NCBI RefSeq assembly: GCF_023638035.1
Contig: NZ_JAKRVX010000001.1
Coordinates: 186,001 to 250,000 of the forward strand
Length of the DNA: 64,000 nt
From: Natronocalculus amylovorans
GTDB lineage: Archaea > Halobacteriota > Halobacteria > Halobacteriales > Haloferacaceae
Direction: 5' to 3'
A program made the translations under genes and the position numbers. Positions 1 through 64,000 of the stretch are shown here, piece by piece. The notes under the pieces were generated by a model. The model had not been told where the DNA came from. It was given only the letters and a program-made list of their open reading frames with translations, and ran no database searches. How positions within the stretch are numbered: position 1 is the first letter of the stretch; each line of letters begins with the position of its first letter.

Positions 1-184
1 GGTGTTAGAGGTGGAGGTTCATGTAGAGGTTGATGGTGCGCTCACACTGAGAGAAGCCCATGAAATCGAAACCGAACTTGTCCAACAGTTACGATCTGAA
101 GAAAACGTTGGTGACGTGCATGTCCACCTTGATCCATCCGGAATTGGAGAGTGGAAAGATGCAGCCGATCTTGAGCTTAGTTAA
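1..184 (+). CDS. Cation diffusion facilitator transporter, C-terminal fragment
   Basis: This is the last 60 or so residues of a gene that begins before the window. The frame is open to the window edge and ends in TAA at 182-184. The sequence looks like the cytoplasmic dimerisation domain of CDF metal-ion exporters: a beta strand (EVHVEVDGALTL), a helix beginning REAHEIE, and a second strand (VGDVHVHLDP) rich in His and Asp. In this family the domain binds divalent metal and couples it to export across the membrane. The membrane part lies outside the window. Its end overlaps the end of convergent scpA by four bases. The assignment rests on the C-terminal domain only. Confidence 0.7.
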   Translation, partial: VLEVEVHVEVDGALTLREAHEIETELVQQLRSEENVGDVHVHLDPSGIGEWKDAADLELS

Positions 185-1071
185 TCCGACGGCGTGCGTG
201 GTGATGCAGGTTCTGAGTTGTCGTCTTCTGACACCGCACCTGCAGTTGCTGACTCAATCCATAGGTCACCAAAAAAATCATCCTGACGAAGCTGAAGCCG
301 CCCACGATGAGCCAAAAACAGCAGCGAGAGATATGTCATAAAAGTCCGTCCACCTGCAGTACGGATCTCAGCAAACAGCACGGCATCGCGCCCACGCTCA
401 AACTGTTTTTCGATTACCTCAATCACATCAGCGATCACGGTCTCAATATCTTCCGTGTGTGTTGTCCCCGTGACATCGCCTTCTGTGGGTTCTCCATCAT
501 GACGAAGATCATCGGCAGATCGGTAATCGAGTGTCTGGCGGCCACGAGAAAATCCACGCGGTGACTCTGTTGTATCGTACTCGCGGCGACGTTTCCACCA
601 GTTTTCACGCTCTGCTTCTCGGAGCTCTCGAACCAGTTCATCGAGGGTTTCAGGCGATCCTCGGGTACTTTTTCGATCCAACCGACGGTCCATCTCTGCT
701 TCGAGGGCATCGATCGGGTCGAAGCTACTGCTCACATCATCATTGAACGCTTGTTCCCATGGGTCCGGTTCCGGTTCCGGCTCCGGCTCTGGGTCGCGTA
801 AGAGCTCATCACCTTTCATCCGAAGTAGAACACTCGCGTAAAAAAGTGCCCGCCCAGTCGTTCGCAAATCAGTCTCATCAAGTTTCGAGAGAAACGCATC
901 AGTCACCGCAACAATATCGATGTCCCACGGCTCAATTTCTCCTTCTTCTGCAAGTTGAACAAGCAGCTCGACTGGCTCAACCTCGTCATCATCTGTCTCT
1001 GCAGGCGTCTGGGATGTGTCATCGGGTGAGACAATTTCTAGGGATTCACCTGAGTCCGGCAACTTAGTCAT
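181..1071 (-). CDS. scpA: Segregation and condensation protein A (kleisin)
   Basis: ScpA is the kleisin subunit that bridges the two SMC heads in the prokaryotic condensin-like complex on the nucleoid. The N-terminal kleisin motif is recognisable (VELLVQLAEEGEIEPWDIDI, about residues 34-53), followed by helices of the LLRMKGDELL type that contact the SMC neck. The C-terminal part reads as a winged-helix domain that would bind the SMC cap. Between them lies a short Pro-Glu repeat (about residues 95-105) and a charged linker. The start overlaps the end of smc by eight bases, so the two are translationally coupled. No scpB is visible nearby. Confidence 0.88.
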   Translation of the reverse strand: MTKLPDSGESLEIVSPDDTSQTPAETDDDEVEPVELLVQLAEEGEIEPWDIDIVAVTDAFLSKLDETDLRTTGRALFYASVLLRMKGDELLRDPEPEPEPEPDPWEQAFNDDVSSSFDPIDALEAEMDRRLDRKSTRGSPETLDELVRELREAERENWWKRRREYDTTESPRGFSRGRQTLDYRSADDLRHDGEPTEGDVTGTTHTEDIETVIADVIEVIEKQFERGRDAVLFAEIRTAGGRTFMTYLSLLFLAHRGRLQLRQDDFFGDLWIESATAGAVSEDDNSEPASPRTPSD

Positions 1072-4000
1072 CCGATGTCACCTCTGGGGCGTCTGACTCT
1101 GGATCCGTCTCGCCACCGAACTGAATACCGGTTACAGCACTAACGTTATCCGATTGCATCGTGACACCGATCGCCCGCTCTGAGCGCTCAAGTAGTGCCG
1201 ATCGATGTGAGACGACGACGAACTGTGCATCGCCTGCAAGGTCATCAACCATCTCTCCAACACGCTCTGCATTAACGGCATCCAAGAACGCATCAACTTC
1301 ATCAAGCGCGTAGAATGGCGCTGGATTGTGTCGCTGGATGGCAAAAATAAATGCGAGTGCAGTCAGCGATTTCTCGCCACCGGACATTGCATTGAGCCGC
1401 TGAACCGGCTTGTCACCAGGCTGTGCTTTCATTGTGAGCCCATCCTCGAACGGATCCTCTGGGTTCTCAAGGACAAGCTCGCCAGTCCCAGCAGATAGTC
1501 GTGAGAAAATCTCTGTAAAGTGTTCGTTGATCGCGTTAAACGACTCCATGAACGTTGCCTTCTTTTGGGATTCATACTGGTTGATGCGCTCTTCGATACC
1601 ATCTCGTTCAGTGGCAAGCGTCTCACGACCATCTGTGAGCCGACTAAGTTCAGTTTGAACCTCATCATACTCATCGATCGCCAACATATTCACCGGCTCT
1701 AACGCCTCCATCTTCGTCTCAAGCCGCGTGATTGACGCTTCAACTTCGTCATGGTCTGGGATCTCATCCGGATCATACTCACCAACCTGTGATTCAAGTT
1801 CGTCAATCTCCCAGGCCAGCCGCTCGGCAGCGTCTTTATGTCCCTCCAACCGTGACTCGATCGAGTTGACCCGATCGCGGGCCTGATCGCGCTCGTTGCG
1901 AGCGGACTCAACGGTTTCCTGGAGCTCGCTTCGATCGGCTTTTAGATCGACGAGTTCCGTTTCAAGATCCGCAATTGCCGCATGCTTCTCGGATAACGTC
2001 TCCTCTTTAGACTCAATCTCGGATTCAAGCTCTTCAATAAGCTCTTCGGCATCGGCCTTTCGGTTCTGTGCAGTTGTGACCGTCTCATGCAGGTTCTCGA
2101 TCGCATCGTCTGCGTACTGTTTCTCAAGCTGTTTCTCATTCAGTTTGGAGTCAATCTGGCTCATCCGATCTTCGAGCTCACTGATTTCTGTTCGGATGTC
2201 CTCAGCTTGGGCGGTCAACTCTGGAATCTTCGAATCGGCAAGCTCCGATTCAAGCGACTCGATCGTTTCCGTAACAGATGCTCGTTCTGTCTGTAACGAT
2301 TCGAGTTGCGCATCGAGAGCGGCCATCTCTTCATCAACAGACTCACGCTTTGCTTCAAGTTCCGCAATCCGCGACTCGATCGATTCAATCTCTTCGTCTG
2401 TTGATTCGATATCTGCTTCAACCCGCTCAATATCTGTTTCGATCGATCGAACCTTGTCGCTTGCATTGGATTTCCGGTCGCGTGCCGCATCAATGTCGGA
2501 TTCAAACTCGTTGATTTTCGTATGGAGTGTTCGGCGTTTGTCCTCCAGCGAGGCAATCTCCTTGGCAACCCGCTCTAACCGCCCTTCGCCGGACTTTGAG
2601 AACGAGTAACGAGAGCCACCACCGGAACCACCAGTCATCGCTCCCGATCGCTCAACCAGGTCACCGTCCAACGTAACCATCCGATAGTCACCCATCAGCT
2701 CTCGAGCTGTCTGCATATCTTCGACAACAAGTGTCGAGCCAAGCACGTACGAGAAAATGGACTCATACTGGCTGTCGTAGCTAACCAAGTTCCGAGCAAA
2801 ATCGACGACACCGGGGTGAGATGGGAGCCGCGGGAGGCCACGGTTGTCCATCTTCGTAATCGGCAAGAACGTCGCTCGGCCAGCGTTCCGTTGTTTCAGG
2901 TATGAGATACAGTCTGAGCCGACACCATCATCCGAAACCACAACATTGGCAAGTCGTCCTCCTGCTGCGGTTTCACAGGCGGTTGCATACTCGCCATCGA
3001 CGCTTGCAAGCTCACCAACCGGGCCATGTACTCCTGCCAGATTTGCGTTCTTGATTGTCGTCACTGCACGCGGCCACGAACTATCGCCGTTTGAGCCTGC
3101 ACGCGCCTCTAGCTCCGCATATTCTGTCTGTTTCGATCGGATCTTCGATGCAACATCATCGAGTTCGGATTTGACTGCAGATCGCTCCTCTCGAAGCGCC
3201 TCAACTGTTTCGGTGATTGTCTCAACGTTTGTCTCGGCTTTGTGGAGTTCGCTGTGAAGCTCCGACCGTTTACGTTTCAGCTCCGGTTTTCGCTCTCTGG
3301 CAGCGTCACGCTCTGATCGAGCATCCGCGATCTCGTTTGATCGTCGCCGGGCACCGTCTAAGAGTCGGTCCTTTTCACGCTGAACGTCATTAATCTCCGT
3401 TTTGAGCGTCTCAAGCCGGTCGGTATTTTCACCGAGTTCGGTTTTGAGTTCATCAAACTCCGTGTCAACATCGTCAATCTCGGCTTGGATCGCTTCGAGT
3501 TCGCTCTCTTTTGTCGTGAGTTCGCTTTTTGTAGATGCCTTCTTGACTTTGAGCGATCGAATGTCGCCTGCAAGCTCATCGACCTGCTCTTGTTTGCGGT
3601 CGATCTCGACAAACGCGCTCCTGCGCTCGGTTTCTGCATCCTCCGCTCGTGCCTCCGCATTTTCGATGCGGCCCTCGAGCCGATCGATCTCGCCTTTGAT
3701 TGTTTCAATCTCCCGTTTGATTTTGAGCTGTTCGTCCTCACCTTTGCGCTCGATCTCACGATTTAATTCCGAGAGCTCATCTTTGAGGCGGGTAAGCCGC
3801 CCCTGTTTTGTATCAAGCGTCTCGTTATGCTTTTCGAGCTCCTCTGTTCGGGTTTCGATTTTGGTTTGTGTTTGTGCAAGGTCCGATCGCTTCTCTTCGA
3901 GCTCTGCCGCTTGGAGATACCCCTCGTATTCGGTTTTCTCGTCTCTCAGGCGCTGATATTTAAGCGCGGTTTCACGCTCATCTTCGAGCTGTTCAAGGCG

Positions 4001-4660
4001 ATTCTCTTTGTCGTCGATCTTAAGATCAGCTTCTTTAATTTGTTCTTCGACCGCTGTTAGCTCCTCAAAAGCTGCATCCTTTTTTTGGTCAAACTCCGCA
4101 ACGCCCGCGATCTCATCAATGATGCCTCGGCGCTGGTAGGCGGACATGTTGATGATTTCGGTTACATCGCCCTGCATGACCACGTTGTAGCCTTCCGGCG
4201 TTACACCCGCCTGTGAGAGTAGATCTTGGATGTCCGAGAGGTTGACTGATCGTTCATTTAGGTAGTAGTACGAGTAGTAGTTCTCCTCGGTTTGTTTGAC
4301 ACGCCGTTTGATTTTGATCTCATCAATCTCTCCGATCCGATCCGTGCCGGCCGCAGAGACAACTTGTTCTCTGGTGAGCGCACCATCTGCGTTGTCCAAA
4401 ATAACGGTGACACTGGCCTCTTTTGTGCCACCACGGGTAGCGCCGTCTTCGTGACCTGGGTTGTAGATGAGGTCTGTGAGTTTCTCTGCACGGATACCTC
4501 TCGTTCGAGCGAGACCAAGTGCAAACAACACACCGTCAATAATATTTGATTTGCCGGAGCCATTCGGCCCCGTGATAACGGTGAAATCCTCGTAAAATGG
4601 AATCTCCGTTGGTCGTCCAAAGCTTTTGAAACCGTCCAAAACAAGCCGTTTAATGTGCAT
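1064..4660 (-). CDS. smc: Chromosome segregation ATPase SMC
   Basis: The protein has 1198 residues, the usual SMC length. It has an N-terminal Walker A (GPNGSGKSN, about residues 32-40), two long acidic coiled coils, a hinge around residues 510-680 (GVHGPVGELA onward), a C-terminal ABC signature (MSGGEKS) and Walker B (FYALDEVDAFLD). It dimerises at the hinge and organises and segregates DNA together with ScpA, the gene directly downstream. The hinge ends in a glycine-rich stretch (TGGSGGGS). The ATG sits next to the canonical MHIKRLVLDGFKSF beta strand, so the start is secure. The coiled-coil region gives many long antisense frames, which are shadows. Confidence 0.97.
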   Translation of the reverse strand: MHIKRLVLDGFKSFGRPTEIPFYEDFTVITGPNGSGKSNIIDGVLFALGLARTRGIRAEKLTDLIYNPGHEDGATRGGTKEASVTVILDNADGALTREQVVSAAGTDRIGEIDEIKIKRRVKQTEENYYSYYYLNERSVNLSDIQDLLSQAGVTPEGYNVVMQGDVTEIINMSAYQRRGIIDEIAGVAEFDQKKDAAFEELTAVEEQIKEADLKIDDKENRLEQLEDERETALKYQRLRDEKTEYEGYLQAAELEEKRSDLAQTQTKIETRTEELEKHNETLDTKQGRLTRLKDELSELNREIERKGEDEQLKIKREIETIKGEIDRLEGRIENAEARAEDAETERRSAFVEIDRKQEQVDELAGDIRSLKVKKASTKSELTTKESELEAIQAEIDDVDTEFDELKTELGENTDRLETLKTEINDVQREKDRLLDGARRRSNEIADARSERDAARERKPELKRKRSELHSELHKAETNVETITETVEALREERSAVKSELDDVASKIRSKQTEYAELEARAGSNGDSSWPRAVTTIKNANLAGVHGPVGELASVDGEYATACETAAGGRLANVVVSDDGVGSDCISYLKQRNAGRATFLPITKMDNRGLPRLPSHPGVVDFARNLVSYDSQYESIFSYVLGSTLVVEDMQTARELMGDYRMVTLDGDLVERSGAMTGGSGGGSRYSFSKSGEGRLERVAKEIASLEDKRRTLHTKINEFESDIDAARDRKSNASDKVRSIETDIERVEADIESTDEEIESIESRIAELEAKRESVDEEMAALDAQLESLQTERASVTETIESLESELADSKIPELTAQAEDIRTEISELEDRMSQIDSKLNEKQLEKQYADDAIENLHETVTTAQNRKADAEELIEELESEIESKEETLSEKHAAIADLETELVDLKADRSELQETVESARNERDQARDRVNSIESRLEGHKDAAERLAWEIDELESQVGEYDPDEIPDHDEVEASITRLETKMEALEPVNMLAIDEYDEVQTELSRLTDGRETLATERDGIEERINQYESQKKATFMESFNAINEHFTEIFSRLSAGTGELVLENPEDPFEDGLTMKAQPGDKPVQRLNAMSGGEKSLTALAFIFAIQRHNPAPFYALDEVDAFLDAVNAERVGEMVDDLAGDAQFVVVSHRSALLERSERAIGVTMQSDNVSAVTGIQFGGETDPESDAPEVTSDD

Positions 4661-4716
4661 AGGAAATTACGATCGTGGAGGAATCTGTCGGCCACGCAGC
4701 TGTGGTTGGTACAGCG

Positions 4717-5109
4717 TTACGCAACAATAATGTCGCTTTCTTCAGCCGACGCATCACTATCTGCATCCTGTGACTCATCGGATTTATCGGCATCGGTTAC
4801 AGTCTCGGTTGCTGAATTATCTGTCTCCTCGTCTGTTTGTGCAGGCTCATTACGCTCGTGTTTGACAACCTCGACATGGTCGTCACTTTTTGTGGTCCAC
4901 TCACGGACTGCTGGCTCAGCTTCAGTATCCGTCTCAACGATCGGTTGCTCCGCAGTTTCTTCGGCAGCTTCGGCAGCGGCGCGCTGTTCGTCAACCTCCG
5001 TCTCGAGAATCCGAACACGCTCTTTGGTTTCGACAAGCTCCTCTGTGAGGCCATTGACTGCCGCTTGAAGCTCTGCGATCCGTGATTCTAACTCGGAGCG
5101 ATTACTCAT
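4717..5109 (-). CDS. Short acidic coiled-coil protein upstream of smc
   Basis: This 130-residue protein has a clean N-terminal coiled coil (about residues 4-45, with leucine and isoleucine heptads such as LESRIAELQAAVNGL) followed by a low-complexity tail very rich in Glu, Asp, Ala and Thr. It has no catalytic motif. It is co-oriented with smc-scpA, 56 bp upstream of the smc start. The linkage suggests, but does not show, a part in the condensin system or simply shared transcription. I believe haloarchaeal genomes carry similar unnamed proteins (DUF7518-type) in this place. A TATA-like box sits about 27 bp before the ATG. Confidence 0.75.
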   Translation of the reverse strand: MSNRSELESRIAELQAAVNGLTEELVETKERVRILETEVDEQRAAAEAAEETAEQPIVETDTEAEPAVREWTTKSDDHVEVVKHERNEPAQTDEETDNSATETVTDADKSDESQDADSDASAEESDIIVA

Positions 5110-5130
5110 ATCATACGTGCGTGTTGCTGG

Positions 5131-5140
5131 CCGTATAAAT
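5131..5140 (-). promoter_or_regulatory. TATA-like box of the smc-linked operon
   Basis: On the minus strand the sequence reads ATTTATACGG, centred about 27 bp upstream of the ATG at 5109. That spacing fits an archaeal TATA box driving a leaderless transcript of the coiled-coil gene and possibly smc-scpA. Confidence 0.5.
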
Positions 5141-5229
5141 GTGTGTCAGACATCTGTGTGACAAGAACACACACGCTAGTTCGGTACTGTCCCGTTAGCC
5201 TTTAGCCGACAGCGGGCAAAGCCGGCGTA

Positions 5230-6717
5230 ATGACAGCTCAGGCCGCCGAACAACGAGAGCTTGCGGTTGTGATCGGGTTGGAGGTTCACGTCCAACTCGA
5301 AACCGCAACAAAGATTTTCTGTGGCTGTTCGACACGCGCTGACGAAGATGAAGCGCCAAACACGCGAACATGCCCAACCTGTCTTGGACTCCCCGGGGCA
5401 CTTCCAGTTCTGAATGAAGGGGCCGTCGAGGCAGCAGTAAAGATCGGAAAGGCGCTCTCTGCAGAGATTCCTGAACAGACGACGTTCCACCGAAAAAACT
5501 ACTACTATCCTGACCTACCGAAGAATTTCCAGCTAACCCAGTACGATGCACCAATCTGTGCGGATGGGTCGCTTGAGATTTCGGTCGAAGGAACCAGACG
5601 ATCGATCGGCATCACCCGTGCACATCTTGAGGAAGATCCAGGGAGCCTCCAACACAAGGGTGGGAGTATCGACACCGCGGACTACACGCTTGTCAACTAC
5701 AACCGTGCGGGAACGCCATTAGTTGAGATTGTCACGGAGCCGGATTTTCGATCGCCAGCGGAGACGCGTGCCTTCCTTGCAAAGCTCGAGGAAGTGTTAG
5801 CGTACCTTGGTGTGTTCGACGCAACCCGCGATGGAAGCCTTCGTGTTGACGCAAACATTTCGCTCGTTGATGCTGAAGCGGTGGCAGAAGACGGCTCAAT
5901 CAGCGATGAGGCACTTGAATCGGCAAACCGAACTGAAGTGAAAAACATCTCCAGTCACAAAGGCGCGGAGAAGGCACTTGCATATGAGGTAACACGTCAA
6001 AAGAACGCCATCCAGCGTGGCCGCGTTATTGAACAGGAAACTCGACACTGGGATGAGACACGCGGGATAACCGTCTCAATGCGATCGAAAGAAGCCGAGA
6101 AGGATTACAGATATTTCCGAGAGGCAGATCTCCCACCGCTTGAGGTCTCAGATTGGAAAGCAAAGATCCCGATTCCAGAACTGCCTGACGCTCGACGCGA
6201 TCGGTTCGCATCCGAGTACGGGCTTGATGGTGAATCTGCATCGAAACTCACCTCGACAAAAGCGGTCGCAGACTTCTTTGAAGACGTTGCTGAGTCGTTC
6301 GATCCTGATCTGGCAGCAACGTGGGTCGCAGACAACCTGCTCGGTGAACTGAACTACCGTGACATGGAAGTCACCGATATCAGCGATCGACTCGAAGAGT
6401 TTACCACACTCATTAGTCTCGTCGATGCGGACGAAGTCACCGTCAAAAATGCTGAAGAGATCGTGCTTCGATCGATGCTGGATGAGGGTGACGACCCCGA
6501 GACGATCATTGACCGGGAAGGACTTGGAAAAGCAGACGATGATGCGATTGGGGCGTTCGTCACGGAAGCGATCGAAGAGAATCCTGATGCGGTCGAAGAT
6601 TATCACAATGGGGAGGATGGGGCGCTCAACTTCCTTGTCGGACAGGTCATGCAAAAAAGCCGTGGCAGTGCCGATCCCGGAACCGTAAACGCGCTGCTCC
6701 AAGACGAGTTAGCGTAA
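5230..6717 (+). CDS. gatB: Aspartyl/glutamyl-tRNA amidotransferase subunit B
   Basis: GatB is the kinase/transfer subunit of GatCAB, which converts Asp-tRNA(Asn), and in some organisms Glu-tRNA(Gln), to the amide form using ATP and ammonia from GatA. The 495-residue protein starts its catalytic cradle with the family motif GLEVHVQLET (about residue 17). It carries the zinc-site cysteines (CGCSTR and CPTCLGLPG) and the KNYYYPDLPKNFQLTQYD signature, and ends with the helical and YqeY-like tRNA-binding tail (GQVMQKSRGSADP). The window also holds an archaeal-type AspS (55.1-56.4 kb), the likely supplier of mischarged Asp-tRNA(Asn). The gene is divergent from the smc cluster. Confidence 0.96.
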   Translation: MTAQAAEQRELAVVIGLEVHVQLETATKIFCGCSTRADEDEAPNTRTCPTCLGLPGALPVLNEGAVEAAVKIGKALSAEIPEQTTFHRKNYYYPDLPKNFQLTQYDAPICADGSLEISVEGTRRSIGITRAHLEEDPGSLQHKGGSIDTADYTLVNYNRAGTPLVEIVTEPDFRSPAETRAFLAKLEEVLAYLGVFDATRDGSLRVDANISLVDAEAVAEDGSISDEALESANRTEVKNISSHKGAEKALAYEVTRQKNAIQRGRVIEQETRHWDETRGITVSMRSKEAEKDYRYFREADLPPLEVSDWKAKIPIPELPDARRDRFASEYGLDGESASKLTSTKAVADFFEDVAESFDPDLAATWVADNLLGELNYRDMEVTDISDRLEEFTTLISLVDADEVTVKNAEEIVLRSMLDEGDDPETIIDREGLGKADDDAIGAFVTEAIEENPDAVEDYHNGEDGALNFLVGQVMQKSRGSADPGTVNALLQDELA

Positions 6718-6738
6718 GTAAAACGAGCCGCTGTATCC

Positions 6739-8328
6739 TTATTGTAGTGACTGACCGCCACGGAGCGCACGGACCCGTGCGCTAAGTTGTTCGACCGCAG
6801 CAGCTTGCTGATCGGTTGCCGCAACGATCTGTGTGGCTGCAGCTTCCGTCTCCTCGGACTGGTCTTGGACGGACTCAAGTGTCACTGTGAGCTCTTCAAC
6901 GGTTGCTGCTTGATCTGTCGTTGCTCGTGAAACTTGGGAGATGCCATCTGCAACCTGTTCGGATGCAGCTGCGATATCGTCAAACGAGTCGAGCACTTCG
7001 CCGATCTGTTCGTTCGCCGTCCCGATGTGCTGCTGTGACTCATCCGTCGCTTGATACGCCTCCTCCATCCGGGCCGCGAGATCGTCAATGTCGTTTGTGA
7101 TCCGTTCGGTGTGTTTTTGCGTCTCATCGGAGAGATTCTTCACCTCGTTTGCGACAACCGCAAACCCATCACCTTCGGAGCCAGCACGTGCGGCTTCGAT
7201 GTTTGCATTGAGTGCAAGCAGGTTCGTCTGTTCTGCCACATCAGAGATGATTTCAACAACCTTCCGAATGTCATCCATCTGTTCGCCGAGTGTCCCAACC
7301 GTGTCCACAAGATCATCTCCAATATCGACAACCTCTTTCATTGTCTGTCGGGCATCAACACTTGCATCAACACCCTCTTGTGCAGCGAGACTTGCTTGAT
7401 CAGCCGCAGTATCGACTTCCTCTGCAGTTGAGGCCACCTCTTCCATCGTTGCAGAGAACGTCTGCATCTCGGAGACACCCTCAGAGAGCAGTTCGTGTTG
7501 TTCATCAACCGCTTGTGCGATCGACGTTGCTGCACGTGTGGTTTCCTCAACACCCTCTTCGATCTCATCGGTCTGAACCTCAACGTCGCTTGTAAGCTTT
7601 TCAATATTGTCTAAAGAGCTGTTGAGATCATCAACAACATCTAATAACCCACTATCAACGGCGTCAAATGCGTCAGTTCGAGTTGCACGAACCGAGAGAT
7701 CACCATCATCAACCGCTTCAAGGACAGTACCGAGTTCATCAACAAGTGCTTCGGTTGCGCGCCTTTGTTCGACTTCTTCGGTACGATCGTTAACAACCTC
7801 AATTACACGAACTAATTTATCATCTTCAAAAATTGGTGTTGCGGTGAAGCGAATGTGTTTTTCAACGCCGTGTCGATCGGGGATGGTGCTCGTGTCTGCA
7901 TACCGATACTGTGTTTCATTCTCAACGTCCAACTCATACTCCTCAGCAGCAGTTTTTGGTGCTGTTAAGACCTTGTCAGCAAGCGTCTCCGATCGTCGCC
8001 CATCAGGATAGAACATCTCGCTCGCATGCTCGTGTCCGATTGCCTCCGCAGAAGTAACACCGGTCAGTTCTGCGAGTTCATCGTTCCACGACTCAATACT
8101 GCCATCAGGATTCAGTGTGAAGATCGGAACACCAACACCGTCGAAGTTCACCGATGCGGAATCCTGTCGGACAGCGGAGCCTGCCTGTAACGGCTCCTCA
8201 ATTTCGTTTTTCGTCCCTGTTGGTGGCGTCTCCGGTCCGCTCGTGGAGTTCGCAGAAACAACACCTCCATCAGTCTTGATTGGTTTACTATAAAGTCGCC
8301 GCAGCAGTCTTGAAACGGAACCCAACAT
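6739..8328 (-). CDS. Soluble PAS-containing methyl-accepting transducer (Htr-type)
   Basis: This is a chemotaxis or phototaxis signal transducer. From the ATG at 8328 the domains are a PAS domain (starting about [13 protein letters not shown]), a HAMP-like segment ([19 protein letters not shown]), and a methyl-accepting signalling domain with the conserved hairpin tip ([18 protein letters not shown], then [13 protein letters not shown]). No transmembrane helix is visible, so it should be cytoplasmic and would contact CheW/CheA there. The frame can be extended to a TTG at 8364, but a TATA-like TTCAAATA lies about 25-30 bp before the ATG at 8328, which favours the shorter form. No che genes are in the window. 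Confidence 0.88.
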
Positions 8329-8443
8329 ACACTCAAAATACGTGGGGTGAGTATTTGAATCCAAACTACAAAATATCAGTTCAGATATTCAGAGGAGACA
8401 TTGTGTGGTATGCGCCCCATGCGCATAAAATCCGGGTAGTATT

Positions 8444-9883
8444 TTAATCGGCAGTGCTCCCGTGTCGATCGGTAGCAATGACACCGTCTTTCCACGTACC
8501 ACGGCTAAACCAGACCACGGCAACACCAAATGAGAGCACTGCTGCGGTCGTGTATGCGACCCATAATCCAGAGACACCATAATCTAACGCGGCGATTTCA
8601 ATCCCGACACCCGGAACTGTGATTGTCCACGCAAACGCGAGAACAAGTGCAAGCGGGATTCGGAAGATCCACCGGGAAAGGAACGAGAGCACCATTGCAA
8701 CCTTGGTAACACCAGCACCACGGAACGCGCCTTGAATAACCATCACGCCGCCGAAGAATGCCCATGACGGGGCGACAATTTGGAGGAATCGGACTCCCTC
8801 GTCAATCACTGCCTGTTCGCTGATGAAGATTTCCATTGCGGTTGCAGGGAACGCAATGACAAGCCCCGCTGCGACTGCTAACATTCCCATCGTTGCGGCA
8901 GTGGCTTTCCATGTTACCTCAACTGCCCGATCGGGCGTCTCCGAACCAAGGTTCTGTCCAACTCCAGTTGCAGTTGCCTGTCCGACCGCACCAGCAACGG
9001 ACCACGAAACGGACATCAACCGAACACCAATCCCGTACGCAGCGATCGCTGCAACGCTGAATCTGGCGACAAATGCAGCCATAACAACTGCTGCAAACGA
9101 TCGGGCCCAGCCATCGATCGTTGCAGGGTAGCCAATCCCAACAAGTTTTTTCAGGATCTGTGGATCCGGCTTGAGATCAGCTACTCGTAGTTGGACACCA
9201 AACCCACCACGAAGCAAAATGTACACACCAGCAGCAGTTGCTGCAAACCGCGCAATAAATGTAGCAACAGCAGCCCCCTGTGTACCAAGTTCAGGGAATG
9301 GGCCCCAACCAAGAATAAAGAACGGGTCGAGGACGACATTCAGCCCTGCAGAGGCAACCATGAGCCACATCGCTGTTTTCGTATCGCCAGCACCCTGTAG
9401 CGACGACCGAAATGCAAAAAAGAGGAACGTCAGCGGGATCGAGAGGAAAATAATCTCGATATATGCAAGCGCTTCAACGAACACTTGCCCCTCTGCACCG
9501 ATCAGTGTGAGCAGTTCGTATCTAAATGCAAGGCCAAGCGCTGAGAGCGCGGTTGAGACAACAAGCGCCAGCAGTGTCGTCTGTGCGACCACGTGATCTG
9601 CCCGTCGATCGTTTCCGGCCCCGACATGCTGAGAGACAAGCGCAATTGTCGCGGCAGTGATCCCCATTGCAGTTGAAATGAACATCCACGAAAGCGGGAA
9701 CATCAACGAAACTGCTGCAACAGCGTCGTCGCTTACCCGCCCAACCCAGAACATATCTGCAAGGTTATAGAATGTCTGTAGCAGGTTTCCAAGCACGAGC
9801 GGCCACGCAAGGGTGAACAGCTTTGGCGTGATTGCGCCGGTTGTCATATCGACGCGACTTCGATTCTCAGACACAGCGGTCAC
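8444..9883 (-). CDS. MATE-family multidrug/Na+ antiporter
   Basis: This integral membrane protein has about 12 predicted helices and the MATE fold. It carries the N-terminal signature PLVLGNLLQTFYNLADMFWV and a duplicated second half (GYPATIDGWARSFAAVVMAA). MATE proteins export cationic or amphipathic compounds in exchange for Na+ or H+. The substrate cannot be told from sequence. The start is uncertain: GTG at 9883 or ATG at 9847 (MTTGAITPKLF). A TATA-like GCATACATAG about 30 bp before 9883 mildly supports the longer form. It stands alone, between the transducer and the epimerase-like gene. Confidence 0.88.
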   Translation of the reverse strand: MTAVSENRSRVDMTTGAITPKLFTLAWPLVLGNLLQTFYNLADMFWVGRVSDDAVAAVSLMFPLSWMFISTAMGITAATIALVSQHVGAGNDRRADHVVAQTTLLALVVSTALSALGLAFRYELLTLIGAEGQVFVEALAYIEIIFLSIPLTFLFFAFRSSLQGAGDTKTAMWLMVASAGLNVVLDPFFILGWGPFPELGTQGAAVATFIARFAATAAGVYILLRGGFGVQLRVADLKPDPQILKKLVGIGYPATIDGWARSFAAVVMAAFVARFSVAAIAAYGIGVRLMSVSWSVAGAVGQATATGVGQNLGSETPDRAVEVTWKATAATMGMLAVAAGLVIAFPATAMEIFISEQAVIDEGVRFLQIVAPSWAFFGGVMVIQGAFRGAGVTKVAMVLSFLSRWIFRIPLALVLAFAWTITVPGVGIEIAALDYGVSGLWVAYTTAAVLSFGVAVVWFSRGTWKDGVIATDRHGSTAD

Positions 9884-9967
9884 TCACTCGAAAAACATGG
9901 TGGGACGAACCTATGTATGCGGAAACCCCACATCGATCACCGCCAATACCTGCTGTACTGTATTCGT

Positions 9968-10639
9968 TCACGCGTCAGCGATATCTTCTGTGGTCAATAA
10001 ACGACGATCGGACGCAAACGAATCAAGCGTCACCCGCGCAACATGTGCAACCGGAAGTGGCCGAACATCACCCAGTCGTTCCGGAACTGCAGGCAACCGG
10101 TCGACTACACGGCAGAGTTCATTTAGCACGCCCGGAAAATGCGGCTGCCCTGGGCCATATACTGGACCCGGACGAAGTACTGTAAGGTCAAAGTTCAGAT
10201 CAGAGATTGCGCGCTCTGCCCGGCGTTTCGATCGGAGATACTCTCGTCGCGCAGTTGGATAATTAACCGCAGAGGAGAGAAACACGAACTGCTCTACGCC
10301 TGCGCGCTCTGCTTCAAGCGCGGTAAGGATCGCTGAGTCACCGTTTATTCGTTCGAACGTAACACCGTCTGTTGGAGACTCATGTGCAGTCCCAACAGCG
10401 TGCACAACAATGTCGCAGCCCCGCAGCCGATCGCGCCAGGTATGTGGGCTAAACAGATCCGCGCTCGTCCATTCAACATCGTCAATCCACTGTGCATCAT
10501 GTTGATGTAGCCCAGGAAGATCCGTCGAGGGACGACCACCTCTTGAGACACTACGAACAGCATATCCATCACCGACTGCTTCTCTGCAGATCTCACGACC
10601 GAGAAAGCCGCTCCCACCAACAACAAGGAGTTTGGTCAT
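9968..10639 (-). CDS. NAD(P)-binding atypical SDR / epimerase-like protein
   Basis: From the ATG at 10639 the protein begins directly with the Rossmann motif (LLVVGGSGFLG, a GxxGxxG type). It later has the HAVGTAH segment seen in NDUFA9/NmrA-like and UDP-sugar-epimerase-like proteins, and VFLSSAVNYPTARREYLRSK, where a Tyr-x-x-x-Lys-like element (YLRSK) is present. Length (about 223 residues) fits an atypical extended SDR, and no substrate can be named. The frame upstream of 10639 stays open but would overlap the divergent peptidase promoter and lacks acidic, haloarchaeal character, so I chose the internal ATG. It shares a 106-bp divergent promoter region with the M20 peptidase. Confidence 0.8.
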   Translation of the reverse strand: MTKLLVVGGSGFLGREICREAVGDGYAVRSVSRGGRPSTDLPGLHQHDAQWIDDVEWTSADLFSPHTWRDRLRGCDIVVHAVGTAHESPTDGVTFERINGDSAILTALEAERAGVEQFVFLSSAVNYPTARREYLRSKRRAERAISDLNFDLTVLRPGPVYGPGQPHFPGVLNELCRVVDRLPAVPERLGDVRPLPVAHVARVTLDSFASDRRLLTTEDIADA

Positions 10640-10745
10640 ACCCTCAGTACACGCCGAGGGTACCTTGTCGTTGTGGTCCAAGCCAACAGACGCGCCGACC
10701 ACCGCAACCCAAAACACCAAGCAGCCGAATCGCGCACGGACGCAC

Positions 10746-12134
10746 ATGACAGACATTGTTCAACAGACGATCGACACCGAGCTTGAGACATATCAATCTG
10801 CACTCTTTTCGCTTCTGCGACAACCAAGTATCAGTACCACTGGAGAGGGAATGGATACGGCGGTCGATGTCGTTGTTGAAACGATCGATCGGTTTGGCTT
10901 CGATCACGTCAAATCAATTGAAACATGCCGGCATCCGCTCGTCTACGCTGAGAAACTCACTGATCCTGAAAATCCAACGGTTGTCTTCTACGGCCATTAT
11001 GACGTTCAACCACCGGGCGCAGACGACGAGTGGGAGTCGCCGCCGTTTGAGCCGACAGTCAGAGACGGTCGTATCTATGCACGCGGTGTCGGAGATAACA
11101 AAGGCCAGTTCAGTGCACACGTGTTTGCGACGCATGCACTCAGCGAGGCTGACGAGCTGCCCGCAGTGAATATCAAACTCCTCGTGGAAGGTGGAGAAGA
11201 GAGCGGAAGTGCAGGCTTATTCGAATACATTGACTCCGGTGCACCGGATATCTCGGATGCAGATCTGCTGTATGTCGCAGACGGGCCGATGCACGCAGCA
11301 CCTGCAACAGCAGCAGATACCGAAACACAGCGAAAGAGCGTGCCGACGTTTGCGTACGGAAACCGTGGTGTACTCTCGTTCCAACTTGATCTGCAAACCG
11401 CAAATACGGACTTTCACTCCGGTAACTTCGGCGGTCCAACACCGAATGCGGCGACTGAGCTCGTGCACATCCTTGATTCGTTCTTTACTGGTGAGGACAT
11501 TGCGATCGACGGCTTCCTCGACGGCGTCAATCCAAGTGATCGTGCTCGCGAGCTTGTTGACAGTATCCCAGTGGACGAACAGCAGTTGATGGATGAGTTG
11601 GATATTACTGCATTGGTAACCGACCGAGGCTTCTATCACAAACTACTGCTTGAGCCGTCGCTCACGATTAACGGGCTCTCAAGCGGCTATCAGGGTGACG
11701 GAATGAAAACCGTCCTTCCATCAAAGGCAACCGCAAAGCTAGATACACGACTGGTTCCGGGACAGGATCCGGATGCGGTGTTTGCGGCGATCAGCGCGCA
11801 TATCGAGGCTCGAAATCCCGATGTAATGGTGACAAAACAGACTGCGTTCGCGCCGATGCAGACGCCGATCGATGCTCCAGAGGCCGATGCCGTCCGATCG
11901 GCGTTGTCGTCCGTCTGGGGGCAGTCGCCGGTGGAGTTCCCAGTGTTAGGTGGGAGCCTTCCTGCGGCGTATTTCCAGAACGCACCGTCGCTTGCGGATA
12001 TTCCTGTCTTTGTTGTTCCGTACGCAAACCACGATGAAGGGAACCACTCACCAAATGAGAACATGGAGCTTGCATGTTTCGAGCGAGGGATCCGGACTTC
12101 TGCGGCGTTTTTGCAGGCGATTGCAGACGAGTAA
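10746..12134 (+). CDS. M20-family metallopeptidase (dipeptidase/deacylase)
   Basis: The protein (462 residues from ATG 10746) shows the M20 two-metal site in order: YGHYDVQP (His and Asp ligands), RGVGDNKGQ (bridging Asp), EGGEESGS (catalytic and ligand Glu) and NHDEGNHSPNE (His ligand). A dimerisation domain interrupts the catalytic domain, as in CNDP-like dipeptidases and ArgE/DapE. It most resembles cytosolic dipeptidases with the YGHYDVQP motif. The exact substrate is not determined. The 38 codons upstream of 10746 in this frame look non-acidic and overlap the divergent gene, so they were excluded. Confidence 0.88.
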   Translation: MTDIVQQTIDTELETYQSALFSLLRQPSISTTGEGMDTAVDVVVETIDRFGFDHVKSIETCRHPLVYAEKLTDPENPTVVFYGHYDVQPPGADDEWESPPFEPTVRDGRIYARGVGDNKGQFSAHVFATHALSEADELPAVNIKLLVEGGEESGSAGLFEYIDSGAPDISDADLLYVADGPMHAAPATAADTETQRKSVPTFAYGNRGVLSFQLDLQTANTDFHSGNFGGPTPNAATELVHILDSFFTGEDIAIDGFLDGVNPSDRARELVDSIPVDEQQLMDELDITALVTDRGFYHKLLLEPSLTINGLSSGYQGDGMKTVLPSKATAKLDTRLVPGQDPDAVFAAISAHIEARNPDVMVTKQTAFAPMQTPIDAPEADAVRSALSSVWGQSPVEFPVLGGSLPAAYFQNAPSLADIPVFVVPYANHDEGNHSPNENMELACFERGIRTSAAFLQAIADE

Positions 12135-12198
12135 GGCCTCTTGTGAACCGGGCTGCCGGTGTACGAATATTTTACCGGGCTCCGCGTGCAGTGCTCGT

Positions 12199-13995
12199 AT
12201 GCACCCAGTCCGTCGATTTCTCAGTATTGACACCATCACTTCGCCCTCATTTACAACGGAAGGTGGGGTGCTGTATCTCTGTGATACAACCGGTACATCA
12301 CAGGTTTGGTACCGTCTCGATCGGCACACCGATCCGGAACGGCTCACAGCCGAATCCGAGCGCATCTCGTTCGTGAGTGCATCACCAACACGCGCCGAAT
12401 TTATATTTGGGATGGATCAAGGAAGCGATGAACATGACCAACTGTTCCGGTACCAGTTGGAAACCGGCGAGCAAACCCCGCTAACCGCAACACCGGACGC
12501 GATCCATCTGTGGGGTGGCTGGTCTCCGGATGGCGATCGGTTTGCGTTCGCTGCAAACAGGCGACAGTCGGACACATTTGACGTTTACATACAAGATCGA
12601 GACGGCGGTCCTGATGATGCAACGCTTGTTTATGAAGGAGAGGGCGGGTTTCTCTCGGTTGAGGCGTGGCATCCCGACGGCGATCGACTCTGTCTTTCGC
12701 GTGCACGATCGAGCGGGGCACAAGATGTCTACGTCTGCGCAATCGATGATGGCTCACTCACGCAGATAAACCGTGCCGAGAACGCCCGATATGAGTCGTT
12801 TACATTCGATGGTGCTGGTGGGCTCTACTGTTTGACAAACCAGTTGGATGACAACATGGCGCTTGTGCGGCTGTCGCTTTCAGATGGGACTGCGACACCG
12901 ATTGTGGATGGGGATGGATGGAATATCGACCACTACGCAGTTGACCGATCGACAAACGCGCTCATCTATACGCGAAATGTGGATGGGTTTAGCACGCTAC
13001 ACGTCGGCGAAATCACGCCCGAAGACACAGTTGCGATCCACACTGAACCGGACATCGGCTCACAGGTTGTTTCAGATCTTGTGCGCTCACCGACTGGCGA
13101 ACAGTTTGCAGTTGCATACTCGAAACGTACCGCTCCACATGCAATCGCATGTGGGAACACAACACCGGATACAGTTCTCGAAACGATTGTTGCCGCTGGA
13201 ACGCTCGGAATCCCAGAACCAACGCTTCGATCACCGGAGGTAATCAGATACACCGCAGCTGATGGGATTGAAATTCCAGCATACTGGACGCTCCCAAACG
13301 ATGCGACAGCGGGGAAGACACCCGTTATTGTGGACATTCACGGCGGACCAGAACACCAACGGCGACCGTGGTTCTACCCGACAAAACAGTTCTTCCTTCA
13401 GCAAGGATATGCCGTGTTAGAGCCAAATGTACGTGGCTCGTCTGGATATGGGAAAGCGTACACACAGCTTGACGATGTTGAAAAACGGATGGATTCCGTT
13501 CGTGATATCAAATCCGCTGTTGAGTGGCTTCACAAGCAGCCTGCGGTTGACCCCGATCGAATTATTGCATATGGCCGATCGTACGGCGGATTTATCGTTC
13601 TCTCGGCGATTACAGAGTACCCTGAGCTATGGCGTGCTGCTGTCGAATTTGTTGGGATCGCAGACTTCGAGACCTTCTTGGAGAATACAGGTGAGTGGCG
13701 TCGGTCTCACCGTGAACACGAGTACGGATCGCTTGAAACTGATCGAGACGTTCTCAAAGAGATCAGCCCGATTCATGCTGTTGAGAAGATCAAGTGCCCG
13801 CTGTTTATCCAACATGGAGCAAATGATCCACGAGTGCCAGTTGGCGAGGCGGAACAGATTGCCGCCGCACTTGCGTCGCGGGACGTCCCTGTGGAGACGC
13901 TAATTTTCCCGGATGAAGGCCACCACACAACCGATCGGACGAATCTGATCACACAGTTTGAGGCTATTGCGTCATTTCTTGAAAAACATGTGTGA
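12199..13995 (+). CDS. S9-family peptidase (acylaminoacyl/prolyl oligopeptidase type)
   Basis: This 598-residue serine peptidase has an N-terminal beta-propeller (repeats such as WSPDGDRFAF and WHPDGDRLCL) and a C-terminal alpha/beta-hydrolase domain. The catalytic elements are visible: nucleophile Ser in YGRSYGG, oxyanion region DIHGGPEHQRRP, Asp in GANDPRVPV and His in EGHHT. Such enzymes cleave short peptides in the cytoplasm. The ATG at 12199 is preceded by a TATA-like ATATTTTACC about 28 bp upstream. The frame is open 83 codons further but that part overlaps the M20 gene. It probably works beside the M20 enzyme in peptide turnover. Confidence 0.9.
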   Translation: MHPVRRFLSIDTITSPSFTTEGGVLYLCDTTGTSQVWYRLDRHTDPERLTAESERISFVSASPTRAEFIFGMDQGSDEHDQLFRYQLETGEQTPLTATPDAIHLWGGWSPDGDRFAFAANRRQSDTFDVYIQDRDGGPDDATLVYEGEGGFLSVEAWHPDGDRLCLSRARSSGAQDVYVCAIDDGSLTQINRAENARYESFTFDGAGGLYCLTNQLDDNMALVRLSLSDGTATPIVDGDGWNIDHYAVDRSTNALIYTRNVDGFSTLHVGEITPEDTVAIHTEPDIGSQVVSDLVRSPTGEQFAVAYSKRTAPHAIACGNTTPDTVLETIVAAGTLGIPEPTLRSPEVIRYTAADGIEIPAYWTLPNDATAGKTPVIVDIHGGPEHQRRPWFYPTKQFFLQQGYAVLEPNVRGSSGYGKAYTQLDDVEKRMDSVRDIKSAVEWLHKQPAVDPDRIIAYGRSYGGFIVLSAITEYPELWRAAVEFVGIADFETFLENTGEWRRSHREHEYGSLETDRDVLKEISPIHAVEKIKCPLFIQHGANDPRVPVGEAEQIAAALASRDVPVETLIFPDEGHHTTDRTNLITQFEAIASFLEKHV

Positions 13996-14054
13996 ACAAC
14001 TGTTGAGTGAAAGTCATCAAACTAATATAAACGGAATAAAAACTGTGGGGCACA

Positions 14055-14891
14055 ATGAACCGTCGAACTGTCCTCTCAGGTGTAGGTGCGATTGGGTTGA
14101 CAACACTTGCGGGCTGTTTGAGTACGGTTGGGCTGGATGAACACACTGCAGCACCAGCGGGAGTTTCTGAAGAAACCCGTGATGACACGGGATACGAACA
14201 GACTGGTGTTGAGGAGATACCCATCGAGGAACGTGTCGGTCTTACATTCCTCAGCGAAGAGGTAACCGCGCGGAACTACCTCACTGAACATGAAAAATCA
14301 GTTGATATAGGCCCGTTGGGGAGTCAACGCGCAGCGGTGTTTATGCTGCTTTCGACGCCGCAAGTGAACGTGCTCGGACAAGAGTTCAATCCAGTTGCAG
14401 AGATGGATACAGCGGAACTCATCGACCTAGTTGCGGATAACTACAATAATATCAGCAACGTCTCGCACAACGCCGATCATGAACAGACGGTCCTCGAACA
14501 GACGACGACGCGATCGGAGTTCACGGCCGAGGCACAGTTTGATAACACCGATGTTGACGTTCGGCTACACGTTACAACTGCGATAGAGCGGGGTGATGAT
14601 CTCCTCGTTGCCATTGGGGTGTATCCGGACGAACTTCATCGTCAAGAGGAAGACAACATTGTTGCACTTGTGCAGTCAATTCTCGCAGACCCGATCGATC
14701 CGGAAGCAGCAGATACTGGAGAACCAGACAGCGATGATGAAGAAACTGACGATGAAGCGTCCGGAGCGGATGACACAAGTGATGATAGTGATGACGGGGG
14801 GAGCGAAGGTAGTGATGATGACGAAGACGGGATAATTTCGGATGATGAAGATGAAGATGAATATGAAGACGACGATGGTCTAGGTCTATAA
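14055..14891 (+). CDS. Tat-exported lipoprotein with acidic tail (DUF6517-like)
   Basis: The N-terminus has a twin-arginine start (MNRRTVLSG) and a lipobox ending LAGC (Cys21), so the protein should be exported folded by Tat and lipid-anchored outside. The central domain (about residues 55-215) resembles an unnamed haloarchaeal family that I would place with DUF6517. The last 60 residues or so are almost only Asp, Glu, Ser and Gly, a likely disordered spacer or cation-binding tail. A TATA-like TAATATAAAC lies about 28 bp before the ATG. Function unknown. Confidence 0.82.
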   Translation: MNRRTVLSGVGAIGLTTLAGCLSTVGLDEHTAAPAGVSEETRDDTGYEQTGVEEIPIEERVGLTFLSEEVTARNYLTEHEKSVDIGPLGSQRAAVFMLLSTPQVNVLGQEFNPVAEMDTAELIDLVADNYNNISNVSHNADHEQTVLEQTTTRSEFTAEAQFDNTDVDVRLHVTTAIERGDDLLVAIGVYPDELHRQEEDNIVALVQSILADPIDPEAADTGEPDSDDEETDDEASGADDTSDDSDDGGSEGSDDDEDGIISDDEDEDEYEDDDGLGL

Positions 14892-14913
14892 TTTCACTAC
14901 TTACGGGAGACTA

Positions 14914-14922
14914 TTTTTATAT
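14914..14922 (+). promoter_or_regulatory. TATA-like box of the second lipoprotein gene
   Basis: TTTTATATC is centred about 26 bp before the ATG at 14944, the spacing expected for a leaderless archaeal transcript. This gives the second lipoprotein its own promoter. Confidence 0.5.
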
Positions 14923-14943
14923 CAGCTGCGATATGTCAATGGC

Positions 14944-15408
14944 ATGCCTTTTTTCACACGCCGACGCGCACTGCGGACGACCGCTGTAGGAGCGACGCTC
15001 TTGCTCGCTGGCTGTTCACGTTTTCAAGAGCCAGCAGCCGAAGAAACTGCGATCGAAAGGCTCTCAGTGGCAAACTTTGACGATGAGAGCCGCACCGTTC
15101 ATGTACTATTACAAAAAGATGGAGAGCCGGTATACTACGCCAACGAGCGCATTGATGCACGCGACCAATCAACGACGAGCACGATCCCTGGGCATACATT
15201 TGATGACGTTCCAAATAAAACCGATATCAAACTGTATACGTGGCGTGATGAGCAGCCGAGGTCCGAGTGGGAGGTGTTCGACACTCGGTCGTACGAAACA
15301 CCGTGTGTGAAACTCTCGGTTCATGTTGGAGATACCCAAGACAATATGTCGGGAAATGTGAGTATCTGGCGCTCATTTGAGTGTGAACAAAACGAATCAG
15401 CAGAGTAA
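14944..15408 (+). CDS. Small Tat-exported lipoprotein, unknown function
   Basis: This 154-residue protein has a Tat signal (TRRRALR) and a lipobox LLAGC with Cys24. The mature part has a beta-rich look (RLSVANFDDESRTVHVLLQKDGEPVYY and similar strands) like small immunoglobulin-like or carboxypeptidase-regulatory-like domains. It has one further Cys pair (TPCVKLS and SFECEQ) that could form a disulphide outside the cell. I do not recognise the family. It follows another Tat lipoprotein by 52 bp but has its own TATA-like box. Confidence 0.78.
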   Translation: MPFFTRRRALRTTAVGATLLLAGCSRFQEPAAEETAIERLSVANFDDESRTVHVLLQKDGEPVYYANERIDARDQSTTSTIPGHTFDDVPNKTDIKLYTWRDEQPRSEWEVFDTRSYETPCVKLSVHVGDTQDNMSGNVSIWRSFECEQNESAE

Positions 15409-15412
15409 GTGA

Positions 15413-15706
15413 TTAATCGATCGAAATTGGGATGTTGTCGTCACCCTCGGCGTCAGCATCGTCATCTGGCACTGAATCTTCGGCGTCTAGCGCTTCGCCC
15501 TCATCGTCCGTTCCAGATTGGAAAAGCGGCCATGCAACTGCGGTGAGAATGAGTAACAGCCCTTCAAATTTGGCAACATTGAGGAACCACTCACGAGGCT
15601 CTGCATCGTCTGCGTTGGTGTACGCAAGTTTTGTCCATATTGAAATCGCTCGATGAGGATAACAGAGTTCGAACATGCCGATAACGCCAATGATGAATCG
15701 GATCAT
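15413..15706 (-). CDS. Small membrane protein, unknown function
   Basis: The protein of 97 residues has an N-terminal hydrophobic stretch (IRFIIGVIGMFELCYP) and a second one (FEGLLLILTAVAWPLF, about residues 47-62), followed by a Glu/Asp-rich tail. This suggests a two-helix membrane protein with an acidic cytoplasmic or exterior tail. The ATG at 15706 is preferred over a GTG two codons earlier. It converges on the lipoprotein gene with only four bases between stops. No family recognised. Confidence 0.65.
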   Translation of the reverse strand: MIRFIIGVIGMFELCYPHRAISIWTKLAYTNADDAEPREWFLNVAKFEGLLLILTAVAWPLFQSGTDDEGEALDAEDSVPDDDADAEGDDNIPISID

Positions 15707-15892
15707 ACACACCTAGTTCTCCGGGAAGGGTGAAAAGTCCGATGGAAAAAATAGAACAATAATGTTAATTATCGTATCTGTCGGTGAAATTAAAGTGCGT
15801 AGAGCAATTACAGAGAGTAAGAAACACACGGAATAATACATGATTTGTAATCTAATGACAATCTGTGTGTGACAATCAATCATTGGTACGCT

Positions 15893-16345
15893 ATGTCAAT
15901 ACAATTATCACAAACAACAAACAACCACGAATTATTTAGTCGGATCCTTGTCATTGCGACCGACGATACAGACGTTACTGAGGCTGCGGAGACCGGTGTT
16001 GATGTCGCAACAGGCTACGGAAGCTCCCTACACGCACTGTACGTTGTCGATACAGCAGAGCATTGGGATATGGTCGTTGAACGGCGTGAAGCATACGGTG
16101 AGGAGGCTGTTGAAACCGTTGCGTCGATCGGTGACGCGCATGATGTTTCGGTCACCAAACACTTCCGGTACGGAAACCCATACAAGGAAGCAAAAGCGTA
16201 CATCGACGACCACAACATTGAGTTAGTGGTTGCACCGTCACCGAAGTACACCGGCTTCGATCGCCTTGTGAATCCAACACCGCTTGCAGACCGGCTCTCA
16301 CGGTCAGTTGATGTGCCAGTGCTTGTTGTTGGTCCAAACAAGTGA
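15893..16345 (+). CDS. Universal stress protein (UspA family)
   Basis: This 150-residue protein has the UspA fold: a first strand (ILVIATDDTD), a central VKKH-type strand (VSVTKHFRYGNP) and a final strand (VPVLVVGP). The usual ATP-binding glycine motif G-x2-G-x9-G(S/T) is poorly kept: the corresponding segment reads APSPKYTGFDRL. It is therefore probably a non-ATP-binding form. The ATG at 15893 was chosen over a GTG at 15869. It lies alone after a 186-bp A+T-rich gap in which I see no gene. Confidence 0.82.
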   Translation: MSIQLSQTTNNHELFSRILVIATDDTDVTEAAETGVDVATGYGSSLHALYVVDTAEHWDMVVERREAYGEEAVETVASIGDAHDVSVTKHFRYGNPYKEAKAYIDDHNIELVVAPSPKYTGFDRLVNPTPLADRLSRSVDVPVLVVGPNK

Positions 16346-16413
16346 TGATTGCCGCACCCACTGAGAGCGAATCCACGAAAGGTTTAGACCAAAAGACGGC
16401 GTAGGCCGGCACA

Positions 16414-18954
16414 ATGAGCCGCGGTCCCGAACTGATTATTACCGAAAAGGACAACGCCGCACGGCGGATTGCAGAGATCCTCAGCGGCGAGTCTGCTGAG
16501 ACAGATCGGATGAACGGCGTGAACGTCTACAAATGGGGCGGAAAGCGCTGTATCGGTCTCTCCGGGCATGTTGTTGGCGTCGATTTTCCATCAGAGTATA
16601 ATGATTGGCGAGACGTCGAGCCTGTTGAACTGATCTCCGCACCGATCGACAAACACCCCACCCAAGAGAACATTGTGGCTGCGCTGCGTCGGCTTGCGCG
16701 CAATGCATCCGCCGTGACGATCGCGACAGACTACGATCGAGAGGGAGAGCTGATCGGAAAGGAAGCATACGAACTTGTCAGAGACGTAAATGACGATGTG
16801 CCGATCGATCGGGTTCGGTTTTCTTCGATCACCAAAAATGAAGTGACAGAAGCGTTCGCAAATCCGGAGGAGCTTGATTTTGATTTGGCTGCTGCTGGTG
16901 AGGCACGGCAAGTAATTGATCTTATCTGGGGTGCTGCACTGACACGGTTTCTCTCGCTGTCTGCTCGCCAACTCGGCAATGATTTCATCTCTGTCGGTCG
17001 GGTGCAAGGGCCGACGCTCAAGCTCATTGTCGATCGTGAACGCGAGATTGAAGCGTTCGATCCTCAAGATTACTGGGAGCTATTTGCGAACCTGACTAAG
17101 GATGCAGGCGCAGGGTTTGAGGCGCAGTATTTCTACCTTGATGAGGACGGCAATGAGGCCGAACGGGTGTGGGATGGCGATCGGGCAGCCGCAGTTTATG
17201 ACGCGCTTAAAGAGACAGACACCGCAACCGCAGATGCGGTTCGGCGGCGGACACGAACCGACAACCCGCCGGCACCGTTTAATACGACACAGTTTATCCG
17301 AGCAGCGGGGTCGATCGGCTACTCTGCACAGCGTGCAATGAGCATCGCTGAAGACCTCTACACCGCAGGATACATCACGTACCCACGGACAGATAATACG
17401 GTGTATCCGGATGATCTCGATCCACGAGAGCTCCTGGAGGCATTTATAAATAACCGAACGTTCGGTGAGGATGCAGAGGCGCTACTTGAGCGAGAATCAA
17501 TTGAACCGACCGCTGGTGACAAAGAAACAACTGACCATCCACCGATCCATCCAACAAGCGAGCTCCCGAACCGCGGTGAGATCTCCGAGGATGAGTGGGA
17601 AGTGTATGAGTTGGTCGTACGTCGGTTCTTTGCGACAGTTGCGGACGCTGCGAAATGGGAACATCTCCGCGTGGTCTCTGTCGTCCCTGACGTTTCGGTT
17701 GCAGCAGATGGCGGTGAGACTGTCGAAGATCTCTCGCTGAAAGCAAACGGGAAGCGACTCCTCGAAGAGGGGTACCACGCCGTATATCCATACTTCAACG
17801 CCGGTGAGACATTCGTTCCGGCTGTCGAAGAGGGTGAGTCACTTGCGGTCTCGGACGTCAAAATCGAAGATAAACAGACCCAGCCGCCGCGCCGATACGG
17901 CCAATCCCGACTGATCGAAACGATGGAGAAGATGGGTGTTGGAACAAAATCGACACGCCACCACACCATTGAGAAGCTCTACGATCGCGGCTACGTTGAG
18001 AACGATCCCCCACGGCCAACAATGCTTGCGCGATCGGTTGTTGAGGCGGCAGAAAAGTTCGCCAATCGGATTGTGAGCGAGGAGATGACCGCACAGCTTG
18101 AGATGGATATGCAAGCGATCGCTGCGGGTGAGAAAGGCTACGATGAAGTTACTGATGAGTCCAGGGAGATGTTGGAGCTGGTCTTTGATGAGCTCATGAA
18201 CGCTGGTGAGGAGGTTGGAAAACATCTCCAGCAATCGCTTAAAGCCGACAAAAGGCTTGGCCCGTGTCCGGAGTGTGGTGAGGATCTGCTTGTCCGAAAA
18301 AGTCGCTATGGGTCATACTTCGTTGGATGTGACGGCTATCCGGACTGTAAATATACCCTCCCGCTTCCATCAACTGGCAAGCCGCTCATTCTTGAAGACG
18401 AGTGTGAGGATCATGGCCTCCGGCACGTGAAGATGCTCGCTGGACGAAAGACGTTCACACACGGCTGTCCGCAGTGTAAGGCAGACGAGGCAGACGAACA
18501 GGAAGATGAGGTAATTGGGGTCTGTCCGGATTGTGGCGAGGAGCATGGTGGTGAGCTCGCAATCAAACAGCTGCGATCGGGCTCTCGACTCGTTGGCTGT
18601 ACTCGATATCCAGACTGTGAGTACTCACTGCCGCTTCCACGGCGGGGTGAGATCGAGATTACGGACGATCGGTGCGAAGAACACGAGCTTCCAGAGCTGG
18701 TGATCCACAATGGAGATGAACCGTGGGAGCTTGGCTGTCCAATTTGTAACTACAGAGAGTACCAAGCCCAACAGGTTGGTGGCGATGAGCTTGAGTCAAT
18801 CAAAGGGATCGGTGCGAAAACCGCTGAAAAGCTCAAGAGTGCCGGCGTTGAAGATGTTAAATCGTTAAAAGACGCAGACCCTGATGAGCTTGCGGGCTCC
18901 GTCGATGGGGTTGGCCCAGACACGGTTCGAAACTGGCAGGCGAACGCGGACTAA
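16414..18954 (+). CDS. topA: DNA topoisomerase I (type IA)
   Basis: TopA relaxes negative supercoils by passing one strand through a transient break. The 846-residue protein has the N-terminal TOPRIM domain (ELIITEKDNAARR; acidic triad around TDYDREGELIG), and the active-site Tyr in YITYPRTDN near residue 322. The C-terminus carries several topoisomerase zinc ribbons (CPECGEDLL...CDGYPDC; CPDCGEEHG...CTRYPDC; a last CEEH...CPIC). It ends in a helix-hairpin-helix (IKGIGAKTAEKLKSAG) that would add DNA binding. TATA-like GGTTTAGAC is about 28 bp upstream of the ATG. Two unknown genes follow in the same direction. Confidence 0.96.
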   Translation: MSRGPELIITEKDNAARRIAEILSGESAETDRMNGVNVYKWGGKRCIGLSGHVVGVDFPSEYNDWRDVEPVELISAPIDKHPTQENIVAALRRLARNASAVTIATDYDREGELIGKEAYELVRDVNDDVPIDRVRFSSITKNEVTEAFANPEELDFDLAAAGEARQVIDLIWGAALTRFLSLSARQLGNDFISVGRVQGPTLKLIVDREREIEAFDPQDYWELFANLTKDAGAGFEAQYFYLDEDGNEAERVWDGDRAAAVYDALKETDTATADAVRRRTRTDNPPAPFNTTQFIRAAGSIGYSAQRAMSIAEDLYTAGYITYPRTDNTVYPDDLDPRELLEAFINNRTFGEDAEALLERESIEPTAGDKETTDHPPIHPTSELPNRGEISEDEWEVYELVVRRFFATVADAAKWEHLRVVSVVPDVSVAADGGETVEDLSLKANGKRLLEEGYHAVYPYFNAGETFVPAVEEGESLAVSDVKIEDKQTQPPRRYGQSRLIETMEKMGVGTKSTRHHTIEKLYDRGYVENDPPRPTMLARSVVEAAEKFANRIVSEEMTAQLEMDMQAIAAGEKGYDEVTDESREMLELVFDELMNAGEEVGKHLQQSLKADKRLGPCPECGEDLLVRKSRYGSYFVGCDGYPDCKYTLPLPSTGKPLILEDECEDHGLRHVKMLAGRKTFTHGCPQCKADEADEQEDEVIGVCPDCGEEHGGELAIKQLRSGSRLVGCTRYPDCEYSLPLPRRGEIEITDDRCEEHELPELVIHNGDEPWELGCPICNYREYQAQQVGGDELESIKGIGAKTAEKLKSAGVEDVKSLKDADPDELAGSVDGVGPDTVRNWQANAD

Positions 18955-18999
18955 TCTCGTGGCCGATTCGACTAAATTGGTTGCGCTCGTACACTACCT

Positions 19000-19731
19000 G
19001 TGACTGTTCTGTCTCTGCTTCGACTATGGCAACCGACTGATTTCGCAACGTGGTACCAACTCGGGGCGGAATACGTTGAGACGGTTGCAGAGGGTATGGG
19101 TTTTGATACCTCGAACTTTGTTGATTACGAAGCCGGTATGCAAGCGCTTGCCGATGGACGGCTTGCAATCCCCGACCAACTTCGCCGATCGATCGCCGCA
19201 GATCTGCTTGCAGATGCTCGCTTTTGTGAGCCGTTCTGTGAGTGGATGCCACTCTGGTATGAACTTGGGCTGATTGGACCAGTTAGATATGCTGATCTTC
19301 GACTGACTCGTGTCGCAAAACCATACTGTGTCGGCGTCTCAGTGCCGGCTCCACGGTTCTCTCGGCCACAAGATGTGCTGGTCGACGGTGTCCCCGCGGT
19401 AAACATGGTATCAGGGTTTGTCGATCGGTTTGTGTTTGCGGATGCAATCTTGCATCTGGAGTGGTTCGTCCATGTCGCCAGAGAGTCAGGTATTATTGTC
19501 CCCCAGGAGCTTGTCGATCGAACACACAAACAGAGCGTTGCATACTACACTGGTACTCGGACAACGCTTGATCGAGATGTCTGTCAGTTCCAGGCGCTGT
19601 TGTTCCAAGATGATCTCTGGGTAAAAAGAATAAACGAGCAGTATGAACTCAACAGCACGCTCTTCGATGTTTGGGAACAAATACTCACTGTCGAACGAAA
19701 CGAACTGGAATCACAGCTAAGAGAGCCCTAA
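19000..19731 (+). CDS. Unknown haloarchaeal protein downstream of topA
   Basis: This 243-residue protein starts with GTG, 45 bp after topA. It has no signal peptide or membrane helix. It is unusually aromatic and Trp-rich for a haloarchaeal protein (LRLWQPTDFATWYQ, CEWMPLWYELG, HLEWFVHV). It is mostly alpha-helical by appearance and has several Cys and Trp but no zinc motif. It is probably co-transcribed with the next gene, since the stop and the next ATG are one base apart. I do not recognise the family. Confidence 0.65.
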   Translation: MTVLSLLRLWQPTDFATWYQLGAEYVETVAEGMGFDTSNFVDYEAGMQALADGRLAIPDQLRRSIAADLLADARFCEPFCEWMPLWYELGLIGPVRYADLRLTRVAKPYCVGVSVPAPRFSRPQDVLVDGVPAVNMVSGFVDRFVFADAILHLEWFVHVARESGIIVPQELVDRTHKQSVAYYTGTRTTLDRDVCQFQALLFQDDLWVKRINEQYELNSTLFDVWEQILTVERNELESQLREP

Positions 19732-19732
19732 A

Positions 19733-20440
19733 ATGACAGACACTGCGGTCAAAAATGGATTCGAACAGTTTGTTGATGAGACGCTCACCGCAACCGCAGA
19801 GGAGTTTCGGATTGCCAGAGCACTCCGAAACGGGGCCGGAGACGCACCCACGCGGCTTATTGATGCGTTATTGGGGCGCTCAACGGCACTACATCGATAT
19901 GTTGTCCAGCCAGAGCTGCAAAAATATCACACAGAGATACTCCAGCAGTTTGCTGTAATCGCAGCGTACGCAGCTGATGACCGAGGCGTAGAGCCGTATC
20001 GCGAACAGCTTCTGTCGACCGACACATATGTCGATGCGATCTCACCAACAGTGTCGTCTGAAAAAAGAGCGGACATCGAAACGGCACTTCTCGATCGATC
20101 GACCACGCTTGGTGATGCAATTGTCCCGCTTATTCGCCACCCAAGTGATGAATTTTGGACTACCGTTACCGAGACATTCACCAAAGAAGAGGCGAAAAAC
20201 TTTGTCAACACTAAATTCCGGTTCACTCAACCGCTTGATACATTCCCAGCGGCATTCAGATTTGAGACAACGATTGATCCAGAGAGGCTACTTGGCCCTG
20301 TTGGTGCGCTACTTCCGGCCACACAACCGTTTACACTTGATTTCACGGAGGAGGCAACAGTGGCAATGAAACGGGGAGAACATCGGATTATTCGCAATAC
20401 CATCCAGACAGTACACCACCAGTATCAGTCGGACAGCTAG
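19733..20440 (+). CDS. Unknown haloarchaeal protein, partner of the preceding gene
   Basis: This 235-residue acidic protein starts one base after the stop of its neighbour, so the two are almost certainly translated from one message. It looks all-helical (TATAEEFRIARALRN, LQKYHTEILQQFAVIAAYAA) with no catalytic motif, signal or membrane segment. The pair follows topA in the same direction. That might mean a DNA-related role, but nothing in the sequence proves it. Confidence 0.65.
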   Translation: MTDTAVKNGFEQFVDETLTATAEEFRIARALRNGAGDAPTRLIDALLGRSTALHRYVVQPELQKYHTEILQQFAVIAAYAADDRGVEPYREQLLSTDTYVDAISPTVSSEKRADIETALLDRSTTLGDAIVPLIRHPSDEFWTTVTETFTKEEAKNFVNTKFRFTQPLDTFPAAFRFETTIDPERLLGPVGALLPATQPFTLDFTEEATVAMKRGEHRIIRNTIQTVHHQYQSDS

Positions 20441-20542
20441 TGGGTACAAAAGCAAATATTCAGGTAGCTGTGTTATTCATATAATCAAAACATTCCAATA
20501 ATTGCTGATAAATTTTAACCAATATATCGTGGAATATGTGGT

Positions 20543-21142
20543 ATGGTCGATGATCGGTCACTAACCAGACGAGAGTCACTCCAACAGATAGGTGGGTTTG
20601 CTGGATTTGTTGGCAGTGCAGCGATACCGGTTGGAGTAGATCGGTATCGTAACCGGTCATCCGCTCCAGACGAGTTGCTGGAGATTCGACTGTTTACAGA
20701 GACAGCAATCAGGTACCAACTGCAGTATCCGACAATAGCCTCCAACACAGACACGGCTCAGGACGCAGCAACGGAGTTCCACAACTCGCTGGATCAAAAT
20801 GAACAGCATGTGTACGACGCAACGGCACTCCCATCACGTATTACAACGAGTGGCCCGCTCCGAATGTACGTCCACGGCACAGTACCACAGCAGCTCGATA
20901 AAACCGACATTACATTCGAAAACGATGCCACGTATTACATCGAAACAGCAGGAGCAACGACCCCAACCGCAGTTGCTGGGGCCCCATCATCGGAAGGTCA
21001 CTCACCAACACGGTCGTATGTCCATGGACAGGTTCAGGATCACGCACACTGCTATCGGTGTGAAGGACGCCTCACTGCGATCTGGATACGTGAGACGGCG
21101 TCATTGGCGCGCATAACCATAGAGACCGGAGAGCCAACATGA
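20543..21142 (+). CDS. Putative Tat-exported protein paired with a zincin-like gene
   Basis: The 199-residue product begins with a twin-arginine element (LTRRESLQQIGGFAGFVGSAA), which suggests Tat export without a lipobox. The mature part is beta-rich with strands such as GPLRMYVHGTVP and DATYYIETAGA. It has a Cys pair (HCYRCEG) that may bind metal or form a disulphide. Its stop overlaps the start of the next gene by four bases (ATGA), so they form a unit. A TATA-like AATTTTAACC lies about 29 bp before the ATG. Family not recognised. Confidence 0.65.
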   Translation: MVDDRSLTRRESLQQIGGFAGFVGSAAIPVGVDRYRNRSSAPDELLEIRLFTETAIRYQLQYPTIASNTDTAQDAATEFHNSLDQNEQHVYDATALPSRITTSGPLRMYVHGTVPQQLDKTDITFENDATYYIETAGATTPTAVAGAPSSEGHSPTRSYVHGQVQDHAHCYRCEGRLTAIWIRETASLARITIETGEPT

Positions 21143-21792
21143 GTGAAGGGCTACAGCCCTATGTGGTGCATTTGTGGCGTGACCAGTTCACAGAACAGGA
21201 TGTCATACCTCATGTTGAGAACGCTATCGGACGGTTTGAGTCTCAAGTTGAGACAACATTTGCTCTCCATGAGAAAGGCAAAATTGACCTTCCACATGCA
21301 CCGTACAGCACCTATGGCGGGTATGTTGACCATTTCCGTGGTGACGCATCGCTCGTTGAGGGAGAGATGAACATGTTAATTTACAGTACAAGTATGCTCC
21401 GTGGATACGTAAGCTGTGGAGATACGTCTCGCTATCCATATCTCGGCCTTAGCAGTGGTAAATATCGAGAAACAGAGCGGCCAGTTACGCTCATTAACGC
21501 AGCGGTGTTGGAGTTTGACCTCGTGGTTGATGCGGCGGGATTGTTTGAGAATATGGTCATTCACGAACTTCTCCACTCCGTTGACGTGAAACACGAACAT
21601 GGGGAAAACACGGATGGTGCAAACTCACCGATGCTTTCAGGCTACGCAGAGAGCTATAGCACAAACAGCCCTCCTGCGGAGACCTGTTCTGGAGAGCCAC
21701 CGAAAACAGGTGTTGATGCGTGGACACACGAGCTGAGTCAGTGTTCTGTTGACCTATTCAATGAGTGGATGCGTGAAGAGTATCTTTCGTAA
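21139..21792 (+). CDS. Zincin-like putative metalloprotease (HExxHxxxxxH)
   Basis: The 217-residue protein has HELLHSVDVKH at residues 142-152. The spacing (His142, Glu143, His146, His152) is that of metzincin-type zinc proteases, and a Met lies 13 residues after the third His (SPMLSG), compatible with a Met-turn. There is no signal peptide of its own. It begins four bases inside the upstream Tat-protein gene, so that partner may export or bind it. The N-terminal half is unfamiliar, and substrate and activity are inferred from the motif only. Confidence 0.68.
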   Translation: MSEGLQPYVVHLWRDQFTEQDVIPHVENAIGRFESQVETTFALHEKGKIDLPHAPYSTYGGYVDHFRGDASLVEGEMNMLIYSTSMLRGYVSCGDTSRYPYLGLSSGKYRETERPVTLINAAVLEFDLVVDAAGLFENMVIHELLHSVDVKHEHGENTDGANSPMLSGYAESYSTNSPPAETCSGEPPKTGVDAWTHELSQCSVDLFNEWMREEYLS

Positions 21793-21835
21793 CTGACGCC
21801 GAAACGCCTAACTCCCTAATCCCGAACTGTTGTGT

Positions 21836-22813
21836 GTGGACCGGTCAGCGCTCGTTGCGATCGCGGTTGCCCTCCTTGCAGTCATGGCACTTGCAGTTGG
21901 GGCTGCGACAATTGATTCTGCGGTGACTAGTGATGGAACCGAATCAGGGTTTGGAAGCGGTGACGGGTCATTTATCGGTGACTCACCAGGAACTGATGAG
22001 CAAGCAGACGCAGCCCCCGATCGATCGTTTGATATTCCCTTTCCGTGTGTAACGCTACTGACTGAGCCGACGACGCTCGTTGTGGTGTTCGCCCTCTGGG
22101 TTGCAATTGGCTATCTCGCCTATCGAGACACTGGGTCATTGTTTGCAGCAGGTGTACTGATGGCTGCGGTTGTATTCGTATTTGGCCCGCTGTATCTTGT
22201 TCTTGCGGCATGTGGCGATCCGTTTGACATCACACTCCCAGTTCCAGACATGGGGACAGGAGGCGGTGGTGATGGAGGGCTGTTTGAGGGCGGTGGGTCA
22301 CCAGGAGAGGACGGTGAGCAGTCACCAACAGTCCCGATTCCAACTGCACTCTTTGGGCTACTACTCATCATTGGGTTGCTTGGGGGCGTGTTTTTGCTTC
22401 TTGCGGGAGGTACTGATCGAAAAGAGATGCCAGTCGACACGGGCGAATCGACGGAAAAGCCGGACCCTTCAGACAACCTCCAACAAGCGTTTGGCGAGAC
22501 CGCTGGGAATGCGGCCGATCGGCTCAGCCAAACGGAAACACGAACGGACCAGAATGAGATCTATCGGGCATGGATTTCGATGACCAACGCCCTTGCGGTT
22601 GAGAATCCGGAAACAACAACACCGGTGGAGTTTTGCGACACTGCGGTTGATGCAGGTATTGCACGGTCTGATGCGGAGGCGCTTACTCGACTCTTTGAGT
22701 CTGTTCGCTACGGTAAGACAACAGTGACTGCCGATCGAGAAGCCGAAGCGATCGCCATTCTTCGGCGGATTGAAGAGACCTATAGTACAGTAGAGGAGGA
22801 TGAATCAACATGA
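21836..22813 (+). CDS. Membrane protein with DUF4129-like C-terminal domain
   Basis: The product has an N-terminal signal-anchor helix (ALVAIAVALLAVMALAV), two further helices in the middle, a Gly/Pro-rich loop (TGGGGDGGLFEGGGS) and another helix. The cytoplasmic C-terminal domain (IYRAWISMTNALAV...AEALTRLFESVRYG) matches the DUF4129 pattern found in transglutaminase/DUF58/MoxR clusters. The GTG at 21836 was chosen; a TTG two codons earlier is possible. Its stop overlaps the next start by four bases. It is the first gene of an envelope-type operon that faces a MoxR gene. Confidence 0.78.
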   Translation: MDRSALVAIAVALLAVMALAVGAATIDSAVTSDGTESGFGSGDGSFIGDSPGTDEQADAAPDRSFDIPFPCVTLLTEPTTLVVVFALWVAIGYLAYRDTGSLFAAGVLMAAVVFVFGPLYLVLAACGDPFDITLPVPDMGTGGGGDGGLFEGGGSPGEDGEQSPTVPIPTALFGLLLIIGLLGGVFLLLAGGTDRKEMPVDTGESTEKPDPSDNLQQAFGETAGNAADRLSQTETRTDQNEIYRAWISMTNALAVENPETTTPVEFCDTAVDAGIARSDAEALTRLFESVRYGKTTVTADREAEAIAILRRIEETYSTVEEDEST

Positions 22814-23415
22814 GTACCACAGCGCAACGACTCTCAGTTGGATGGGTCGCTGTATTTGGCGTACTAACGATCGGAGTTGGGTTCACAGCGTTGCTCGTTG
22901 CGGACGTTTCTGAGCTGTTGACCCTCACTGGCACATTTTTAACGCTTGTTGGGTTGTTCGCACTGGTACAAGGTGTTAGATACACGCTTTCGGGGAAAGA
23001 GACCGATCGAGCGCACATCACACTCGGCGACCCAGAGCAACGAAAAGCAGCCCCATCTCCAGGGAGTGCACTGACTGACGACGTAGCTGTGATCGTTGCT
23101 GGTGGTCGGTCTGCCGCAAACCGGCGTCGAAAACTCAGAACAAAACTTCGAGCACTCGCGGTACAATCGCTCGTTGCTCGGAGAGGGCTTTCCGAACAAA
23201 ACGCACTCTCAAAAGTTGATACTCGTGAGTGGCCAACTGACCGGCTGGCAGTGACGTTTCTTTCAAATACACCATATCCACCACGCGATCGAGTTCGTGC
23301 GGTACTGTTCCGACAGTCCCTTGATAGAATCGCGATCGATCGGACAGTGACCGAGATTGAGACGCTGTGGAATGAGGACGAGCAACAACAGTTGGCCGAT
23401 AGAAGGACGAAATAA
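22810..23415 (+). CDS. Two-helix membrane protein of the DUF58/MoxR cluster
   Basis: Two hydrophobic helices near the N-terminus (VGWVAVFGVLTIGVGFTALL and LTGTFLTLVGLFALVQG) are followed by a basic cytoplasmic domain of about 130 residues (GRSAANRRRKLRTKLRALAV). The start overlaps the DUF4129 gene (ATGA) and the stop overlaps the DUF58 gene by one base. It fits the haloarchaeal DUF7269-type proteins that I associate with such clusters. Biochemical role unknown. Confidence 0.75.
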   Translation: MSTTAQRLSVGWVAVFGVLTIGVGFTALLVADVSELLTLTGTFLTLVGLFALVQGVRYTLSGKETDRAHITLGDPEQRKAAPSPGSALTDDVAVIVAGGRSAANRRRKLRTKLRALAVQSLVARRGLSEQNALSKVDTREWPTDRLAVTFLSNTPYPPRDRVRAVLFRQSLDRIAIDRTVTEIETLWNEDEQQQLADRRTK

Positions 23416-24680
23416 TGAGGAGCTTTGCGACAAAGCGGTGGGCTGGAATTGAAGGCCTTACCCTCCTTGTCGTCGCAATTGGGGTATTAACGACGAGTTC
23501 TGGACTCATCCTCGCAGGAATTATTGGATTTGGGTACGCGGCATATACAAAGCTGTGGGATGCTCCTGTGGCGGACGTTTCGATCGATCGAGAGCTTGGA
23601 GATGAGGCCCCAGCACCGGGAGAGACCACAGGCGTAACGCTTACCATAACAAATACTGGCTCGAAATGGCTCTCTGACCTTCGAGTCATTGACGGTGTAC
23701 CACCTGCACTGGAGACAATTGATGGACCTGCACGAATCGGAACATCACTTCGGCCGGGTGAGACAACGACCTGTCACTACACGGTATCAGTCGTTCGTGG
23801 CAAGCATACGTGGGATAGCCTCCGGCTTATCACACGAAATCCAAGCGGATCAAGAGAGCGAGAGACAGTGTGCGAAGTTTCGACAACGCTCCGCTGTACG
23901 CCACCGCTTCATGCTGGTGCGAACCTTTCGCTTCATGGGCTGACAACACCGTACAGTGGCCGGGTAACCACGGATGTTGGTGGGTATGGAATTGAATTTC
24001 ATTCAACCAGAGCGTATCGGAGCGGTGATCCACTCAACCGAATAGATTGGAATCGACGTGCACGGACGGGGACGCTTTCGACCCTCAATTTCAGAGAGGA
24101 GCGCGCAGCAACGGTCATACTGCTTGTGGACTCTCGAAAAGAGGCGTACGTTGCAGCAGAACCAACCGGTCGGAATGCAGTTGAACGAAGCGTTGATGCG
24201 GTTGCCACCATTTTTTCATCGTTGATTTCGAATGGCGATCGGGTTGGAATTGCTACGATGTCTCCAACGGAATGTTGGATTGCACCACAGAGCGGGAAAA
24301 CACACACTGCACGGGTACAAGAAGCGCTTGCAACGCATCCAGGCTTAGCACCGACCGCAACGGAAGGAACCCTCTATCATACACTGTGGTTCAACCGGTT
24401 TATTCGTCGACTCCCAGCCGATGCACAGGTAGTCTTCTGCTCCCCATTTGTTGATGATCGGCCAATATACACTGCACGGCGGCTACACGCATATGGCCAT
24501 CTCGTCACCGTTATTACACCCGATGAGACAACCGCAGATACGATCGGCGATCGGATTGCGGCAATCGAACGGCAACATCGCCTCCAGACACTCCGTGGGA
24601 ATGGAATTCGCGTCGTTGATTGGGGCGATGAGCCGCTGCCAACAGCAGTGATGGCTGCAACACAGCGGTGGTCACAGTGA
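23415..24680 (+). CDS. DUF58 domain protein (von Willebrand A-like)
   Basis: This 421-residue protein has two N-terminal helices, an Ig-like or CARDB-like segment (GETTGVTLTITNTGSKWLSDL), and the DUF58 signature YRSGDPLNRIDWNRRARTG around residue 196. A VWA-like domain follows (VILLVDSRKEAY) whose metal site is a degenerate MIDAS (DSRKE). DUF58 proteins work with MoxR AAA+ ATPases, thought to act as chaperones for envelope or metal-dependent complexes. Its own MoxR is 0.5 kb downstream on the other strand. Confidence 0.86.
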   Translation: MRSFATKRWAGIEGLTLLVVAIGVLTTSSGLILAGIIGFGYAAYTKLWDAPVADVSIDRELGDEAPAPGETTGVTLTITNTGSKWLSDLRVIDGVPPALETIDGPARIGTSLRPGETTTCHYTVSVVRGKHTWDSLRLITRNPSGSRERETVCEVSTTLRCTPPLHAGANLSLHGLTTPYSGRVTTDVGGYGIEFHSTRAYRSGDPLNRIDWNRRARTGTLSTLNFREERAATVILLVDSRKEAYVAAEPTGRNAVERSVDAVATIFSSLISNGDRVGIATMSPTECWIAPQSGKTHTARVQEALATHPGLAPTATEGTLYHTLWFNRFIRRLPADAQVVFCSPFVDDRPIYTARRLHAYGHLVTVITPDETTADTIGDRIAAIERQHRLQTLRGNGIRVVDWGDEPLPTAVMAATQRWSQ

Positions 24681-25210
24681 GCGGAGAGACTACCTCGCGA
24701 GGACAAACCCGTCAGGAAACAATTAATCGAAAACCAGCGGCCGCAAGCAGTTATGCAGCGATATTTTTGAGTCTGCTTGCTGCTGCTGTGCTTGTGCTTG
24801 GTTCGTTGGTTGGTGCAACGATAGCAGCCGTTGGCGCACTCATAACAACAGTCAGTGTATATCGCGGCCGGCAGAAAGGCGTGACACTTGGGGCGCTCAT
24901 GACAACTGGCGCAATTGTTGCTGCTGGCGTTCTTGGTGCACCGCCAGCGCCGTTGCTTGGTGCAACCGGGTGTGCAATCTTAGCATGGGATATTGGTTCT
25001 TCTGCGATTGACATTGGACAGACACTTGGGCATAATGCAGACACTGCTCGATTAGAGGCGGTTCGAGCCGCATTCAGTCTTTTTGTCACAAGTACAACAG
25101 CAACAGTGGGATACGCAATCTACGTGTTGGCAGGTGACGGCCAGCCGATGACTGCGCTGGTATTGCTGATTCTTGGTGCAGTGATTATTATTGCAGTCTA
25201 TCGACAGTGA
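24677..25210 (+). CDS. Membrane protein of the DUF58/MoxR cluster
   Basis: This mostly hydrophobic protein of about 177 residues has four or five helices (YAAIFLSLLAAAVLVLGSLV, GATIAAVGALITTVSV, LILGAVIIIAVY at the end). The GTG at 24677 gives a four-base overlap with the DUF58 gene and is preferred over a GTG at 24668. The place and hydrophobicity fit the DUF7519-type proteins seen in such clusters. It converges on moxR, with two bases between stops. Confidence 0.72.
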   Translation: MSGETTSRGQTRQETINRKPAAASSYAAIFLSLLAAAVLVLGSLVGATIAAVGALITTVSVYRGRQKGVTLGALMTTGAIVAAGVLGAPPAPLLGATGCAILAWDIGSSAIDIGQTLGHNADTARLEAVRAAFSLFVTSTTATVGYAIYVLAGDGQPMTALVLLILGAVIIIAVYRQ

Positions 25211-25212
25211 AC

Positions 25213-26175
25213 TCACATCGATGGTTGTTCAACTGTTGGTACAGGAACCGAATCAAGCACATCACGAATGATCTGCGCTCGGTTTACATCATTGACAAGC
25301 GCGTCCGGTGTAAGCACAAGTCGGTGCGCAAGCACAACCGGTGCAATCGTTTTAATATCATCCGGTGTAACGAATGAGCGACCGGAAACAACCGCCCGCG
25401 CACGTGCCGTCTCGAATAACCGTTGTGTTCCCCGTGGAGAGACACCAACCGAGACACGACGATCCGCTCTGGTTTCTCTCGTGATCGACACCATGTAGCT
25501 GAGTAGATCCGCATCGACAAGCACGCTCTCTGGTGCCTCTCGAAGTGAGAGGACCGCGTCACGATCGAGTACAGACTCAACGGACGGGCTTCGATTGGCT
25601 CGTCCGGCACGTCGTTTGAGAAGTTCAACCTCTCCAGACTCATCGGGATATCCGATCGAGGATTTGATTGCAAACCGATCGAGCTGTGCTTCCGGTAGCT
25701 CGAACGCGCCTGCGCTCTCAACCGGGTTCTGCGTTGCAATGACAAAAAATGGTGTTGGAAGCATGTGTGTCTCTCCATCGACGGTAACCTGCCCTTCTTC
25801 CATTGCTTCGAGCAGTGCCGCCTGTGTCTTCGGCGGTGCCCGGTTGATTTCGTCTGCAAGAATAACGTTCGCAAAGATCGGCCCTTGAGAGAAACTAAAC
25901 GTTCCGTCAGACTCGTCGTACATATTCGTGCCAGTTACATCCGACGGGAGTAGATCGGGAGTGAACTGTATCCGTGAAAAGTCAAGTCCAAGTGCAGTTG
26001 CGACGCTTCGGGCAGTGAGCGTTTTTCCCGTTCCAGGGACGTCTTCAAGCAGGACGTGACCACGAGCGAGTAGGCCAATGAGAAGGCGATCGAGGAATTG
26101 TTGCTCGGCAATCACTGCCGTACCGATTGCATCAGTGACCGCACGGCACGCTGCAGTCGCATCGGGGATATCCAT
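25213..26175 (-). CDS. moxR: MoxR-family AAA+ ATPase
   Basis: This 320-residue protein has Walker A (EDVPGTGKT), Walker B (LADEINRAPP), sensor 1 (IATQNPVE) and the C-terminal lid typical of MoxR. These ATPases remodel or activate partner complexes together with DUF58/VWA proteins, here encoded convergently just downstream. The ATG at 26175 is chosen because it starts the conserved helix; the open frame up to 26238 has no haloarchaeal character. Opposite orientation to its presumed partners is unusual. Confidence 0.92.
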   Translation of the reverse strand: MDIPDATAACRAVTDAIGTAVIAEQQFLDRLLIGLLARGHVLLEDVPGTGKTLTARSVATALGLDFSRIQFTPDLLPSDVTGTNMYDESDGTFSFSQGPIFANVILADEINRAPPKTQAALLEAMEEGQVTVDGETHMLPTPFFVIATQNPVESAGAFELPEAQLDRFAIKSSIGYPDESGEVELLKRRAGRANRSPSVESVLDRDAVLSLREAPESVLVDADLLSYMVSITRETRADRRVSVGVSPRGTQRLFETARARAVVSGRSFVTPDDIKTIAPVVLAHRLVLTPDALVNDVNRAQIIRDVLDSVPVPTVEQPSM

Positions 26176-26294
26176 ACAGACCACCCGGCGTGGAAGTGGC
26201 TTAATACTCGGGGTCGCCGCAGTGTGAGATCGGTACACAGCGGCGATTTCAACCGAAAGTATTTACCTTCATGAAGCGACATCTGTGAGTGTAC

Positions 26295-26379
26295 GCCGAG
26301 GTAGCCTAGCCCGGCCAAGGCGGTAGATTCGAAATCTACTGTCCATTCGGACACGTGAGTTCAAATCTCACCCTCGGCG
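26295..26379 (+). tRNA. tRNA-Ser (anticodon CGA)
   Basis: An 85-nt class II tRNA. The acceptor stem GCCGAGG (26295-26301) pairs with CCTCGGC (26372-26378), followed by discriminator G. The anticodon stem GTAGA/TCTAC encloses the loop TTCGAAA, giving anticodon CGA (reads UCG). A long variable arm (TGTCCATTCGGACA) and a T arm (GTGAG-TTCAAAT-CTCAC) follow. CCA is not encoded. A T-run directly after it probably ends transcription. Confidence 0.95.
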
Positions 26380-26523
26380 CTTTTTACAAAACTATCTCCT
26401 CGAGAGCGTGCTATGGCACTCAATTTCGGGGTGTGGCTACGACTATCGTGCGATTTGAAGCAGCGAGCGAGCATCCGTGAGCGAGTGCCGTTCAAATCTC
26501 ACCCTCGGCGCTTTTTACAAAAC
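26359..26523 (+). repeat. Direct repeat of the tRNA-Ser 3' end (att-like scar)
   Basis: A 34-bp sequence is present identically at 26359-26392 and 26490-26523. It begins GTTCAAATCTCACCCTCGG, covers half of the T arm, the 3' acceptor strand and the T-run, and ends ACAAAAC. A further 15 bp after each copy agree at 12 positions (ending TCGAGAGC in both). The copies are 131 bp apart. Partial duplication of a tRNA 3' end is the mark left by tyrosine-recombinase integration. The 97 bp between the copies hold no gene that I can support, and there is no integrase nearby, so this is probably the remnant of a lost element. Confidence 0.85.
26380..26387 (+). terminator. Oligo-T terminator after tRNA-Ser
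   Basis: CTTTTTAC follows the tRNA 3' end at once. Short U-runs are the usual archaeal termination signal. The same run is present in the downstream copy of the tRNA end. Confidence 0.45.
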
Positions 26524-26595
26524 GATCCCTTCGAGAGCTTTTTGTGGAGTCCGTCACAGGGCATATTTTTACCACTGTACTGTGGTTGTCAGCGT

Positions 26596-27300
26596 ATGTC
26601 AGATACGAAGATTGCGATCGTCACTGCAGCAGGAAGCGGTATCGGGGAAGCCTGCGCCAGACAGCTCTCTGCAGACGGCTACACACCAGTGCTACTGTCA
26701 CCGTCAGGGAGTGCAGTGGACGTTGCAGAGGATCTCGGTGGCGATGGATTCGAAGGATCGGTGACCAACCCGGACGACTTACAAGCACTCGTCGAGGCGA
26801 CAGCCGATCGGTACGGGCGGATTGACGCGGTTGTGAACAATACCGGGCACCCACCATCCGGTGAACTGCTCGAAATATCTGACGAGGAGTGGTATGACGG
26901 GCTTGCTCTCGTACTGCTGAATGTGATCCGTATGGCCCGATTAGTCACCCCAATTATGGAGTCGCAAGGTCATGGATCGATCGTCAACATCTCCACATTT
27001 TCAGCATTCGAACCGTCGAGTGAGTTTCCAGTCTCCTCTATCCATCGTGCGGGGCTTGGAAGTTTTACCAAACTGTATGCCGATCGGTACGCAGCAGATG
27101 GGATCCGGATGAACACGGTCCAACCCGGCTTTGTCGATAGCTACGAGGTGGATGCAGAAACACGAAGCCGGATCCCAATGGGGCGGCCAGCCCATACCGA
27201 AGAGATCGCAGACGCGGTTGTATACCTCCTCTCGCCGGCCGCAAGCTACATTACTGGTCAAAACATTCGCGTCGATGGAGGACTGACTAAATCACTCTAA
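26596..27300 (+). CDS. Divergent SDR-family protein lacking the YxxxK pair
   Basis: The 234-residue protein has the Rossmann motif TAAGSGIG (residues 10-17), NNTG (81-84), the Ser region NISTFSAF (131-138) and the C-terminal GQNIRVDGG of short-chain dehydrogenases. At the place of the catalytic Tyr-x-x-x-Lys it reads SSIHR (147-151), so Tyr is replaced by Ser and Lys by Arg. Similar SDRs with an R-A-x-L motif here exist, to my recollection, in bacteria. It may act on an unusual substrate or serve as a binding protein. The ATG at 26596 has a TATA-like ATTTTTACC about 29 bp upstream. The open frame before it runs through the tRNA-end repeat. Confidence 0.85.
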   Translation: MSDTKIAIVTAAGSGIGEACARQLSADGYTPVLLSPSGSAVDVAEDLGGDGFEGSVTNPDDLQALVEATADRYGRIDAVVNNTGHPPSGELLEISDEEWYDGLALVLLNVIRMARLVTPIMESQGHGSIVNISTFSAFEPSSEFPVSSIHRAGLGSFTKLYADRYAADGIRMNTVQPGFVDSYEVDAETRSRIPMGRPAHTEEIADAVVYLLSPAASYITGQNIRVDGGLTKSL

Positions 27301-27305
27301 TATAA

Positions 27306-27614
27306 TTAGTCGATCGGCAGCCCTTTTTGTGCGCTCGTGTCACCACCACGAAGCCGACGCCGACGTTTATCATAGGCTGCCTCCAGTTTTCCACGCGTAT
27401 TGCGTGAGAGAAGATATGCATCAACATCGGATCGATCCGCGGGGTGTGCAGACTGAATCCAAACCCGTGTTCGTGCACTCGAAATGAGGGCTGCCGCCCA
27501 CCGTTCCGCAACCGATCGACTCTCGAATGTGTGTGTCGTTCCCGACTTGTTCACGAGTCGGCCAACATTGGGATTGCGCTTTCGTGCAGACGGTTTGATC
27601 TCAACAACGAACAC
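27306..27614 (-). CDS. Small basic unknown protein
   Basis: The 102-residue product is basic, which is unusual in a haloarchaeon (KPSARKRNPNVGRLVNKSG, AAYDKRRRRLRGGD). This points to nucleic-acid or ribosome contact. It has no cysteine motif and no membrane helix. It is convergent with the SDR gene, five bases between stops. I believe similar small haloarchaeal proteins exist but give no name. Function unknown. Confidence 0.6.
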   Translation of the reverse strand: MFVVEIKPSARKRNPNVGRLVNKSGTTHTFESRSVAERWAAALISSARTRVWIQSAHPADRSDVDAYLLSRNTRGKLEAAYDKRRRRLRGGDTSAQKGLPID

Positions 27615-27674
27615 AGTCTGTACAATGTGTGCACACGCAATATAAAAAGTGCTCCCGAATGAAGTTGGGGTGGG

Positions 27675-29222
27675 TCAGTCGTCTGCAGGTGGTGTCATCG
27701 GCTGCTCCGGTGGATCTGCGACCAGTAGCCGATCGAGCGCATCAACCATTGCAGTTACGCTTGCACGGGTGATATCCGCCTCAGAGGCGGCAACAGAGAC
27801 GGTGTGATCGTTTCGTGACATCTCAACCTCGACGGTTACAACCGCATCTGTTCCGCCAGTGATCGCATCAACATGGTAGGATTCAAGTTCAGCGTATGCA
27901 GTCGACCCGAGCGCCGATCGGACTGCCTTGAGCGCGGCATCAACCGGTCCGGAACCAGTCCCCGAAGCAACGTGCTCGCGCTCACCAACACGGAGTTTTA
28001 CACTCGCGGTTGGAACACTTGTCCCGCTGATCGCAGAGAGTTCAAGCAGTGCGACGTAGCGATCGCGATCGCGACCTTGCACATCTTCTGCAATCGCAAG
28101 CAGGTCAGCATCCGTCACCCGTTTTCCGCGATCGCCGAGCGCTTTGACACGCTCGACAACTGCTCGCAGTTCGCTTTCGGTCACATCAACATCATGTTCA
28201 GCGAGCGCAGAGGCAACACCAGCACGGCCAGCGTGCTTCCCAAGGACGAGTCGCCGTTCACGGCCGACCATCTCCGGTGGATACGGCTCGTACGTTGCCA
28301 CGTCTTTGAGCATTCCATCCGTGTGAATGCCGCTCTCGTGAGTGAACGTGTTCTGTCCAATGACTGCTTTGTTTGGCGCTAACGGGATGCCGGTATTGCG
28401 TGCAACGGTCGTTGCAAGTTCATAGATGGACTCTAGCTCCATCGTCGAAACGCCGTAACCATGGCTGAGTGCGATCGCAACCTCTTCGAGCGCAACGTTT
28501 CCGGCACGTTCACCGATGCCATTGATCGTTCCATGAACCATATCTGCGCCCGCAGCGAGGCCTGCATGGACGTTCGCCATTGCAAGTCCAAGATCATCGT
28601 GCGTGTGAACACTTGTTGGACCAAGCGCCGAGAGCCGAGAGACCATCTCAGAGGTCGCCTCCGGGGTGGTGTGTCCGACGGTATCTGCAAAGCAGATCCG
28701 ATCGGCTCCGGCATCAATGCCAGCTCCAAGAAGTCGCTCAAGATACGTTGGATCTGCACGGGAGCCGTCCTCACCAAGGAACTCAACCCACAAGCCGTGG
28801 TCTTTGGCATACGCAATCAGTGAGACTGATTTCTCTACGACCGCATCACGGGTTGTTCCAACTTTGGTTTCGATGTGGCGATCGGATGCTGGCACCACAA
28901 GCGTAATGCCATCAACATCACAGGAAAGCGCATCATCGATATCTGACTTAACACCGCGGGCAAAGCTTGTCACTCGCGCATCGAGACCAAGTTCGGTTAC
29001 TCGGCTAATGCACTCGCGTTCACCCTCGCTGGTGCAGGCACTGCCGGCCTCAATCACGGAGAGACCAGCGCGATCGAGCGCCTGGGCTATCTCAACCTTT
29101 TCATCTGGTGTGAGAGAAACCCCGGGCGCTTGTTCACCATCGCGAAGTGTGGTGTCAAGCAGCTGTACGTTGTCGACTGGGAGTGGGTGGTTATCGGGGG
29201 AAGACCCCAATAAATCGATCAC
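27675..29222 (-). CDS. cimA: (R)-citramalate / 2-isopropylmalate synthase family enzyme
   Basis: It condenses acetyl-CoA with pyruvate (citramalate, isoleucine route) or 2-oxoisovalerate (leucine route). Visible are the LeuA-like barrel start LLDTTLRDGEQAPGVSL, the metal His pair in VHTHDDLG, GTINGIGERAGN and TFTHESGIHTDG, and a C-terminal allosteric domain (from about GTSVPTASVKLRVG). It stands apart from any ilv or leuBCD genes, which favours CimA over LeuA, but the two cannot be separated safely by eye. The start is uncertain: GTG at 29222 or TTG at 29210; a TATA-like GTATATG lies just upstream. Open frame upstream to 29324 overlaps the DUF192 gene. Confidence 0.82.
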   Translation of the reverse strand: MIDLLGSSPDNHPLPVDNVQLLDTTLRDGEQAPGVSLTPDEKVEIAQALDRAGLSVIEAGSACTSEGERECISRVTELGLDARVTSFARGVKSDIDDALSCDVDGITLVVPASDRHIETKVGTTRDAVVEKSVSLIAYAKDHGLWVEFLGEDGSRADPTYLERLLGAGIDAGADRICFADTVGHTTPEATSEMVSRLSALGPTSVHTHDDLGLAMANVHAGLAAGADMVHGTINGIGERAGNVALEEVAIALSHGYGVSTMELESIYELATTVARNTGIPLAPNKAVIGQNTFTHESGIHTDGMLKDVATYEPYPPEMVGRERRLVLGKHAGRAGVASALAEHDVDVTESELRAVVERVKALGDRGKRVTDADLLAIAEDVQGRDRDRYVALLELSAISGTSVPTASVKLRVGEREHVASGTGSGPVDAALKAVRSALGSTAYAELESYHVDAITGGTDAVVTVEVEMSRNDHTVSVAASEADITRASVTAMVDALDRLLVADPPEQPMTPPADD

Positions 29223-29313
29223 GAGACATATACTCGTTCTGTGTGGAGTCGCTGGATGTACTAAAAGGAGCGAGTTGACAGCAGTATCTGCCGGACCTGC
29301 AACTATTACCACA

Positions 29314-29667
29314 CTATTCGACAATCTCGATCGTATCTCCGGGGTTCACATGTGATGCTGCACCGGCAGGCAGTTCAAGAATGGTATCTGCCTGTGCCTT
29401 GGCAAGTCCAATCCACGGCTCGAGCCGTGCTGTGCGCTCAACTGTCCCATCAATAAGCCAAACTGCATCGATCGCAAACGGGACAAATACCATATGGAGG
29501 TCGCGTGATTTTGTCTTCGAGAAGCGGAAGACGAGGGCATAGTCCTCGGGGATCGATCGCCGAAACATCAACCCACGCGCCTGACTGAACCAGGAGTCCG
29601 CATACTCACCAGTCGTTGCGATCGTGTTTGCGTCGCCATCTCCTGTTGGCCGGTGTACCACTCGCAC
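29314..29667 (-). CDS. DUF192 family protein
   Basis: The 117-residue protein has the DUF192 features: ARGLMFRRSIPEDYALVFRF, then HMVFVPFAIDAVWLI and a final LELPAGAASHVNPGD. These are small beta-rich proteins, sometimes secreted, with no established activity. No signal peptide is seen here. It starts with GTG at 29667, divergent from the HNH-like gene 53 bp away, and is followed closely by the citramalate synthase gene on the same strand. Confidence 0.85.
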   Translation of the reverse strand: MRVVHRPTGDGDANTIATTGEYADSWFSQARGLMFRRSIPEDYALVFRFSKTKSRDLHMVFVPFAIDAVWLIDGTVERTARLEPWIGLAKAQADTILELPAGAASHVNPGDTIEIVE

Positions 29668-29690
29668 GGGCGATGCGACGCAGCGGTGGG

Positions 29691-29699
29691 CTATATTAT
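29691..29699 (+). promoter_or_regulatory. TATA-like box of the HNH-like gene
   Basis: GCTATATTA is centred about 26 bp before the ATG at 29721. It supports that start rather than the longer open frame beginning at 29616, and a leaderless transcript. Confidence 0.5.
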
Positions 29700-29720
29700 T
29701 GTGGATTTAGTAGTAAACCT

Positions 29721-30257
29721 ATGGAGCGAACACCGCAGGGGACCCCGGTTGGCGTTGACGATCCGTATGCGGTGGCAGGTCACTGCGATCATCTCACAAG
29801 CGACGGGCGATGTCGGTACGCGCTCGAATATGCCGGTCACGATCCAGCGTTTGCTCAAGAACGGGCCGCTGAGGAGTATCGCTGTCACGTTGGGGCAGAT
29901 GAGTGTTGGCGAGACTGCCCACACTATCGGTGGACGACAGACGATCGTGAATGTGCTCGGTGTGGGCTGGAGGAGATACCGATCGCCAATGAGCCCGATC
30001 GACCACTGCTTGAAGAACACCATCTCTCATATGGAAACATCTCATCCGATGACCAGACGCTGACACATGAGCTGACAGTTTCGCTTTGTCGGTGGTGTCA
30101 TGCGAAAGTCCACAATTCGTTTGCACGGATTGATGACGACGTTTCACCGGATCTTGAGGCGATTGCGGAAAAAGAAGCACGGCGAACCAAAGAACAAAAC
30201 GAGTTCGGATTTCAGTCTGCGCTCGATCGATCAAAGAACGACAAATCGCGTTACTGA
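29721..30257 (+). CDS. HNH-like zinc protein (haloarchaeal)
   Basis: The 178-residue protein has several Cys/His groups: GHCDHLTSDGRCRY, YRCHVGADECWRDCPHY, ECARCGLEE, then EEHHLSYGN and SLCRWCHAKVH. The last elements resemble an HNH/zinc endonuclease-like finger (HH...N...H with CxxC pairs). There is no clear specificity domain, so a nuclease role is only suggested. I think it belongs to the haloarchaeal DUF7097 type. The start at 29721 is backed by a TATA-like box. Confidence 0.75.
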   Translation: MERTPQGTPVGVDDPYAVAGHCDHLTSDGRCRYALEYAGHDPAFAQERAAEEYRCHVGADECWRDCPHYRWTTDDRECARCGLEEIPIANEPDRPLLEEHHLSYGNISSDDQTLTHELTVSLCRWCHAKVHNSFARIDDDVSPDLEAIAEKEARRTKEQNEFGFQSALDRSKNDKSRY

Positions 30258-30322
30258 TACACAAACACGCATAGAATACACAGATCCGAACTGTTTTTGA
30301 GCCCAACAATCCAAGAAAGTGC

Positions 30323-30877
30323 ATGACCAGAGTCGTCGTTATCGACAATCACGGGCAGTTTACACACTTGGAGCGACGTGCGCTCCGCGATCTCGATGTA
30401 GAGACAGAGCTTATTGACAACGAAACCGACCCCGCAGACGTCGAGGCAGATGGAATCGTTCTCTCCGGTGGCCCAGATATGGACCGTGCAGGCCGATCGG
30501 CCGAATACCTCGATGCAGACGTCCCTGTGCTTGGAATCTGTCTCGGAATGCAGCTTATTGCTGAAGAGCTTGGCGGCCGTGTGGGATCAGGTGACTACGG
30601 TGGGTATGCGGATGTTGATGTAGAGATTCTCGATGCAGATGATCCGCTCATCGGATCGCTCGCCCCACAAACACGTGTCTGGGCAAGCCATGCCGATGAA
30701 GTGAAAGCAGTTCCAGATGGCTTTACCCATACCGCGACGAGCGATGTGTGTGGAGTGGAGGCGATGAGCAACACCGAACGAGACCTCTACGGTGTCCAGT
30801 GGCATCCAGAGGTTGCACACACAGAGCGCGGCGAAGAAGTGTTCGAGAACTTTATTTCCATCTGCGAATCGAACTAA
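30323..30877 (+). CDS. guaAa: GMP synthase glutaminase subunit A
   Basis: In archaea GMP synthase is split, and this 184-residue class I glutamine amidotransferase hydrolyses glutamine and passes ammonia to the ATP-pyrophosphatase subunit that aminates XMP. The triad elements are visible: nucleophile Cys in GICLGMQ, and His-x-Glu in VQWHPEV, with VLSGGPD as the oxyanion strand. The partner subunit is not in the window. The ATG follows a T-rich TATA-like element by about 26 bp. The gene ends exactly where the convergent UspA gene ends. Confidence 0.94.
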   Translation: MTRVVVIDNHGQFTHLERRALRDLDVETELIDNETDPADVEADGIVLSGGPDMDRAGRSAEYLDADVPVLGICLGMQLIAEELGGRVGSGDYGGYADVDVEILDADDPLIGSLAPQTRVWASHADEVKAVPDGFTHTATSDVCGVEAMSNTERDLYGVQWHPEVAHTERGEEVFENFISICESN

Positions 30878-31366
30878 TTACAGTTCGACACCGGGAAGCC
30901 GTATTGTTCCGCTCCCGGTGCTTGCAGGATCGTCTTCCGGTCTAATCCGAGTGACAAAAACAGGTACCTCTGCGGTTCGCACAACGCGTTCCGTGACGCT
31001 TCCTGCGTGAATGAACCGTTGGATTTGCGATCGACCATGCGTTCCGACTACAATGATATCAATATTATACTGGTCAGCATATGCCACAATCTCCTCGTGA
31101 GGGACGCCACGTCTGAGGTGTTTTGTGACTGAAATTCCATGTGGTTTTGCTGCCTCAGAGACGGCATCAAGCGCGTTTGTTGCCTGCGTTTCCATTCGTT
31201 CAACAACCATATCATACTCTGTTGCGCTTGGAAACCGCTGATCAACCACGTAGAGTGCATGAATTACGGCATCAGAGAGCTGAGCGAGCAAGATCGCATG
31301 CTCTTGAACTGGTCGTGATCCGGGACTGCCATCGGTCGCAACAAGAATTCGATCGTAGCTGTCCAT
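30878..31366 (-). CDS. Universal stress protein (UspA family), ATP-binding type
   Basis: This protein has a full UspA nucleotide motif: ILVATDGSPGS at the N-terminus and VVGTHGRSQIQRFIHAGSVTERV in the C-terminal half (G-x2-G-x9-G(S/T) pattern). It should therefore bind ATP, in contrast with the UspA at 15.9 kb. The ATG at 31366 was chosen over a GTG three codons earlier. It is likely a cytoplasmic dimer with a stress-related role not visible from context. Confidence 0.9.
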   Translation of the reverse strand: MDSYDRILVATDGSPGSRPVQEHAILLAQLSDAVIHALYVVDQRFPSATEYDMVVERMETQATNALDAVSEAAKPHGISVTKHLRRGVPHEEIVAYADQYNIDIIVVGTHGRSQIQRFIHAGSVTERVVRTAEVPVFVTRIRPEDDPASTGSGTIRLPGVEL

Positions 31367-31412
31367 GGCAGTCACTCACTCGCATAAAATAAGAACGTAG
31401 GGGGTTGATCAG

Positions 31413-31622
31413 CTACGATCGTGACCCCAGCCGAAGCTCTCGCTTTGAGATCTCCCCACAGCTCGGACAGATATGTCGGTACTGAACACGCGACCCACTC
31501 GTCACTGCCTGCCAGCCGTTCTCCGTATCTTCATACCGACACGCAGGACAGACACGTGCCTCCCGATTGAGCCGATCTTGGAGCCGCTCCAATGGTGTCG
31601 TCCCCAGTGCTTGGTATGACAT
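31413..31622 (-). CDS. Small haloarchaeal zinc-finger protein
   Basis: This 69-residue protein has two CxxC knuckles, CPACRYED and CPSCGEIS, separated by a beta hairpin (RVQYRHI), so it forms one zinc ribbon. It resembles the HVO_0649-type haloarchaeal zinc-finger family. The role is unknown; a regulatory or RNA-binding function would be typical. The ATG at 31622 is preferred because the minus strand has ATTATAT about 28 bp upstream. Confidence 0.8.
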   Translation of the reverse strand: MSYQALGTTPLERLQDRLNREARVCPACRYEDTENGWQAVTSGSRVQYRHICPSCGEISKRELRLGSRS

Positions 31623-31645
31623 GGTAGGACATAGCATAAGCGACG

Positions 31646-31653
31646 ATATAATT
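31646..31653 (-). promoter_or_regulatory. TATA-like box of the zinc-finger gene
   Basis: The minus strand reads AATTATAT, about 27 bp before the ATG at 31622. This matches archaeal promoter spacing and decides the start. Confidence 0.5.
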
Positions 31654-31677
31654 ATTCTGTCACTGTTGCTGATAGTA

Positions 31678-32295
31678 TCATCCCAATAAGTTACCCATAA
31701 TGAGAAATATAAAGAAGAGGATCACGACTTCGTTGACGATCCACGAGTGAGTGTGCATCCAATCACGGACTATTGGTAGCGCTCTTTCTGCACGCTTACT
31801 AAACAGGAGCAGAAATAAAAAGGGAATCGACAACACAAAAATTGTGAGCGAAATAAACGGCAGCGAGTACGTCCACGGCGCTCCGTTCGCAGCAAGGTAC
31901 GAACCAACTGCGATCGACGTCAGAATATCAGTTGGGAAAAATCCTAACAACAGGAATCCAAGCCGGAACGATGTTTTTGGTGTGGCTGCATCAAGTTTGC
32001 CCATCCACTGCGGTGGCTCTGCTTTATTTCTGGTCCGGTAGGTATGGATCATCGCAAAAATAAGAACGATAAGAATCACGACACTCAGCATTGTGTTCGA
32101 TGCCCCCTGTCCGATCGCACCAATACCGAATATGTAGGCAGTTGTCACAACAAGCGTGATTGAAATCGCAGCCCCAGCAATGTACCCAAGAGAGTTGCGT
32201 CGCCAATCATTACTCAATGCAAGAAAGATTGGAGTGAGTATCTGTGGCCCCGCAACCATCACGACGACGAGTGGTAATACATCCAAGAAAACCAT
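31678..32295 (-). CDS. GAP (Sap)-family integral membrane protein
   Basis: The product of about 205 residues has six hydrophobic helices, starting VFLDVLPLVVVMVAGPQILT and ending VNEVVILFFIFLIMGNLLG. The overall pattern (an N-terminal AGPQ-type turn, a charged middle loop RNKAEPPQWMGKLD) fits the LysE-like GAP/Sap transporters, which move lipids or small solutes. Substrate unknown. The ATG at 32295 is preferred over a TTG eight codons earlier. The next 210 bp upstream hold no gene. Confidence 0.75.
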   Translation of the reverse strand: MVFLDVLPLVVVMVAGPQILTPIFLALSNDWRRNSLGYIAGAAISITLVVTTAYIFGIGAIGQGASNTMLSVVILIVLIFAMIHTYRTRNKAEPPQWMGKLDAATPKTSFRLGFLLLGFFPTDILTSIAVGSYLAANGAPWTYSLPFISLTIFVLSIPFLFLLLFSKRAERALPIVRDWMHTHSWIVNEVVILFFIFLIMGNLLG

Positions 32296-32505
32296 GGTGT
32301 AACTGAGCGTTGGTCCCAACGAGTGTCTCCAGTGTTTGTGTTGGGTGTCAACAGTAGTTGAGAGCGAACTACTCCGTTATGAGTATACACGTACGACAAT
32401 CGGGTTAATAATTTGCTCAGCAATGCTGTAGGTTCAGTGTAGAGTTGCTACTGGGACGTAGGCACTCCCGTATCGGAGATCCAAAATAAAGTAGTATAAA
32501 AAGCG

Positions 32506-32742
32506 TTACTCGAACAGTTCGTCAACCGCCGACTCTGCGGCCGCGATCGCCTCTTCAATCACCGCTTCTGGGTCCGGATCATCCGGGGCGTTCAGATAGA
32601 CGTCAACTTCGAGGATTCCGTCCTCAAATCTGACGGTGATATCGAGGTCACGAACTGCCTTCTGTTTGTAGTGAGCGAAGATGACGCCTTCAGCAGCCTC
32701 CGCAGCTGCATTGACGACTGCTTCGTCTGTTGGCTCCGACAT
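32506..32742 (-). CDS. DUF3194 family protein
   Basis: This acidic 78-residue protein (AVVNAAAEAAEGVIFAHY then LEVDVYLNAPD) matches the archaeal DUF3194 family, whose genes often follow prefoldin beta. It starts six bases after pfdB, so it is co-translated with it. The role is unknown; context suggests protein folding or translation. Confidence 0.85.
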   Translation of the reverse strand: MSEPTDEAVVNAAAEAAEGVIFAHYKQKAVRDLDITVRFEDGILEVDVYLNAPDDPDPEAVIEEAIAAAESAVDELFE

Positions 32743-32748
32743 TACCGT

Positions 32749-33144
32749 TTATGCGCCGCCTGCGCCGCCCGGACCGGCTGGGCCGCTTGGACCGCCCATG
32801 CCACCCTGCAGAAGCTGTTGGAGCTCTTCTTGGAGATCGTCAAATCGGCCGCGGACACGATCTTCCTGTTTGTTGAGCTGCTCAACGCGGATTTCGAGGC
32901 TGTCAACCTTGTCTTCGAGGTCTTCTGCTGCGGTGTCGTAGTCGGTCTGGATGAACAGTTCACCGATCTCGCGGTACATTACAGCGTCTTTGTCAACATC
33001 TTCGAGTGCGTTGAGTGCGGTTTTTGCCTCATTGAGGGCACTTTCCGTTGACTGTTTCTGCTGTGCAACGTTTTGTGCGGTCTCTTGAAGTTCCTGAAGC
33101 GTTTCGAGTTTCTCCTGTGCTTCCGGTGGAAGATTTCCTTGCAT
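32749..33144 (-). CDS. pfdB: Prefoldin subunit beta
   Basis: The 131-residue protein has two long coiled-coil arms (about residues 5-45 and 75-115) around a short hairpin ([18 protein letters not shown]), the beta-prefoldin layout. Four beta and two alpha subunits form a jellyfish-shaped chaperone that hands nascent chains to the thermosome. The C-terminus is Gly/Ala/Pro-rich ([14 protein letters not shown]), common in haloarchaea. The ATG at 33144 starts [13 protein letters not shown], the conserved beginning. It lies between pcc1 and the DUF3194 gene. Confidence 0.95.
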
Positions 33145-33189
33145 GCTCGAAGCGTTGAACGCCAGCGGGAAAAACCCGCGGTATTCCAC

Positions 33190-33471
33190 TCATTTTGTGT
33201 TAGGATCTTCCGTGGAATATGATACCATATCTGCGATCGATTCCGCGACAGAAACCAACCGTAGCCAACTGTTTGTTCCCGCCCGAAGCGCGATGAGGTC
33301 TGTCGCATGGACTGTTACGGTGACAGTTGATCCGTCACGCGACACTGTTGCATGTGCACGGTCTTCTGCAAGCTCACCAACTTCGATAGAAACAGCATCT
33401 GTAACGATCCGTGCGCATCGCTCGGTGTCGTACTGAAAGGAGAATGACGCTGTGTGATCGGCGTGTGACAC
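33190..33471 (-). CDS. KEOPS complex subunit Pcc1
   Basis: Pcc1 is the dimerisation subunit of KEOPS, which makes the t6A modification next to the anticodon of ANN-reading tRNAs. The 93-residue protein has the expected pattern: strands ASFSFQYD and ATVSRDGSTVTVTVHA, and a helix with LRAGTNSWLRLVSVAESI. GTG start. The position between rpoP and pfdB is the typical archaeal order. Confidence 0.88.
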   Translation of the reverse strand: MSHADHTASFSFQYDTERCARIVTDAVSIEVGELAEDRAHATVSRDGSTVTVTVHATDLIALRAGTNSWLRLVSVAESIADMVSYSTEDPNTK

Positions 33472-33486
33472 GATCGACAGCGACGG

Positions 33487-33621
33487 TTAGCGAACGTCGA
33501 CTTCTTTGATGTCTCGGGCCCGCTCTTTCAACAGGACGCGGTGACCACAGTACGGACAGCGAACGCCGCCGTACTCATCGAGTTCCACATCGCGTTTACA
33601 ACGGGAGCACTTGTAGCTCAT
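33487..33621 (-). CDS. rpoP: DNA-directed RNA polymerase subunit P (Rpo12)
   Basis: This 44-codon gene was read directly from the minus strand: it begins [11 protein letters not shown] and ends KEVDVR. The zinc ribbon has CxxC at KCSRC and CPYCGHR. Rpo12 is a small core subunit of archaeal RNA polymerase, equivalent to eukaryotic Rpb12, and stabilises the Rpo3/Rpo10 part of the assembly. It sits 15 bp before pcc1 and 33 bp after rpl37ae on the same strand. Confidence 0.95.
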
Positions 33622-33654
33622 ATATGATATAGTTAGGCGAAGTCGTTGAAAACC

Positions 33655-33918
33655 TTATTCGTCGGCCAGTGCTGCGCGGATCGATCGTCGAACCTGCTTT
33701 CCACCAGGTGTCTCCGGTCGGTATGCGCCGCCTGCGAACTTCTCTCCAGTCTTCTCGTTGACCCAGATGCCGGTTCCGAGGCGTTTGACGCTGTCACCAT
33801 CGACAGTTGCGCTTCGCATTTCCGCTTCGATATCTTTCACGCGTTTCCGCGACACACGTCCGTACCGTGCGCCGAATCGGCCGGCGCTCCCGACGCTTCG
33901 TGCCTTCTTTTCAGCCAT
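33655..33918 (-). CDS. rpl37ae: Large-subunit ribosomal protein L37Ae (eL43) without zinc cysteines
   Basis: The N-terminal [18 protein letters not shown], the central LGTGIW and the C-terminal [13 protein letters not shown] identify L37Ae, an archaeal/eukaryotic protein of the large ribosomal subunit. The 87-residue chain contains no cysteine at all. The usual CxxC pairs on both sides of the TGIW strand are replaced by polar residues (DGDS before it and NEKTGEKF after it). The zinc ribbon must therefore fold without metal. The ATG at 33918 is the conserved start (MAEKK). Confidence 0.92.
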
Positions 33919-33999
33919 AGTAGCAGACAGTACCCAAGGCGCGAACAAAAAGGTGTTGAGTCGGACCCGTTGTGCGCCACTGTGACACCCGGAGATCCG

Positions 34000-34731
34000 C
34001 TACTGTAACTCCGCTTCCGAAAGCGCAGTGTTGAGATCATCACGAACTCGCTCACCGGTCTCGCGATCCATTGCAGTTGTGACAATCCGATTCTCTTGGA
34101 CGCTTGAACCATCGCGAAGCAACATCCGAACGTTTCCATTCCCATCCGCGCGGGTGACTTTCGCCCGCAGTCCTTTTTGTGAGCCTTTTCCGCCTGCGTC
34201 GATCGGTCCCGGAATGATCTTTTTGACATGTGGATGGCCAGCGATAACGCTGATCGCTTTTCGTCCTTTCCGCCCACCAATGAGCGTGGAGTGGCGGCCA
34301 CCAATCTTCTCTCGTGGAGGGATCTCAACAATGTCGAGTGCGCGTGTCCCGCGCCGATCGATCACCGACTGTACAGGTTCCTCATTCGGAACCCGATAAA
34401 ACTCGTAGTGCAGTTGTGCTTTTGTCTCTCGAAGCGGCTCACGCTCGCCGGCCGCAAAAACCGTTTCCGGGCGCTTGCGTCGAACCTCATCAGCAACGCG
34501 TCCGGCGAAGTTCCGGAGCTCAACGACCGTTGCCCGATCGTCATGATCTCGATCCAATTCAGGAACGGTTGTAATTGTGGTTTCACCGAGGATTGTCTCC
34601 TCAGCAACCATCGTTAGCGTCGCGGCATCACGGGAAAAGTCGATAACGACAGCATCACAGTTTGCGGTGTTACAGACCAGACAGTAGTCGCCTGGTCGAT
34701 CGAGCGGGTTGTGACACCGCGAACAGTCCAT
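34000..34731 (-). CDS. DUF2103-like metal/RNA-binding protein
   Basis: The 243-residue protein starts with a zinc ribbon (CSRCHNPL then YCLVCNTANC). The C-terminal part contains HSTLIGGRKGRKAI and VIAGHPHVKKIIPGPI, a basic segment that resembles the DUF2103 family. With its neighbours (L37Ae, RpoP, TruD, Pth2) it probably belongs to RNA or translation functions, but its activity is unknown. Start ATG at the zinc ribbon. Confidence 0.75.
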   Translation of the reverse strand: MDCSRCHNPLDRPGDYCLVCNTANCDAVVIDFSRDAATLTMVAEETILGETTITTVPELDRDHDDRATVVELRNFAGRVADEVRRKRPETVFAAGEREPLRETKAQLHYEFYRVPNEEPVQSVIDRRGTRALDIVEIPPREKIGGRHSTLIGGRKGRKAISVIAGHPHVKKIIPGPIDAGGKGSQKGLRAKVTRADGNGNVRMLLRDGSSVQENRIVTTAMDRETGERVRDDLNTALSEAELQ

Positions 34732-34785
34732 TACAGGTGTTTTGGAGGGCGCAACTAAAACATCATTTGTTTCAGTCGATGTGAG

Positions 34786-35757
34786 CTACTCGTGTCCGGA
34801 GACCCGAACTGGCGTGTACGGTTCCTCCAAGTACTCGATGTCGCTCTCAGTAAGGTCGATCGACACTGCCTCGACCGCCTCCTCGAGATGCTCGATGCTG
34901 GATGTACCGACGATCGGTGCAGTCACCACATCTTTGTGGAGCGTCCATGCGAGCGCAATCTGGGCCATCGAACGGTCCCTCTCGTCGGCGAGCTCTTGCA
35001 CCCGTTCGTTGATTGTTTCACCGCCACCCTCACGGTACGGTCGGCCAATGTCGGTTTCATGTTCGCCGCGCGTTGTTGCATCGTCCTGTTCGTACGGCCT
35101 CGCAAGGTAGCCCGCAGCAATTGGGCTCCATGGAATCACACCGATGTTTTCATTCGCACACACGGGGAGCATCTCCCGCTCCTCTTCGCGATACGCGAGG
35201 TTGTAGAGGTTCTGCATCGTCTCAAACCGTGCAAGTCCATGCTGATCGCTCAGATGCAACGCCTTCTGAAACTGGTGGCCCCACATCGAGGACGCACCAA
35301 TATGGCGAACTGATCCACGTCGAACTGCGTCGTCTAAGGCCCGAAGCGTCGTCTCAATCGGTGTTGTATAATCCCACCGATGGATCTGATACAGATCAAC
35401 AGTATCCATCTGCAGCCGTTCAAGCGAATCCGCCAGCTCTTGTTCGATCGTCTTCCGAGAGAGTCCCGACGAGTGTGGTTTGTCTCCAACGGCGAATCGT
35501 ACCTTTGTGGCAACTGTGAACTCGTCTCTGTCGTACGCTGTTAGTGTCTCTCCAAGAATCTCCTCGCTCTCTCCCGCCGCGTAGACGTTTGCGGTGTCAA
35601 AGAAGTTGATCCCCAGTTCGATCGCCCGCTCAATAAGCTCACGACCACCCTCCTCGTCCAACATCCACTCGCTGCGATTCTGTTTACCAAAGCTCATACA
35701 GCCGAGACAGAGTTTGCTCACTTCGATACCTGTTGATCCAAGCGTTGTGTATTCCAT
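34786..35757 (-). CDS. Aldo/keto reductase
   Basis: This is a 323-residue TIM-barrel oxidoreductase of the AKR family. The catalytic tetrad is visible: Asp in FFDTANVYAAG, Tyr in the same motif, Lys in VATKVRF, and His in YQIHRWD. The NADPH site is near VGTSSIEHLEEAV. These enzymes reduce aldehydes and ketones; the substrate is unknown. The ATG at 35757 begins the usual MEYTTLGSTGIEVS. The region before it in frame is Cys-rich and not acidic, so it was not included. Confidence 0.93.
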   Translation of the reverse strand: MEYTTLGSTGIEVSKLCLGCMSFGKQNRSEWMLDEEGGRELIERAIELGINFFDTANVYAAGESEEILGETLTAYDRDEFTVATKVRFAVGDKPHSSGLSRKTIEQELADSLERLQMDTVDLYQIHRWDYTTPIETTLRALDDAVRRGSVRHIGASSMWGHQFQKALHLSDQHGLARFETMQNLYNLAYREEEREMLPVCANENIGVIPWSPIAAGYLARPYEQDDATTRGEHETDIGRPYREGGGETINERVQELADERDRSMAQIALAWTLHKDVVTAPIVGTSSIEHLEEAVEAVSIDLTESDIEYLEEPYTPVRVSGHE

Positions 35758-35818
35758 GTGAAACGATCCGCACGTGGTGTAATGAGTACTGGGTTCGTGG
35801 CTACCGCGACAGCGGCAG

Positions 35819-37192
35819 CTACAGTTCGAGCGGCCCTGTTTTGAGATACTCTCGGAGGAGAACCGTTGCGTAGGAGCCGCTTGGAAGCGAAAACGCAAAT
35901 CGAAGCTCGTCAGGATCGACTGTTAGATCAGTTCGAACCAAGATCGCGCGCCGAGTCCCTGTCGAATCAAAGTTTCCGGGGAGTGAGAAGTCCGGTGGCT
36001 CAATCTCAAGTTCCGAGAGAATCGCACGTTCGATCTCGCCTTGCGCTCCGTCCGCAAGTTCGGTTTCTGTTCCAACAAGCGGCGCGGTAACAAACGCACG
36101 GCCACGCTTGCAGTGTCGTTCCATCGTTTGCACGCGCTTTTCTGTCACCTGTTGCAATCGGTGATCATCGGGTGCGTACAGTCCGTCCGGTGCGTCCCGA
36201 TCGGCGAAGCAGCACACATCACCTGCAATCGGCCGATCGAACGGCAGCCCTTTGGAAAGCCGCTCGCTGAGGATACGATTGAAGATGTATGACTGTGCAG
36301 CGTTCACAAAGAGTCGCTGGAGGTTGGATGGGACCGACTCAAGCGCGTGTCTAAAATCCTCGTCGGTGGTTGCGCCGTCTTCCAGCAGCCGGTGCAGCAT
36401 CGATCGCTCATATCGAAGGTGTCCTGGCATACGATCAAGCGCGGCGTTCCAATCCGGCGTCTCGCGTTCGGCCTGCGCATCGACAAACTCTCGAGCGCTG
36501 CGTGTTCGTTCAGGCTCGCTCTCCGACGGTGAGCCAACATACGAGAGCACGGCACCCCGCCAATCATCCCGCACAATACGGAGTCCAACCTCGTGTGTGA
36601 TTGGGCGGTAGCTTCCAAATCGTTGGTGACCAAAGTAGTTCGGAACGCCAACTGTTACTGGCTCACTCGTGTCGATTTCGCTCTCGTCCCCAGCAAACGC
36701 CGCTAGTTCGGTAGTCGTTTGTGGGACGGGCGAAGACGTCTCCGCGTCTCTGACCCGAATCGAGAATCGGTTGCCGTAGAGGTCCCCAAACGAGAGCGGT
36801 CGACCCGCACGACCAAGCACTTCGATCGTTGCTCCATCAATATCGAGTGCGTCTATTTCGTCCGGATCCGCTTTTGAGACCGTAAACAGCTGTGTCGTCA
36901 CTGCATGTTTATCTTTTGTTCCAGCCCACGACACTCGCTCTCTGCTCATCGACAGCGCGTTCGAGAGTCGCCGAGCGAAGTCGTTTGTATCCCACGATCG
37001 AAGCGTTACCCGAAGGACGATTTCGGGGTATCCGCCGGGTTCTGCGGAAAACGGGGCGATCGAAAATGCCTCAAGCTCCGTGACATGGAAATCATCAGGC
37101 TCGGTTCGAAGTACACCACCAATACCCTCGGTCTCGCTCACATAGTGCTCCATTCCAACCGTCTGCTCGATCGGGTGTGCGTCGATGGTCAT
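35819..37192 (-). CDS. truD: tRNA pseudouridine synthase D
   Basis: TruD makes pseudouridine 13 (or 35 in some archaeal substrates) in tRNA. The 457-residue protein has the catalytic Asp region [14 protein letters not shown], the [10 protein letters not shown] strand, and the NYFGHQRFG motif, followed by the TRUD insertion domain. Its ATG overlaps the stop of pth2 by one base (TAATG), so the two are translationally coupled. Both act on tRNA. Confidence 0.94.
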
Positions 37193-37530
37193 TAGTACAA
37201 AGAGAGGTCGCCCGTAACGCGATCGACGAGCTCGTCATCACCGGGGCCAACGGCGATCGTTGTCGGGGTACCCGGATCAAGCTGTGTGTGCCCAGCATCA
37301 CGAATGATTGCGTGCGGAAGCCCCTCAAGACGAGCTTTTTCTGCGATTTCGTACAGCTCAGACTCGCCGCTGGCTTTGACGACGACCTTTTTCTGACCAC
37401 CACCTTTCCACGCACGGCGTGTTCGTTCGTCCGTATCTTCGTACGCTGACAACGATGCGTGTGCAACTTGTGCTGCGAGTTTGCCAACGCCCATGCCAAT
37501 ATCAGTGCGGGCGGCGATGACTTGCTTCAT
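37192..37530 (-). CDS. pth2: Peptidyl-tRNA hydrolase (Pth2 type)
   Basis: The archaeal/eukaryotic Pth2 frees tRNA from stalled peptidyl-tRNA. The 112-residue protein shows the family sequence: [30 protein letters not shown] and a final [14 protein letters not shown]. It is the first gene of the coupled pth2-truD unit. Confidence 0.95.
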
Positions 37531-37654
37531 ACACTCCTTTCTCGATCGGGGTGTAAGTCCGGTTCGCTTTGGCGGGCATCAGTCAAGTAACCGTTCGTAG
37601 TTTCATTGAGAGGTTATTCAACGATTCAGAAATCAGTTGCTGTTGGGTCTGCGA

Positions 37655-37664
37655 AATCTATAAG
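37655..37664 (+). promoter_or_regulatory. TATA-like box of the tup operon
   Basis: AATCTATAAG is centred about 29 bp upstream of the ATG at 37689, which fits a leaderless transcript and decides the start against the longer open frame. Confidence 0.5.
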
Positions 37665-37688
37665 AACATTGCCAACACCGATGTATCT

Positions 37689-38603
37689 ATGCGGACACAA
37701 CGTCGATCGGTGCTCCGATCGATCGGTGCAGGAATGCTTGCACTGACGGCAGGCTGCACACAAACAGCTCTCCAGACAGGCTCGACTGGACGCAAATCCA
37801 CGGAGCCAAACACACCGACTGATGGGACAATTCGCATTGCAACAACGACAAGCACGTATGACTCCGGGATTGTCGATGCACTAAGTCGTTCGTTCACCGA
37901 TAACACAGGCATTTCTGTGCAAGCGATCGCCCAAGGGACCGGGGCTGCACTTGCGACTGGGCGAGCAGGTGACTGTGACGTTGTCTTTGTGCATGCACCA
38001 TCGCTTGAGGCAGCGTTTGTTGCGGACGGCTATGGCATCGATCGGTGTGTCCCGATGATGAATGATTTTGTAATCGTTGGGCCCGAGTCGGATCCCGCCG
38101 ATATTGGATCGCAACGATCGGTGTCTGCTGCGTTTTCGAAGATCGCAACCAGTGAGACGGAGTTCATCTCACGAGGGGACAACTCGGGGACACACATCAA
38201 AGAATTGGAGTTGTGGGAGCACGCAGCGATCGCGCCGTCGGGAGGATGGTATCTTGAGGCGGGTCAAGGAATGGGAAACGTCCTCATGATGGCTGCACAA
38301 CGGGGTGCATACACCCTAACCGATCGCGGGACCTATCTTTCGATGGGAGCAAACGCACCGCCCTCACTACTGCTTTCAGGGCCAGTTGAAGACGGCGATC
38401 GGTCGCTTGCAAATCCGTACGGCGCAATGGCTGTCAATCCGGATCGCCACGAACACGTACGATACAATTTTGCAACGCAATACCTTGATTTTTTGATGAG
38501 CGAGGTGGGCCAAACGCTCATTGAAACGTATCGAGTCAATGATGAGCCGCTCTTTGTCCCGCTAGCAGACGATGAGACTGGCTACGGATCGATCGACGAA
38601 TGA
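37689..38603 (+). CDS. tupA: Tungstate-type ABC transporter substrate-binding lipoprotein
   Basis: The N-terminus has a Tat motif (QRRSVLRS) and lipobox LTAGC (Cys23), so this is an exported, membrane-anchored binding protein. The mature part begins [18 protein letters not shown], and continues with [26 protein letters not shown], the TupA/WtpA-like oxyanion site with its conserved Thr-Thr-Ser. It binds tungstate or molybdate for uptake; the two cannot be told apart here. It overlaps tupB by four bases. From known families, such oxyanions feed molybdopterin enzymes, one of which is encoded at 49.0 kb. Confidence 0.88.
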
Positions 38604-39280
38604 TTACAGCACTCTTGTCGGATGGCTATATTTGGAGTATCATTCGCGTCTCGCTGTATGTGAGCCTTACTGCAATTGCACTCAGTGCGGTGTTGAGCCT
38701 GCCGATCGCGCTTATTGTTGGCGTTACGGAGTTCCGTGGAAAGCGGCTACTGAATGCAATTATCACCACCGGAATGGGGTTTCCAAGCGTCGTTGTTGGG
38801 CTACTTGTCTTGTTCGCGGTCTCAAATCAGGGGCCGCTTGGCCCGCTCAACCTGGTCTTTACCCCTGAGGCAATGATTCTCTCACAGATCGTCCTTGCAG
38901 CACCGGTCATTACAGGTATCAGTCTCTCAGCGATCGATAGCGTTGACGGAGGGATTCGAGATGCGGCCTATGCAATGGGCGGGACGCGGCTGGATGTTGC
39001 AGTTGTAACGATCAAAGAAGCCAAATATGGAATTGCAACCGGTATCCTTGCCGGATTTGGTCGAGCGATTAGCGAAGTTGGTTCGGTCCTGATTGTCGGT
39101 GGGAATATCGTCTCCGATGGAAGTTCATACACTCGGACACTCACAACCGCGATTCAGTTGGAAGCACGACAAGGACAGTTCGAGACTGCACTCGTACTTG
39201 GCGCGGTGTTGTTGGTGTTAGTGCTCTCTGTGAATGCGATCGTCATCCGGCTTGGAAGCGGCGGAGGAAGATCACGATGA
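38600..39280 (+). CDS. tupB: Tungstate-type ABC transporter permease
   Basis: The 226-residue inner permease has about five to six helices and the EAA-like loop ([21 protein letters not shown]) that contacts the ATPase. It matches TupB/ModB-type permeases (IISRVSLYVS-like N-terminus, [18 protein letters not shown]). Translationally coupled to tupA through an ATGA overlap. Confidence 0.9.
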
Positions 39281-39302
39281 CCGCGACGCAAGGTGATATC
39301 TA

Positions 39303-40067
39303 ATGGCATTACGCGTAGAGAATGTAGCCCGGAGGTTTGGAGAGACAACGGTATTTGAAGCGGTTTCAGTGACGATCGAACGCGGTGAGATTCTGGCACT
39401 GATTGGACCGTCAGGAGCAGGAAAAAGTACGCTTTTGCGAACCCTCGGGCTGTTTGAACGGCCGGAGGCAGGAACGGTGCGTGTGGATCAAACTGATATC
39501 TGGGCAGCGACGGAGCGAGAGCGACTGACAAAACGCCGATCAGTTGGGATGGTATTTCAAGAGCCGAATCTGTTCGGAACGACTGTCCGACGAAATGTGG
39601 AGTATGGGCTTCGAGTGCGTCGGTCCTGGCGGACTCGGTTCCGTGATCTCGTTCCGGTTATTGGTAATCGAACGCCACCACAGCCGGTCGTCAATGCACT
39701 CTCGCTTGTCGGAATGGAGGATGCGATCGAAACACCAGTAGAGTCGCTATCCGGTGGCGAGGCACAGCGTGTTGCGTTTGCACGTGCAATGGCATATGAC
39801 CCAACATACCTGCTGTTTGACGAACCAACAAGCGATCTCGATCCACGGAACACTGCCGTCATTGAAGATGCAGTTATCACGGCCACTCGTGGTGAAATTG
39901 GTGCCGTTGTCGCAACACATGATATGCATCAAGCACAACGGATTGCCGATCGGGTCGCATTGCTGTTGGATGGCGAAGTTGTCGAAATTGGCCCTACCGA
40001 GCAGCTTTTTTCTTCACCACAGGACCCACGAACACAGAAGTTCATCGACGGCGAGTTGGTATATTAA
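39303..40067 (+). CDS. tupC: Tungstate-type ABC transporter ATP-binding protein
   Basis: The 254-residue ATPase has Walker A (GPSGAGKST), Q-loop (VFQEPNLFG), ABC signature (LSGGEAQRVAFARAM), Walker B (LLFDEPTSDLD) and the H-loop (VATHDMHQ). Start 22 bp after tupB. It energises oxyanion import with TupA and TupB. Confidence 0.92.
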   Translation: MALRVENVARRFGETTVFEAVSVTIERGEILALIGPSGAGKSTLLRTLGLFERPEAGTVRVDQTDIWAATERERLTKRRSVGMVFQEPNLFGTTVRRNVEYGLRVRRSWRTRFRDLVPVIGNRTPPQPVVNALSLVGMEDAIETPVESLSGGEAQRVAFARAMAYDPTYLLFDEPTSDLDPRNTAVIEDAVITATRGEIGAVVATHDMHQAQRIADRVALLLDGEVVEIGPTEQLFSSPQDPRTQKFIDGELVY

Positions 40068-40105
40068 TATGCATCCACCATATCACTCGGACATGGAGAG
40101 AACCG

Positions 40106-40810
40106 ATGACTGAGCGCGGCTTCGAGGCAACGCTATCGATCGGAGACGCAACCGTCACCGCGAAAGACATCGAACTTCTTCGAGCGATCGATCGAACCGG
40201 ATCGCTCTCTGCGGCTGCGGCGTCGCTTGGCCGATCCTATGCACATCTACAACGACGTGTTGTGGAACTAGAATCCGAGATTGGCTCACTAACAACACGA
40301 CAACGTGGGGGTGCAGATGGTGGTGGAACTGCACTGACAGACCGGGCACACCAACTCTGTGCTCGATTTGACAGGCTCCATGCTGAACTAACGGGTGTAA
40401 CGACCGTTGATGAATCCGTGTTTCATGGCACTGTCACGGTTCGATCGGGACAGATTGGAACCGTTGAAACAGACATTGGCCCGATACGCGCACTTGTACC
40501 GGAGACGGAGCGTACACCCGTTCGGGTCGGTGTTCGCTCTGATGCCGTTGTGCTTGATACGCCGGACGGTGCCGCAAACGAAAATGAGACAAGCCGGCGG
40601 AACAGCTACGATGGAAAGGTCTCCTCAGTCGATACACAGGATGGGATTGTACGTATTGGCGTCTCGATCAATGGACATGAGCTGCGTGCGCTTTTGACTG
40701 CAGAGAGCTGTACTCGGCTGGATCTTGCAGTTGGAGACCCTGTATGTGCTTCATTCAAAGCAACTGCAGCACGAGCGGTCACGGATCGATCGACGGCAGA
40801 TAACCGATGA
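40106..40810 (+). CDS. ModE-like oxyanion regulator (HTH plus TOBE)
   Basis: The N-terminal part is a ModE-type winged helix ([37 protein letters not shown], split here by the recognition helix). The C-terminal part from about residue 170 resembles a TOBE domain ([23 protein letters not shown]) that binds molybdate or tungstate. As the last gene of the tup cluster it likely represses the transporter when the oxyanion is plentiful. No operator is evident by eye. Confidence 0.82.
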
Positions 40811-40853
40811 TAATCGGGAGTTTTTACCGCCCGCAGTACGGCGAACTCGCTAT

Positions 40854-41453
40854 ATGATACTCTCAGATAGGGACTTAAGAAGACGGCTTGAAGAGGGGGA
40901 TTTAGTCATTGATCCGATCGACGATCCCGAGATGCAGATTCAGCCAGCAAGCATCGACTTGCGACTTGGCTCCGAATTTTTGGAGTTCCAGCGGGCAAAC
41001 ATTCCATGTATACACCCAAACAGCACCGAAGAAGTTGATGATTACGTAACCGAAACCTACGTTGAGGAGGGTGATGAGTTCATTCTTCACCCAGGTGATT
41101 TCGTACTGGGAACAACCAAAGAACGGGTAGAGATACCGGATGATCTTGTTGCACATGTTGAAGGCCGATCGTCACTTGGCCGGCTTGCGATCGTGGTGCA
41201 TGCGACAGCCGGGCTGTGTGACCCGGGGTACCAAGGCCAAATTACGCTTGAACTGTCAAATCTCGGAACCGCACCGGTTGCACTCACCCCCGGGATGCGT
41301 GCATCACAGCTTACGTTTACAAAGATGACCTCTCCTGCAGAGCGACCGTATGGCTCAGAGCGTGGTTCGAAATACCAAGACCAGAAAGGCCCACAAGCAT
41401 CCCGGATCGGCAGTGATCCTGAGTTTGAACGGGACGGAGAGACCACTGAATGA
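40854..41453 (+). CDS. dcd: dCTP deaminase
   Basis: The enzyme converts dCTP to dUTP (or, if bifunctional, to dUMP) in thymidylate synthesis. The 199-residue protein starts [19 protein letters not shown]. It has the nucleotide and active-site motifs [31 protein letters not shown] and MRASQLTF. The ATG at 40854 has a TATA-like GTTTTTACC about 30 bp upstream, so the gene has its own promoter after the regulator. Its stop overlaps the next start by four bases. Confidence 0.93.
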
Positions 41454-42358
41454 GATTTATTGAAGAGATCGTCGTCGATGAGTTTTTGCCGACGCTTCGA
41501 TCGATGCTCGCAGAGGATCTCCGCGAGTATGGGCTCACACAACGAGAGGTCGCAAACGCACTTGGAATTAGCCAATCTGCAGTCTCAAAGTATGCACATG
41601 GCGATGTCGCCCGCCACAAACGGATCGTTGCAGATACGCGGGTCCAAGATCTGGTCACTCGCATCGCGGATGGACTGGCAAACGGAGACATGAGCCGTGT
41701 CCAAGCACTCGTCGAAATCGAAGTGCTCATTCGTCAGTTAGAAGACGGTGATCTACTCGCAGAGCTTCACGAGGAGGCAATGCCTGAGTTGGCTGAGACG
41801 GATGCAGACTTTTCAGTTCATGATCCAGATAGCCAGCTTCGGACCGCAGAACGCGTCCGATCGTCGGTTCGGCGCGGGCTCAGAACGCTGACAAACGCAA
41901 GCGGCTTCGCGGCACTCATCCCGAACGTGGGGTCAAATCTAGTTGAGTGTCATCCGGACGCGTATACGATCGAAGATGTCGCAGGAATTCCGGGACGTAT
42001 TTTTGACGTGAAAGGACAGGCAACAGTTCCCGGTGAGCCGGAGTTTGGATTGAGTGAACATGTCGCATCAGTCCTCTTGGCTGCACGAGAGAGTGGTGCT
42101 ACTGCACGCGGCGCCGTAAATATCAAATATACACCCGAACTCATTGCAGCGCTTTCAGAAAACGGGTATCAGACCATCGAGTTTAGCTCCGAAGCGTGCA
42201 GTACGGTTACCGAAACGATCGAAACCGCACTGTCGGGTACTGAACTTGAGGAAGCATTTGTATTGTATCAGACTGGTGCGATGGGAATTGAACCGATTAT
42301 CTATATTATTGCACCGGATGCACAGGCTGCTGCAACCGTTGCACGAGAGCTGAAATAG
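41450..42358 (+). CDS. thiR: ThiN-domain transcriptional regulator (ThiR-like)
   Basis: The N-terminal helix-turn-helix ([23 protein letters not shown], broken into helices) is followed by a linker and a C-terminal ThiN-like domain (about residues 135-302; [16 protein letters not shown], then PGRIFDVKG). In archaea this fusion is known as ThiR, a regulator of thiamine genes that senses thiamine phosphate. ATGA overlap with dcd means co-translation, which has no obvious metabolic reason. No thiamine gene is present here. Confidence 0.84.
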
Positions 42359-42437
42359 GATACTCGGTGTAGGTTTTTGTGGGCTGTTACCGAACAGACT
42401 GCATGAACATATTCACACCGGATCGTTGGTGGCAGCA

Positions 42438-43115
42438 ATGACGACTGCACAAGGCTTCTATACGCGGTGGGCGTGGCTGTACGATATTATTTCGGCGAAG
42501 ATACCTGGTGTTGGATTGATCCGGCGTGCTGCGATCGACCATCTTGGCGTTGCACCTGGTGACACTGTTGTCGAAATGGGATGTGGAACGGGAGCAAATC
42601 TCCCATACCTCCGCGAACAGGTTGGAACAGACGGTACCGTCGTTGGTATTGATTTTTCTCCAGGTGTGCTCGCTCTTGCGGCCGATCGGATCGATCGACA
42701 TGGCTGGGAAAATGTCCATCTGATTCGAGCGGATGCAACACAACCGCCGCTTTCACCTGTGGAAGACGGCTCACAGGTAGATGTTATTTTTAGTTCGTTT
42801 GTGAGCGGGATGGTAGACGACCCAGCATCGATGGTTGATCGGTGGGCCGCGATCGTCGGTGAGGGTGGGACGGTTGGACTGCTTGATCTTGCTCGAAGCA
42901 GCAGTATCGGTGGGACATTCATTAATCCACTATTTTCTGCAGTGGTCCGTGCGACATCGCCGCCAGCCGCAGCGCGGGACAGCGCCGCGATCGATCGGCT
43001 CGATCAACGAGTTGCGGCAGCACACGCACGGCTTCATACGAAGACACAAACACCGAGATATAAGACGCGGGCGTGTGGGTTTATTCGAATCAGTAGTGTA
43101 ACGATTGAAGAATGA
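42438..43115 (+). CDS. Class I SAM-dependent methyltransferase
   Basis: The protein of about 225 residues begins with GFYTRWAWLYD, typical of small-molecule methyltransferases, and has SAM motif I VVEMGCGTGANLP, motif II VGIDFSPG and IRADATQPP. It resembles UbiE/phosphatidylethanolamine-type enzymes that act on lipids or quinones. The ATG at 42438 is preferred over a GTG four codons earlier. Substrate unknown. Confidence 0.86.
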   Translation: MTTAQGFYTRWAWLYDIISAKIPGVGLIRRAAIDHLGVAPGDTVVEMGCGTGANLPYLREQVGTDGTVVGIDFSPGVLALAADRIDRHGWENVHLIRADATQPPLSPVEDGSQVDVIFSSFVSGMVDDPASMVDRWAAIVGEGGTVGLLDLARSSSIGGTFINPLFSAVVRATSPPAAARDSAAIDRLDQRVAAAHARLHTKTQTPRYKTRACGFIRISSVTIEE

Positions 43116-43172
43116 CGCGAACTAATCGCTGATCCGGTGGGTATATCGGTCCGGCACCGTTACACAGTACGT

Positions 43173-43571
43173 ATGCGCCGACGGCAGGTCCTCGTTGGAA
43201 CAGCACTTTCTCTAAGCGGCGCCTCGGCAGGTTGCCTCAGTCGCGATCGCCCTCTTGGGCTCCCCGGGGAGGAAGAAGAACCACTCGTAGAGATTATTGA
43301 GGACCGGCTCGTCCGCGAAAATCCCGGAACCGAGGAAGAAGCAGTCAGAGTGGAAGGAATCGCAGAGAACGTAAGCGATCGACAGCTCACCTACGTCGAG
43401 ATACAGGCACGGTTTTTCGACGAGGATGACGAGCTGCTAGACAGCACTGTTGAGCATATCAATGATGTGACTGCCGGTCGGCGCTGGGAGTTTGAGATCG
43501 AATTTCCACGAACGGGAGACGCTGCCGAACGCGTCGTTGGGTACGAACTTGAGGTTGTGACAAATATCTAA
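43173..43571 (+). CDS. Small Tat lipoprotein with FxLYD-like domain
   Basis: The 132-residue product starts with MRRRQVLVG and a lipobox-like SAGC (Cys21), so it should be anchored outside the cell. The mature domain (VRVEGIAENVSDRQLTYVEI then ARFFDEDDELLDST) has the FxLYD fold pattern. Likely an envelope protein of unknown partner. The ATG at 43173 is preferred over the upstream GTG at 43137. Confidence 0.8.
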   Translation: MRRRQVLVGTALSLSGASAGCLSRDRPLGLPGEEEEPLVEIIEDRLVRENPGTEEEAVRVEGIAENVSDRQLTYVEIQARFFDEDDELLDSTVEHINDVTAGRRWEFEIEFPRTGDAAERVVGYELEVVTNI

Positions 43572-43683
43572 ACAGCCGCACCTCTCAGACACAGAGCCAT
43601 GTTTCATCTACAGTATCGCTTGCAAAGGTCTCAACTGACGTCCATTTACACATATCCATTGATCGGGTGGACTGGAGGCGATA

Positions 43684-45261
43684 ATGAGTCCGACTGACCC
43701 ACCACAGCCACCGATCAGTGGGCCACCAGATACGCAGGATAGTGACTCTGATGATGGACATGTTACGCTCGCAAAACAGGGGAGTATCACATTTATTGGT
43801 GATATTGTCAAGAAGTCATTTGGCTTCATCATTATTGCGATCATCACAAGATTGGTCAGCCCATCCGTCTACGGGCTGTTCATTCTCGCAACATCGATTA
43901 TTCTGTTTGTCCAGGTGTTTGCAACCCTCGGGCTGCCGCGAGCGATCGACTACTATGTGCCGCAGTATTTAAGCGAGGGCCGTATCGATGCAGTTCGCGG
44001 CGTATTCATACAGGTTGTTGTATACGTTGCCATTATTTCTGTTCTTGTCGGCATTGTGTTGTATCTCACAGCAGGGCTGCTTGCAGAGCAGTTTGGAGAG
44101 CCATCACTTCGGCTCGCGCTAGTTTTATTAAGCGTTGCGTTGCCGCTGCTTGCGGCGTACAACGTATTATTGGCCTCATTTAACGGAATCAAGAAGCTCA
44201 AATTCCGTGTCTATGTTCGAGATATTACCCGCCCAACAACGCGACTCGTTGCAACCGCACTATTACTCATCGCCGGGTTTGGTCTGATAGGCGTTGTCGG
44301 CGGCTACATCATTGGGCTTGCGGCATGTATTGTTGTTGGGAGCATCTTGCTCATCCGGTATGGCAAGCAGTACGTCGGCCGATCGATCACGTGGACACCG
44401 ACAAAAGAGCTGTTTTGGTACTCAGTTCCGCTGGCATTTGCGAGCGTTATTTATGTTGTACTTGGCCAAGTTGATTATCTGATTGTTGGGTACTTTCTAA
44501 CCTCGGAGGATGTTGGATTTTATCGAGTGGGATACATGCTTGGTGAGAATCTGCTCATTTTCTTTGCGGCGCTTGCTCCTGTTTTTAAGCCGCTTATTGC
44601 AGAAGAACGGACAAACGATTCGGCAGTGCGCGATCGGTATCAAACTGCAGTTCGGTGGGTGATTGGCTTTACCCTCCCGGTCCTGCTTATTCTCACACTG
44701 GGTGCAACTACCTACCTGTCGCTTATTTTTACTCCACAGTACGTTGTTGCAGCGCCGGTTATTGCAATACTGGCAGTCGGCTATATGCTAAGTATTGCAG
44801 GTGGCGGCCCAGGTGGCTCGCTCCTCCAAGGATTAGGATATTCCCGGCTTGTGTTCATCAACACGGCGCTACTTTTTATTACAAACATCACTGTGAGCCT
44901 GCTGTTAGTGCCTCGAATCGGTATTCTTGGTGCTGCAGTTGGGTCCTCTGCAGCGCTTGGAATTGCAGGTGTTGCCGCGCTTGTTGAACTGTACTACTAC
45001 CGACGGATACACCCATTCACGGCTACGCTCGGTCGCGTGCTTGCAGCAGCAGTTCCTGCCGCGATCGCGGGGGCGATCGTCGTGTTATTTATTCAGTCAG
45101 TACTGCTGACGGGCGTTATACTTCCGATCGTTGTCCTTGCAGTCTATCTGTTTTTCATTGGGCTGTTTGGCGGAATCACCGAGTCAGATGCAACAGTTGC
45201 AGGAGAGATCGATCCGCGACTCAAACGTGGTGTTGAGCGGATCAATTCATGGTCACGGTGA
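43684..45261 (+). CDS. Flippase, polysaccharide biosynthesis family
   Basis: This 525-residue membrane protein has about 14 helices of the MOP superfamily (GSITFIGDIVKKSFGFIIIA near the N-terminus; GLPRAIDYYVPQYLSEGR loop). It probably flips lipid-linked sugars for surface polysaccharide or S-layer glycosylation, as AglR-like proteins do. No glycosyltransferases are adjacent. A short Pro/Asp-rich N-terminal tail precedes the first helix. The 112-bp gap before it holds no gene. Confidence 0.87.
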   Translation: MSPTDPPQPPISGPPDTQDSDSDDGHVTLAKQGSITFIGDIVKKSFGFIIIAIITRLVSPSVYGLFILATSIILFVQVFATLGLPRAIDYYVPQYLSEGRIDAVRGVFIQVVVYVAIISVLVGIVLYLTAGLLAEQFGEPSLRLALVLLSVALPLLAAYNVLLASFNGIKKLKFRVYVRDITRPTTRLVATALLLIAGFGLIGVVGGYIIGLAACIVVGSILLIRYGKQYVGRSITWTPTKELFWYSVPLAFASVIYVVLGQVDYLIVGYFLTSEDVGFYRVGYMLGENLLIFFAALAPVFKPLIAEERTNDSAVRDRYQTAVRWVIGFTLPVLLILTLGATTYLSLIFTPQYVVAAPVIAILAVGYMLSIAGGGPGGSLLQGLGYSRLVFINTALLFITNITVSLLLVPRIGILGAAVGSSAALGIAGVAALVELYYYRRIHPFTATLGRVLAAAVPAAIAGAIVVLFIQSVLLTGVILPIVVLAVYLFFIGLFGGITESDATVAGEIDPRLKRGVERINSWSR

Positions 45262-45263
45262 GA

Positions 45264-45755
45264 TTATAACACGAGCAAAAATAGGGTCCCGATCCCACAG
45301 GATGACGCAATCCCTACCAAAAAAAAGAGCCGGTTTGCAGCAGGGTTTTTTGCAGGCGTGATTTCAAACGTGTAGTGCCACTTCGAAAGCGGTCGAAACG
45401 GCCAGACGCCCATCGGTGTAATAATATCGCCTGCAAGGTGTCCCAAAATTGCGAGTGATCCAAGCAGTCCGAATTGAACCGCGGCTCCGAGTGGATCGAC
45501 AGCACCAATAACGGTCGTAAGGGCCCACGCAGTAAGGCCGACAACTGTGCCGACTGCGATCGCAAACCAGACCGTGTGTGTTGGGCCACGGTGCGGAATC
45601 AGCTCCGTATACTCATCAATATCCGGCAGTACCCCCAGTGCAGCCATTAAAACGCCACCGAGGAGTGCCATCTCTACCGCACCGTTTTGAAGATACCAAG
45701 CGGCGATCGGGGCATAGAGAACAAGCGAGATCCCGATGTGTCCGAGCGCGTACAT
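45264..45755 (-). CDS. YdjM-like membrane-bound metal-dependent hydrolase
   Basis: The 163-residue protein has about four helices and the family motifs MYALGHIGISL, PDIDEYTELIPHRGPTHT (Asp, His and His ligands) and LGHLAGDIITPMGV. These fit the YdjM/DUF457 family of membrane metallohydrolases. Substrate unknown. The ATG at 45755 starts the conserved part. Convergent with the flippase, two bases between stops. Confidence 0.86.
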   Translation of the reverse strand: MYALGHIGISLVLYAPIAAWYLQNGAVEMALLGGVLMAALGVLPDIDEYTELIPHRGPTHTVWFAIAVGTVVGLTAWALTTVIGAVDPLGAAVQFGLLGSLAILGHLAGDIITPMGVWPFRPLSKWHYTFEITPAKNPAANRLFFLVGIASSCGIGTLFLLVL

Positions 45756-45843
45756 ACCACCTACTTGAGCGTCGAATACTATGAACACACTGGCTTTTAG
45801 CGACAGATCAATGCTTAACCATCTATCAACCCACTATTCGAAC

Positions 45844-46863
45844 ATGAATATGCTCGTCGACGGTGAGTGGCGCACAGATGCATACAAAAGCACAGACGAG
45901 TCTGGCGCGTTCGATCGGAGTGAAACCGCATTCCGCGATTGGATTGCTGGCGCTGCAGTCCCAGAGCATGTTGACGCAGAACCAACTGATCGATTTCAGC
46001 CGGAGGCAGGACGATACCACCTGTACGTCTCCTATGCGTGTCCATGGGCACACAGAGCGCTTCTCGTCCGTGCACTCCTTGGACTCGAAGATGCAATCTC
46101 GGTCTCGGTTGTCGATCCATGGCGAGGGGAGGATGGCTGGCAGTTTACGCCCGAAAAAGACGGCTGTACTAAAGATCACCTATACGGCGCAGATTACTTG
46201 CGTGAACTGTATATGAAGGCAGATTCCGACGTAACCGGACGTGTAACCGTGCCCGTCCTCTGGGATACAGAGACAGAGACGATCGTCAACAACGAGTCAC
46301 GAGAGATTATCCGCCAGCTCTCGACCGCGTTCACAGAGATTGGAAAAAACGATGTTACGCTCGCACCTGAGTCGCTCCGATCGGAGATTGATTCGGTGAT
46401 TACAGAGATCTACGAGCCGATCAACAACGGCGTCTACCGTGCTGGATTTGCAACGAAACAGGGGCCATATGATGACGCGATTGACGAGCTGTTTGCTGCG
46501 CTTGATCACTGGAACGAGCTCCTCGGTGAGCAGCGATTCCTTGTTGGCGATCGGCTTACGGAAGCAGATATCTGTATGTTTACAACGCTTGTCCGCTTTG
46601 ACCAGGTGTATCACACTCACTTCATGTGTAACAAGAAGCATATCCACGAATACGAAAATATGTGGCCATATCTTCGTGAACTCTACCAGCTATCTGGTGT
46701 TGCAGAGACCGTCAACATGGAGCACATCAAAGCACACTACTACACAACACATCCAGGCGTAACGCCAAGTGGAATCATTGCTCGTGGACCTGGTCTTGAT
46801 TTCACCGCACCACACGATCGGGCCGATTTTGGCGGCGAACTGCCTGCAGCGCTAGCTAGATAG
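45844..46863 (+). CDS. Glutathionyl-hydroquinone reductase-like protein (GST Xi class)
   Basis: The protein has the thioredoxin-like start with catalytic Cys in SYACPWAHRALL, the VPVLWDT cis-Pro strand, SREIIRQL, and an all-helical C-terminal GST domain (VGDRLTEADICMFTTLVRFD). It fits the ECM4/YqjG class that reduces glutathionyl-hydroquinones. Haloarchaea use gamma-glutamylcysteine rather than glutathione, so the physiological thiol may differ. Several in-frame ATGs exist; 45844 (MNMLVDGEW) fits the family start best. Confidence 0.88.
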   Translation: MNMLVDGEWRTDAYKSTDESGAFDRSETAFRDWIAGAAVPEHVDAEPTDRFQPEAGRYHLYVSYACPWAHRALLVRALLGLEDAISVSVVDPWRGEDGWQFTPEKDGCTKDHLYGADYLRELYMKADSDVTGRVTVPVLWDTETETIVNNESREIIRQLSTAFTEIGKNDVTLAPESLRSEIDSVITEIYEPINNGVYRAGFATKQGPYDDAIDELFAALDHWNELLGEQRFLVGDRLTEADICMFTTLVRFDQVYHTHFMCNKKHIHEYENMWPYLRELYQLSGVAETVNMEHIKAHYYTTHPGVTPSGIIARGPGLDFTAPHDRADFGGELPAALAR

Positions 46864-46889
46864 CGACCGCGTATTTCCGCTGCCCGATC

Positions 46890-46899
46890 GCTTTTTATA
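46890..46899 (+). promoter_or_regulatory. TATA-like box of the aminotransferase gene
   Basis: GCTTTTTATA is centred about 26 bp before the ATG at 46920, the expected archaeal spacing for a leaderless mRNA. Confidence 0.5.
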
Positions 46900-46919
46900 T
46901 CCCTTCACCTCTACAGCGT

Positions 46920-48077
46920 ATGACTCTCTCACAGACTACGCGTGTAAAGAATAGTACGCCGTCAAGCATCCGTGTGATGTTCGATCTCGCAGAACAGGCG
47001 GACCACGATCTCGTGCGGCTCGAAGTTGGACAGCCGGATTTTCAGACACCAGCACACATTATTGATGCTGCAACGGCCGCGGCAAAAAACGGTCACACCG
47101 GATATACCGCAAATGCGGGTATTCCAGAGCTTCGAGCTGCTGTTGCCGAGATGCTGCAGTCCTCGTATGGTGTTCCAGCAACGCCCGACGGAGTGACGAT
47201 TACAGTTGGGGGGATGGAAGCGCTCCACCTCGCAATGCTTGCAACCGTTGAACCCGGCCAGGAGGTTCTCCTCCCATCACCAGTCTGGCCGAACTATCCG
47301 ATGCAGGCCACACTTGCTGGCGGAACGCCGGTTGAGATTCCACTCTCAGCGGAGACCGGATATGCATTGGATGCAGACGCAGTGATCGAACGGATGGGTC
47401 CAGAGACCGCTGCAGTTGTGCTCTGTACTCCATCTAACCCCACCGGTCGTGTGTTTGATGAGAAACCGGTCCGTGCGGTTGTTGAAGCTGCAGCAGCGCA
47501 CGATGTTGCAGTCATTGCGGATGAGGTGTATCTTGGGTTGACGTACGATCGAGCGCCACGCGGCATCGCAGGCTACGTTGATGAACATGAGCACGTGCTC
47601 ACGATCGGGTCAGTTTCAAAAACGCACGCCATGACTGGCTGGCGGCTTGGGTGGATTGCAGGCGACCCTGCATTCATTGATGGCGTAAATACAATTCACG
47701 AGTCTACAACGTCATGTGCGCCAAGCATTGTACAGCACGCCGCATTGGCTGCACTCACAGGGCCACAAGAGCCCGTTGTGGAGATGTACGAGACGTTCAA
47801 AGGGCGCCGTGAGCTGGTTGTCGATCGAATTGCGGAGATTGATGGCCTTTCGGCACCGGATCCACAAGCGGCCTTTTATGCGTTTATCGAGCCGGAGCTT
47901 TCCGGCTCATCGCTGTCGATTGCAAAGCGGCTACTCTCTGAGTTTGGCGTAGTACTTGCACCCGGAGACGGGTTTGGTACCGCAGGAAAGGGCCGACTCC
48001 GGCTGAGCTTTGCAAATTCGACGGCGCAGATTGAGGAGGGATTCGATCGGATCGAAACTGCCCTTCGATCGTGGTAG
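46920..48077 (+). CDS. PLP-dependent aminotransferase class I
   Basis: The 385-residue enzyme has the fold-type I features: GYTANAGIPELRAAVAE, PSPVWPNYPMQA, CTPSNPTGRVFDEK, EVYLGLTYD, and the PLP Lys in SVSKTHAMTGWRLGW. It is an aspartate/aromatic-type aminotransferase; the amino donor cannot be fixed. Its TAG stop directly abuts the stop of the convergent SDR gene. Confidence 0.92.
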   Translation: MTLSQTTRVKNSTPSSIRVMFDLAEQADHDLVRLEVGQPDFQTPAHIIDAATAAAKNGHTGYTANAGIPELRAAVAEMLQSSYGVPATPDGVTITVGGMEALHLAMLATVEPGQEVLLPSPVWPNYPMQATLAGGTPVEIPLSAETGYALDADAVIERMGPETAAVVLCTPSNPTGRVFDEKPVRAVVEAAAAHDVAVIADEVYLGLTYDRAPRGIAGYVDEHEHVLTIGSVSKTHAMTGWRLGWIAGDPAFIDGVNTIHESTTSCAPSIVQHAALAALTGPQEPVVEMYETFKGRRELVVDRIAEIDGLSAPDPQAAFYAFIEPELSGSSLSIAKRLLSEFGVVLAPGDGFGTAGKGRLRLSFANSTAQIEEGFDRIETALRSW

Positions 48078-48902
48078 CTACTCTGAGACGCTCATTTCCG
48101 AGAGTGCAGCCTGTGACTCAGGCAGTGTCTGTCCACCATCGATGACCAACGGATGGCCGGTAATGAACCCCGCATCTTTGGACGCCAAGAATGCAACCGC
48201 AGCCCCGATGTCTTCCGGCGTACCAAGCGTTCCGAGGGGGACGCTTTCTGTCATCTCTTCGATGTACTCATCGCCCAATGCTTCCAGCTGTTCAGTTTTC
48301 ACATTCCCTGGAAGGACTGCATTGATCGTAATTCCCTCAGGTGCAAGCTCAAGCGCAGCCGATCGCATGAATCCAAGCAATCCTGCTTTTGTTGCACCGT
48401 AGTGTGCCCATCCGGGGTAGCCAGTCATCGGACCGGTGATTGAGGATGTAAGGACAATCCGTCCAGAATCACTCTGTTTGAGTGCTGGGAGCGACGCTTT
48501 GACCGTTCGGAATGCGCCTGCAAGATTGATATCCATAATTTCGTGCCATGAGTCAACCGAGAGCGCATCAATACGGCCTGATGGGTAGACACCAACGTTT
48601 GCGACAACAACATCAATTCCACCAAGGCTGTCAACCGTCGCTTCGACAGCCATTTCGATCGTCGCAAGGTCAGTGACATCAGCCGGTAGCGCAATCGCAT
48701 CGCCCTGTTCACCAAGGTTATGAATCTCATCTGCGACCTCGTGCGCTGCATCTTCGTCAATGTCAACAACCGAGACTGCATAGCCATCAGCTGCAAGCCG
48801 GTGTGCAATACCACGGCCAATTCCATGACCAGCGCCAGTGACAAGGGCAACGCGCTCATCAGTACCGGTCGCAGTTCCATTGTCTGCTGTTTCGGAGCTC
48901 AT
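48078..48902 (-). CDS. SDR-family oxidoreductase (3-oxoacyl-ACP reductase-like)
   Basis: A classical SDR of 274 residues: TGAGHGIGRGIA nucleotide motif, ANVGVY (NNAG region), catalytic Ser in LTSSITG, and YGATKAG (Tyr and Lys). It likely uses NAD(P)H to reduce or oxidise a keto/hydroxy substrate. It contrasts with the SDR at 26.6 kb, which lacks this catalytic pair. Confidence 0.92.
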   Translation of the reverse strand: MSSETADNGTATGTDERVALVTGAGHGIGRGIAHRLAADGYAVSVVDIDEDAAHEVADEIHNLGEQGDAIALPADVTDLATIEMAVEATVDSLGGIDVVVANVGVYPSGRIDALSVDSWHEIMDINLAGAFRTVKASLPALKQSDSGRIVLTSSITGPMTGYPGWAHYGATKAGLLGFMRSAALELAPEGITINAVLPGNVKTEQLEALGDEYIEEMTESVPLGTLGTPEDIGAAVAFLASKDAGFITGHPLVIDGGQTLPESQAALSEMSVSE

Positions 48903-48984
48903 ACAAAACTAGTCGTGAAGATACCACATAGCCCTAATTCAGCCGAACTGTTCAGTTTTTTGAGAGCGTACCCACGAAGTTCAT

Positions 48985-50094
48985 GTGCATGGAGACAGAA
49001 CTCCTAATGTGCCTGGGCGTGAGTCGGCCTTTCGGTGGCTGTCCAAAGCGGAGCCACCGCCGCGTCTTGTTGATTGGTCGCTCTTTGTGCTGATTTGTGT
49101 TGAGGTGATCACCGGATTTGTCTCGTTCACACTCGGGACGCCCGAGGGATGGCCCATCTTTTGGATTCATCGGATTGTTGGGCTCGGACTCATTGTGTTG
49201 CTCATTTTCAAACTTCGACGAGTACGGTATCGGCTACTGAATAGAGAGCAGTGGCAGCCATCCACGCTGCTATCAGTACTTACAACGATCGCTGCGGGTG
49301 GCGCACTGATAACGGGCATCGTTTGGGTGTTTGGTCTTGATATCAGGATTTCATACTGGACGCTGTTGAGCGTCCATGTTGGATTTGGATTGGCGCTTTT
49401 TATACTCCTCATTCCACACATGTGGACACGGTTTCACCCACCACGTCGAGTTGATTTTACAACACGTAGAGCGGCGCTCCAGTACAGCGGCCTTCTTATC
49501 GGGGGTGCAGTGGTATACCGGCTTCAGGAGGCTATTAACCGACGTTTTGCAACACCGGGCGCGGACCGACGCTTCACCGGGTCACAGCCACGGACTGGTC
49601 AGGGCAATGGGAGTTTTCCGGTAACATCGTGGGTTGCAGATAATCCTGAGCCGATCGATCGAGAGGCATGGCACCTACAGATTATAGGTCATGTTCAGCA
49701 GCCGATTGAACTCTCATATCAGGAGTTAACAGGCCAAGCTGACGTTGATGCACTCCTCGACTGTACAAGCGGATGGTATACCGAACAGACGTGGGGTGGC
49801 TATCGCGTTGCTGATCTGCTTGCGGCGGCAGGTGGGGAGACAGCTGCTGGACAGTGGGTACGGTTTGTGTCTGTCACCGGCTATCGCTGGAGCCTTCCGA
49901 TCGACGAAGCGAAAGAAACCATTGTTGCAACGCACGTTGGTGGAGAGCAACTGAGCCACGGCCACGGTGCGCCACTCCGACTTGTTGCACCGGGTCGCCG
50001 AGGATTTCAATGGGTCAAGTGGGTCACACGGATCGAGGTTCGATCGGAAAACGATCCTGCACAATGGCTCGTCACGCTCATCAGTGGGTTCTAA
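48985..50094 (+). CDS. Cytochrome b-fused molybdopterin (sulfite-oxidase-like) oxidoreductase
   Basis: The N-terminal third has four helices with His in WIHRIVGL, SVHVGFGL and IPHMW, a likely di-heme cytochrome-b-type anchor. After a Tat-like TTRRAALQ and a linker comes a sulfite-oxidase-fold Mo domain with the candidate Mo-ligand Cys in LLDCTSGWYTEQTW and the GHGAPLRLVAPG strand. The fusion suggests electrons pass between the Mo site and the quinone pool. The substrate is not known. Start is GTG at 48985 or perhaps GTG 49009. Confidence 0.8.
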   Translation: MHGDRTPNVPGRESAFRWLSKAEPPPRLVDWSLFVLICVEVITGFVSFTLGTPEGWPIFWIHRIVGLGLIVLLIFKLRRVRYRLLNREQWQPSTLLSVLTTIAAGGALITGIVWVFGLDIRISYWTLLSVHVGFGLALFILLIPHMWTRFHPPRRVDFTTRRAALQYSGLLIGGAVVYRLQEAINRRFATPGADRRFTGSQPRTGQGNGSFPVTSWVADNPEPIDREAWHLQIIGHVQQPIELSYQELTGQADVDALLDCTSGWYTEQTWGGYRVADLLAAAGGETAAGQWVRFVSVTGYRWSLPIDEAKETIVATHVGGEQLSHGHGAPLRLVAPGRRGFQWVKWVTRIEVRSENDPAQWLVTLISGF

Positions 50095-50124
50095 TAAGTC
50101 AGTGTGGACGGTTGCGAAAGCCGC

Positions 50125-50134
50125 ACGTATTTAT
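50125..50134 (+). promoter_or_regulatory. TATA-like box before a tiny membrane-protein gene
   Basis: ACGTATTTAT is centred about 30 bp before the ATG at 50160. It is the main evidence that this short frame is transcribed on its own. Confidence 0.4.
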
Positions 50135-50159
50135 CACCGTGGGACCGAAACGACAACCA

Positions 50160-50330
50160 ATGCCGGGTTCGATTGTAGAGTCACTATATACAATGGATAC
50201 ACGGGCAATGAGTGGCATTAGTACGGTTTTAATGCTCCTTATTGCACTGTCACTTGCAGTTGTTGTTGGACTATTTGTAATTACAACAGAGGGACCGATC
50301 GGCAGTACTGGCTTTGTGATGCCATTCTAA
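50160..50330 (+). CDS. Tiny single-span membrane protein
   Basis: A 56-codon frame begins MPGSIVESLYTM and contains one strong helix (STVLMLLIALSLAVVVGLFV) followed by a short exterior tail ending GFVMPF. Internal ATGs at 50193 and 50208 are possible starts. A TATA-like box upstream and the position directly after the molybdopterin oxidoreductase suggest a real gene, perhaps an accessory subunit. No family recognised. Confidence 0.55.
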   Translation: MPGSIVESLYTMDTRAMSGISTVLMLLIALSLAVVVGLFVITTEGPIGSTGFVMPF

Positions 50331-50348
50331 CAGTCATTAGAATTGCGA

Positions 50349-51098
50349 TTAGGATAGCCGCCCAGTTCTGATCGCATCCTCTGCAGCCGTGAGTGCTTCA
50401 GATGAATCAAATGCATCAATAATGTCAGTCAGTTCCGCATCAGATGCATCAGCGAGGTCTTTCGCATGAGCGGCGATATTCGGAACCGCTCGAAGGATGT
50501 TATCAATAATCGGCACGGTTGCGTGTTGTGCCGATCGAGAGAGCGGGTTGAGATCAATGACGAGTTCGATTTTCCCCATTGCTGCGAGCGCTTCTGCTCG
50601 ATCGCCGTCCTCTAACGGAACCAGAACAACATCTGCAGATCCAATCCCATCCGCGTCCACTTTCGCCCGCTCGTGACTCAATCCGGGGATCCGACCATCC
50701 GCAGTACGCCCTTTGACAGCAGCTGCACCATGCGAGTGGAGATGTGCTTCGATCGCATCCATCCGCTCCGGTGTTCTATTGAAAAGGTTGATCTCGATCT
50801 CAGCGTTGACAACAGTTGCTAACTCGATTATCTCTCTCGGGACAAGGGCAGCAACGTTCCCATTAACTGAAAGCACGGGGTGTTCTGCTCGGAGCAGATA
50901 TGCAGCTGCGGTCCGTTCAGCGCGGTCTGCGCTCTCGATTGTCCGCTCACCCAATAAATAATCAAACGCTTCACCACGACCCTCCGCGATGAGGCCCTGC
51001 TTGCTTGTGATACCGTTTTCAACGCCCTCTTCGATCCGATGTCGCGTCAAAAGCGATTGGTAGCGAGGATGATCCTCAGGAATATCGATCTCACTCAT
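50349..51098 (-). CDS. 4-phosphopantoate--beta-alanine ligase
   Basis: This is the archaeal phosphopantothenate synthetase that joins phosphopantoate and beta-alanine with ATP in CoA synthesis. The 249-residue protein starts with HPRYQSLLTRHRIEEGVENGI and shows NGNVAALVP, INLFNRTPER and VIDLNPLSRSAQHATVPIIDN, the family signatures. The ATG at 51098 has a TATA-like GTTTTTATC about 26 bp upstream. The pantoate kinase that makes its substrate is directly upstream. Confidence 0.93.
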   Translation of the reverse strand: MSEIDIPEDHPRYQSLLTRHRIEEGVENGITSKQGLIAEGRGEAFDYLLGERTIESADRAERTAAAYLLRAEHPVLSVNGNVAALVPREIIELATVVNAEIEINLFNRTPERMDAIEAHLHSHGAAAVKGRTADGRIPGLSHERAKVDADGIGSADVVLVPLEDGDRAEALAAMGKIELVIDLNPLSRSAQHATVPIIDNILRAVPNIAAHAKDLADASDAELTDIIDAFDSSEALTAAEDAIRTGRLS

Positions 51099-51205
51099 AT
51101 CTGCAGATAGCAACTCAAAGATAAAAACAACGACTTTCTGTGGTCACTGCGGTGCGTATTCACACTCGTGTACGCACAGACCCATCCTCAGTCTCGTTCA
51201 TGTTC

Positions 51206-52051
51206 TCATTCACGCAGCCGAAGGCTCGCACCAGTTGCGTGTGTCCGACAGACAGAGGGCTCGTATCCAGCATCCGAGAGCCCAGTTCCAAGTGCAAACA
51301 CTGTTTGGCCGAGCATTGCCATTGCAGCGGAGCCACCGACAGCGTCAACAGCTTCGATCGCAGCCGCAACCTCAGAGGTAAGCAATCCGGCCTCACGGGC
51401 GAACTGCTGTGAGCACGTCATCAATCGATCGAGTGTTGGCCGCTCTATGAGCGTCTCAAGTGCAGTTTCACCCGCGTTGGTGAGTCTTGTTGTATCCCCT
51501 GAAAGGACAGACTCGGTCGAAAGTTCACCAAACGTACAGTACTCAATCTGCGATGGGGCTGGTATTCCGTCAAGTAACCCGTACCCAGGTGCCCCCGGAG
51601 AGAGTCTAATCGGAACGCCCCCACGTGCTTGTGAGACGACATCCCCAAGTCCCGTTCCTGACTCAACCTCTGCATTGTGGGCGATCGAGATGAGTTCGTT
51701 TTCCGATCGGCCACAGTCGAAGGCTGCATTCGCTGCGAGTGCAGTGCCAAGTGACAGTGCACCGGAGACGCCAAATCCGGCACCAAGTGGAAGTGGAGTC
51801 TCCGCGGTCACAGCAACATCAATGGCAAGCATATCGAGCACCCTGTCCACAGGCTCAACGGAAACATGTTCTCCGTTGAGTGTTGTTCCAGTGCCTTCAG
51901 CAACGCAAACATCTACTCCATGCGTGAGTGTGATCCCTGCACCTCGGCTTCCAGATTCAACAGGCGTGTCTGCAGGATGCGTACTAAAAAAGCCCGTAAT
52001 ATGCCCCGGAACGAACGCGGTGGCTGCATCCGTACTCGCCTCAGTCGTCAT
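51206..52051 (-). CDS. Pantoate kinase (GHMP family)
   Basis: Archaeal pantoate kinase phosphorylates pantoate before the ligase step, replacing bacterial PanC/CoaA order. The 281-residue protein starts AFVPGHITGFFSTH, and has the GHMP phosphate loop PLPLGAGFGVSGALSLGTALA and a VESGTGLGDVVSQARGG segment. It precedes the ligase on the same strand and is divergent from halorhodopsin, sharing a 117-bp intergenic region. Confidence 0.93.
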   Translation of the reverse strand: MTTEASTDAATAFVPGHITGFFSTHPADTPVESGSRGAGITLTHGVDVCVAEGTGTTLNGEHVSVEPVDRVLDMLAIDVAVTAETPLPLGAGFGVSGALSLGTALAANAAFDCGRSENELISIAHNAEVESGTGLGDVVSQARGGVPIRLSPGAPGYGLLDGIPAPSQIEYCTFGELSTESVLSGDTTRLTNAGETALETLIERPTLDRLMTCSQQFAREAGLLTSEVAAAIEAVDAVGGSAAMAMLGQTVFALGTGLSDAGYEPSVCRTHATGASLRLRE

Positions 52052-52094
52052 ATCACTCGCAAAGAGTAGCGAGCGAATAACGCTTCTCTTTCGC

Positions 52095-52109
52095 TATCTT
52101 CGCAAGATA
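52095..52109. repeat. Inverted repeat next to the halorhodopsin activator site
   Basis: TATCTT-CGC-AAGATA is a perfect six-base-pair inverted repeat with a three-base loop. It abuts the putative activating sequence between the pantoate kinase and halorhodopsin genes. It could be an operator or chance; no partner protein can be named. Confidence 0.4.
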
Positions 52110-52122
52110 CCTTACTAGTATG
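52109..52122 (+). promoter_or_regulatory. Putative Bat upstream activating sequence
   Basis: ACCTTACTAGTATG closely resembles the Bat UAS described for Halobacterium bop-regulon promoters, which I recall as ACC-n-n-ACTAG-TT-n-G: the ACC, the ACTAG core, the following T and the final G agree. It lies 46 bp or so before the ATG at 52169, in the range of the bop UAS. CTAG-containing sites are generally rare in haloarchaeal DNA, which adds weight. Confidence 0.6.
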
Positions 52123-52140
52123 GGAGTCAATTGATATACA

Positions 52141-52147
52141 TTCTATA
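52141..52147 (+). promoter_or_regulatory. TATA-like box of halorhodopsin
   Basis: TTCTATA is centred about 25 bp before the ATG at 52169. A second TATA-rich run, GTATATATAA (52149-52158), is closer and less well placed. Together they form a very A+T-rich core promoter. Confidence 0.45.
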
Positions 52148-52168
52148 CGTATATATAATGTGTCGTAT

Positions 52169-53032
52169 ATGACAACGACCAGTACGGTATTGTTGGGTGC
52201 ACAGGATACGGTGTTACAAACACCAGAAACACAGGCAGAGATTTTTGAATTTATTTTTAATGACACGCTGCTCGCCAGTTCGTTTGTTGCAAACATTGCG
52301 CTGGCAGGATTAACGATTCTTGCAATCGTCTTCCTTGCACGTGGTGTCAGTGACCCGCGAGCACAGCTCATCGTTATTTCCACGATGCTTATTTCGGTTG
52401 TCTCGATTTCCAGCTACACAGGGCTGACATCTGGACTGACAATAAGTTTCATAGAGATGCCGGCAGGGCATGCCAGAGCAGGAGAAGAGGTGTTGACTAT
52501 GTGGGGTCGGTATCTCACATGGACATTCTCTACACCGTTCATTCTCATCTCGCTCGGGCTCATTGCAGGATCTAATCTAACGAAAATCGGAACATCCGTT
52601 GCGTTCACGATCGCAATGTGTGTCACCGGACTTGCAGCCGCGCTGACAACGTCTTCCGTTCTCATGCGCTGGTGGTGGTTTGTGCTGAGTTCGATCTTCT
52701 TCCTCGTGATCGTCTACATCATTCTTGTTGAGTGGTCTGCAGAGGCAGAGGCCGCTGGAACGTCCGATCTGTTCAACACGTTGAAACTGTTGACTGTTGT
52801 CGGTTGGTTTGGCTACCCAATTCTTTGGGGACTTGGTGTTGAAGGAATTGCAGTGCTCGATGTTGGGTTGACATCGTGGGGCTACAGTATCCTTGACATT
52901 ATCACCAAATACATTGTGACGCTCTTGATCGTCATGTACGTCGCAAAAGAGCCATCCGAGATCACTGCCGGTTCAGACTACGGTGCGACCCGGAAATCTA
53001 AATCTGCAGCTGCAACACCAGCAGACGACTAA
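52169..53032 (+). CDS. hop: Halorhodopsin, light-driven chloride pump
   Basis: This seven-helix retinal protein (287 residues) belongs to the halorhodopsin branch. In helix C it reads GRYLTWTFSTP: Arg114 is kept, the proton-acceptor Asp of bacteriorhodopsin is Thr117, Ser121 is the usual chloride-site Ser, and the donor Asp position is Ser128. The retinal Lys is Lys247 (DIITKY), with Asp243 four residues before it. The GLAAALTTSS and YPILWGLGVEG segments also match halorhodopsins. Light moves chloride inward, helping osmotic balance and membrane potential. ATG 52169 is chosen over GTG 52160. It is followed by a Bat-like regulator. Confidence 0.96.
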   Translation: MTTTSTVLLGAQDTVLQTPETQAEIFEFIFNDTLLASSFVANIALAGLTILAIVFLARGVSDPRAQLIVISTMLISVVSISSYTGLTSGLTISFIEMPAGHARAGEEVLTMWGRYLTWTFSTPFILISLGLIAGSNLTKIGTSVAFTIAMCVTGLAAALTTSSVLMRWWWFVLSSIFFLVIVYIILVEWSAEAEAAGTSDLFNTLKLLTVVGWFGYPILWGLGVEGIAVLDVGLTSWGYSILDIITKYIVTLLIVMYVAKEPSEITAGSDYGATRKSKSAAATPADD

Positions 53033-53059
53033 ACGAACACAACTAATTCGGGATTGCGG

Positions 53060-53070
53060 TTTATTTTTTC
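53060..53070 (+). terminator. T-rich terminator candidate after halorhodopsin
   Basis: TTTATTTTTTC follows the hop stop by about 28 bp. Archaeal termination often needs only such a run. It would separate hop from the downstream regulator. Confidence 0.4.
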
Positions 53071-53119
53071 AGTGTTTGTGTGCATAACACTCATTGATGA
53101 ATATGACATAGTGTAGGCT

Positions 53120-55087
53120 GTGTCCACTGCTTGCGTCTTGAGTGTTCTTCCAGCACAGAACGATCGGCTCCGAGAAGCCTGCTCAGAACGATCGATCGAC
53201 GTTGTGACCGCCCCAACAGTGTCGAACGCCGTGGCTCAGCTAATCGATCGAGAGCTCCCGATAGCGTGTGTTGTACTGTCAACAACAGCAGAGCCCGATA
53301 ACGTATCGGTGCTTGTTAACGCACTACTGCAGTCCGAACAAGAACGACCGTGTCTGCTTGTCGGTCGAGAAGGTGAATCGCAATTTGTTGTGGATGAAGA
53401 CATGATCGAGACGGTTGATTTCGAAGAGGGCCATGACATTGTGCCAACGATCTGCGGCTGGCTACAGAAACAGGACGTAATAGCAGACCAGCGCACGCAC
53501 ACAGTGCCGACCGATGCAGAAATTGCGCATGCGGTCGATAGCGCACCTATTGGAGTCAGTATTACAGATCCCTCACAAACGGACAATCCGTTGGTCTACG
53601 TGAACGAAACATGGACGGAGATGAGCGGATATGAAACGGAGACGCTGCTTGGAAAAAATGCACGAGTGCTCCAAGGTCCGGAAACCGATACCGAGACGGT
53701 TACCAAAATCAGGCATGCAGTTGCGAATAACGAACCGATCACAACAGTCCTCAAGAACTATCGAAAAGACGGGACGTCGTTCTGGAATGAGTTGACACTT
53801 GCGCCGGTTTTTGATGCTAACGGGACGTTACAGCAGTATGTTGGATTCCAAAATGATGTCACTGAACGAAAGCGGGCAGAAGCGCTCGCACGTGACCGGA
53901 CAACGGAGTTAGCAGCAGAACGTGCAGTGTTAGACCGAATTCTCACCCGGATTGATGGACTGTTTGAGCTGGTTGTCGAAGCGTTGATTGAGGAAACCAC
54001 CCGTGAAGCGATCGAGCGACGGATTTGTCGTGCGGTTGTCGAGGCAGATGGCTGCAGTGGGAGTTGGATTGCCTGCGTTGACTCGGAAGCGCTGCATATT
54101 GCAACGACATCGGGGTACACTGTTGAGGGGTCACAGACTGTGTCATATGAGAGACTGTCTGAGCCGATTGTCACTGCGATTGAGTCGACTACTGCAACAC
54201 TGGTTTCGGGTGACCTCTGTACAGAAACACCAATACACCCACAACAGTCTGACGGTGAACAGCTGCTCCTTGTCCCGCTCCACTATGCACCAAAAGAGTA
54301 TGGCGTTCTTGGTATTCATATTGCAGATGCAGACCTTGTCGATGATCGTGAGCTCACGTTATTTGAATCGCTGGGTGCGATAATCGCGACTGGACTCCAC
54401 ATTGTTGAAACAGCGCGAATGTGGACAACAAACCAGATTAATGAGACGACATTTAAAATCGAAGATGAATCATTCCTTTTGAATGAGATTGCAGCACATA
54501 TAGGCACAGATGTTGAATATCTTGGTGTCGGAGCTGGGTCTCAGAACGGTTGTTATGAGCTCTATCTCACACTGTGTTCTCAAGGCTGTAACATAGACCA
54601 GTTGACCGCACTTACACCCGTCTCTGCGGTTCGGCGCATCGATGAGGGAGATGGAAGAACAACAGTTGCACTCACCATGGCTACTACTGCCGTGTTTTCA
54701 TCTTTCGCAGACGAAAACGCACACATCGTACAGGCTCACGCAGATGGAGCTACCGCGGAAGTTGTGGTCACATCACCAGTCGAACAAGATGTTCGGTCGA
54801 TTTACACACGTCTTACGGAGGTGTATACGGGGGTTTCGCTCCGTGCACAAAAAGAGCGAGAGAACCGTAACCCATCACCACCAGAGTTTCAAGCAACGGT
54901 CCGTAGCCGACTAACCGATCGTCAACAGACGGCAATCGAGAGTGCACATCTAAATGGCTATTTCGAGTGGCCACGCTCAGTTGATGGCGATGACCTTGCT
55001 GCAACAATGGACATCTCTCGACAGACGTTCCATCAGCATTTGCGGGCTGCTGAAAAGAAAATCGTCGATGCGTATCTCGACGAATAG
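53120..55087 (+). CDS. bat: Bat-like transcriptional activator with Cys-less LOV domain
   Basis: The 655-residue protein has the Bat layout: an N-terminal receiver-like segment without a clear phosphoacceptor, a LOV-type PAS domain (about 135-250), a GAF-like domain (about 280-420), a Bat-specific region and a C-terminal HTH_10 (from about RLTDRQQTAIESAHLNGYF). In the LOV core it reads GKNARVLQGPETD: Ala181 stands where photoactive LOV proteins have the adduct Cys, but the flavin contacts Asn180, Gln185, Asn213, Asn223 and Gln244 remain. It lies 87 bp after hop and probably activates it through the upstream ACTAG element. Start is GTG. Confidence 0.86.
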   Translation: MSTACVLSVLPAQNDRLREACSERSIDVVTAPTVSNAVAQLIDRELPIACVVLSTTAEPDNVSVLVNALLQSEQERPCLLVGREGESQFVVDEDMIETVDFEEGHDIVPTICGWLQKQDVIADQRTHTVPTDAEIAHAVDSAPIGVSITDPSQTDNPLVYVNETWTEMSGYETETLLGKNARVLQGPETDTETVTKIRHAVANNEPITTVLKNYRKDGTSFWNELTLAPVFDANGTLQQYVGFQNDVTERKRAEALARDRTTELAAERAVLDRILTRIDGLFELVVEALIEETTREAIERRICRAVVEADGCSGSWIACVDSEALHIATTSGYTVEGSQTVSYERLSEPIVTAIESTTATLVSGDLCTETPIHPQQSDGEQLLLVPLHYAPKEYGVLGIHIADADLVDDRELTLFESLGAIIATGLHIVETARMWTTNQINETTFKIEDESFLLNEIAAHIGTDVEYLGVGAGSQNGCYELYLTLCSQGCNIDQLTALTPVSAVRRIDEGDGRTTVALTMATTAVFSSFADENAHIVQAHADGATAEVVVTSPVEQDVRSIYTRLTEVYTGVSLRAQKERENRNPSPPEFQATVRSRLTDRQQTAIESAHLNGYFEWPRSVDGDDLAATMDISRQTFHQHLRAAEKKIVDAYLDE

Positions 55088-55131
55088 CGAATGTGCAGTT
55101 ATTTCTGCATTTGTGCTCAGGCTGAGATGAT

Positions 55132-56436
55132 CTACGGTGAGAGACGTTGTCGATCTCGTGGGAATAACACTGCTTCACGGATGTTATCCAATCCGAGGAT
55201 CGTCATGACAAGTCGCTCGCCACCGAGTCCGAAGCCTGCGTGTGGCGGCATGCCATATTTGAACATCTTTGTGTAGTAGTCAAACGCCTCGGGATCGAGG
55301 CCCTGTTGTTCGAATCCGGCGATGAGATGCTCGTATCGGTGTTCACGCTGTCCACCGGAGACAAGTTCCATCCGCGGGTGCATCAGATCGAATCCGGTCG
55401 ACAGCTGCTCGTCGTCCTCGTGGTCCATGATGTAGAACGGCTTAATTTCCGATGGCCAGTCGGTGATGAAGTAGTGCTCACCAACATCTTCTCCGAGTGC
55501 AACCTCGCCCTCGGTTGGGAGGTCGTCTCCCCAGACAAGCTGTTCATCAAGCTTTCCTGTTGCGTTGATCCGTTCGATCGCTTCCTCATAGCTCAGTCGT
55601 GGGAAGTCCCCATCTGGAACCTCGAACTCCTCGGCGAGGCCGATCGCTTCAAGCTGTGCTTCGCAGTTCTCTGCAACTGCTTCGTATGCGGCTTTGACGA
55701 CTGCCTCTGCAACGTCCATCGCTTCGGTGTGGTCGCAGAACGCACCCTCAAAGTCGATCGAGGTCGCTTCGTTGAGGTGCCGTGGGGTGTTGTGCTCTTC
55801 GGCGCGGAAGATCGGTCCAATCTCGAACACGCGCTCGAGGCCAGAGCCAGCCATCAGCTGTTTGAAAAGCTGTGGACTCTGGTTCATAAATGCCTCTTCA
55901 CCGAAGTACGTAATTGGGAACAATTCGGTTCCACCTTCGGTACCGGTTGCGACGATTTTTGGCGTGTTGATTTCGGTACAGTCGTGGTTGCGGAACGTCT
56001 CTCGGGCTGCACGCTGAATCTCCGCGCGAATCTCGAAGATTGCTTTGACCTCCGGCTTTCGAAGATCAAGCGTCCGGTTGTTTAGACGGGTTGAGATCTC
56101 AGCATCAACTTTCCCCGATGGATCGAGTGGGAGTTCGGTGTCTGCTGCTGCGATAACTTCGACTTCAGAGGGAGTCACTTCGACACCCGTTGGCGCACGC
56201 GGTTCCTCTGCGACGGTACCTGTAACAGAGAGGACGGATTCTCGGGAGACACCAAGACCGGTCTCAACGAGGTCTTCATCCATATCGTCTTTTTCAAATT
56301 TGATCTGAATCTGTCCGGTTTTATCCCGGAGAATCAAGAAGGCGATTCCACCAAGGTCACGAATCTCGTGAACCCACCCTGCGACAGTTACCTCATCGCC
56401 GGGCGCTGCATCTGCAGTGTATGTTCGGTTACGCAT
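55132..56436 (-). CDS. aspS: Aspartyl-tRNA synthetase (archaeal type)
   Basis: AspS charges tRNA(Asp), and in archaea with GatCAB often tRNA(Asn) too. The 434-residue protein has the OB-fold anticodon domain ([21 protein letters not shown]), class II motif 2 ([18 protein letters not shown]) and motif 3 ([16 protein letters not shown]). The ATG at 56436 begins MRNRTYTA; the longer open frame is not conserved in appearance. It pairs functionally with gatB at 5.2 kb. Confidence 0.95.
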
Positions 56437-56668
56437 ACTCTGTGGTTGCCGAGGGACAGGCATAAAAGACCCCGTTTCCGATCGGATCGAGAGCCACTCT
56501 TTTCGAAACAGAAAACATGGGTTAGAGCGCACCTAGCCACGCATTTATCAGTATTCAACTCGTATATTGGTACATATCAATATGGTGTGGGTTCACATGC
56601 GGTCAGAGAGCGGCGGTGCTATACATTCAGAACAAGTTCAAGACAAATTTTCACGGTGTTCTTAGCAG

Positions 56669-59005
56669 ATGCCATCAGGATTAAAACGTGAACTTGGGTT
56701 ATTTTCGACGAGCGCAATTGCGATCGGTGCGATGGTTGGCAGTGGTATTTTCATTCTCCCCGGTGTCGCATACATGCAGGTTGAAGGGCCAGCAGTTGTC
56801 GCCGCATTCCTTATTGCTGGCTTGCTTGTGTTGCCTGCTGCGTTAAGTGCATCCGAAATGGCGACTGCGATGCCGGAAGATGGCGGGTCCTACGTCTATG
56901 TTGAACGTGGGATGGGCCCACTATTAGGAACAATTGCAGGCATCGGAAACTGGTTTATGCTCTCGTTTAAAGGCGCACTTGCGCTTGTCGGCGGTGTCCC
57001 ATATCTTATTTTTGTCGCGCCGGGAGTTGCAGAATACATTATTCCAATTGCGATTGGGCTTGCATTGCTGTTCACCATAATTAATATCGTCAGTACAAAA
57101 AGTGCAGGTGGATTTCAGTTTGCGATCGTTGGTATTATGATTCTCGTGATGGGATGGTTTGTGGTCAGCGGTGCACCGGATATCGTCCCAGAGCGGACTG
57201 CAGGTGCATTTTCGGTTGGGAGTGGTGGCTTCCTCGCCGCAACCGCACTGGTATTCATCTCTTATGCTGGCGTGATTAAGATTGCAGCAGTTGCAGAGGA
57301 GGTCAAAGACCCTGGAAAGACGATTCCTCGGGCGATGATTGGGTCGTTGGTTTTCACCACACTGCTGTACGTGCTCATTGTATACGTCGCGATTGGGCTT
57401 GTTGACATTCCTGCAGCAATAGAGGCCGGAGAACTCAACGTAGATGGTGAGGGGCCAATCATGGCGTTAGCTGCGGATGCCACGCTCGGACCAGTTGGTG
57501 TGGCTGCGGTTGTACTGGCTGCGCTCCTTGCGCTTGCATCAACCGCGAATGCAGGCCTCCTTTCAGCGTCGCGATTTCCGTTTGCGATGGCCCGAGATAA
57601 TCTTGCACCGTCGCAGTTTGAAACGGTGAGCGATCGGTTCAATACCCCCGTGCTTTCGGTTGCTGTTTCGGGTGGTATTATTATCCTGCTTGTTGCGTTC
57701 TTTCCGATCGATCAAGTCGCAAAGTTCGGAAGCGCGTTTCAGATTATTGTCTTCATGCTCGTGAATCTCGCACTGATTGGCTTTCGTGAGGGAACTGTTG
57801 AGGGGTATGATCCCGAGTTTGTGGCACCGTTATATCCATGGGTTCAATTGTTTGGAATGGCGAGTGGGCTTGTTGTACTCACACAAGTTGGGACCGTTCC
57901 ACTTCTCGGCGCGGTCGGTGTGACATCTGTTGCAGTAATATACTACGTACTATACGCCAGCAAGCGCGTCGATCGAGAAGGTGCCGCACGTGGCGCAATC
58001 CGACAGAATATTGGTGAAGCTGCAACCGATCGGACTCGGAGTTTGTTTGAGGATGATGGTGAGTACGACGTGCTCGTGGCGCTGACTGATCAAACATCCG
58101 ACCAGACAAAACGGGGTATGCTTCGAGTTGCGACTGATACGGGCCGATTGCGTACAACAGATGTCTCTGTCGTTGAGTTTCTTGACATACCACACCAGAT
58201 CTTCGCCGAGCAGCACGCAACAGTGATTGAAAAAGATGAGCCGGAGTGGCTCCAAACCGCTGACGGCTCGCTCCCCAAATGGTACCCAGACCGACAGGTA
58301 AATCAAGAAACAGATGGTGGACAAACAGCCCCGCTCTCAGAGCGCAATGGAGAGAGACAATCTGCGAACACCAAAATACGCTACCGCGAGATCGATAGCG
58401 AGGACCACAAAGACGCGATTGTCGATTTTGCAACGTATGAGGGGATTGACCTACTACTAATTGAACGTCGAACGGCAGATTTCTACGATCAGCTGTTCGG
58501 TGGTGAAACACAGTGGATCTTAGACAATGCACCGTGTGATGTTGTGCTCGTTGAAGACAGAGGATTCACGGGGGCAGACGAAATCGCGGTGGTTGCAAAC
58601 CGTGGTGCATTCGATCCATTAAAAATACTGCTGGCAGATGCAATTGCGGAGGAAACAGGGGCCGAGCTGAACCTACTTCATGCACTTCCAGCAGATGCAC
58701 CCGAAAGCCAGCGTGAAACAATCAAAGCCTATCATAACGAACTCATTTCGCTCTGTACTGTTCCTGCGCGGTCAACGGTTATCGAGACAGACGATCGAAT
58801 TAAAGGTTTAACGCGGTTCGTTGGTGAGGCTGATCTATTGGTTACCGGCGTCGATCGATCCGGAATTAGCGGGCAGCTATTCGGGCGACCGGCAAATCGG
58901 TTGGTTGACTCAGTGTCGTGCACCTCGCTGATGGTACAGACACATGATGGGGCAAAACGGAGAGGGATACTCCGGCGTCTACTGATGGATTATTTGTTCT
59001 CCTAA
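56669..59005 (+). CDS. APC-family amino acid transporter fused to UspA-like domains
   Basis: The first 430 residues or so form a 12-helix APC transporter (AIGAMVGSGIFILPG, EVKDPGKTIPRAMIGSLVF). The cytoplasmic tail of about 340 residues holds tandem UspA-like folds (DVLVALTDQTSDQTKRGMLR; CDVVLVEDRGFTGADEIAVVANRG; LLVTGVDRSGISGQLFG). Such fusions are typical of haloarchaeal cationic-amino-acid or osmolyte transporters; the tail may sense nucleotides. Substrate unknown. The 232 bp before it contain no gene I can support. Confidence 0.9.
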   Translation: MPSGLKRELGLFSTSAIAIGAMVGSGIFILPGVAYMQVEGPAVVAAFLIAGLLVLPAALSASEMATAMPEDGGSYVYVERGMGPLLGTIAGIGNWFMLSFKGALALVGGVPYLIFVAPGVAEYIIPIAIGLALLFTIINIVSTKSAGGFQFAIVGIMILVMGWFVVSGAPDIVPERTAGAFSVGSGGFLAATALVFISYAGVIKIAAVAEEVKDPGKTIPRAMIGSLVFTTLLYVLIVYVAIGLVDIPAAIEAGELNVDGEGPIMALAADATLGPVGVAAVVLAALLALASTANAGLLSASRFPFAMARDNLAPSQFETVSDRFNTPVLSVAVSGGIIILLVAFFPIDQVAKFGSAFQIIVFMLVNLALIGFREGTVEGYDPEFVAPLYPWVQLFGMASGLVVLTQVGTVPLLGAVGVTSVAVIYYVLYASKRVDREGAARGAIRQNIGEAATDRTRSLFEDDGEYDVLVALTDQTSDQTKRGMLRVATDTGRLRTTDVSVVEFLDIPHQIFAEQHATVIEKDEPEWLQTADGSLPKWYPDRQVNQETDGGQTAPLSERNGERQSANTKIRYREIDSEDHKDAIVDFATYEGIDLLLIERRTADFYDQLFGGETQWILDNAPCDVVLVEDRGFTGADEIAVVANRGAFDPLKILLADAIAEETGAELNLLHALPADAPESQRETIKAYHNELISLCTVPARSTVIETDDRIKGLTRFVGEADLLVTGVDRSGISGQLFGRPANRLVDSVSCTSLMVQTHDGAKRRGILRRLLMDYLFS

Positions 59006-59010
59006 CGGAG

Positions 59011-59736
59011 CTACTCGGGTGTAGCGATCGTTCCGTGGGCGTTTTTGACGCCTTCGACAGTCTCTCGGACTGCATCGCATCCCTGATCGTGAAGCAGATC
59101 ACCAACAACAACGACATCTGCGTGTTGTCCCATCTCGTAGGCAGTATCGTAGTCCCGAATACCACCGCCATAAAAGAGCGTAGAGTTATCTAATGCATCG
59201 TGCGCCGCCGAGACAATTTCTGTATCACCGAACGTGCCGGAGTACTCAATATAGATGATCTCTTGTCCGAACATCTTCTCTGCAACGCGGGCAAATGAGG
59301 CCACATCCTCCGCGGATTGATCGCAGTCCGCTTCGGTGTACTCTGCAACCGATGCCTCTGGATTCATCACGATGTACGCCTCGGTTGTGGTTCGGTCCCA
59401 GTCAAGACCGTTCTCGATCCGAACCCACTCTTTATGTGCGCCAACGATCCAGAAGGGGTCTTTAGAATTGAAGACGGTTGGAATAAGATAGCCATCAAGT
59501 GCTGGCGAGTCGATAACAACACCGGGGTTTGATGGTTCCTGATACAGGGGAACATCGTACTCCGCACAAGCATCAATGACTCGCTGCATCTTTTCTTCAG
59601 TCATTCCGAGCGTTCCGCCGATCTCGATCGCATCGGTTCCCGTCTGACAGACATCTTCGAACGTTTCGCCCGGCTGTAACTCTTTGTCAGGATCAACTTT
59701 GAGAATGTGATCCCACGATTCCCACGGCTTACTCAT
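59011..59736 (-). CDS. Geranylgeranylglyceryl phosphate synthase
   Basis: This TIM-barrel prenyltransferase makes the first ether bond of archaeal membrane lipids, joining sn-glycerol-1-phosphate and geranylgeranyl diphosphate. The 241-residue protein starts [20 protein letters not shown], and shows [33 protein letters not shown] and [12 protein letters not shown], the substrate-binding turns of the family. The ATG at 59736 has TATA-like TTTTTATCT about 27 bp upstream. Convergent with the APC transporter. Confidence 0.93.
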
Positions 59737-59758
59737 TGTCAGGAGTTGTTCCGTGTGA

Positions 59759-59767
59759 AGATAAAAA
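59759..59767 (-). promoter_or_regulatory. TATA-like box of the GGGP synthase gene
   Basis: The minus strand reads CTTTTTATC, centred about 27 bp before the ATG at 59736, favouring that start over the longer frame to 59871. Confidence 0.5.
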
Positions 59768-59825
59768 GGGTCCGATGAACAACTGTGAGGATCATCACTA
59801 ACTCCGTCCAAAATAATACGATTAT

Positions 59826-60233
59826 ATGGACGACTCTGAAGAGAACGTGCTCGGAACACCGCTTGCACCATGTAGTATGTCGCCGGAAACAGGCTACCTC
59901 CGGGATGGACACTGTCGGCAGCTCGATCGTGATCCTGGGCGACATGAAGTCTGTGCAGTTATGACGCAAGCGTTTCTTGAATACAGCCGCGAACAAGGCA
60001 ATGACCTCATTACACCACGCCCCGAGTGGCAGTTTCCGGGGCTACATCCTGGCGATCGGTGGTGCGTGTGCCTCCCTCGGTGGGTCGAAGCATTGGATGC
60101 AGGGGTTGCACCGCCAGTCTTGTTGGAAGCGACAACCGCCGGCGTGACAGATGAGGTTTCGGTTGAAACGCTCCGTAAGCATGCGTACGAAGAAGACGAA
60201 GACAAAAGCGAGGCTGAGGGCGGGAGCGACTAG
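59826..60233 (+). CDS. DUF2237 family protein
   Basis: The 135-residue protein matches the DUF2237 family: [24 protein letters not shown] near the start, [22 protein letters not shown] in the middle, and [15 protein letters not shown]. Conserved Cys residues hint at metal or thiol chemistry but no activity is established. It is divergent from the lipid synthase gene, and its acidic tail is typical of haloarchaea. Confidence 0.88.
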
Positions 60234-60277
60234 CAGACAGCGGTGGTATTTTCCTGCTTGCTGACGTGTGATATTGT

Positions 60278-61435
60278 ATGGTGAGCGAAATCACGGCATC
60301 GGAGCTTCGGGATCGTCTGGATGCAGGCGACGAGTTTGTTCTCCTCGACACACGCGATACGGAGAGCTTCGAAGGGTGGCGTATTCCGGGATCGGTGCAG
60401 TATTTTTATAAACCGTTTCACGAGTTCGATCTCGATGCGCTCGTTTCCGCGACTGGTATCCAGAAAGACGATGAAATAATCACAATCTGTGCAAAAGGGA
60501 AGGCCTCCTATGCGATCGCCGAGGATCTTGAATCTGCGGGATACAATGACGTAACGGTTGTGCTTGAGGGGATGAGAGCGTGGAGTGCCGTCTATGATCA
60601 CGTGCCGATCGAACTGGCTGACGATCTGACAATCGTGCAGATCCAGCGCAGAGCAAAAGGCTGTCTTGGCTATCTCATTGCGTCAAACGGTGAAGCTGCA
60701 GTCATTGACGCAACGCGTCACACGGACGAGTTCACGGCTGCAGCAGACGCGCTTGGAACGCCAATTACAGCGGTGTTTGATACCCACATCCATGCAGATC
60801 ACATCTCCGGTGGGCGATCGCTTGCGACAGCGCTTGACGTGCCATATTATATGGGTCACGAAGCGGCAGGCAGAGATGTTACACATGCGTTTGAGCCCCT
60901 TGCACCGAACGACGTTGTTGAAGTTGGTGGTGTCGATATCAAAGCGCTCGCAACGCCTGGGCACACCTCCGATATGGTGAGCTATCTCATTGACACCGAA
61001 GCAGTCATCACTGGCGATACGCTGTTTGTTGAGTCGGTTGGACGAACGGAGCTTCAGTTTGGCGACGGTGAAGCACAGACGGGTGCAACACAGCTGTATG
61101 ACTCGCTTCATCGAACACTCCTTGCAGAGCCGGACAGCGTCACGGTGCTGCCGGGTCATTTCACGATTCGAAACGATGGGACCTCACCGGCGACATCAGG
61201 TGAGCCGATCGTCACCACAATTGGAGAGACACGGGTTGGATTAGACATCCTCTCAGCAGATCGGGATGACTTTGTTGAGCGGATCACTGCACGGTTGCCA
61301 GAGAAACCACCGAACTATGAAACCGTCATCGGAATCAATCAGGGATCGACGACCGTGGAGAACGAAACGGACGCGATCGAACTGGAACTGGGTCCGAATC
61401 GGTGCGCAGCGGAGACGGACGCAGGTGCAGATTAA
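60278..61435 (+). CDS. Rhodanese-metallo-beta-lactamase fusion (persulfide dioxygenase-like)
   Basis: The N-terminal 115 residues or so form a rhodanese domain with the active Cys in ITICAKGKAS. The rest is a metallo-beta-lactamase fold with THIHADHISGG, GHTSDMVS and LPGHFTI metal motifs, as in ETHE1-type persulfide dioxygenases. Together they would handle sulfane sulfur: transfer by the rhodanese, oxidation by the MBL part. The order is reverse to the better known ETHE1-rhodanese fusions. TATA-like GGTATTTTCC lies about 30 bp upstream of the ATG. Confidence 0.87.
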   Translation: MVSEITASELRDRLDAGDEFVLLDTRDTESFEGWRIPGSVQYFYKPFHEFDLDALVSATGIQKDDEIITICAKGKASYAIAEDLESAGYNDVTVVLEGMRAWSAVYDHVPIELADDLTIVQIQRRAKGCLGYLIASNGEAAVIDATRHTDEFTAAADALGTPITAVFDTHIHADHISGGRSLATALDVPYYMGHEAAGRDVTHAFEPLAPNDVVEVGGVDIKALATPGHTSDMVSYLIDTEAVITGDTLFVESVGRTELQFGDGEAQTGATQLYDSLHRTLLAEPDSVTVLPGHFTIRNDGTSPATSGEPIVTTIGETRVGLDILSADRDDFVERITARLPEKPPNYETVIGINQGSTTVENETDAIELELGPNRCAAETDAGAD

Positions 61436-61530
61436 ATGCGGCTAGGGATGCTTCAAAAATTCGAATCTTCCGGGCGATCGTAAACACGAGTTATCGCCTC
61501 TGAAGACAGTCTAGTATATTGGTGAACTGT

Positions 61531-62001
61531 ATGTCTGCACAAGCAAAAACCACCGAGTCACAAGTATCGCTCGAACTGAACCGAAGTCCATGGATCGTCG
61601 CAATAAGCGGTGGGCTCCTTGGTGGCGCAGCAATGGGACTGTTGATGCAGTTCTGGATGGATGCAATGCCTGCGATCGGTGCACTGTATGGACAGCCAAC
61701 ACTCACCGCAGGATGGGCAGCACATCTTGTTCATAGTATCCTCTTTGCATTGCTCTTTGTTGCAGCAATCCGTGAGACCCCGATTAGCAAGTATGCGACA
61801 AGCATGCAGAACATCATTGGACTTGGCGCACTCTATGGCGTTGTGCTCACGATCGTCGCTGCGTTCGTGATGCCGCTATGGCTAAACACCGTTGCAAACA
61901 TGGGGATGGCAGTTCCATCGTTCTCGATTCCATCGTTTACCGCACACATTGTCTTCGGTGTCCTCGTCGCAGGTGTGTACGCACTTGCACGACGGACCTA
62001 G
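61531..62001 (+). CDS. Four-helix membrane protein, unknown function
   Basis: This protein of 156 residues has four clear helices ([74 protein letters not shown]). Glycine-rich first and third helices and two His in helices two and four are notable. It does not show kinase motifs although similar haloarchaeal proteins are sometimes labelled so. The ATG at 61531 is preferred; it overlaps the end of convergent cobQ by four bases. Confidence 0.72.
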
Positions 62002-63596
62002 ATTTTCATTTTTTCAAAGAGTGGCTCAAGAGAGACCGTTTTCTCAATGAGCGCTGCAGCGCGATCGTACGGATCTGTCGATTCCATTTCAATATCCGGA
62101 CGCGATCGATCCGCTGAGCGATACACTGCAGCAACAAATCCATCCCGTACAGTTTCGTTTTCAAAGAGCCCGTGTAGATACGTCCCAAGGACAGACTCAT
62201 TGCAGTACCCAAGCGCTGGCGATCGATCGGTAACGCGAGCCTCAACATCTGCATCAGCATCAGCATCGGTATCAGTATCCGCGTCACCAAACGGAAGCGA
62301 TCGGGTATCCACGGCCTCACCTGCAACGGCAGTTGTCTCTCCAGTATGAATCTCATACCCAGTGACAGTCCCGGAGACACCCGCAAGCGGACCGACGCCA
62401 TCAACCGTCAGCGTCGCTGGACGAACCTGTTTCTCCGAAAAAAAGCGTGTCTCAACCGGGAGGAGCCCAAGCCCAGCGAGACAGTCATCGGTATCTGTTT
62501 CGCTTGTTGCCTCGGTGTGAACAGCAGTGAGTTTCTCACCGAGCATCTGATAGCCGCCGCAAAGTCCGACGATCGGCCCGTCAAACGATCGGATCTGTTC
62601 TGCCATCCCCTGCTCGTAGAGTGCGAGCAGATCGTTGACGGTGTTTTTTGTGCCGGACAGAATCAGTGCATCGGCGTCACTGAGATCATCATCCAGTGGA
62701 GTATAGACGATTCGGACGCCAGGAACACGCGCAAGCGGTTCAAGATCGGTCATATTCGAGGCACGTGGAAATCGCGGAACCGCAATGGTGACGGACGATT
62801 CAGGCGGGACGCCATCATCCGCACCAGTACGTTTCCGCTCCCCTTCAGCAGGCAGTGAGACGCTATCTTCTTCCGGCAACCCCGGATCGTCATACGGAAT
62901 GACACCTAACACAGGAACGTCGGTTCGTTTCTCAAACGCATCTAGTCCTGGCTCAAGGAGCGAGGGGTCACCGCGGAACTTTGTGATGATCACCCCACAA
63001 ACCTGTTCACGAAGGTCATCAGGCATCAGTTCAAGCGTCCCAACAAGCGACGCAAAGACGCCGCCACGTTCGATATCCCCGACGAGAACGATCGATGCCT
63101 CTGCAAATCGGGCCGTCTCAACATTTGCTAAATCGCGATGGTGAAGGTTAATTTCGGCAATCGAGCCTGCGCCCTCTGCAACAATAACCTCATGTTCGCT
63201 CGCAAGCCGATCGTGTGCGGAACGCGCGGTTTCACGCGCCTGTTTCCAGTGGTCATCGTAGTAGCTCCCAGCAGCGAAGTGGCCAACACCAACGCCATCA
63301 AGCACAAGTTGTGATTCGCCATCACCACGCGGTTTGAGCAGCACCGGATTCATATCAGTCGTTGCGCTCACTCGTGCGGCTCGTGCTTGAACCGCCTGTG
63401 AGACACCAATCTCACCAAATGGAGGGCCATCGGCGTTCGTTCGCGGCACTGCATGTGCGTTGTTGCTCATATTCTGCGCTTTGAAAGGGGCAACTGAGAA
63501 TCCCCGATCAGCGAGGAGCCGACAGAGCCCGGCTGCAACCGTGCTTTTGCCAACATGGCTTGCAGTCCCTGCGATGAGAAGTGTCTCTGCTGACAT
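61998..63596 (-). CDS. cobQ: Cobyric acid synthase
   Basis: CobQ/CbiP amidates four side chains of adenosylcobyrinic acid diamide using glutamine and ATP. The 532-residue protein has the dethiobiotin-synthetase-like N-terminal P-loop [38 protein letters not shown], and a C-terminal glutaminase domain with Cys in [10 protein letters not shown] and His in YLHGLFEN. A short Asp/Thr/Ala repeat ([12 protein letters not shown]) is inserted near residue 440. It lies next to the corrinoid adenosyltransferase gene in the cobalamin pathway. Confidence 0.95.
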
Positions 63597-63604
63597 GAGA
63601 GTAC

Positions 63605-64000
63605 TCAGTACTCAGTCCCACTGCGTGCACGCTGGCCAGCATCGATCGGATGCTTCTCTTTTCCGACCTGTGTGACGAGGTCTGCATGCTCATACAGGTA
63701 TTCGGGTTTGGTGTGACTTCCAGTTAGAACCAACTCCAGTCGGTCAGGAGCGCGATCGATAACGGCCAACACATCATCTTCAGTAAGGAGGCCTTGATCT
63801 GCAGCGTAGAGAATCTCATCCAGAATCAGCATATGAACGCCCGCAGCAGGATCGCTATCGGGATCAATCGGCTCTGACAACACTGCATCTTGCGCAGCGT
63901 CAAGGAGTGCAAACGTCCGTTCAAGGGCTGCATCCGCGTTTGTTTGATGGTCGCTATCCTCGCTTCCGTCTGCAAGCCCGTGCCAGCCGTAGTGGCCAGT
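63605..64000 (-). CDS. cobA: Cob(I)alamin/corrinoid adenosyltransferase, partial
   Basis: The minus-strand frame is open from the stop at 63605 to the window end and continues beyond. The C-terminal part reads [40 protein letters not shown] and [16 protein letters not shown], the ending of CobA/BtuR/CobO, which adenosylates the reduced corrinoid using ATP. The P-loop N-terminus lies outside the window. An acidic stretch (around GSEDSDHQ) seems inserted before the Walker-B-like LILDE. It is the gene just upstream of cobQ, eight bases apart. Confidence 0.87.

Follow-up and report, generated by a model that had tools for sequence, protein, structure and literature searches.

The Bat-type regulator encoded beside a halorhodopsin gene in the window was interpreted as a redox sensor: the redox state of the flavin in its LOV domain, and not light, probably drives the activation of halorhodopsin. 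The observations behind this interpretation are the domain layout of the protein, the presence of Ala and Trp at two replaced positions, the evolutionary order of these replacements, the gene linkage, and a conserved palindrome in the promoter. The window is the whole stretch of DNA analysed, 64,000 nt of Natronocalculus amylovorans (NCBI RefSeq assembly GCF_023638035.1, contig NZ_JAKRVX010000001.1, positions 186,001–250,000 of the forward strand). It contained the following features.

52109–52123, no strand: palindromic promoter element ACCTTACTAGTATGG, proposed Bat binding site, with the core CCnnACTAGTnnGG at 52110–52123
52160–53032, plus strand: predicted halorhodopsin gene (Pfam Bac_rhodopsin, E=1e-44; T-S-S motif)
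53120–55087, plus strand: gene of the Bat-type transcription regulator (P0001), GTG start, 655 aa
53120–53488, plus strand: receiver-like N-terminal region, residues 1–123 (AlphaFold secondary structure and sequence)
53489–53905, plus strand: Cys-less LOV (PAS) domain, residues 124–262 (AlphaFold pLDDT and PDB LOV matches)
53612–53614, plus strand: codon TGG of Trp165, counterpart of the quenching Trp172 of Halorubrum BAT-LOV*
53660–53662, plus strand: codon GCA of Ala181 at the adduct-Cys position (by alignment); CCN (Pro) in orthologues
53861–53992, plus strand: long helix linking LOV and GAF, residues 248–291, likely a signalling helix (AlphaFold full-length model)
53996–54397, plus strand: GAF domain, residues 293–426 (Pfam GAF_2)
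54443–55066, plus strand: BAT and HTH_10 DNA-binding domains, residues 442–649 (Pfam BAT, E=1e-22; HTH_10, E=3.5e-20)

The bat reading frame was intact on the plus strand. Pfam placed PAS_9 at residues 154–249, GAF_2 at 293–426, BAT at 442–592 and HTH_10 at 598–649, and all four exceeded their cut-offs (33.8 against 28.6 bits for GAF_2). This is the domain order of the Bat (HTH_10) opsin regulators, and it bore out the description of the protein as Bat-like in an earlier note made from the DNA sequence. The full-length AlphaFold model (mean pLDDT 81, pTM 0.52), in which the arrangement of the domains is uncertain, gave alternating strands and helices for residues 1–123, as in a receiver. The expected phospho-accepting Asp site in this region was occupied by Ser, and by Glu in the orthologue consensus (register set by eye).

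The best-scoring NCBIfam model for the protein was the YtvA blue-light receptor family. Its score of 153 bits lay well below the whole-protein cut-off of 250, because only the LOV part matches; the NifL model gave 75 bits for the same domain. YtvA was also the top PDB sequence match in phmmer (E about 1e-36). The AlphaFold model of residues 124–265 had a mean pLDDT of 93.4, and a PDB search with the LOV model returned LOV domains (Brucella LOV-HK, Meiothermus, YtvA and others; best rmsd about 0.7–1.5 Å).

The position of the adduct Cys was unambiguous. Residues 180–185 read N-A-R-V-L-Q against N-C-R-F-L-Q of LOV domains, and phmmer paired GKNARVLQG with GKNCRFLQG of YtvA. The Cys of the GXNCRFLQ motif of canonical LOV photoreceptors was thus replaced by Ala181, as the earlier note had stated, and residues 112–303 contained no Cys at all, leaving the LOV domain wholly without it. 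The flavin-contact set of the canonical photoreceptors was retained together with the PAS/LOV fold, and the five contacts named in that note (Asn180, Gln185, Asn213, Asn223 and Gln244) were all in place. The LOV consensus was kept generally, but not at Val183, where Phe was expected (Phe64 in YtvA); this was the second deviation in the core motif. Yee et al. (2015) assigned to the Cys-less LOV* group those domains in which the adduct Cys is replaced and at most one of the remaining conserved LOV residues deviates. Eight of the nine residues in their Methods list were kept here, with Val183 as the exception, and the domain falls into this group by sequence.

With the LOV domains of YtvA, VVD and phototropin, the domain shares the PAS/LOV fold and the greater part of the signature, but it lacks the adduct Cys and has Trp for the usual pocket Phe. 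It is predicted to hold flavin still while being unable to form the cysteinyl adduct. That it is a flavin-competent Cys-less LOV, as proposed from the DNA sequence at the outset, is well supported by the sequence, by a high-confidence model matching flavin-bound LOV domains, and by published work on how a homologous domain behaves.

The homologous domain is the Pro-bearing, Cys-less BAT-LOV* of Halorubrum hochstenium Bat, characterised by Yee et al. (2015; PMC4682037). It accepts FAD, FMN or riboflavin; chemical reductant reduces it readily and fully, and its shape changes upon reduction. Its photoreduction is very poor, and Trp172 makes it ineffective. The flavin fluorescence was 0.08 of that of VVD-III, and 0.58 in the triple mutant Y163F:Y247F:W172F, which restored both fluorescence and photoreduction; the Tyr double mutant did not (PMC4682037).

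The two proteins have the same receiver, LOV, GAF and HTH architecture, and in both the Cys is absent, the Trp172 counterpart is present and the flavin contacts are kept. They differ in that the window Bat has Ala instead of Pro and Val183 instead of Phe, and adjoins halorhodopsin in a genome in which no bacteriorhodopsin gene was found. The Cys-less mode of action that had been proposed as different from classical LOV signalling is not new, having been described for BAT-LOV* (PMC4682037). The Cys-less LOV concept was published in 2015, and the window Bat adds an Ala-bearing case to a class known biochemically, as far as we found, from one Pro-bearing domain.

To place the Cys loss, relatives were gathered from the family of the window protein, from a sample across the class and from three more family searches, and their loci were retrieved. 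The sampling rests on these family and class searches; a single-sequence scan of genome contigs gave one relative only. Among the 55 genomes of the Cys-less Bat clade that were examined (counted by genome handles), the adduct-Cys position was Pro in 53, Leu in one (G490, L160) and Ala in the window alone. The alignment that the earlier note had called for thus gave a negative answer as to Cys-to-Ala, which is not lineage-wide; the loss of Cys is.

A maximum-likelihood tree of 66 proteins was built from an alignment in which residues 165 and 181 had been masked. All Cys-less, Trp-bearing proteins formed one clade of 36 rows (UFB 100, SH-aLRT 98). Within it the window Bat was sister to a Pro-bearing pair (g4; 100/99), orthologues that share its gene order, and a genus that we guess to be Halorubrum-like (g22) fell in the same clade. 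The next branches outward bore Cys: g3 (Cys/Phe), then g61 (Cys/Tyr), both beside halorhodopsin, and beyond them a broad outgroup that was almost wholly Cys/Phe or Cys/Tyr. Placement of the window Bat outside the clade, with the other Trp rows grouped without it, was rejected by the AU test (p-AU 0.0004).

Since the Cys-less clade is nested among Cys-bearing proteins and the window protein lies among Pro rows, the sequences indicate that Cys was lost once in this lineage and that Pro later gave way locally to Ala. The codons at position 181 (GCA in the window, CCN in orthologues, TGY in Cys-bearing homologues) fit the order Cys, Pro, Ala. A direct Cys-to-Ala change was rejected, as the sister and surrounding lineages have Pro (CCN), which is one base from GCN.

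Yee et al. proposed for LOV domains in general that the Cys-less state is ancestral and that Cys-bearing regulators arose from such redox flavoproteins (PMC4682037). For the Bat protein this order is very improbable, given the nesting of 36 rows (100/98) within Cys-bearing proteins; the argument bears on the Bat family only, not on LOV domains generally. Cys-less ancestry found no support in our tree, and in the Bat family the Cys-less LOV domains appear, from the sequences, to derive from Cys-bearing ones. The nested Cys-less clade is new here.

Residue 147 (53558–53560), which we take to lie near the active site by alignment with plant LOV2, was Ser in 33 of the 36 Cys-less clade members and Thr in 25 of 28 Cys-bearing ones. 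Outside the clade, L123 and L125 formed a separate Bat-like lineage in which His occupies the adduct position and residue 165 is Phe; Cys seems to have been lost there independently. In L123 the Bat gene was linked to bop- and brp-like genes in a Halobacterium-like order. Like the window Bat, Halobacterium salinarum Bat is an opsin regulator with PAS, GAF and HTH_10 whose gene is linked to that of an opsin; L123, Halobacterium-like by gene order only, is His/Phe and outside the clade, and its Cys loss looks independent. Another apparent loss was seen in a long-branch relative beside halorhodopsin (L101, 5983–8028), with a decayed LOV motif (D-H-T-L-L-Q) and no Trp165. In the genome of the window, the LOV-like PAS proteins L004 (853–2727) and L007 (1309–1836) also had Pro in place of the adduct Cys, which was retained in L002, L003 and L005.

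The residue most decisive between light and redox, Trp165, was not mentioned in the earlier note. By ungapped count back from Pro188/Ala181 it corresponds to Trp172 of Halorubrum hochstenium BAT-LOV*. Position 165 was Trp in 55 of 55 Cys-less Bat-clade genomes, and Phe or Tyr in all of the approximately 55 Cys-bearing homologues examined. Exactly one Phe/Tyr-to-Trp change was needed in the tree, on the branch of Cys loss. Because this is a single event, the association of Cys loss with Trp gain carries no statistical weight; the weight of the argument lies in the long retention of Trp and in the published mutant. Trp165 was among the 23 invariant columns of 115 in the LOV domain of the clade, as were the flavin-contact residues. 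The window protein, in which Ala stands where the others have Pro, may mean that the constraint falls on Trp and not on Pro.

Yee et al. described the Trp as unconserved, with Phe in most BAT-LOV* homologues (PMC4682037). Their homologue list consists of Cys-less LOVs of varied architectures, whereas in the Bat clade proper Trp is invariant. A rule that Cys loss requires Trp was rejected, as His occurs together with Phe or Tyr in L101, L123 and L125. The Trp/Tyr residue reported for Lake Diamante archaeal LOVs (PMC12202551) was also set aside; from its description it is probably the counterpart of a C-terminal-strand Phe, Tyr240 here, and not of Trp165.

The halorhodopsin gene lies upstream of bat on the same strand, 87 bp away, and its start is more likely ATG at 52169 than 52160. 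A microbial rhodopsin gene is thus linked to the regulator, as in Bat opsin-regulator loci, and the earlier note was right to call the neighbour halorhodopsin: it is a Bac_rhodopsin by Pfam, and its T-S motif is of the halorhodopsin type, predicting a chloride pump. At the positions of bacteriorhodopsin 85/89/96 it has T-S-S and not the usual T-S-A. The third position varies in close relatives, with T-S-S also in L084 and T-S-V in L068, L072 and L073.

Upstream of halorhodopsin were genes of a GHMP kinase, a phosphopantothenate synthetase (PPS) and a molybdopterin-binding oxidoreductase; downstream of bat were aspS, an amino-acid permease and a PcrB family gene. The closest relatives (G006 and G007; 48% identity over the compared region) keep the order molybdopterin gene, PPS, GHMP kinase, halorhodopsin, bat, aspS, PcrB, without the permease. 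The genome has two rhodopsins, halorhodopsin and a DTY-type sensory rhodopsin (L051, L179); ahead of the latter, on the same strand, lies a 569-aa ORF that looked by eye like a membrane transducer. Bacteriorhodopsin was not among the rhodopsins found (assembly 99% complete), so that a 'bacterio-opsin activator' is present apparently without bacteriorhodopsin. One Brp/Blh-type gene (PF15461) was found elsewhere in the genome.

The promoter element ACCTTACTAGTATGG lies 46–60 bases before the halorhodopsin ATG at 52169, and its core CCnnACTAGTnnGG at 46–59. The string ACCNNACTAGTNNGG had a single exact match in the 3.26 Mb genome, at the halorhodopsin promoter, and the core match there was 10/10. 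Among 48 opsin promoters, which are not independent (several are from close relatives) and whose start codons were set by a simple rule, the core was matched at 8/10 or better in 34 and at 9/10 or better in 26; the chance levels in Markov-resampled sequence were about 4% and 0.3%, respectively. In 32 of the 34 the site started 53–59 bases before the start codon.

The element was found beside Cys-bearing and Cys-less regulators alike, and the DNA target therefore seems to have been kept while the sensor chemistry changed. The UAS of bop is reportedly ACCcnactagTTnGG, which CCnnACTAGTnnGG resembles, so that a candidate activator sequence of the kind expected for a Bat-regulated opsin promoter is present at 52110. 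In other papers, the UAS at bop, brp and crtB1 was tied to Bat. A literature search for the exact UAS string returned only noise. As judged from its sequence, the palindrome is a candidate target of the window Bat in the halorhodopsin promoter and its likely binding site. One-mismatch matches were not used as a further regulon, because the reversed control gave 38 against 17 matches. The DTY sensory rhodopsin was rejected as a Bat target, its upstream region scoring 6/10, the background level, and having no palindrome.

These features can be assembled into the following proposal. When oxygen falls, the LOV flavin would be reduced, and Gln244 may read the protonation of flavin N5. The LOV domain would then change shape, as in BAT-LOV*, and the signal would travel along helix 248–291 to GAF/BAT and HTH_10. 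HTH_10 would bind to the palindrome, which lies ahead of the TATA region of halorhodopsin, and activate the gene; the window Bat thus probably switches halorhodopsin on. Trp165 would drain the excited flavin, keeping sunlight from giving a false signal. The proposed principle, control of output by flavin redox state, is like that of the flavin PAS redox/oxygen sensors E. coli Aer and Azotobacter vinelandii NifL, but the window domain is LOV-like by sequence and is linked to a DNA-binding domain.

The earlier note had set blue-light sensing through a semiquinone beside redox or oxygen sensing. We favoured a redox (low-oxygen) sensor over a blue-light one because the corresponding Trp in the protein of Yee et al. 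acted as a quencher of the flavin and held back its photoreduction. Halobacterium, where Bat induces bop under low oxygen as well as under illumination (PMC2253796, PMC3184054), also speaks for this reading. Photoreduction to the neutral semiquinone would make the window Bat a natural counterpart of the VVD and YF1 C-to-A mutants, and Ala is the exact laboratory replacement that still signals in both (PMC4682037). The N5-proximal Gln244 is kept, Bat systems control light-harvesting opsins, and light is among the inducers of bop. Such sensing, however, predicts efficient photoreduction of the wild-type domain, and in BAT-LOV* with Trp172, the counterpart of Trp165, ineffective photoreduction went with a fluorescence of 0.08 of VVD-III, until the triple mutation restored both. 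As the Trp is fixed throughout the Cys-less clade, the Ala-bearing window Bat included, the light reading is weakened and is rather unlikely, and the redox/oxygen alternative is the better supported.

Other observations go against the redox reading. In H. salinarum bop was light-induced when Bat, Brz and Brb were all present (PMC2253796, PMC3184054), so that a Bat system can respond to light, whatever the route. The Cys-less LOVs of L101, L123 and L125 combine His with Phe or Tyr. Yee et al., with Phe in most of their homologues, argued for an integrated redox/light sensor (PMC4682037). It is also conceivable, though less probable than blue-light sensing, that the LOV domain no longer signals by flavin and has become a PAS domain with a structural role or another ligand, with control passing through GAF, the receiver-like region or partners. 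These other domains could be sensors, the core motif deviates at both Ala181 and Val183, and BAT-LOV* expressed in E. coli carried only modest flavin (PMC4682037). Yet N180, Q185, N213, N223 and Q244 are invariant over the long branches of the Cys-less clade, which is hard to explain without flavin.

The fixation of Trp165 wherever Cys was lost in the Bat clade, contrary to the 'unconserved' of the 2015 study, makes the light-versus-redox question for Bat testable by one point mutation. In haloarchaeal opsin control a blue-light LOV regulator may have been converted once to a light-insulated redox switch, a broader proposal that we put forward tentatively. Cys loss and the quenching Trp fall on the same branch, and if the proposal is true, the regulator of light-driven pumps would read oxygen or redox state undisturbed by the intense light of the cells' habitat.
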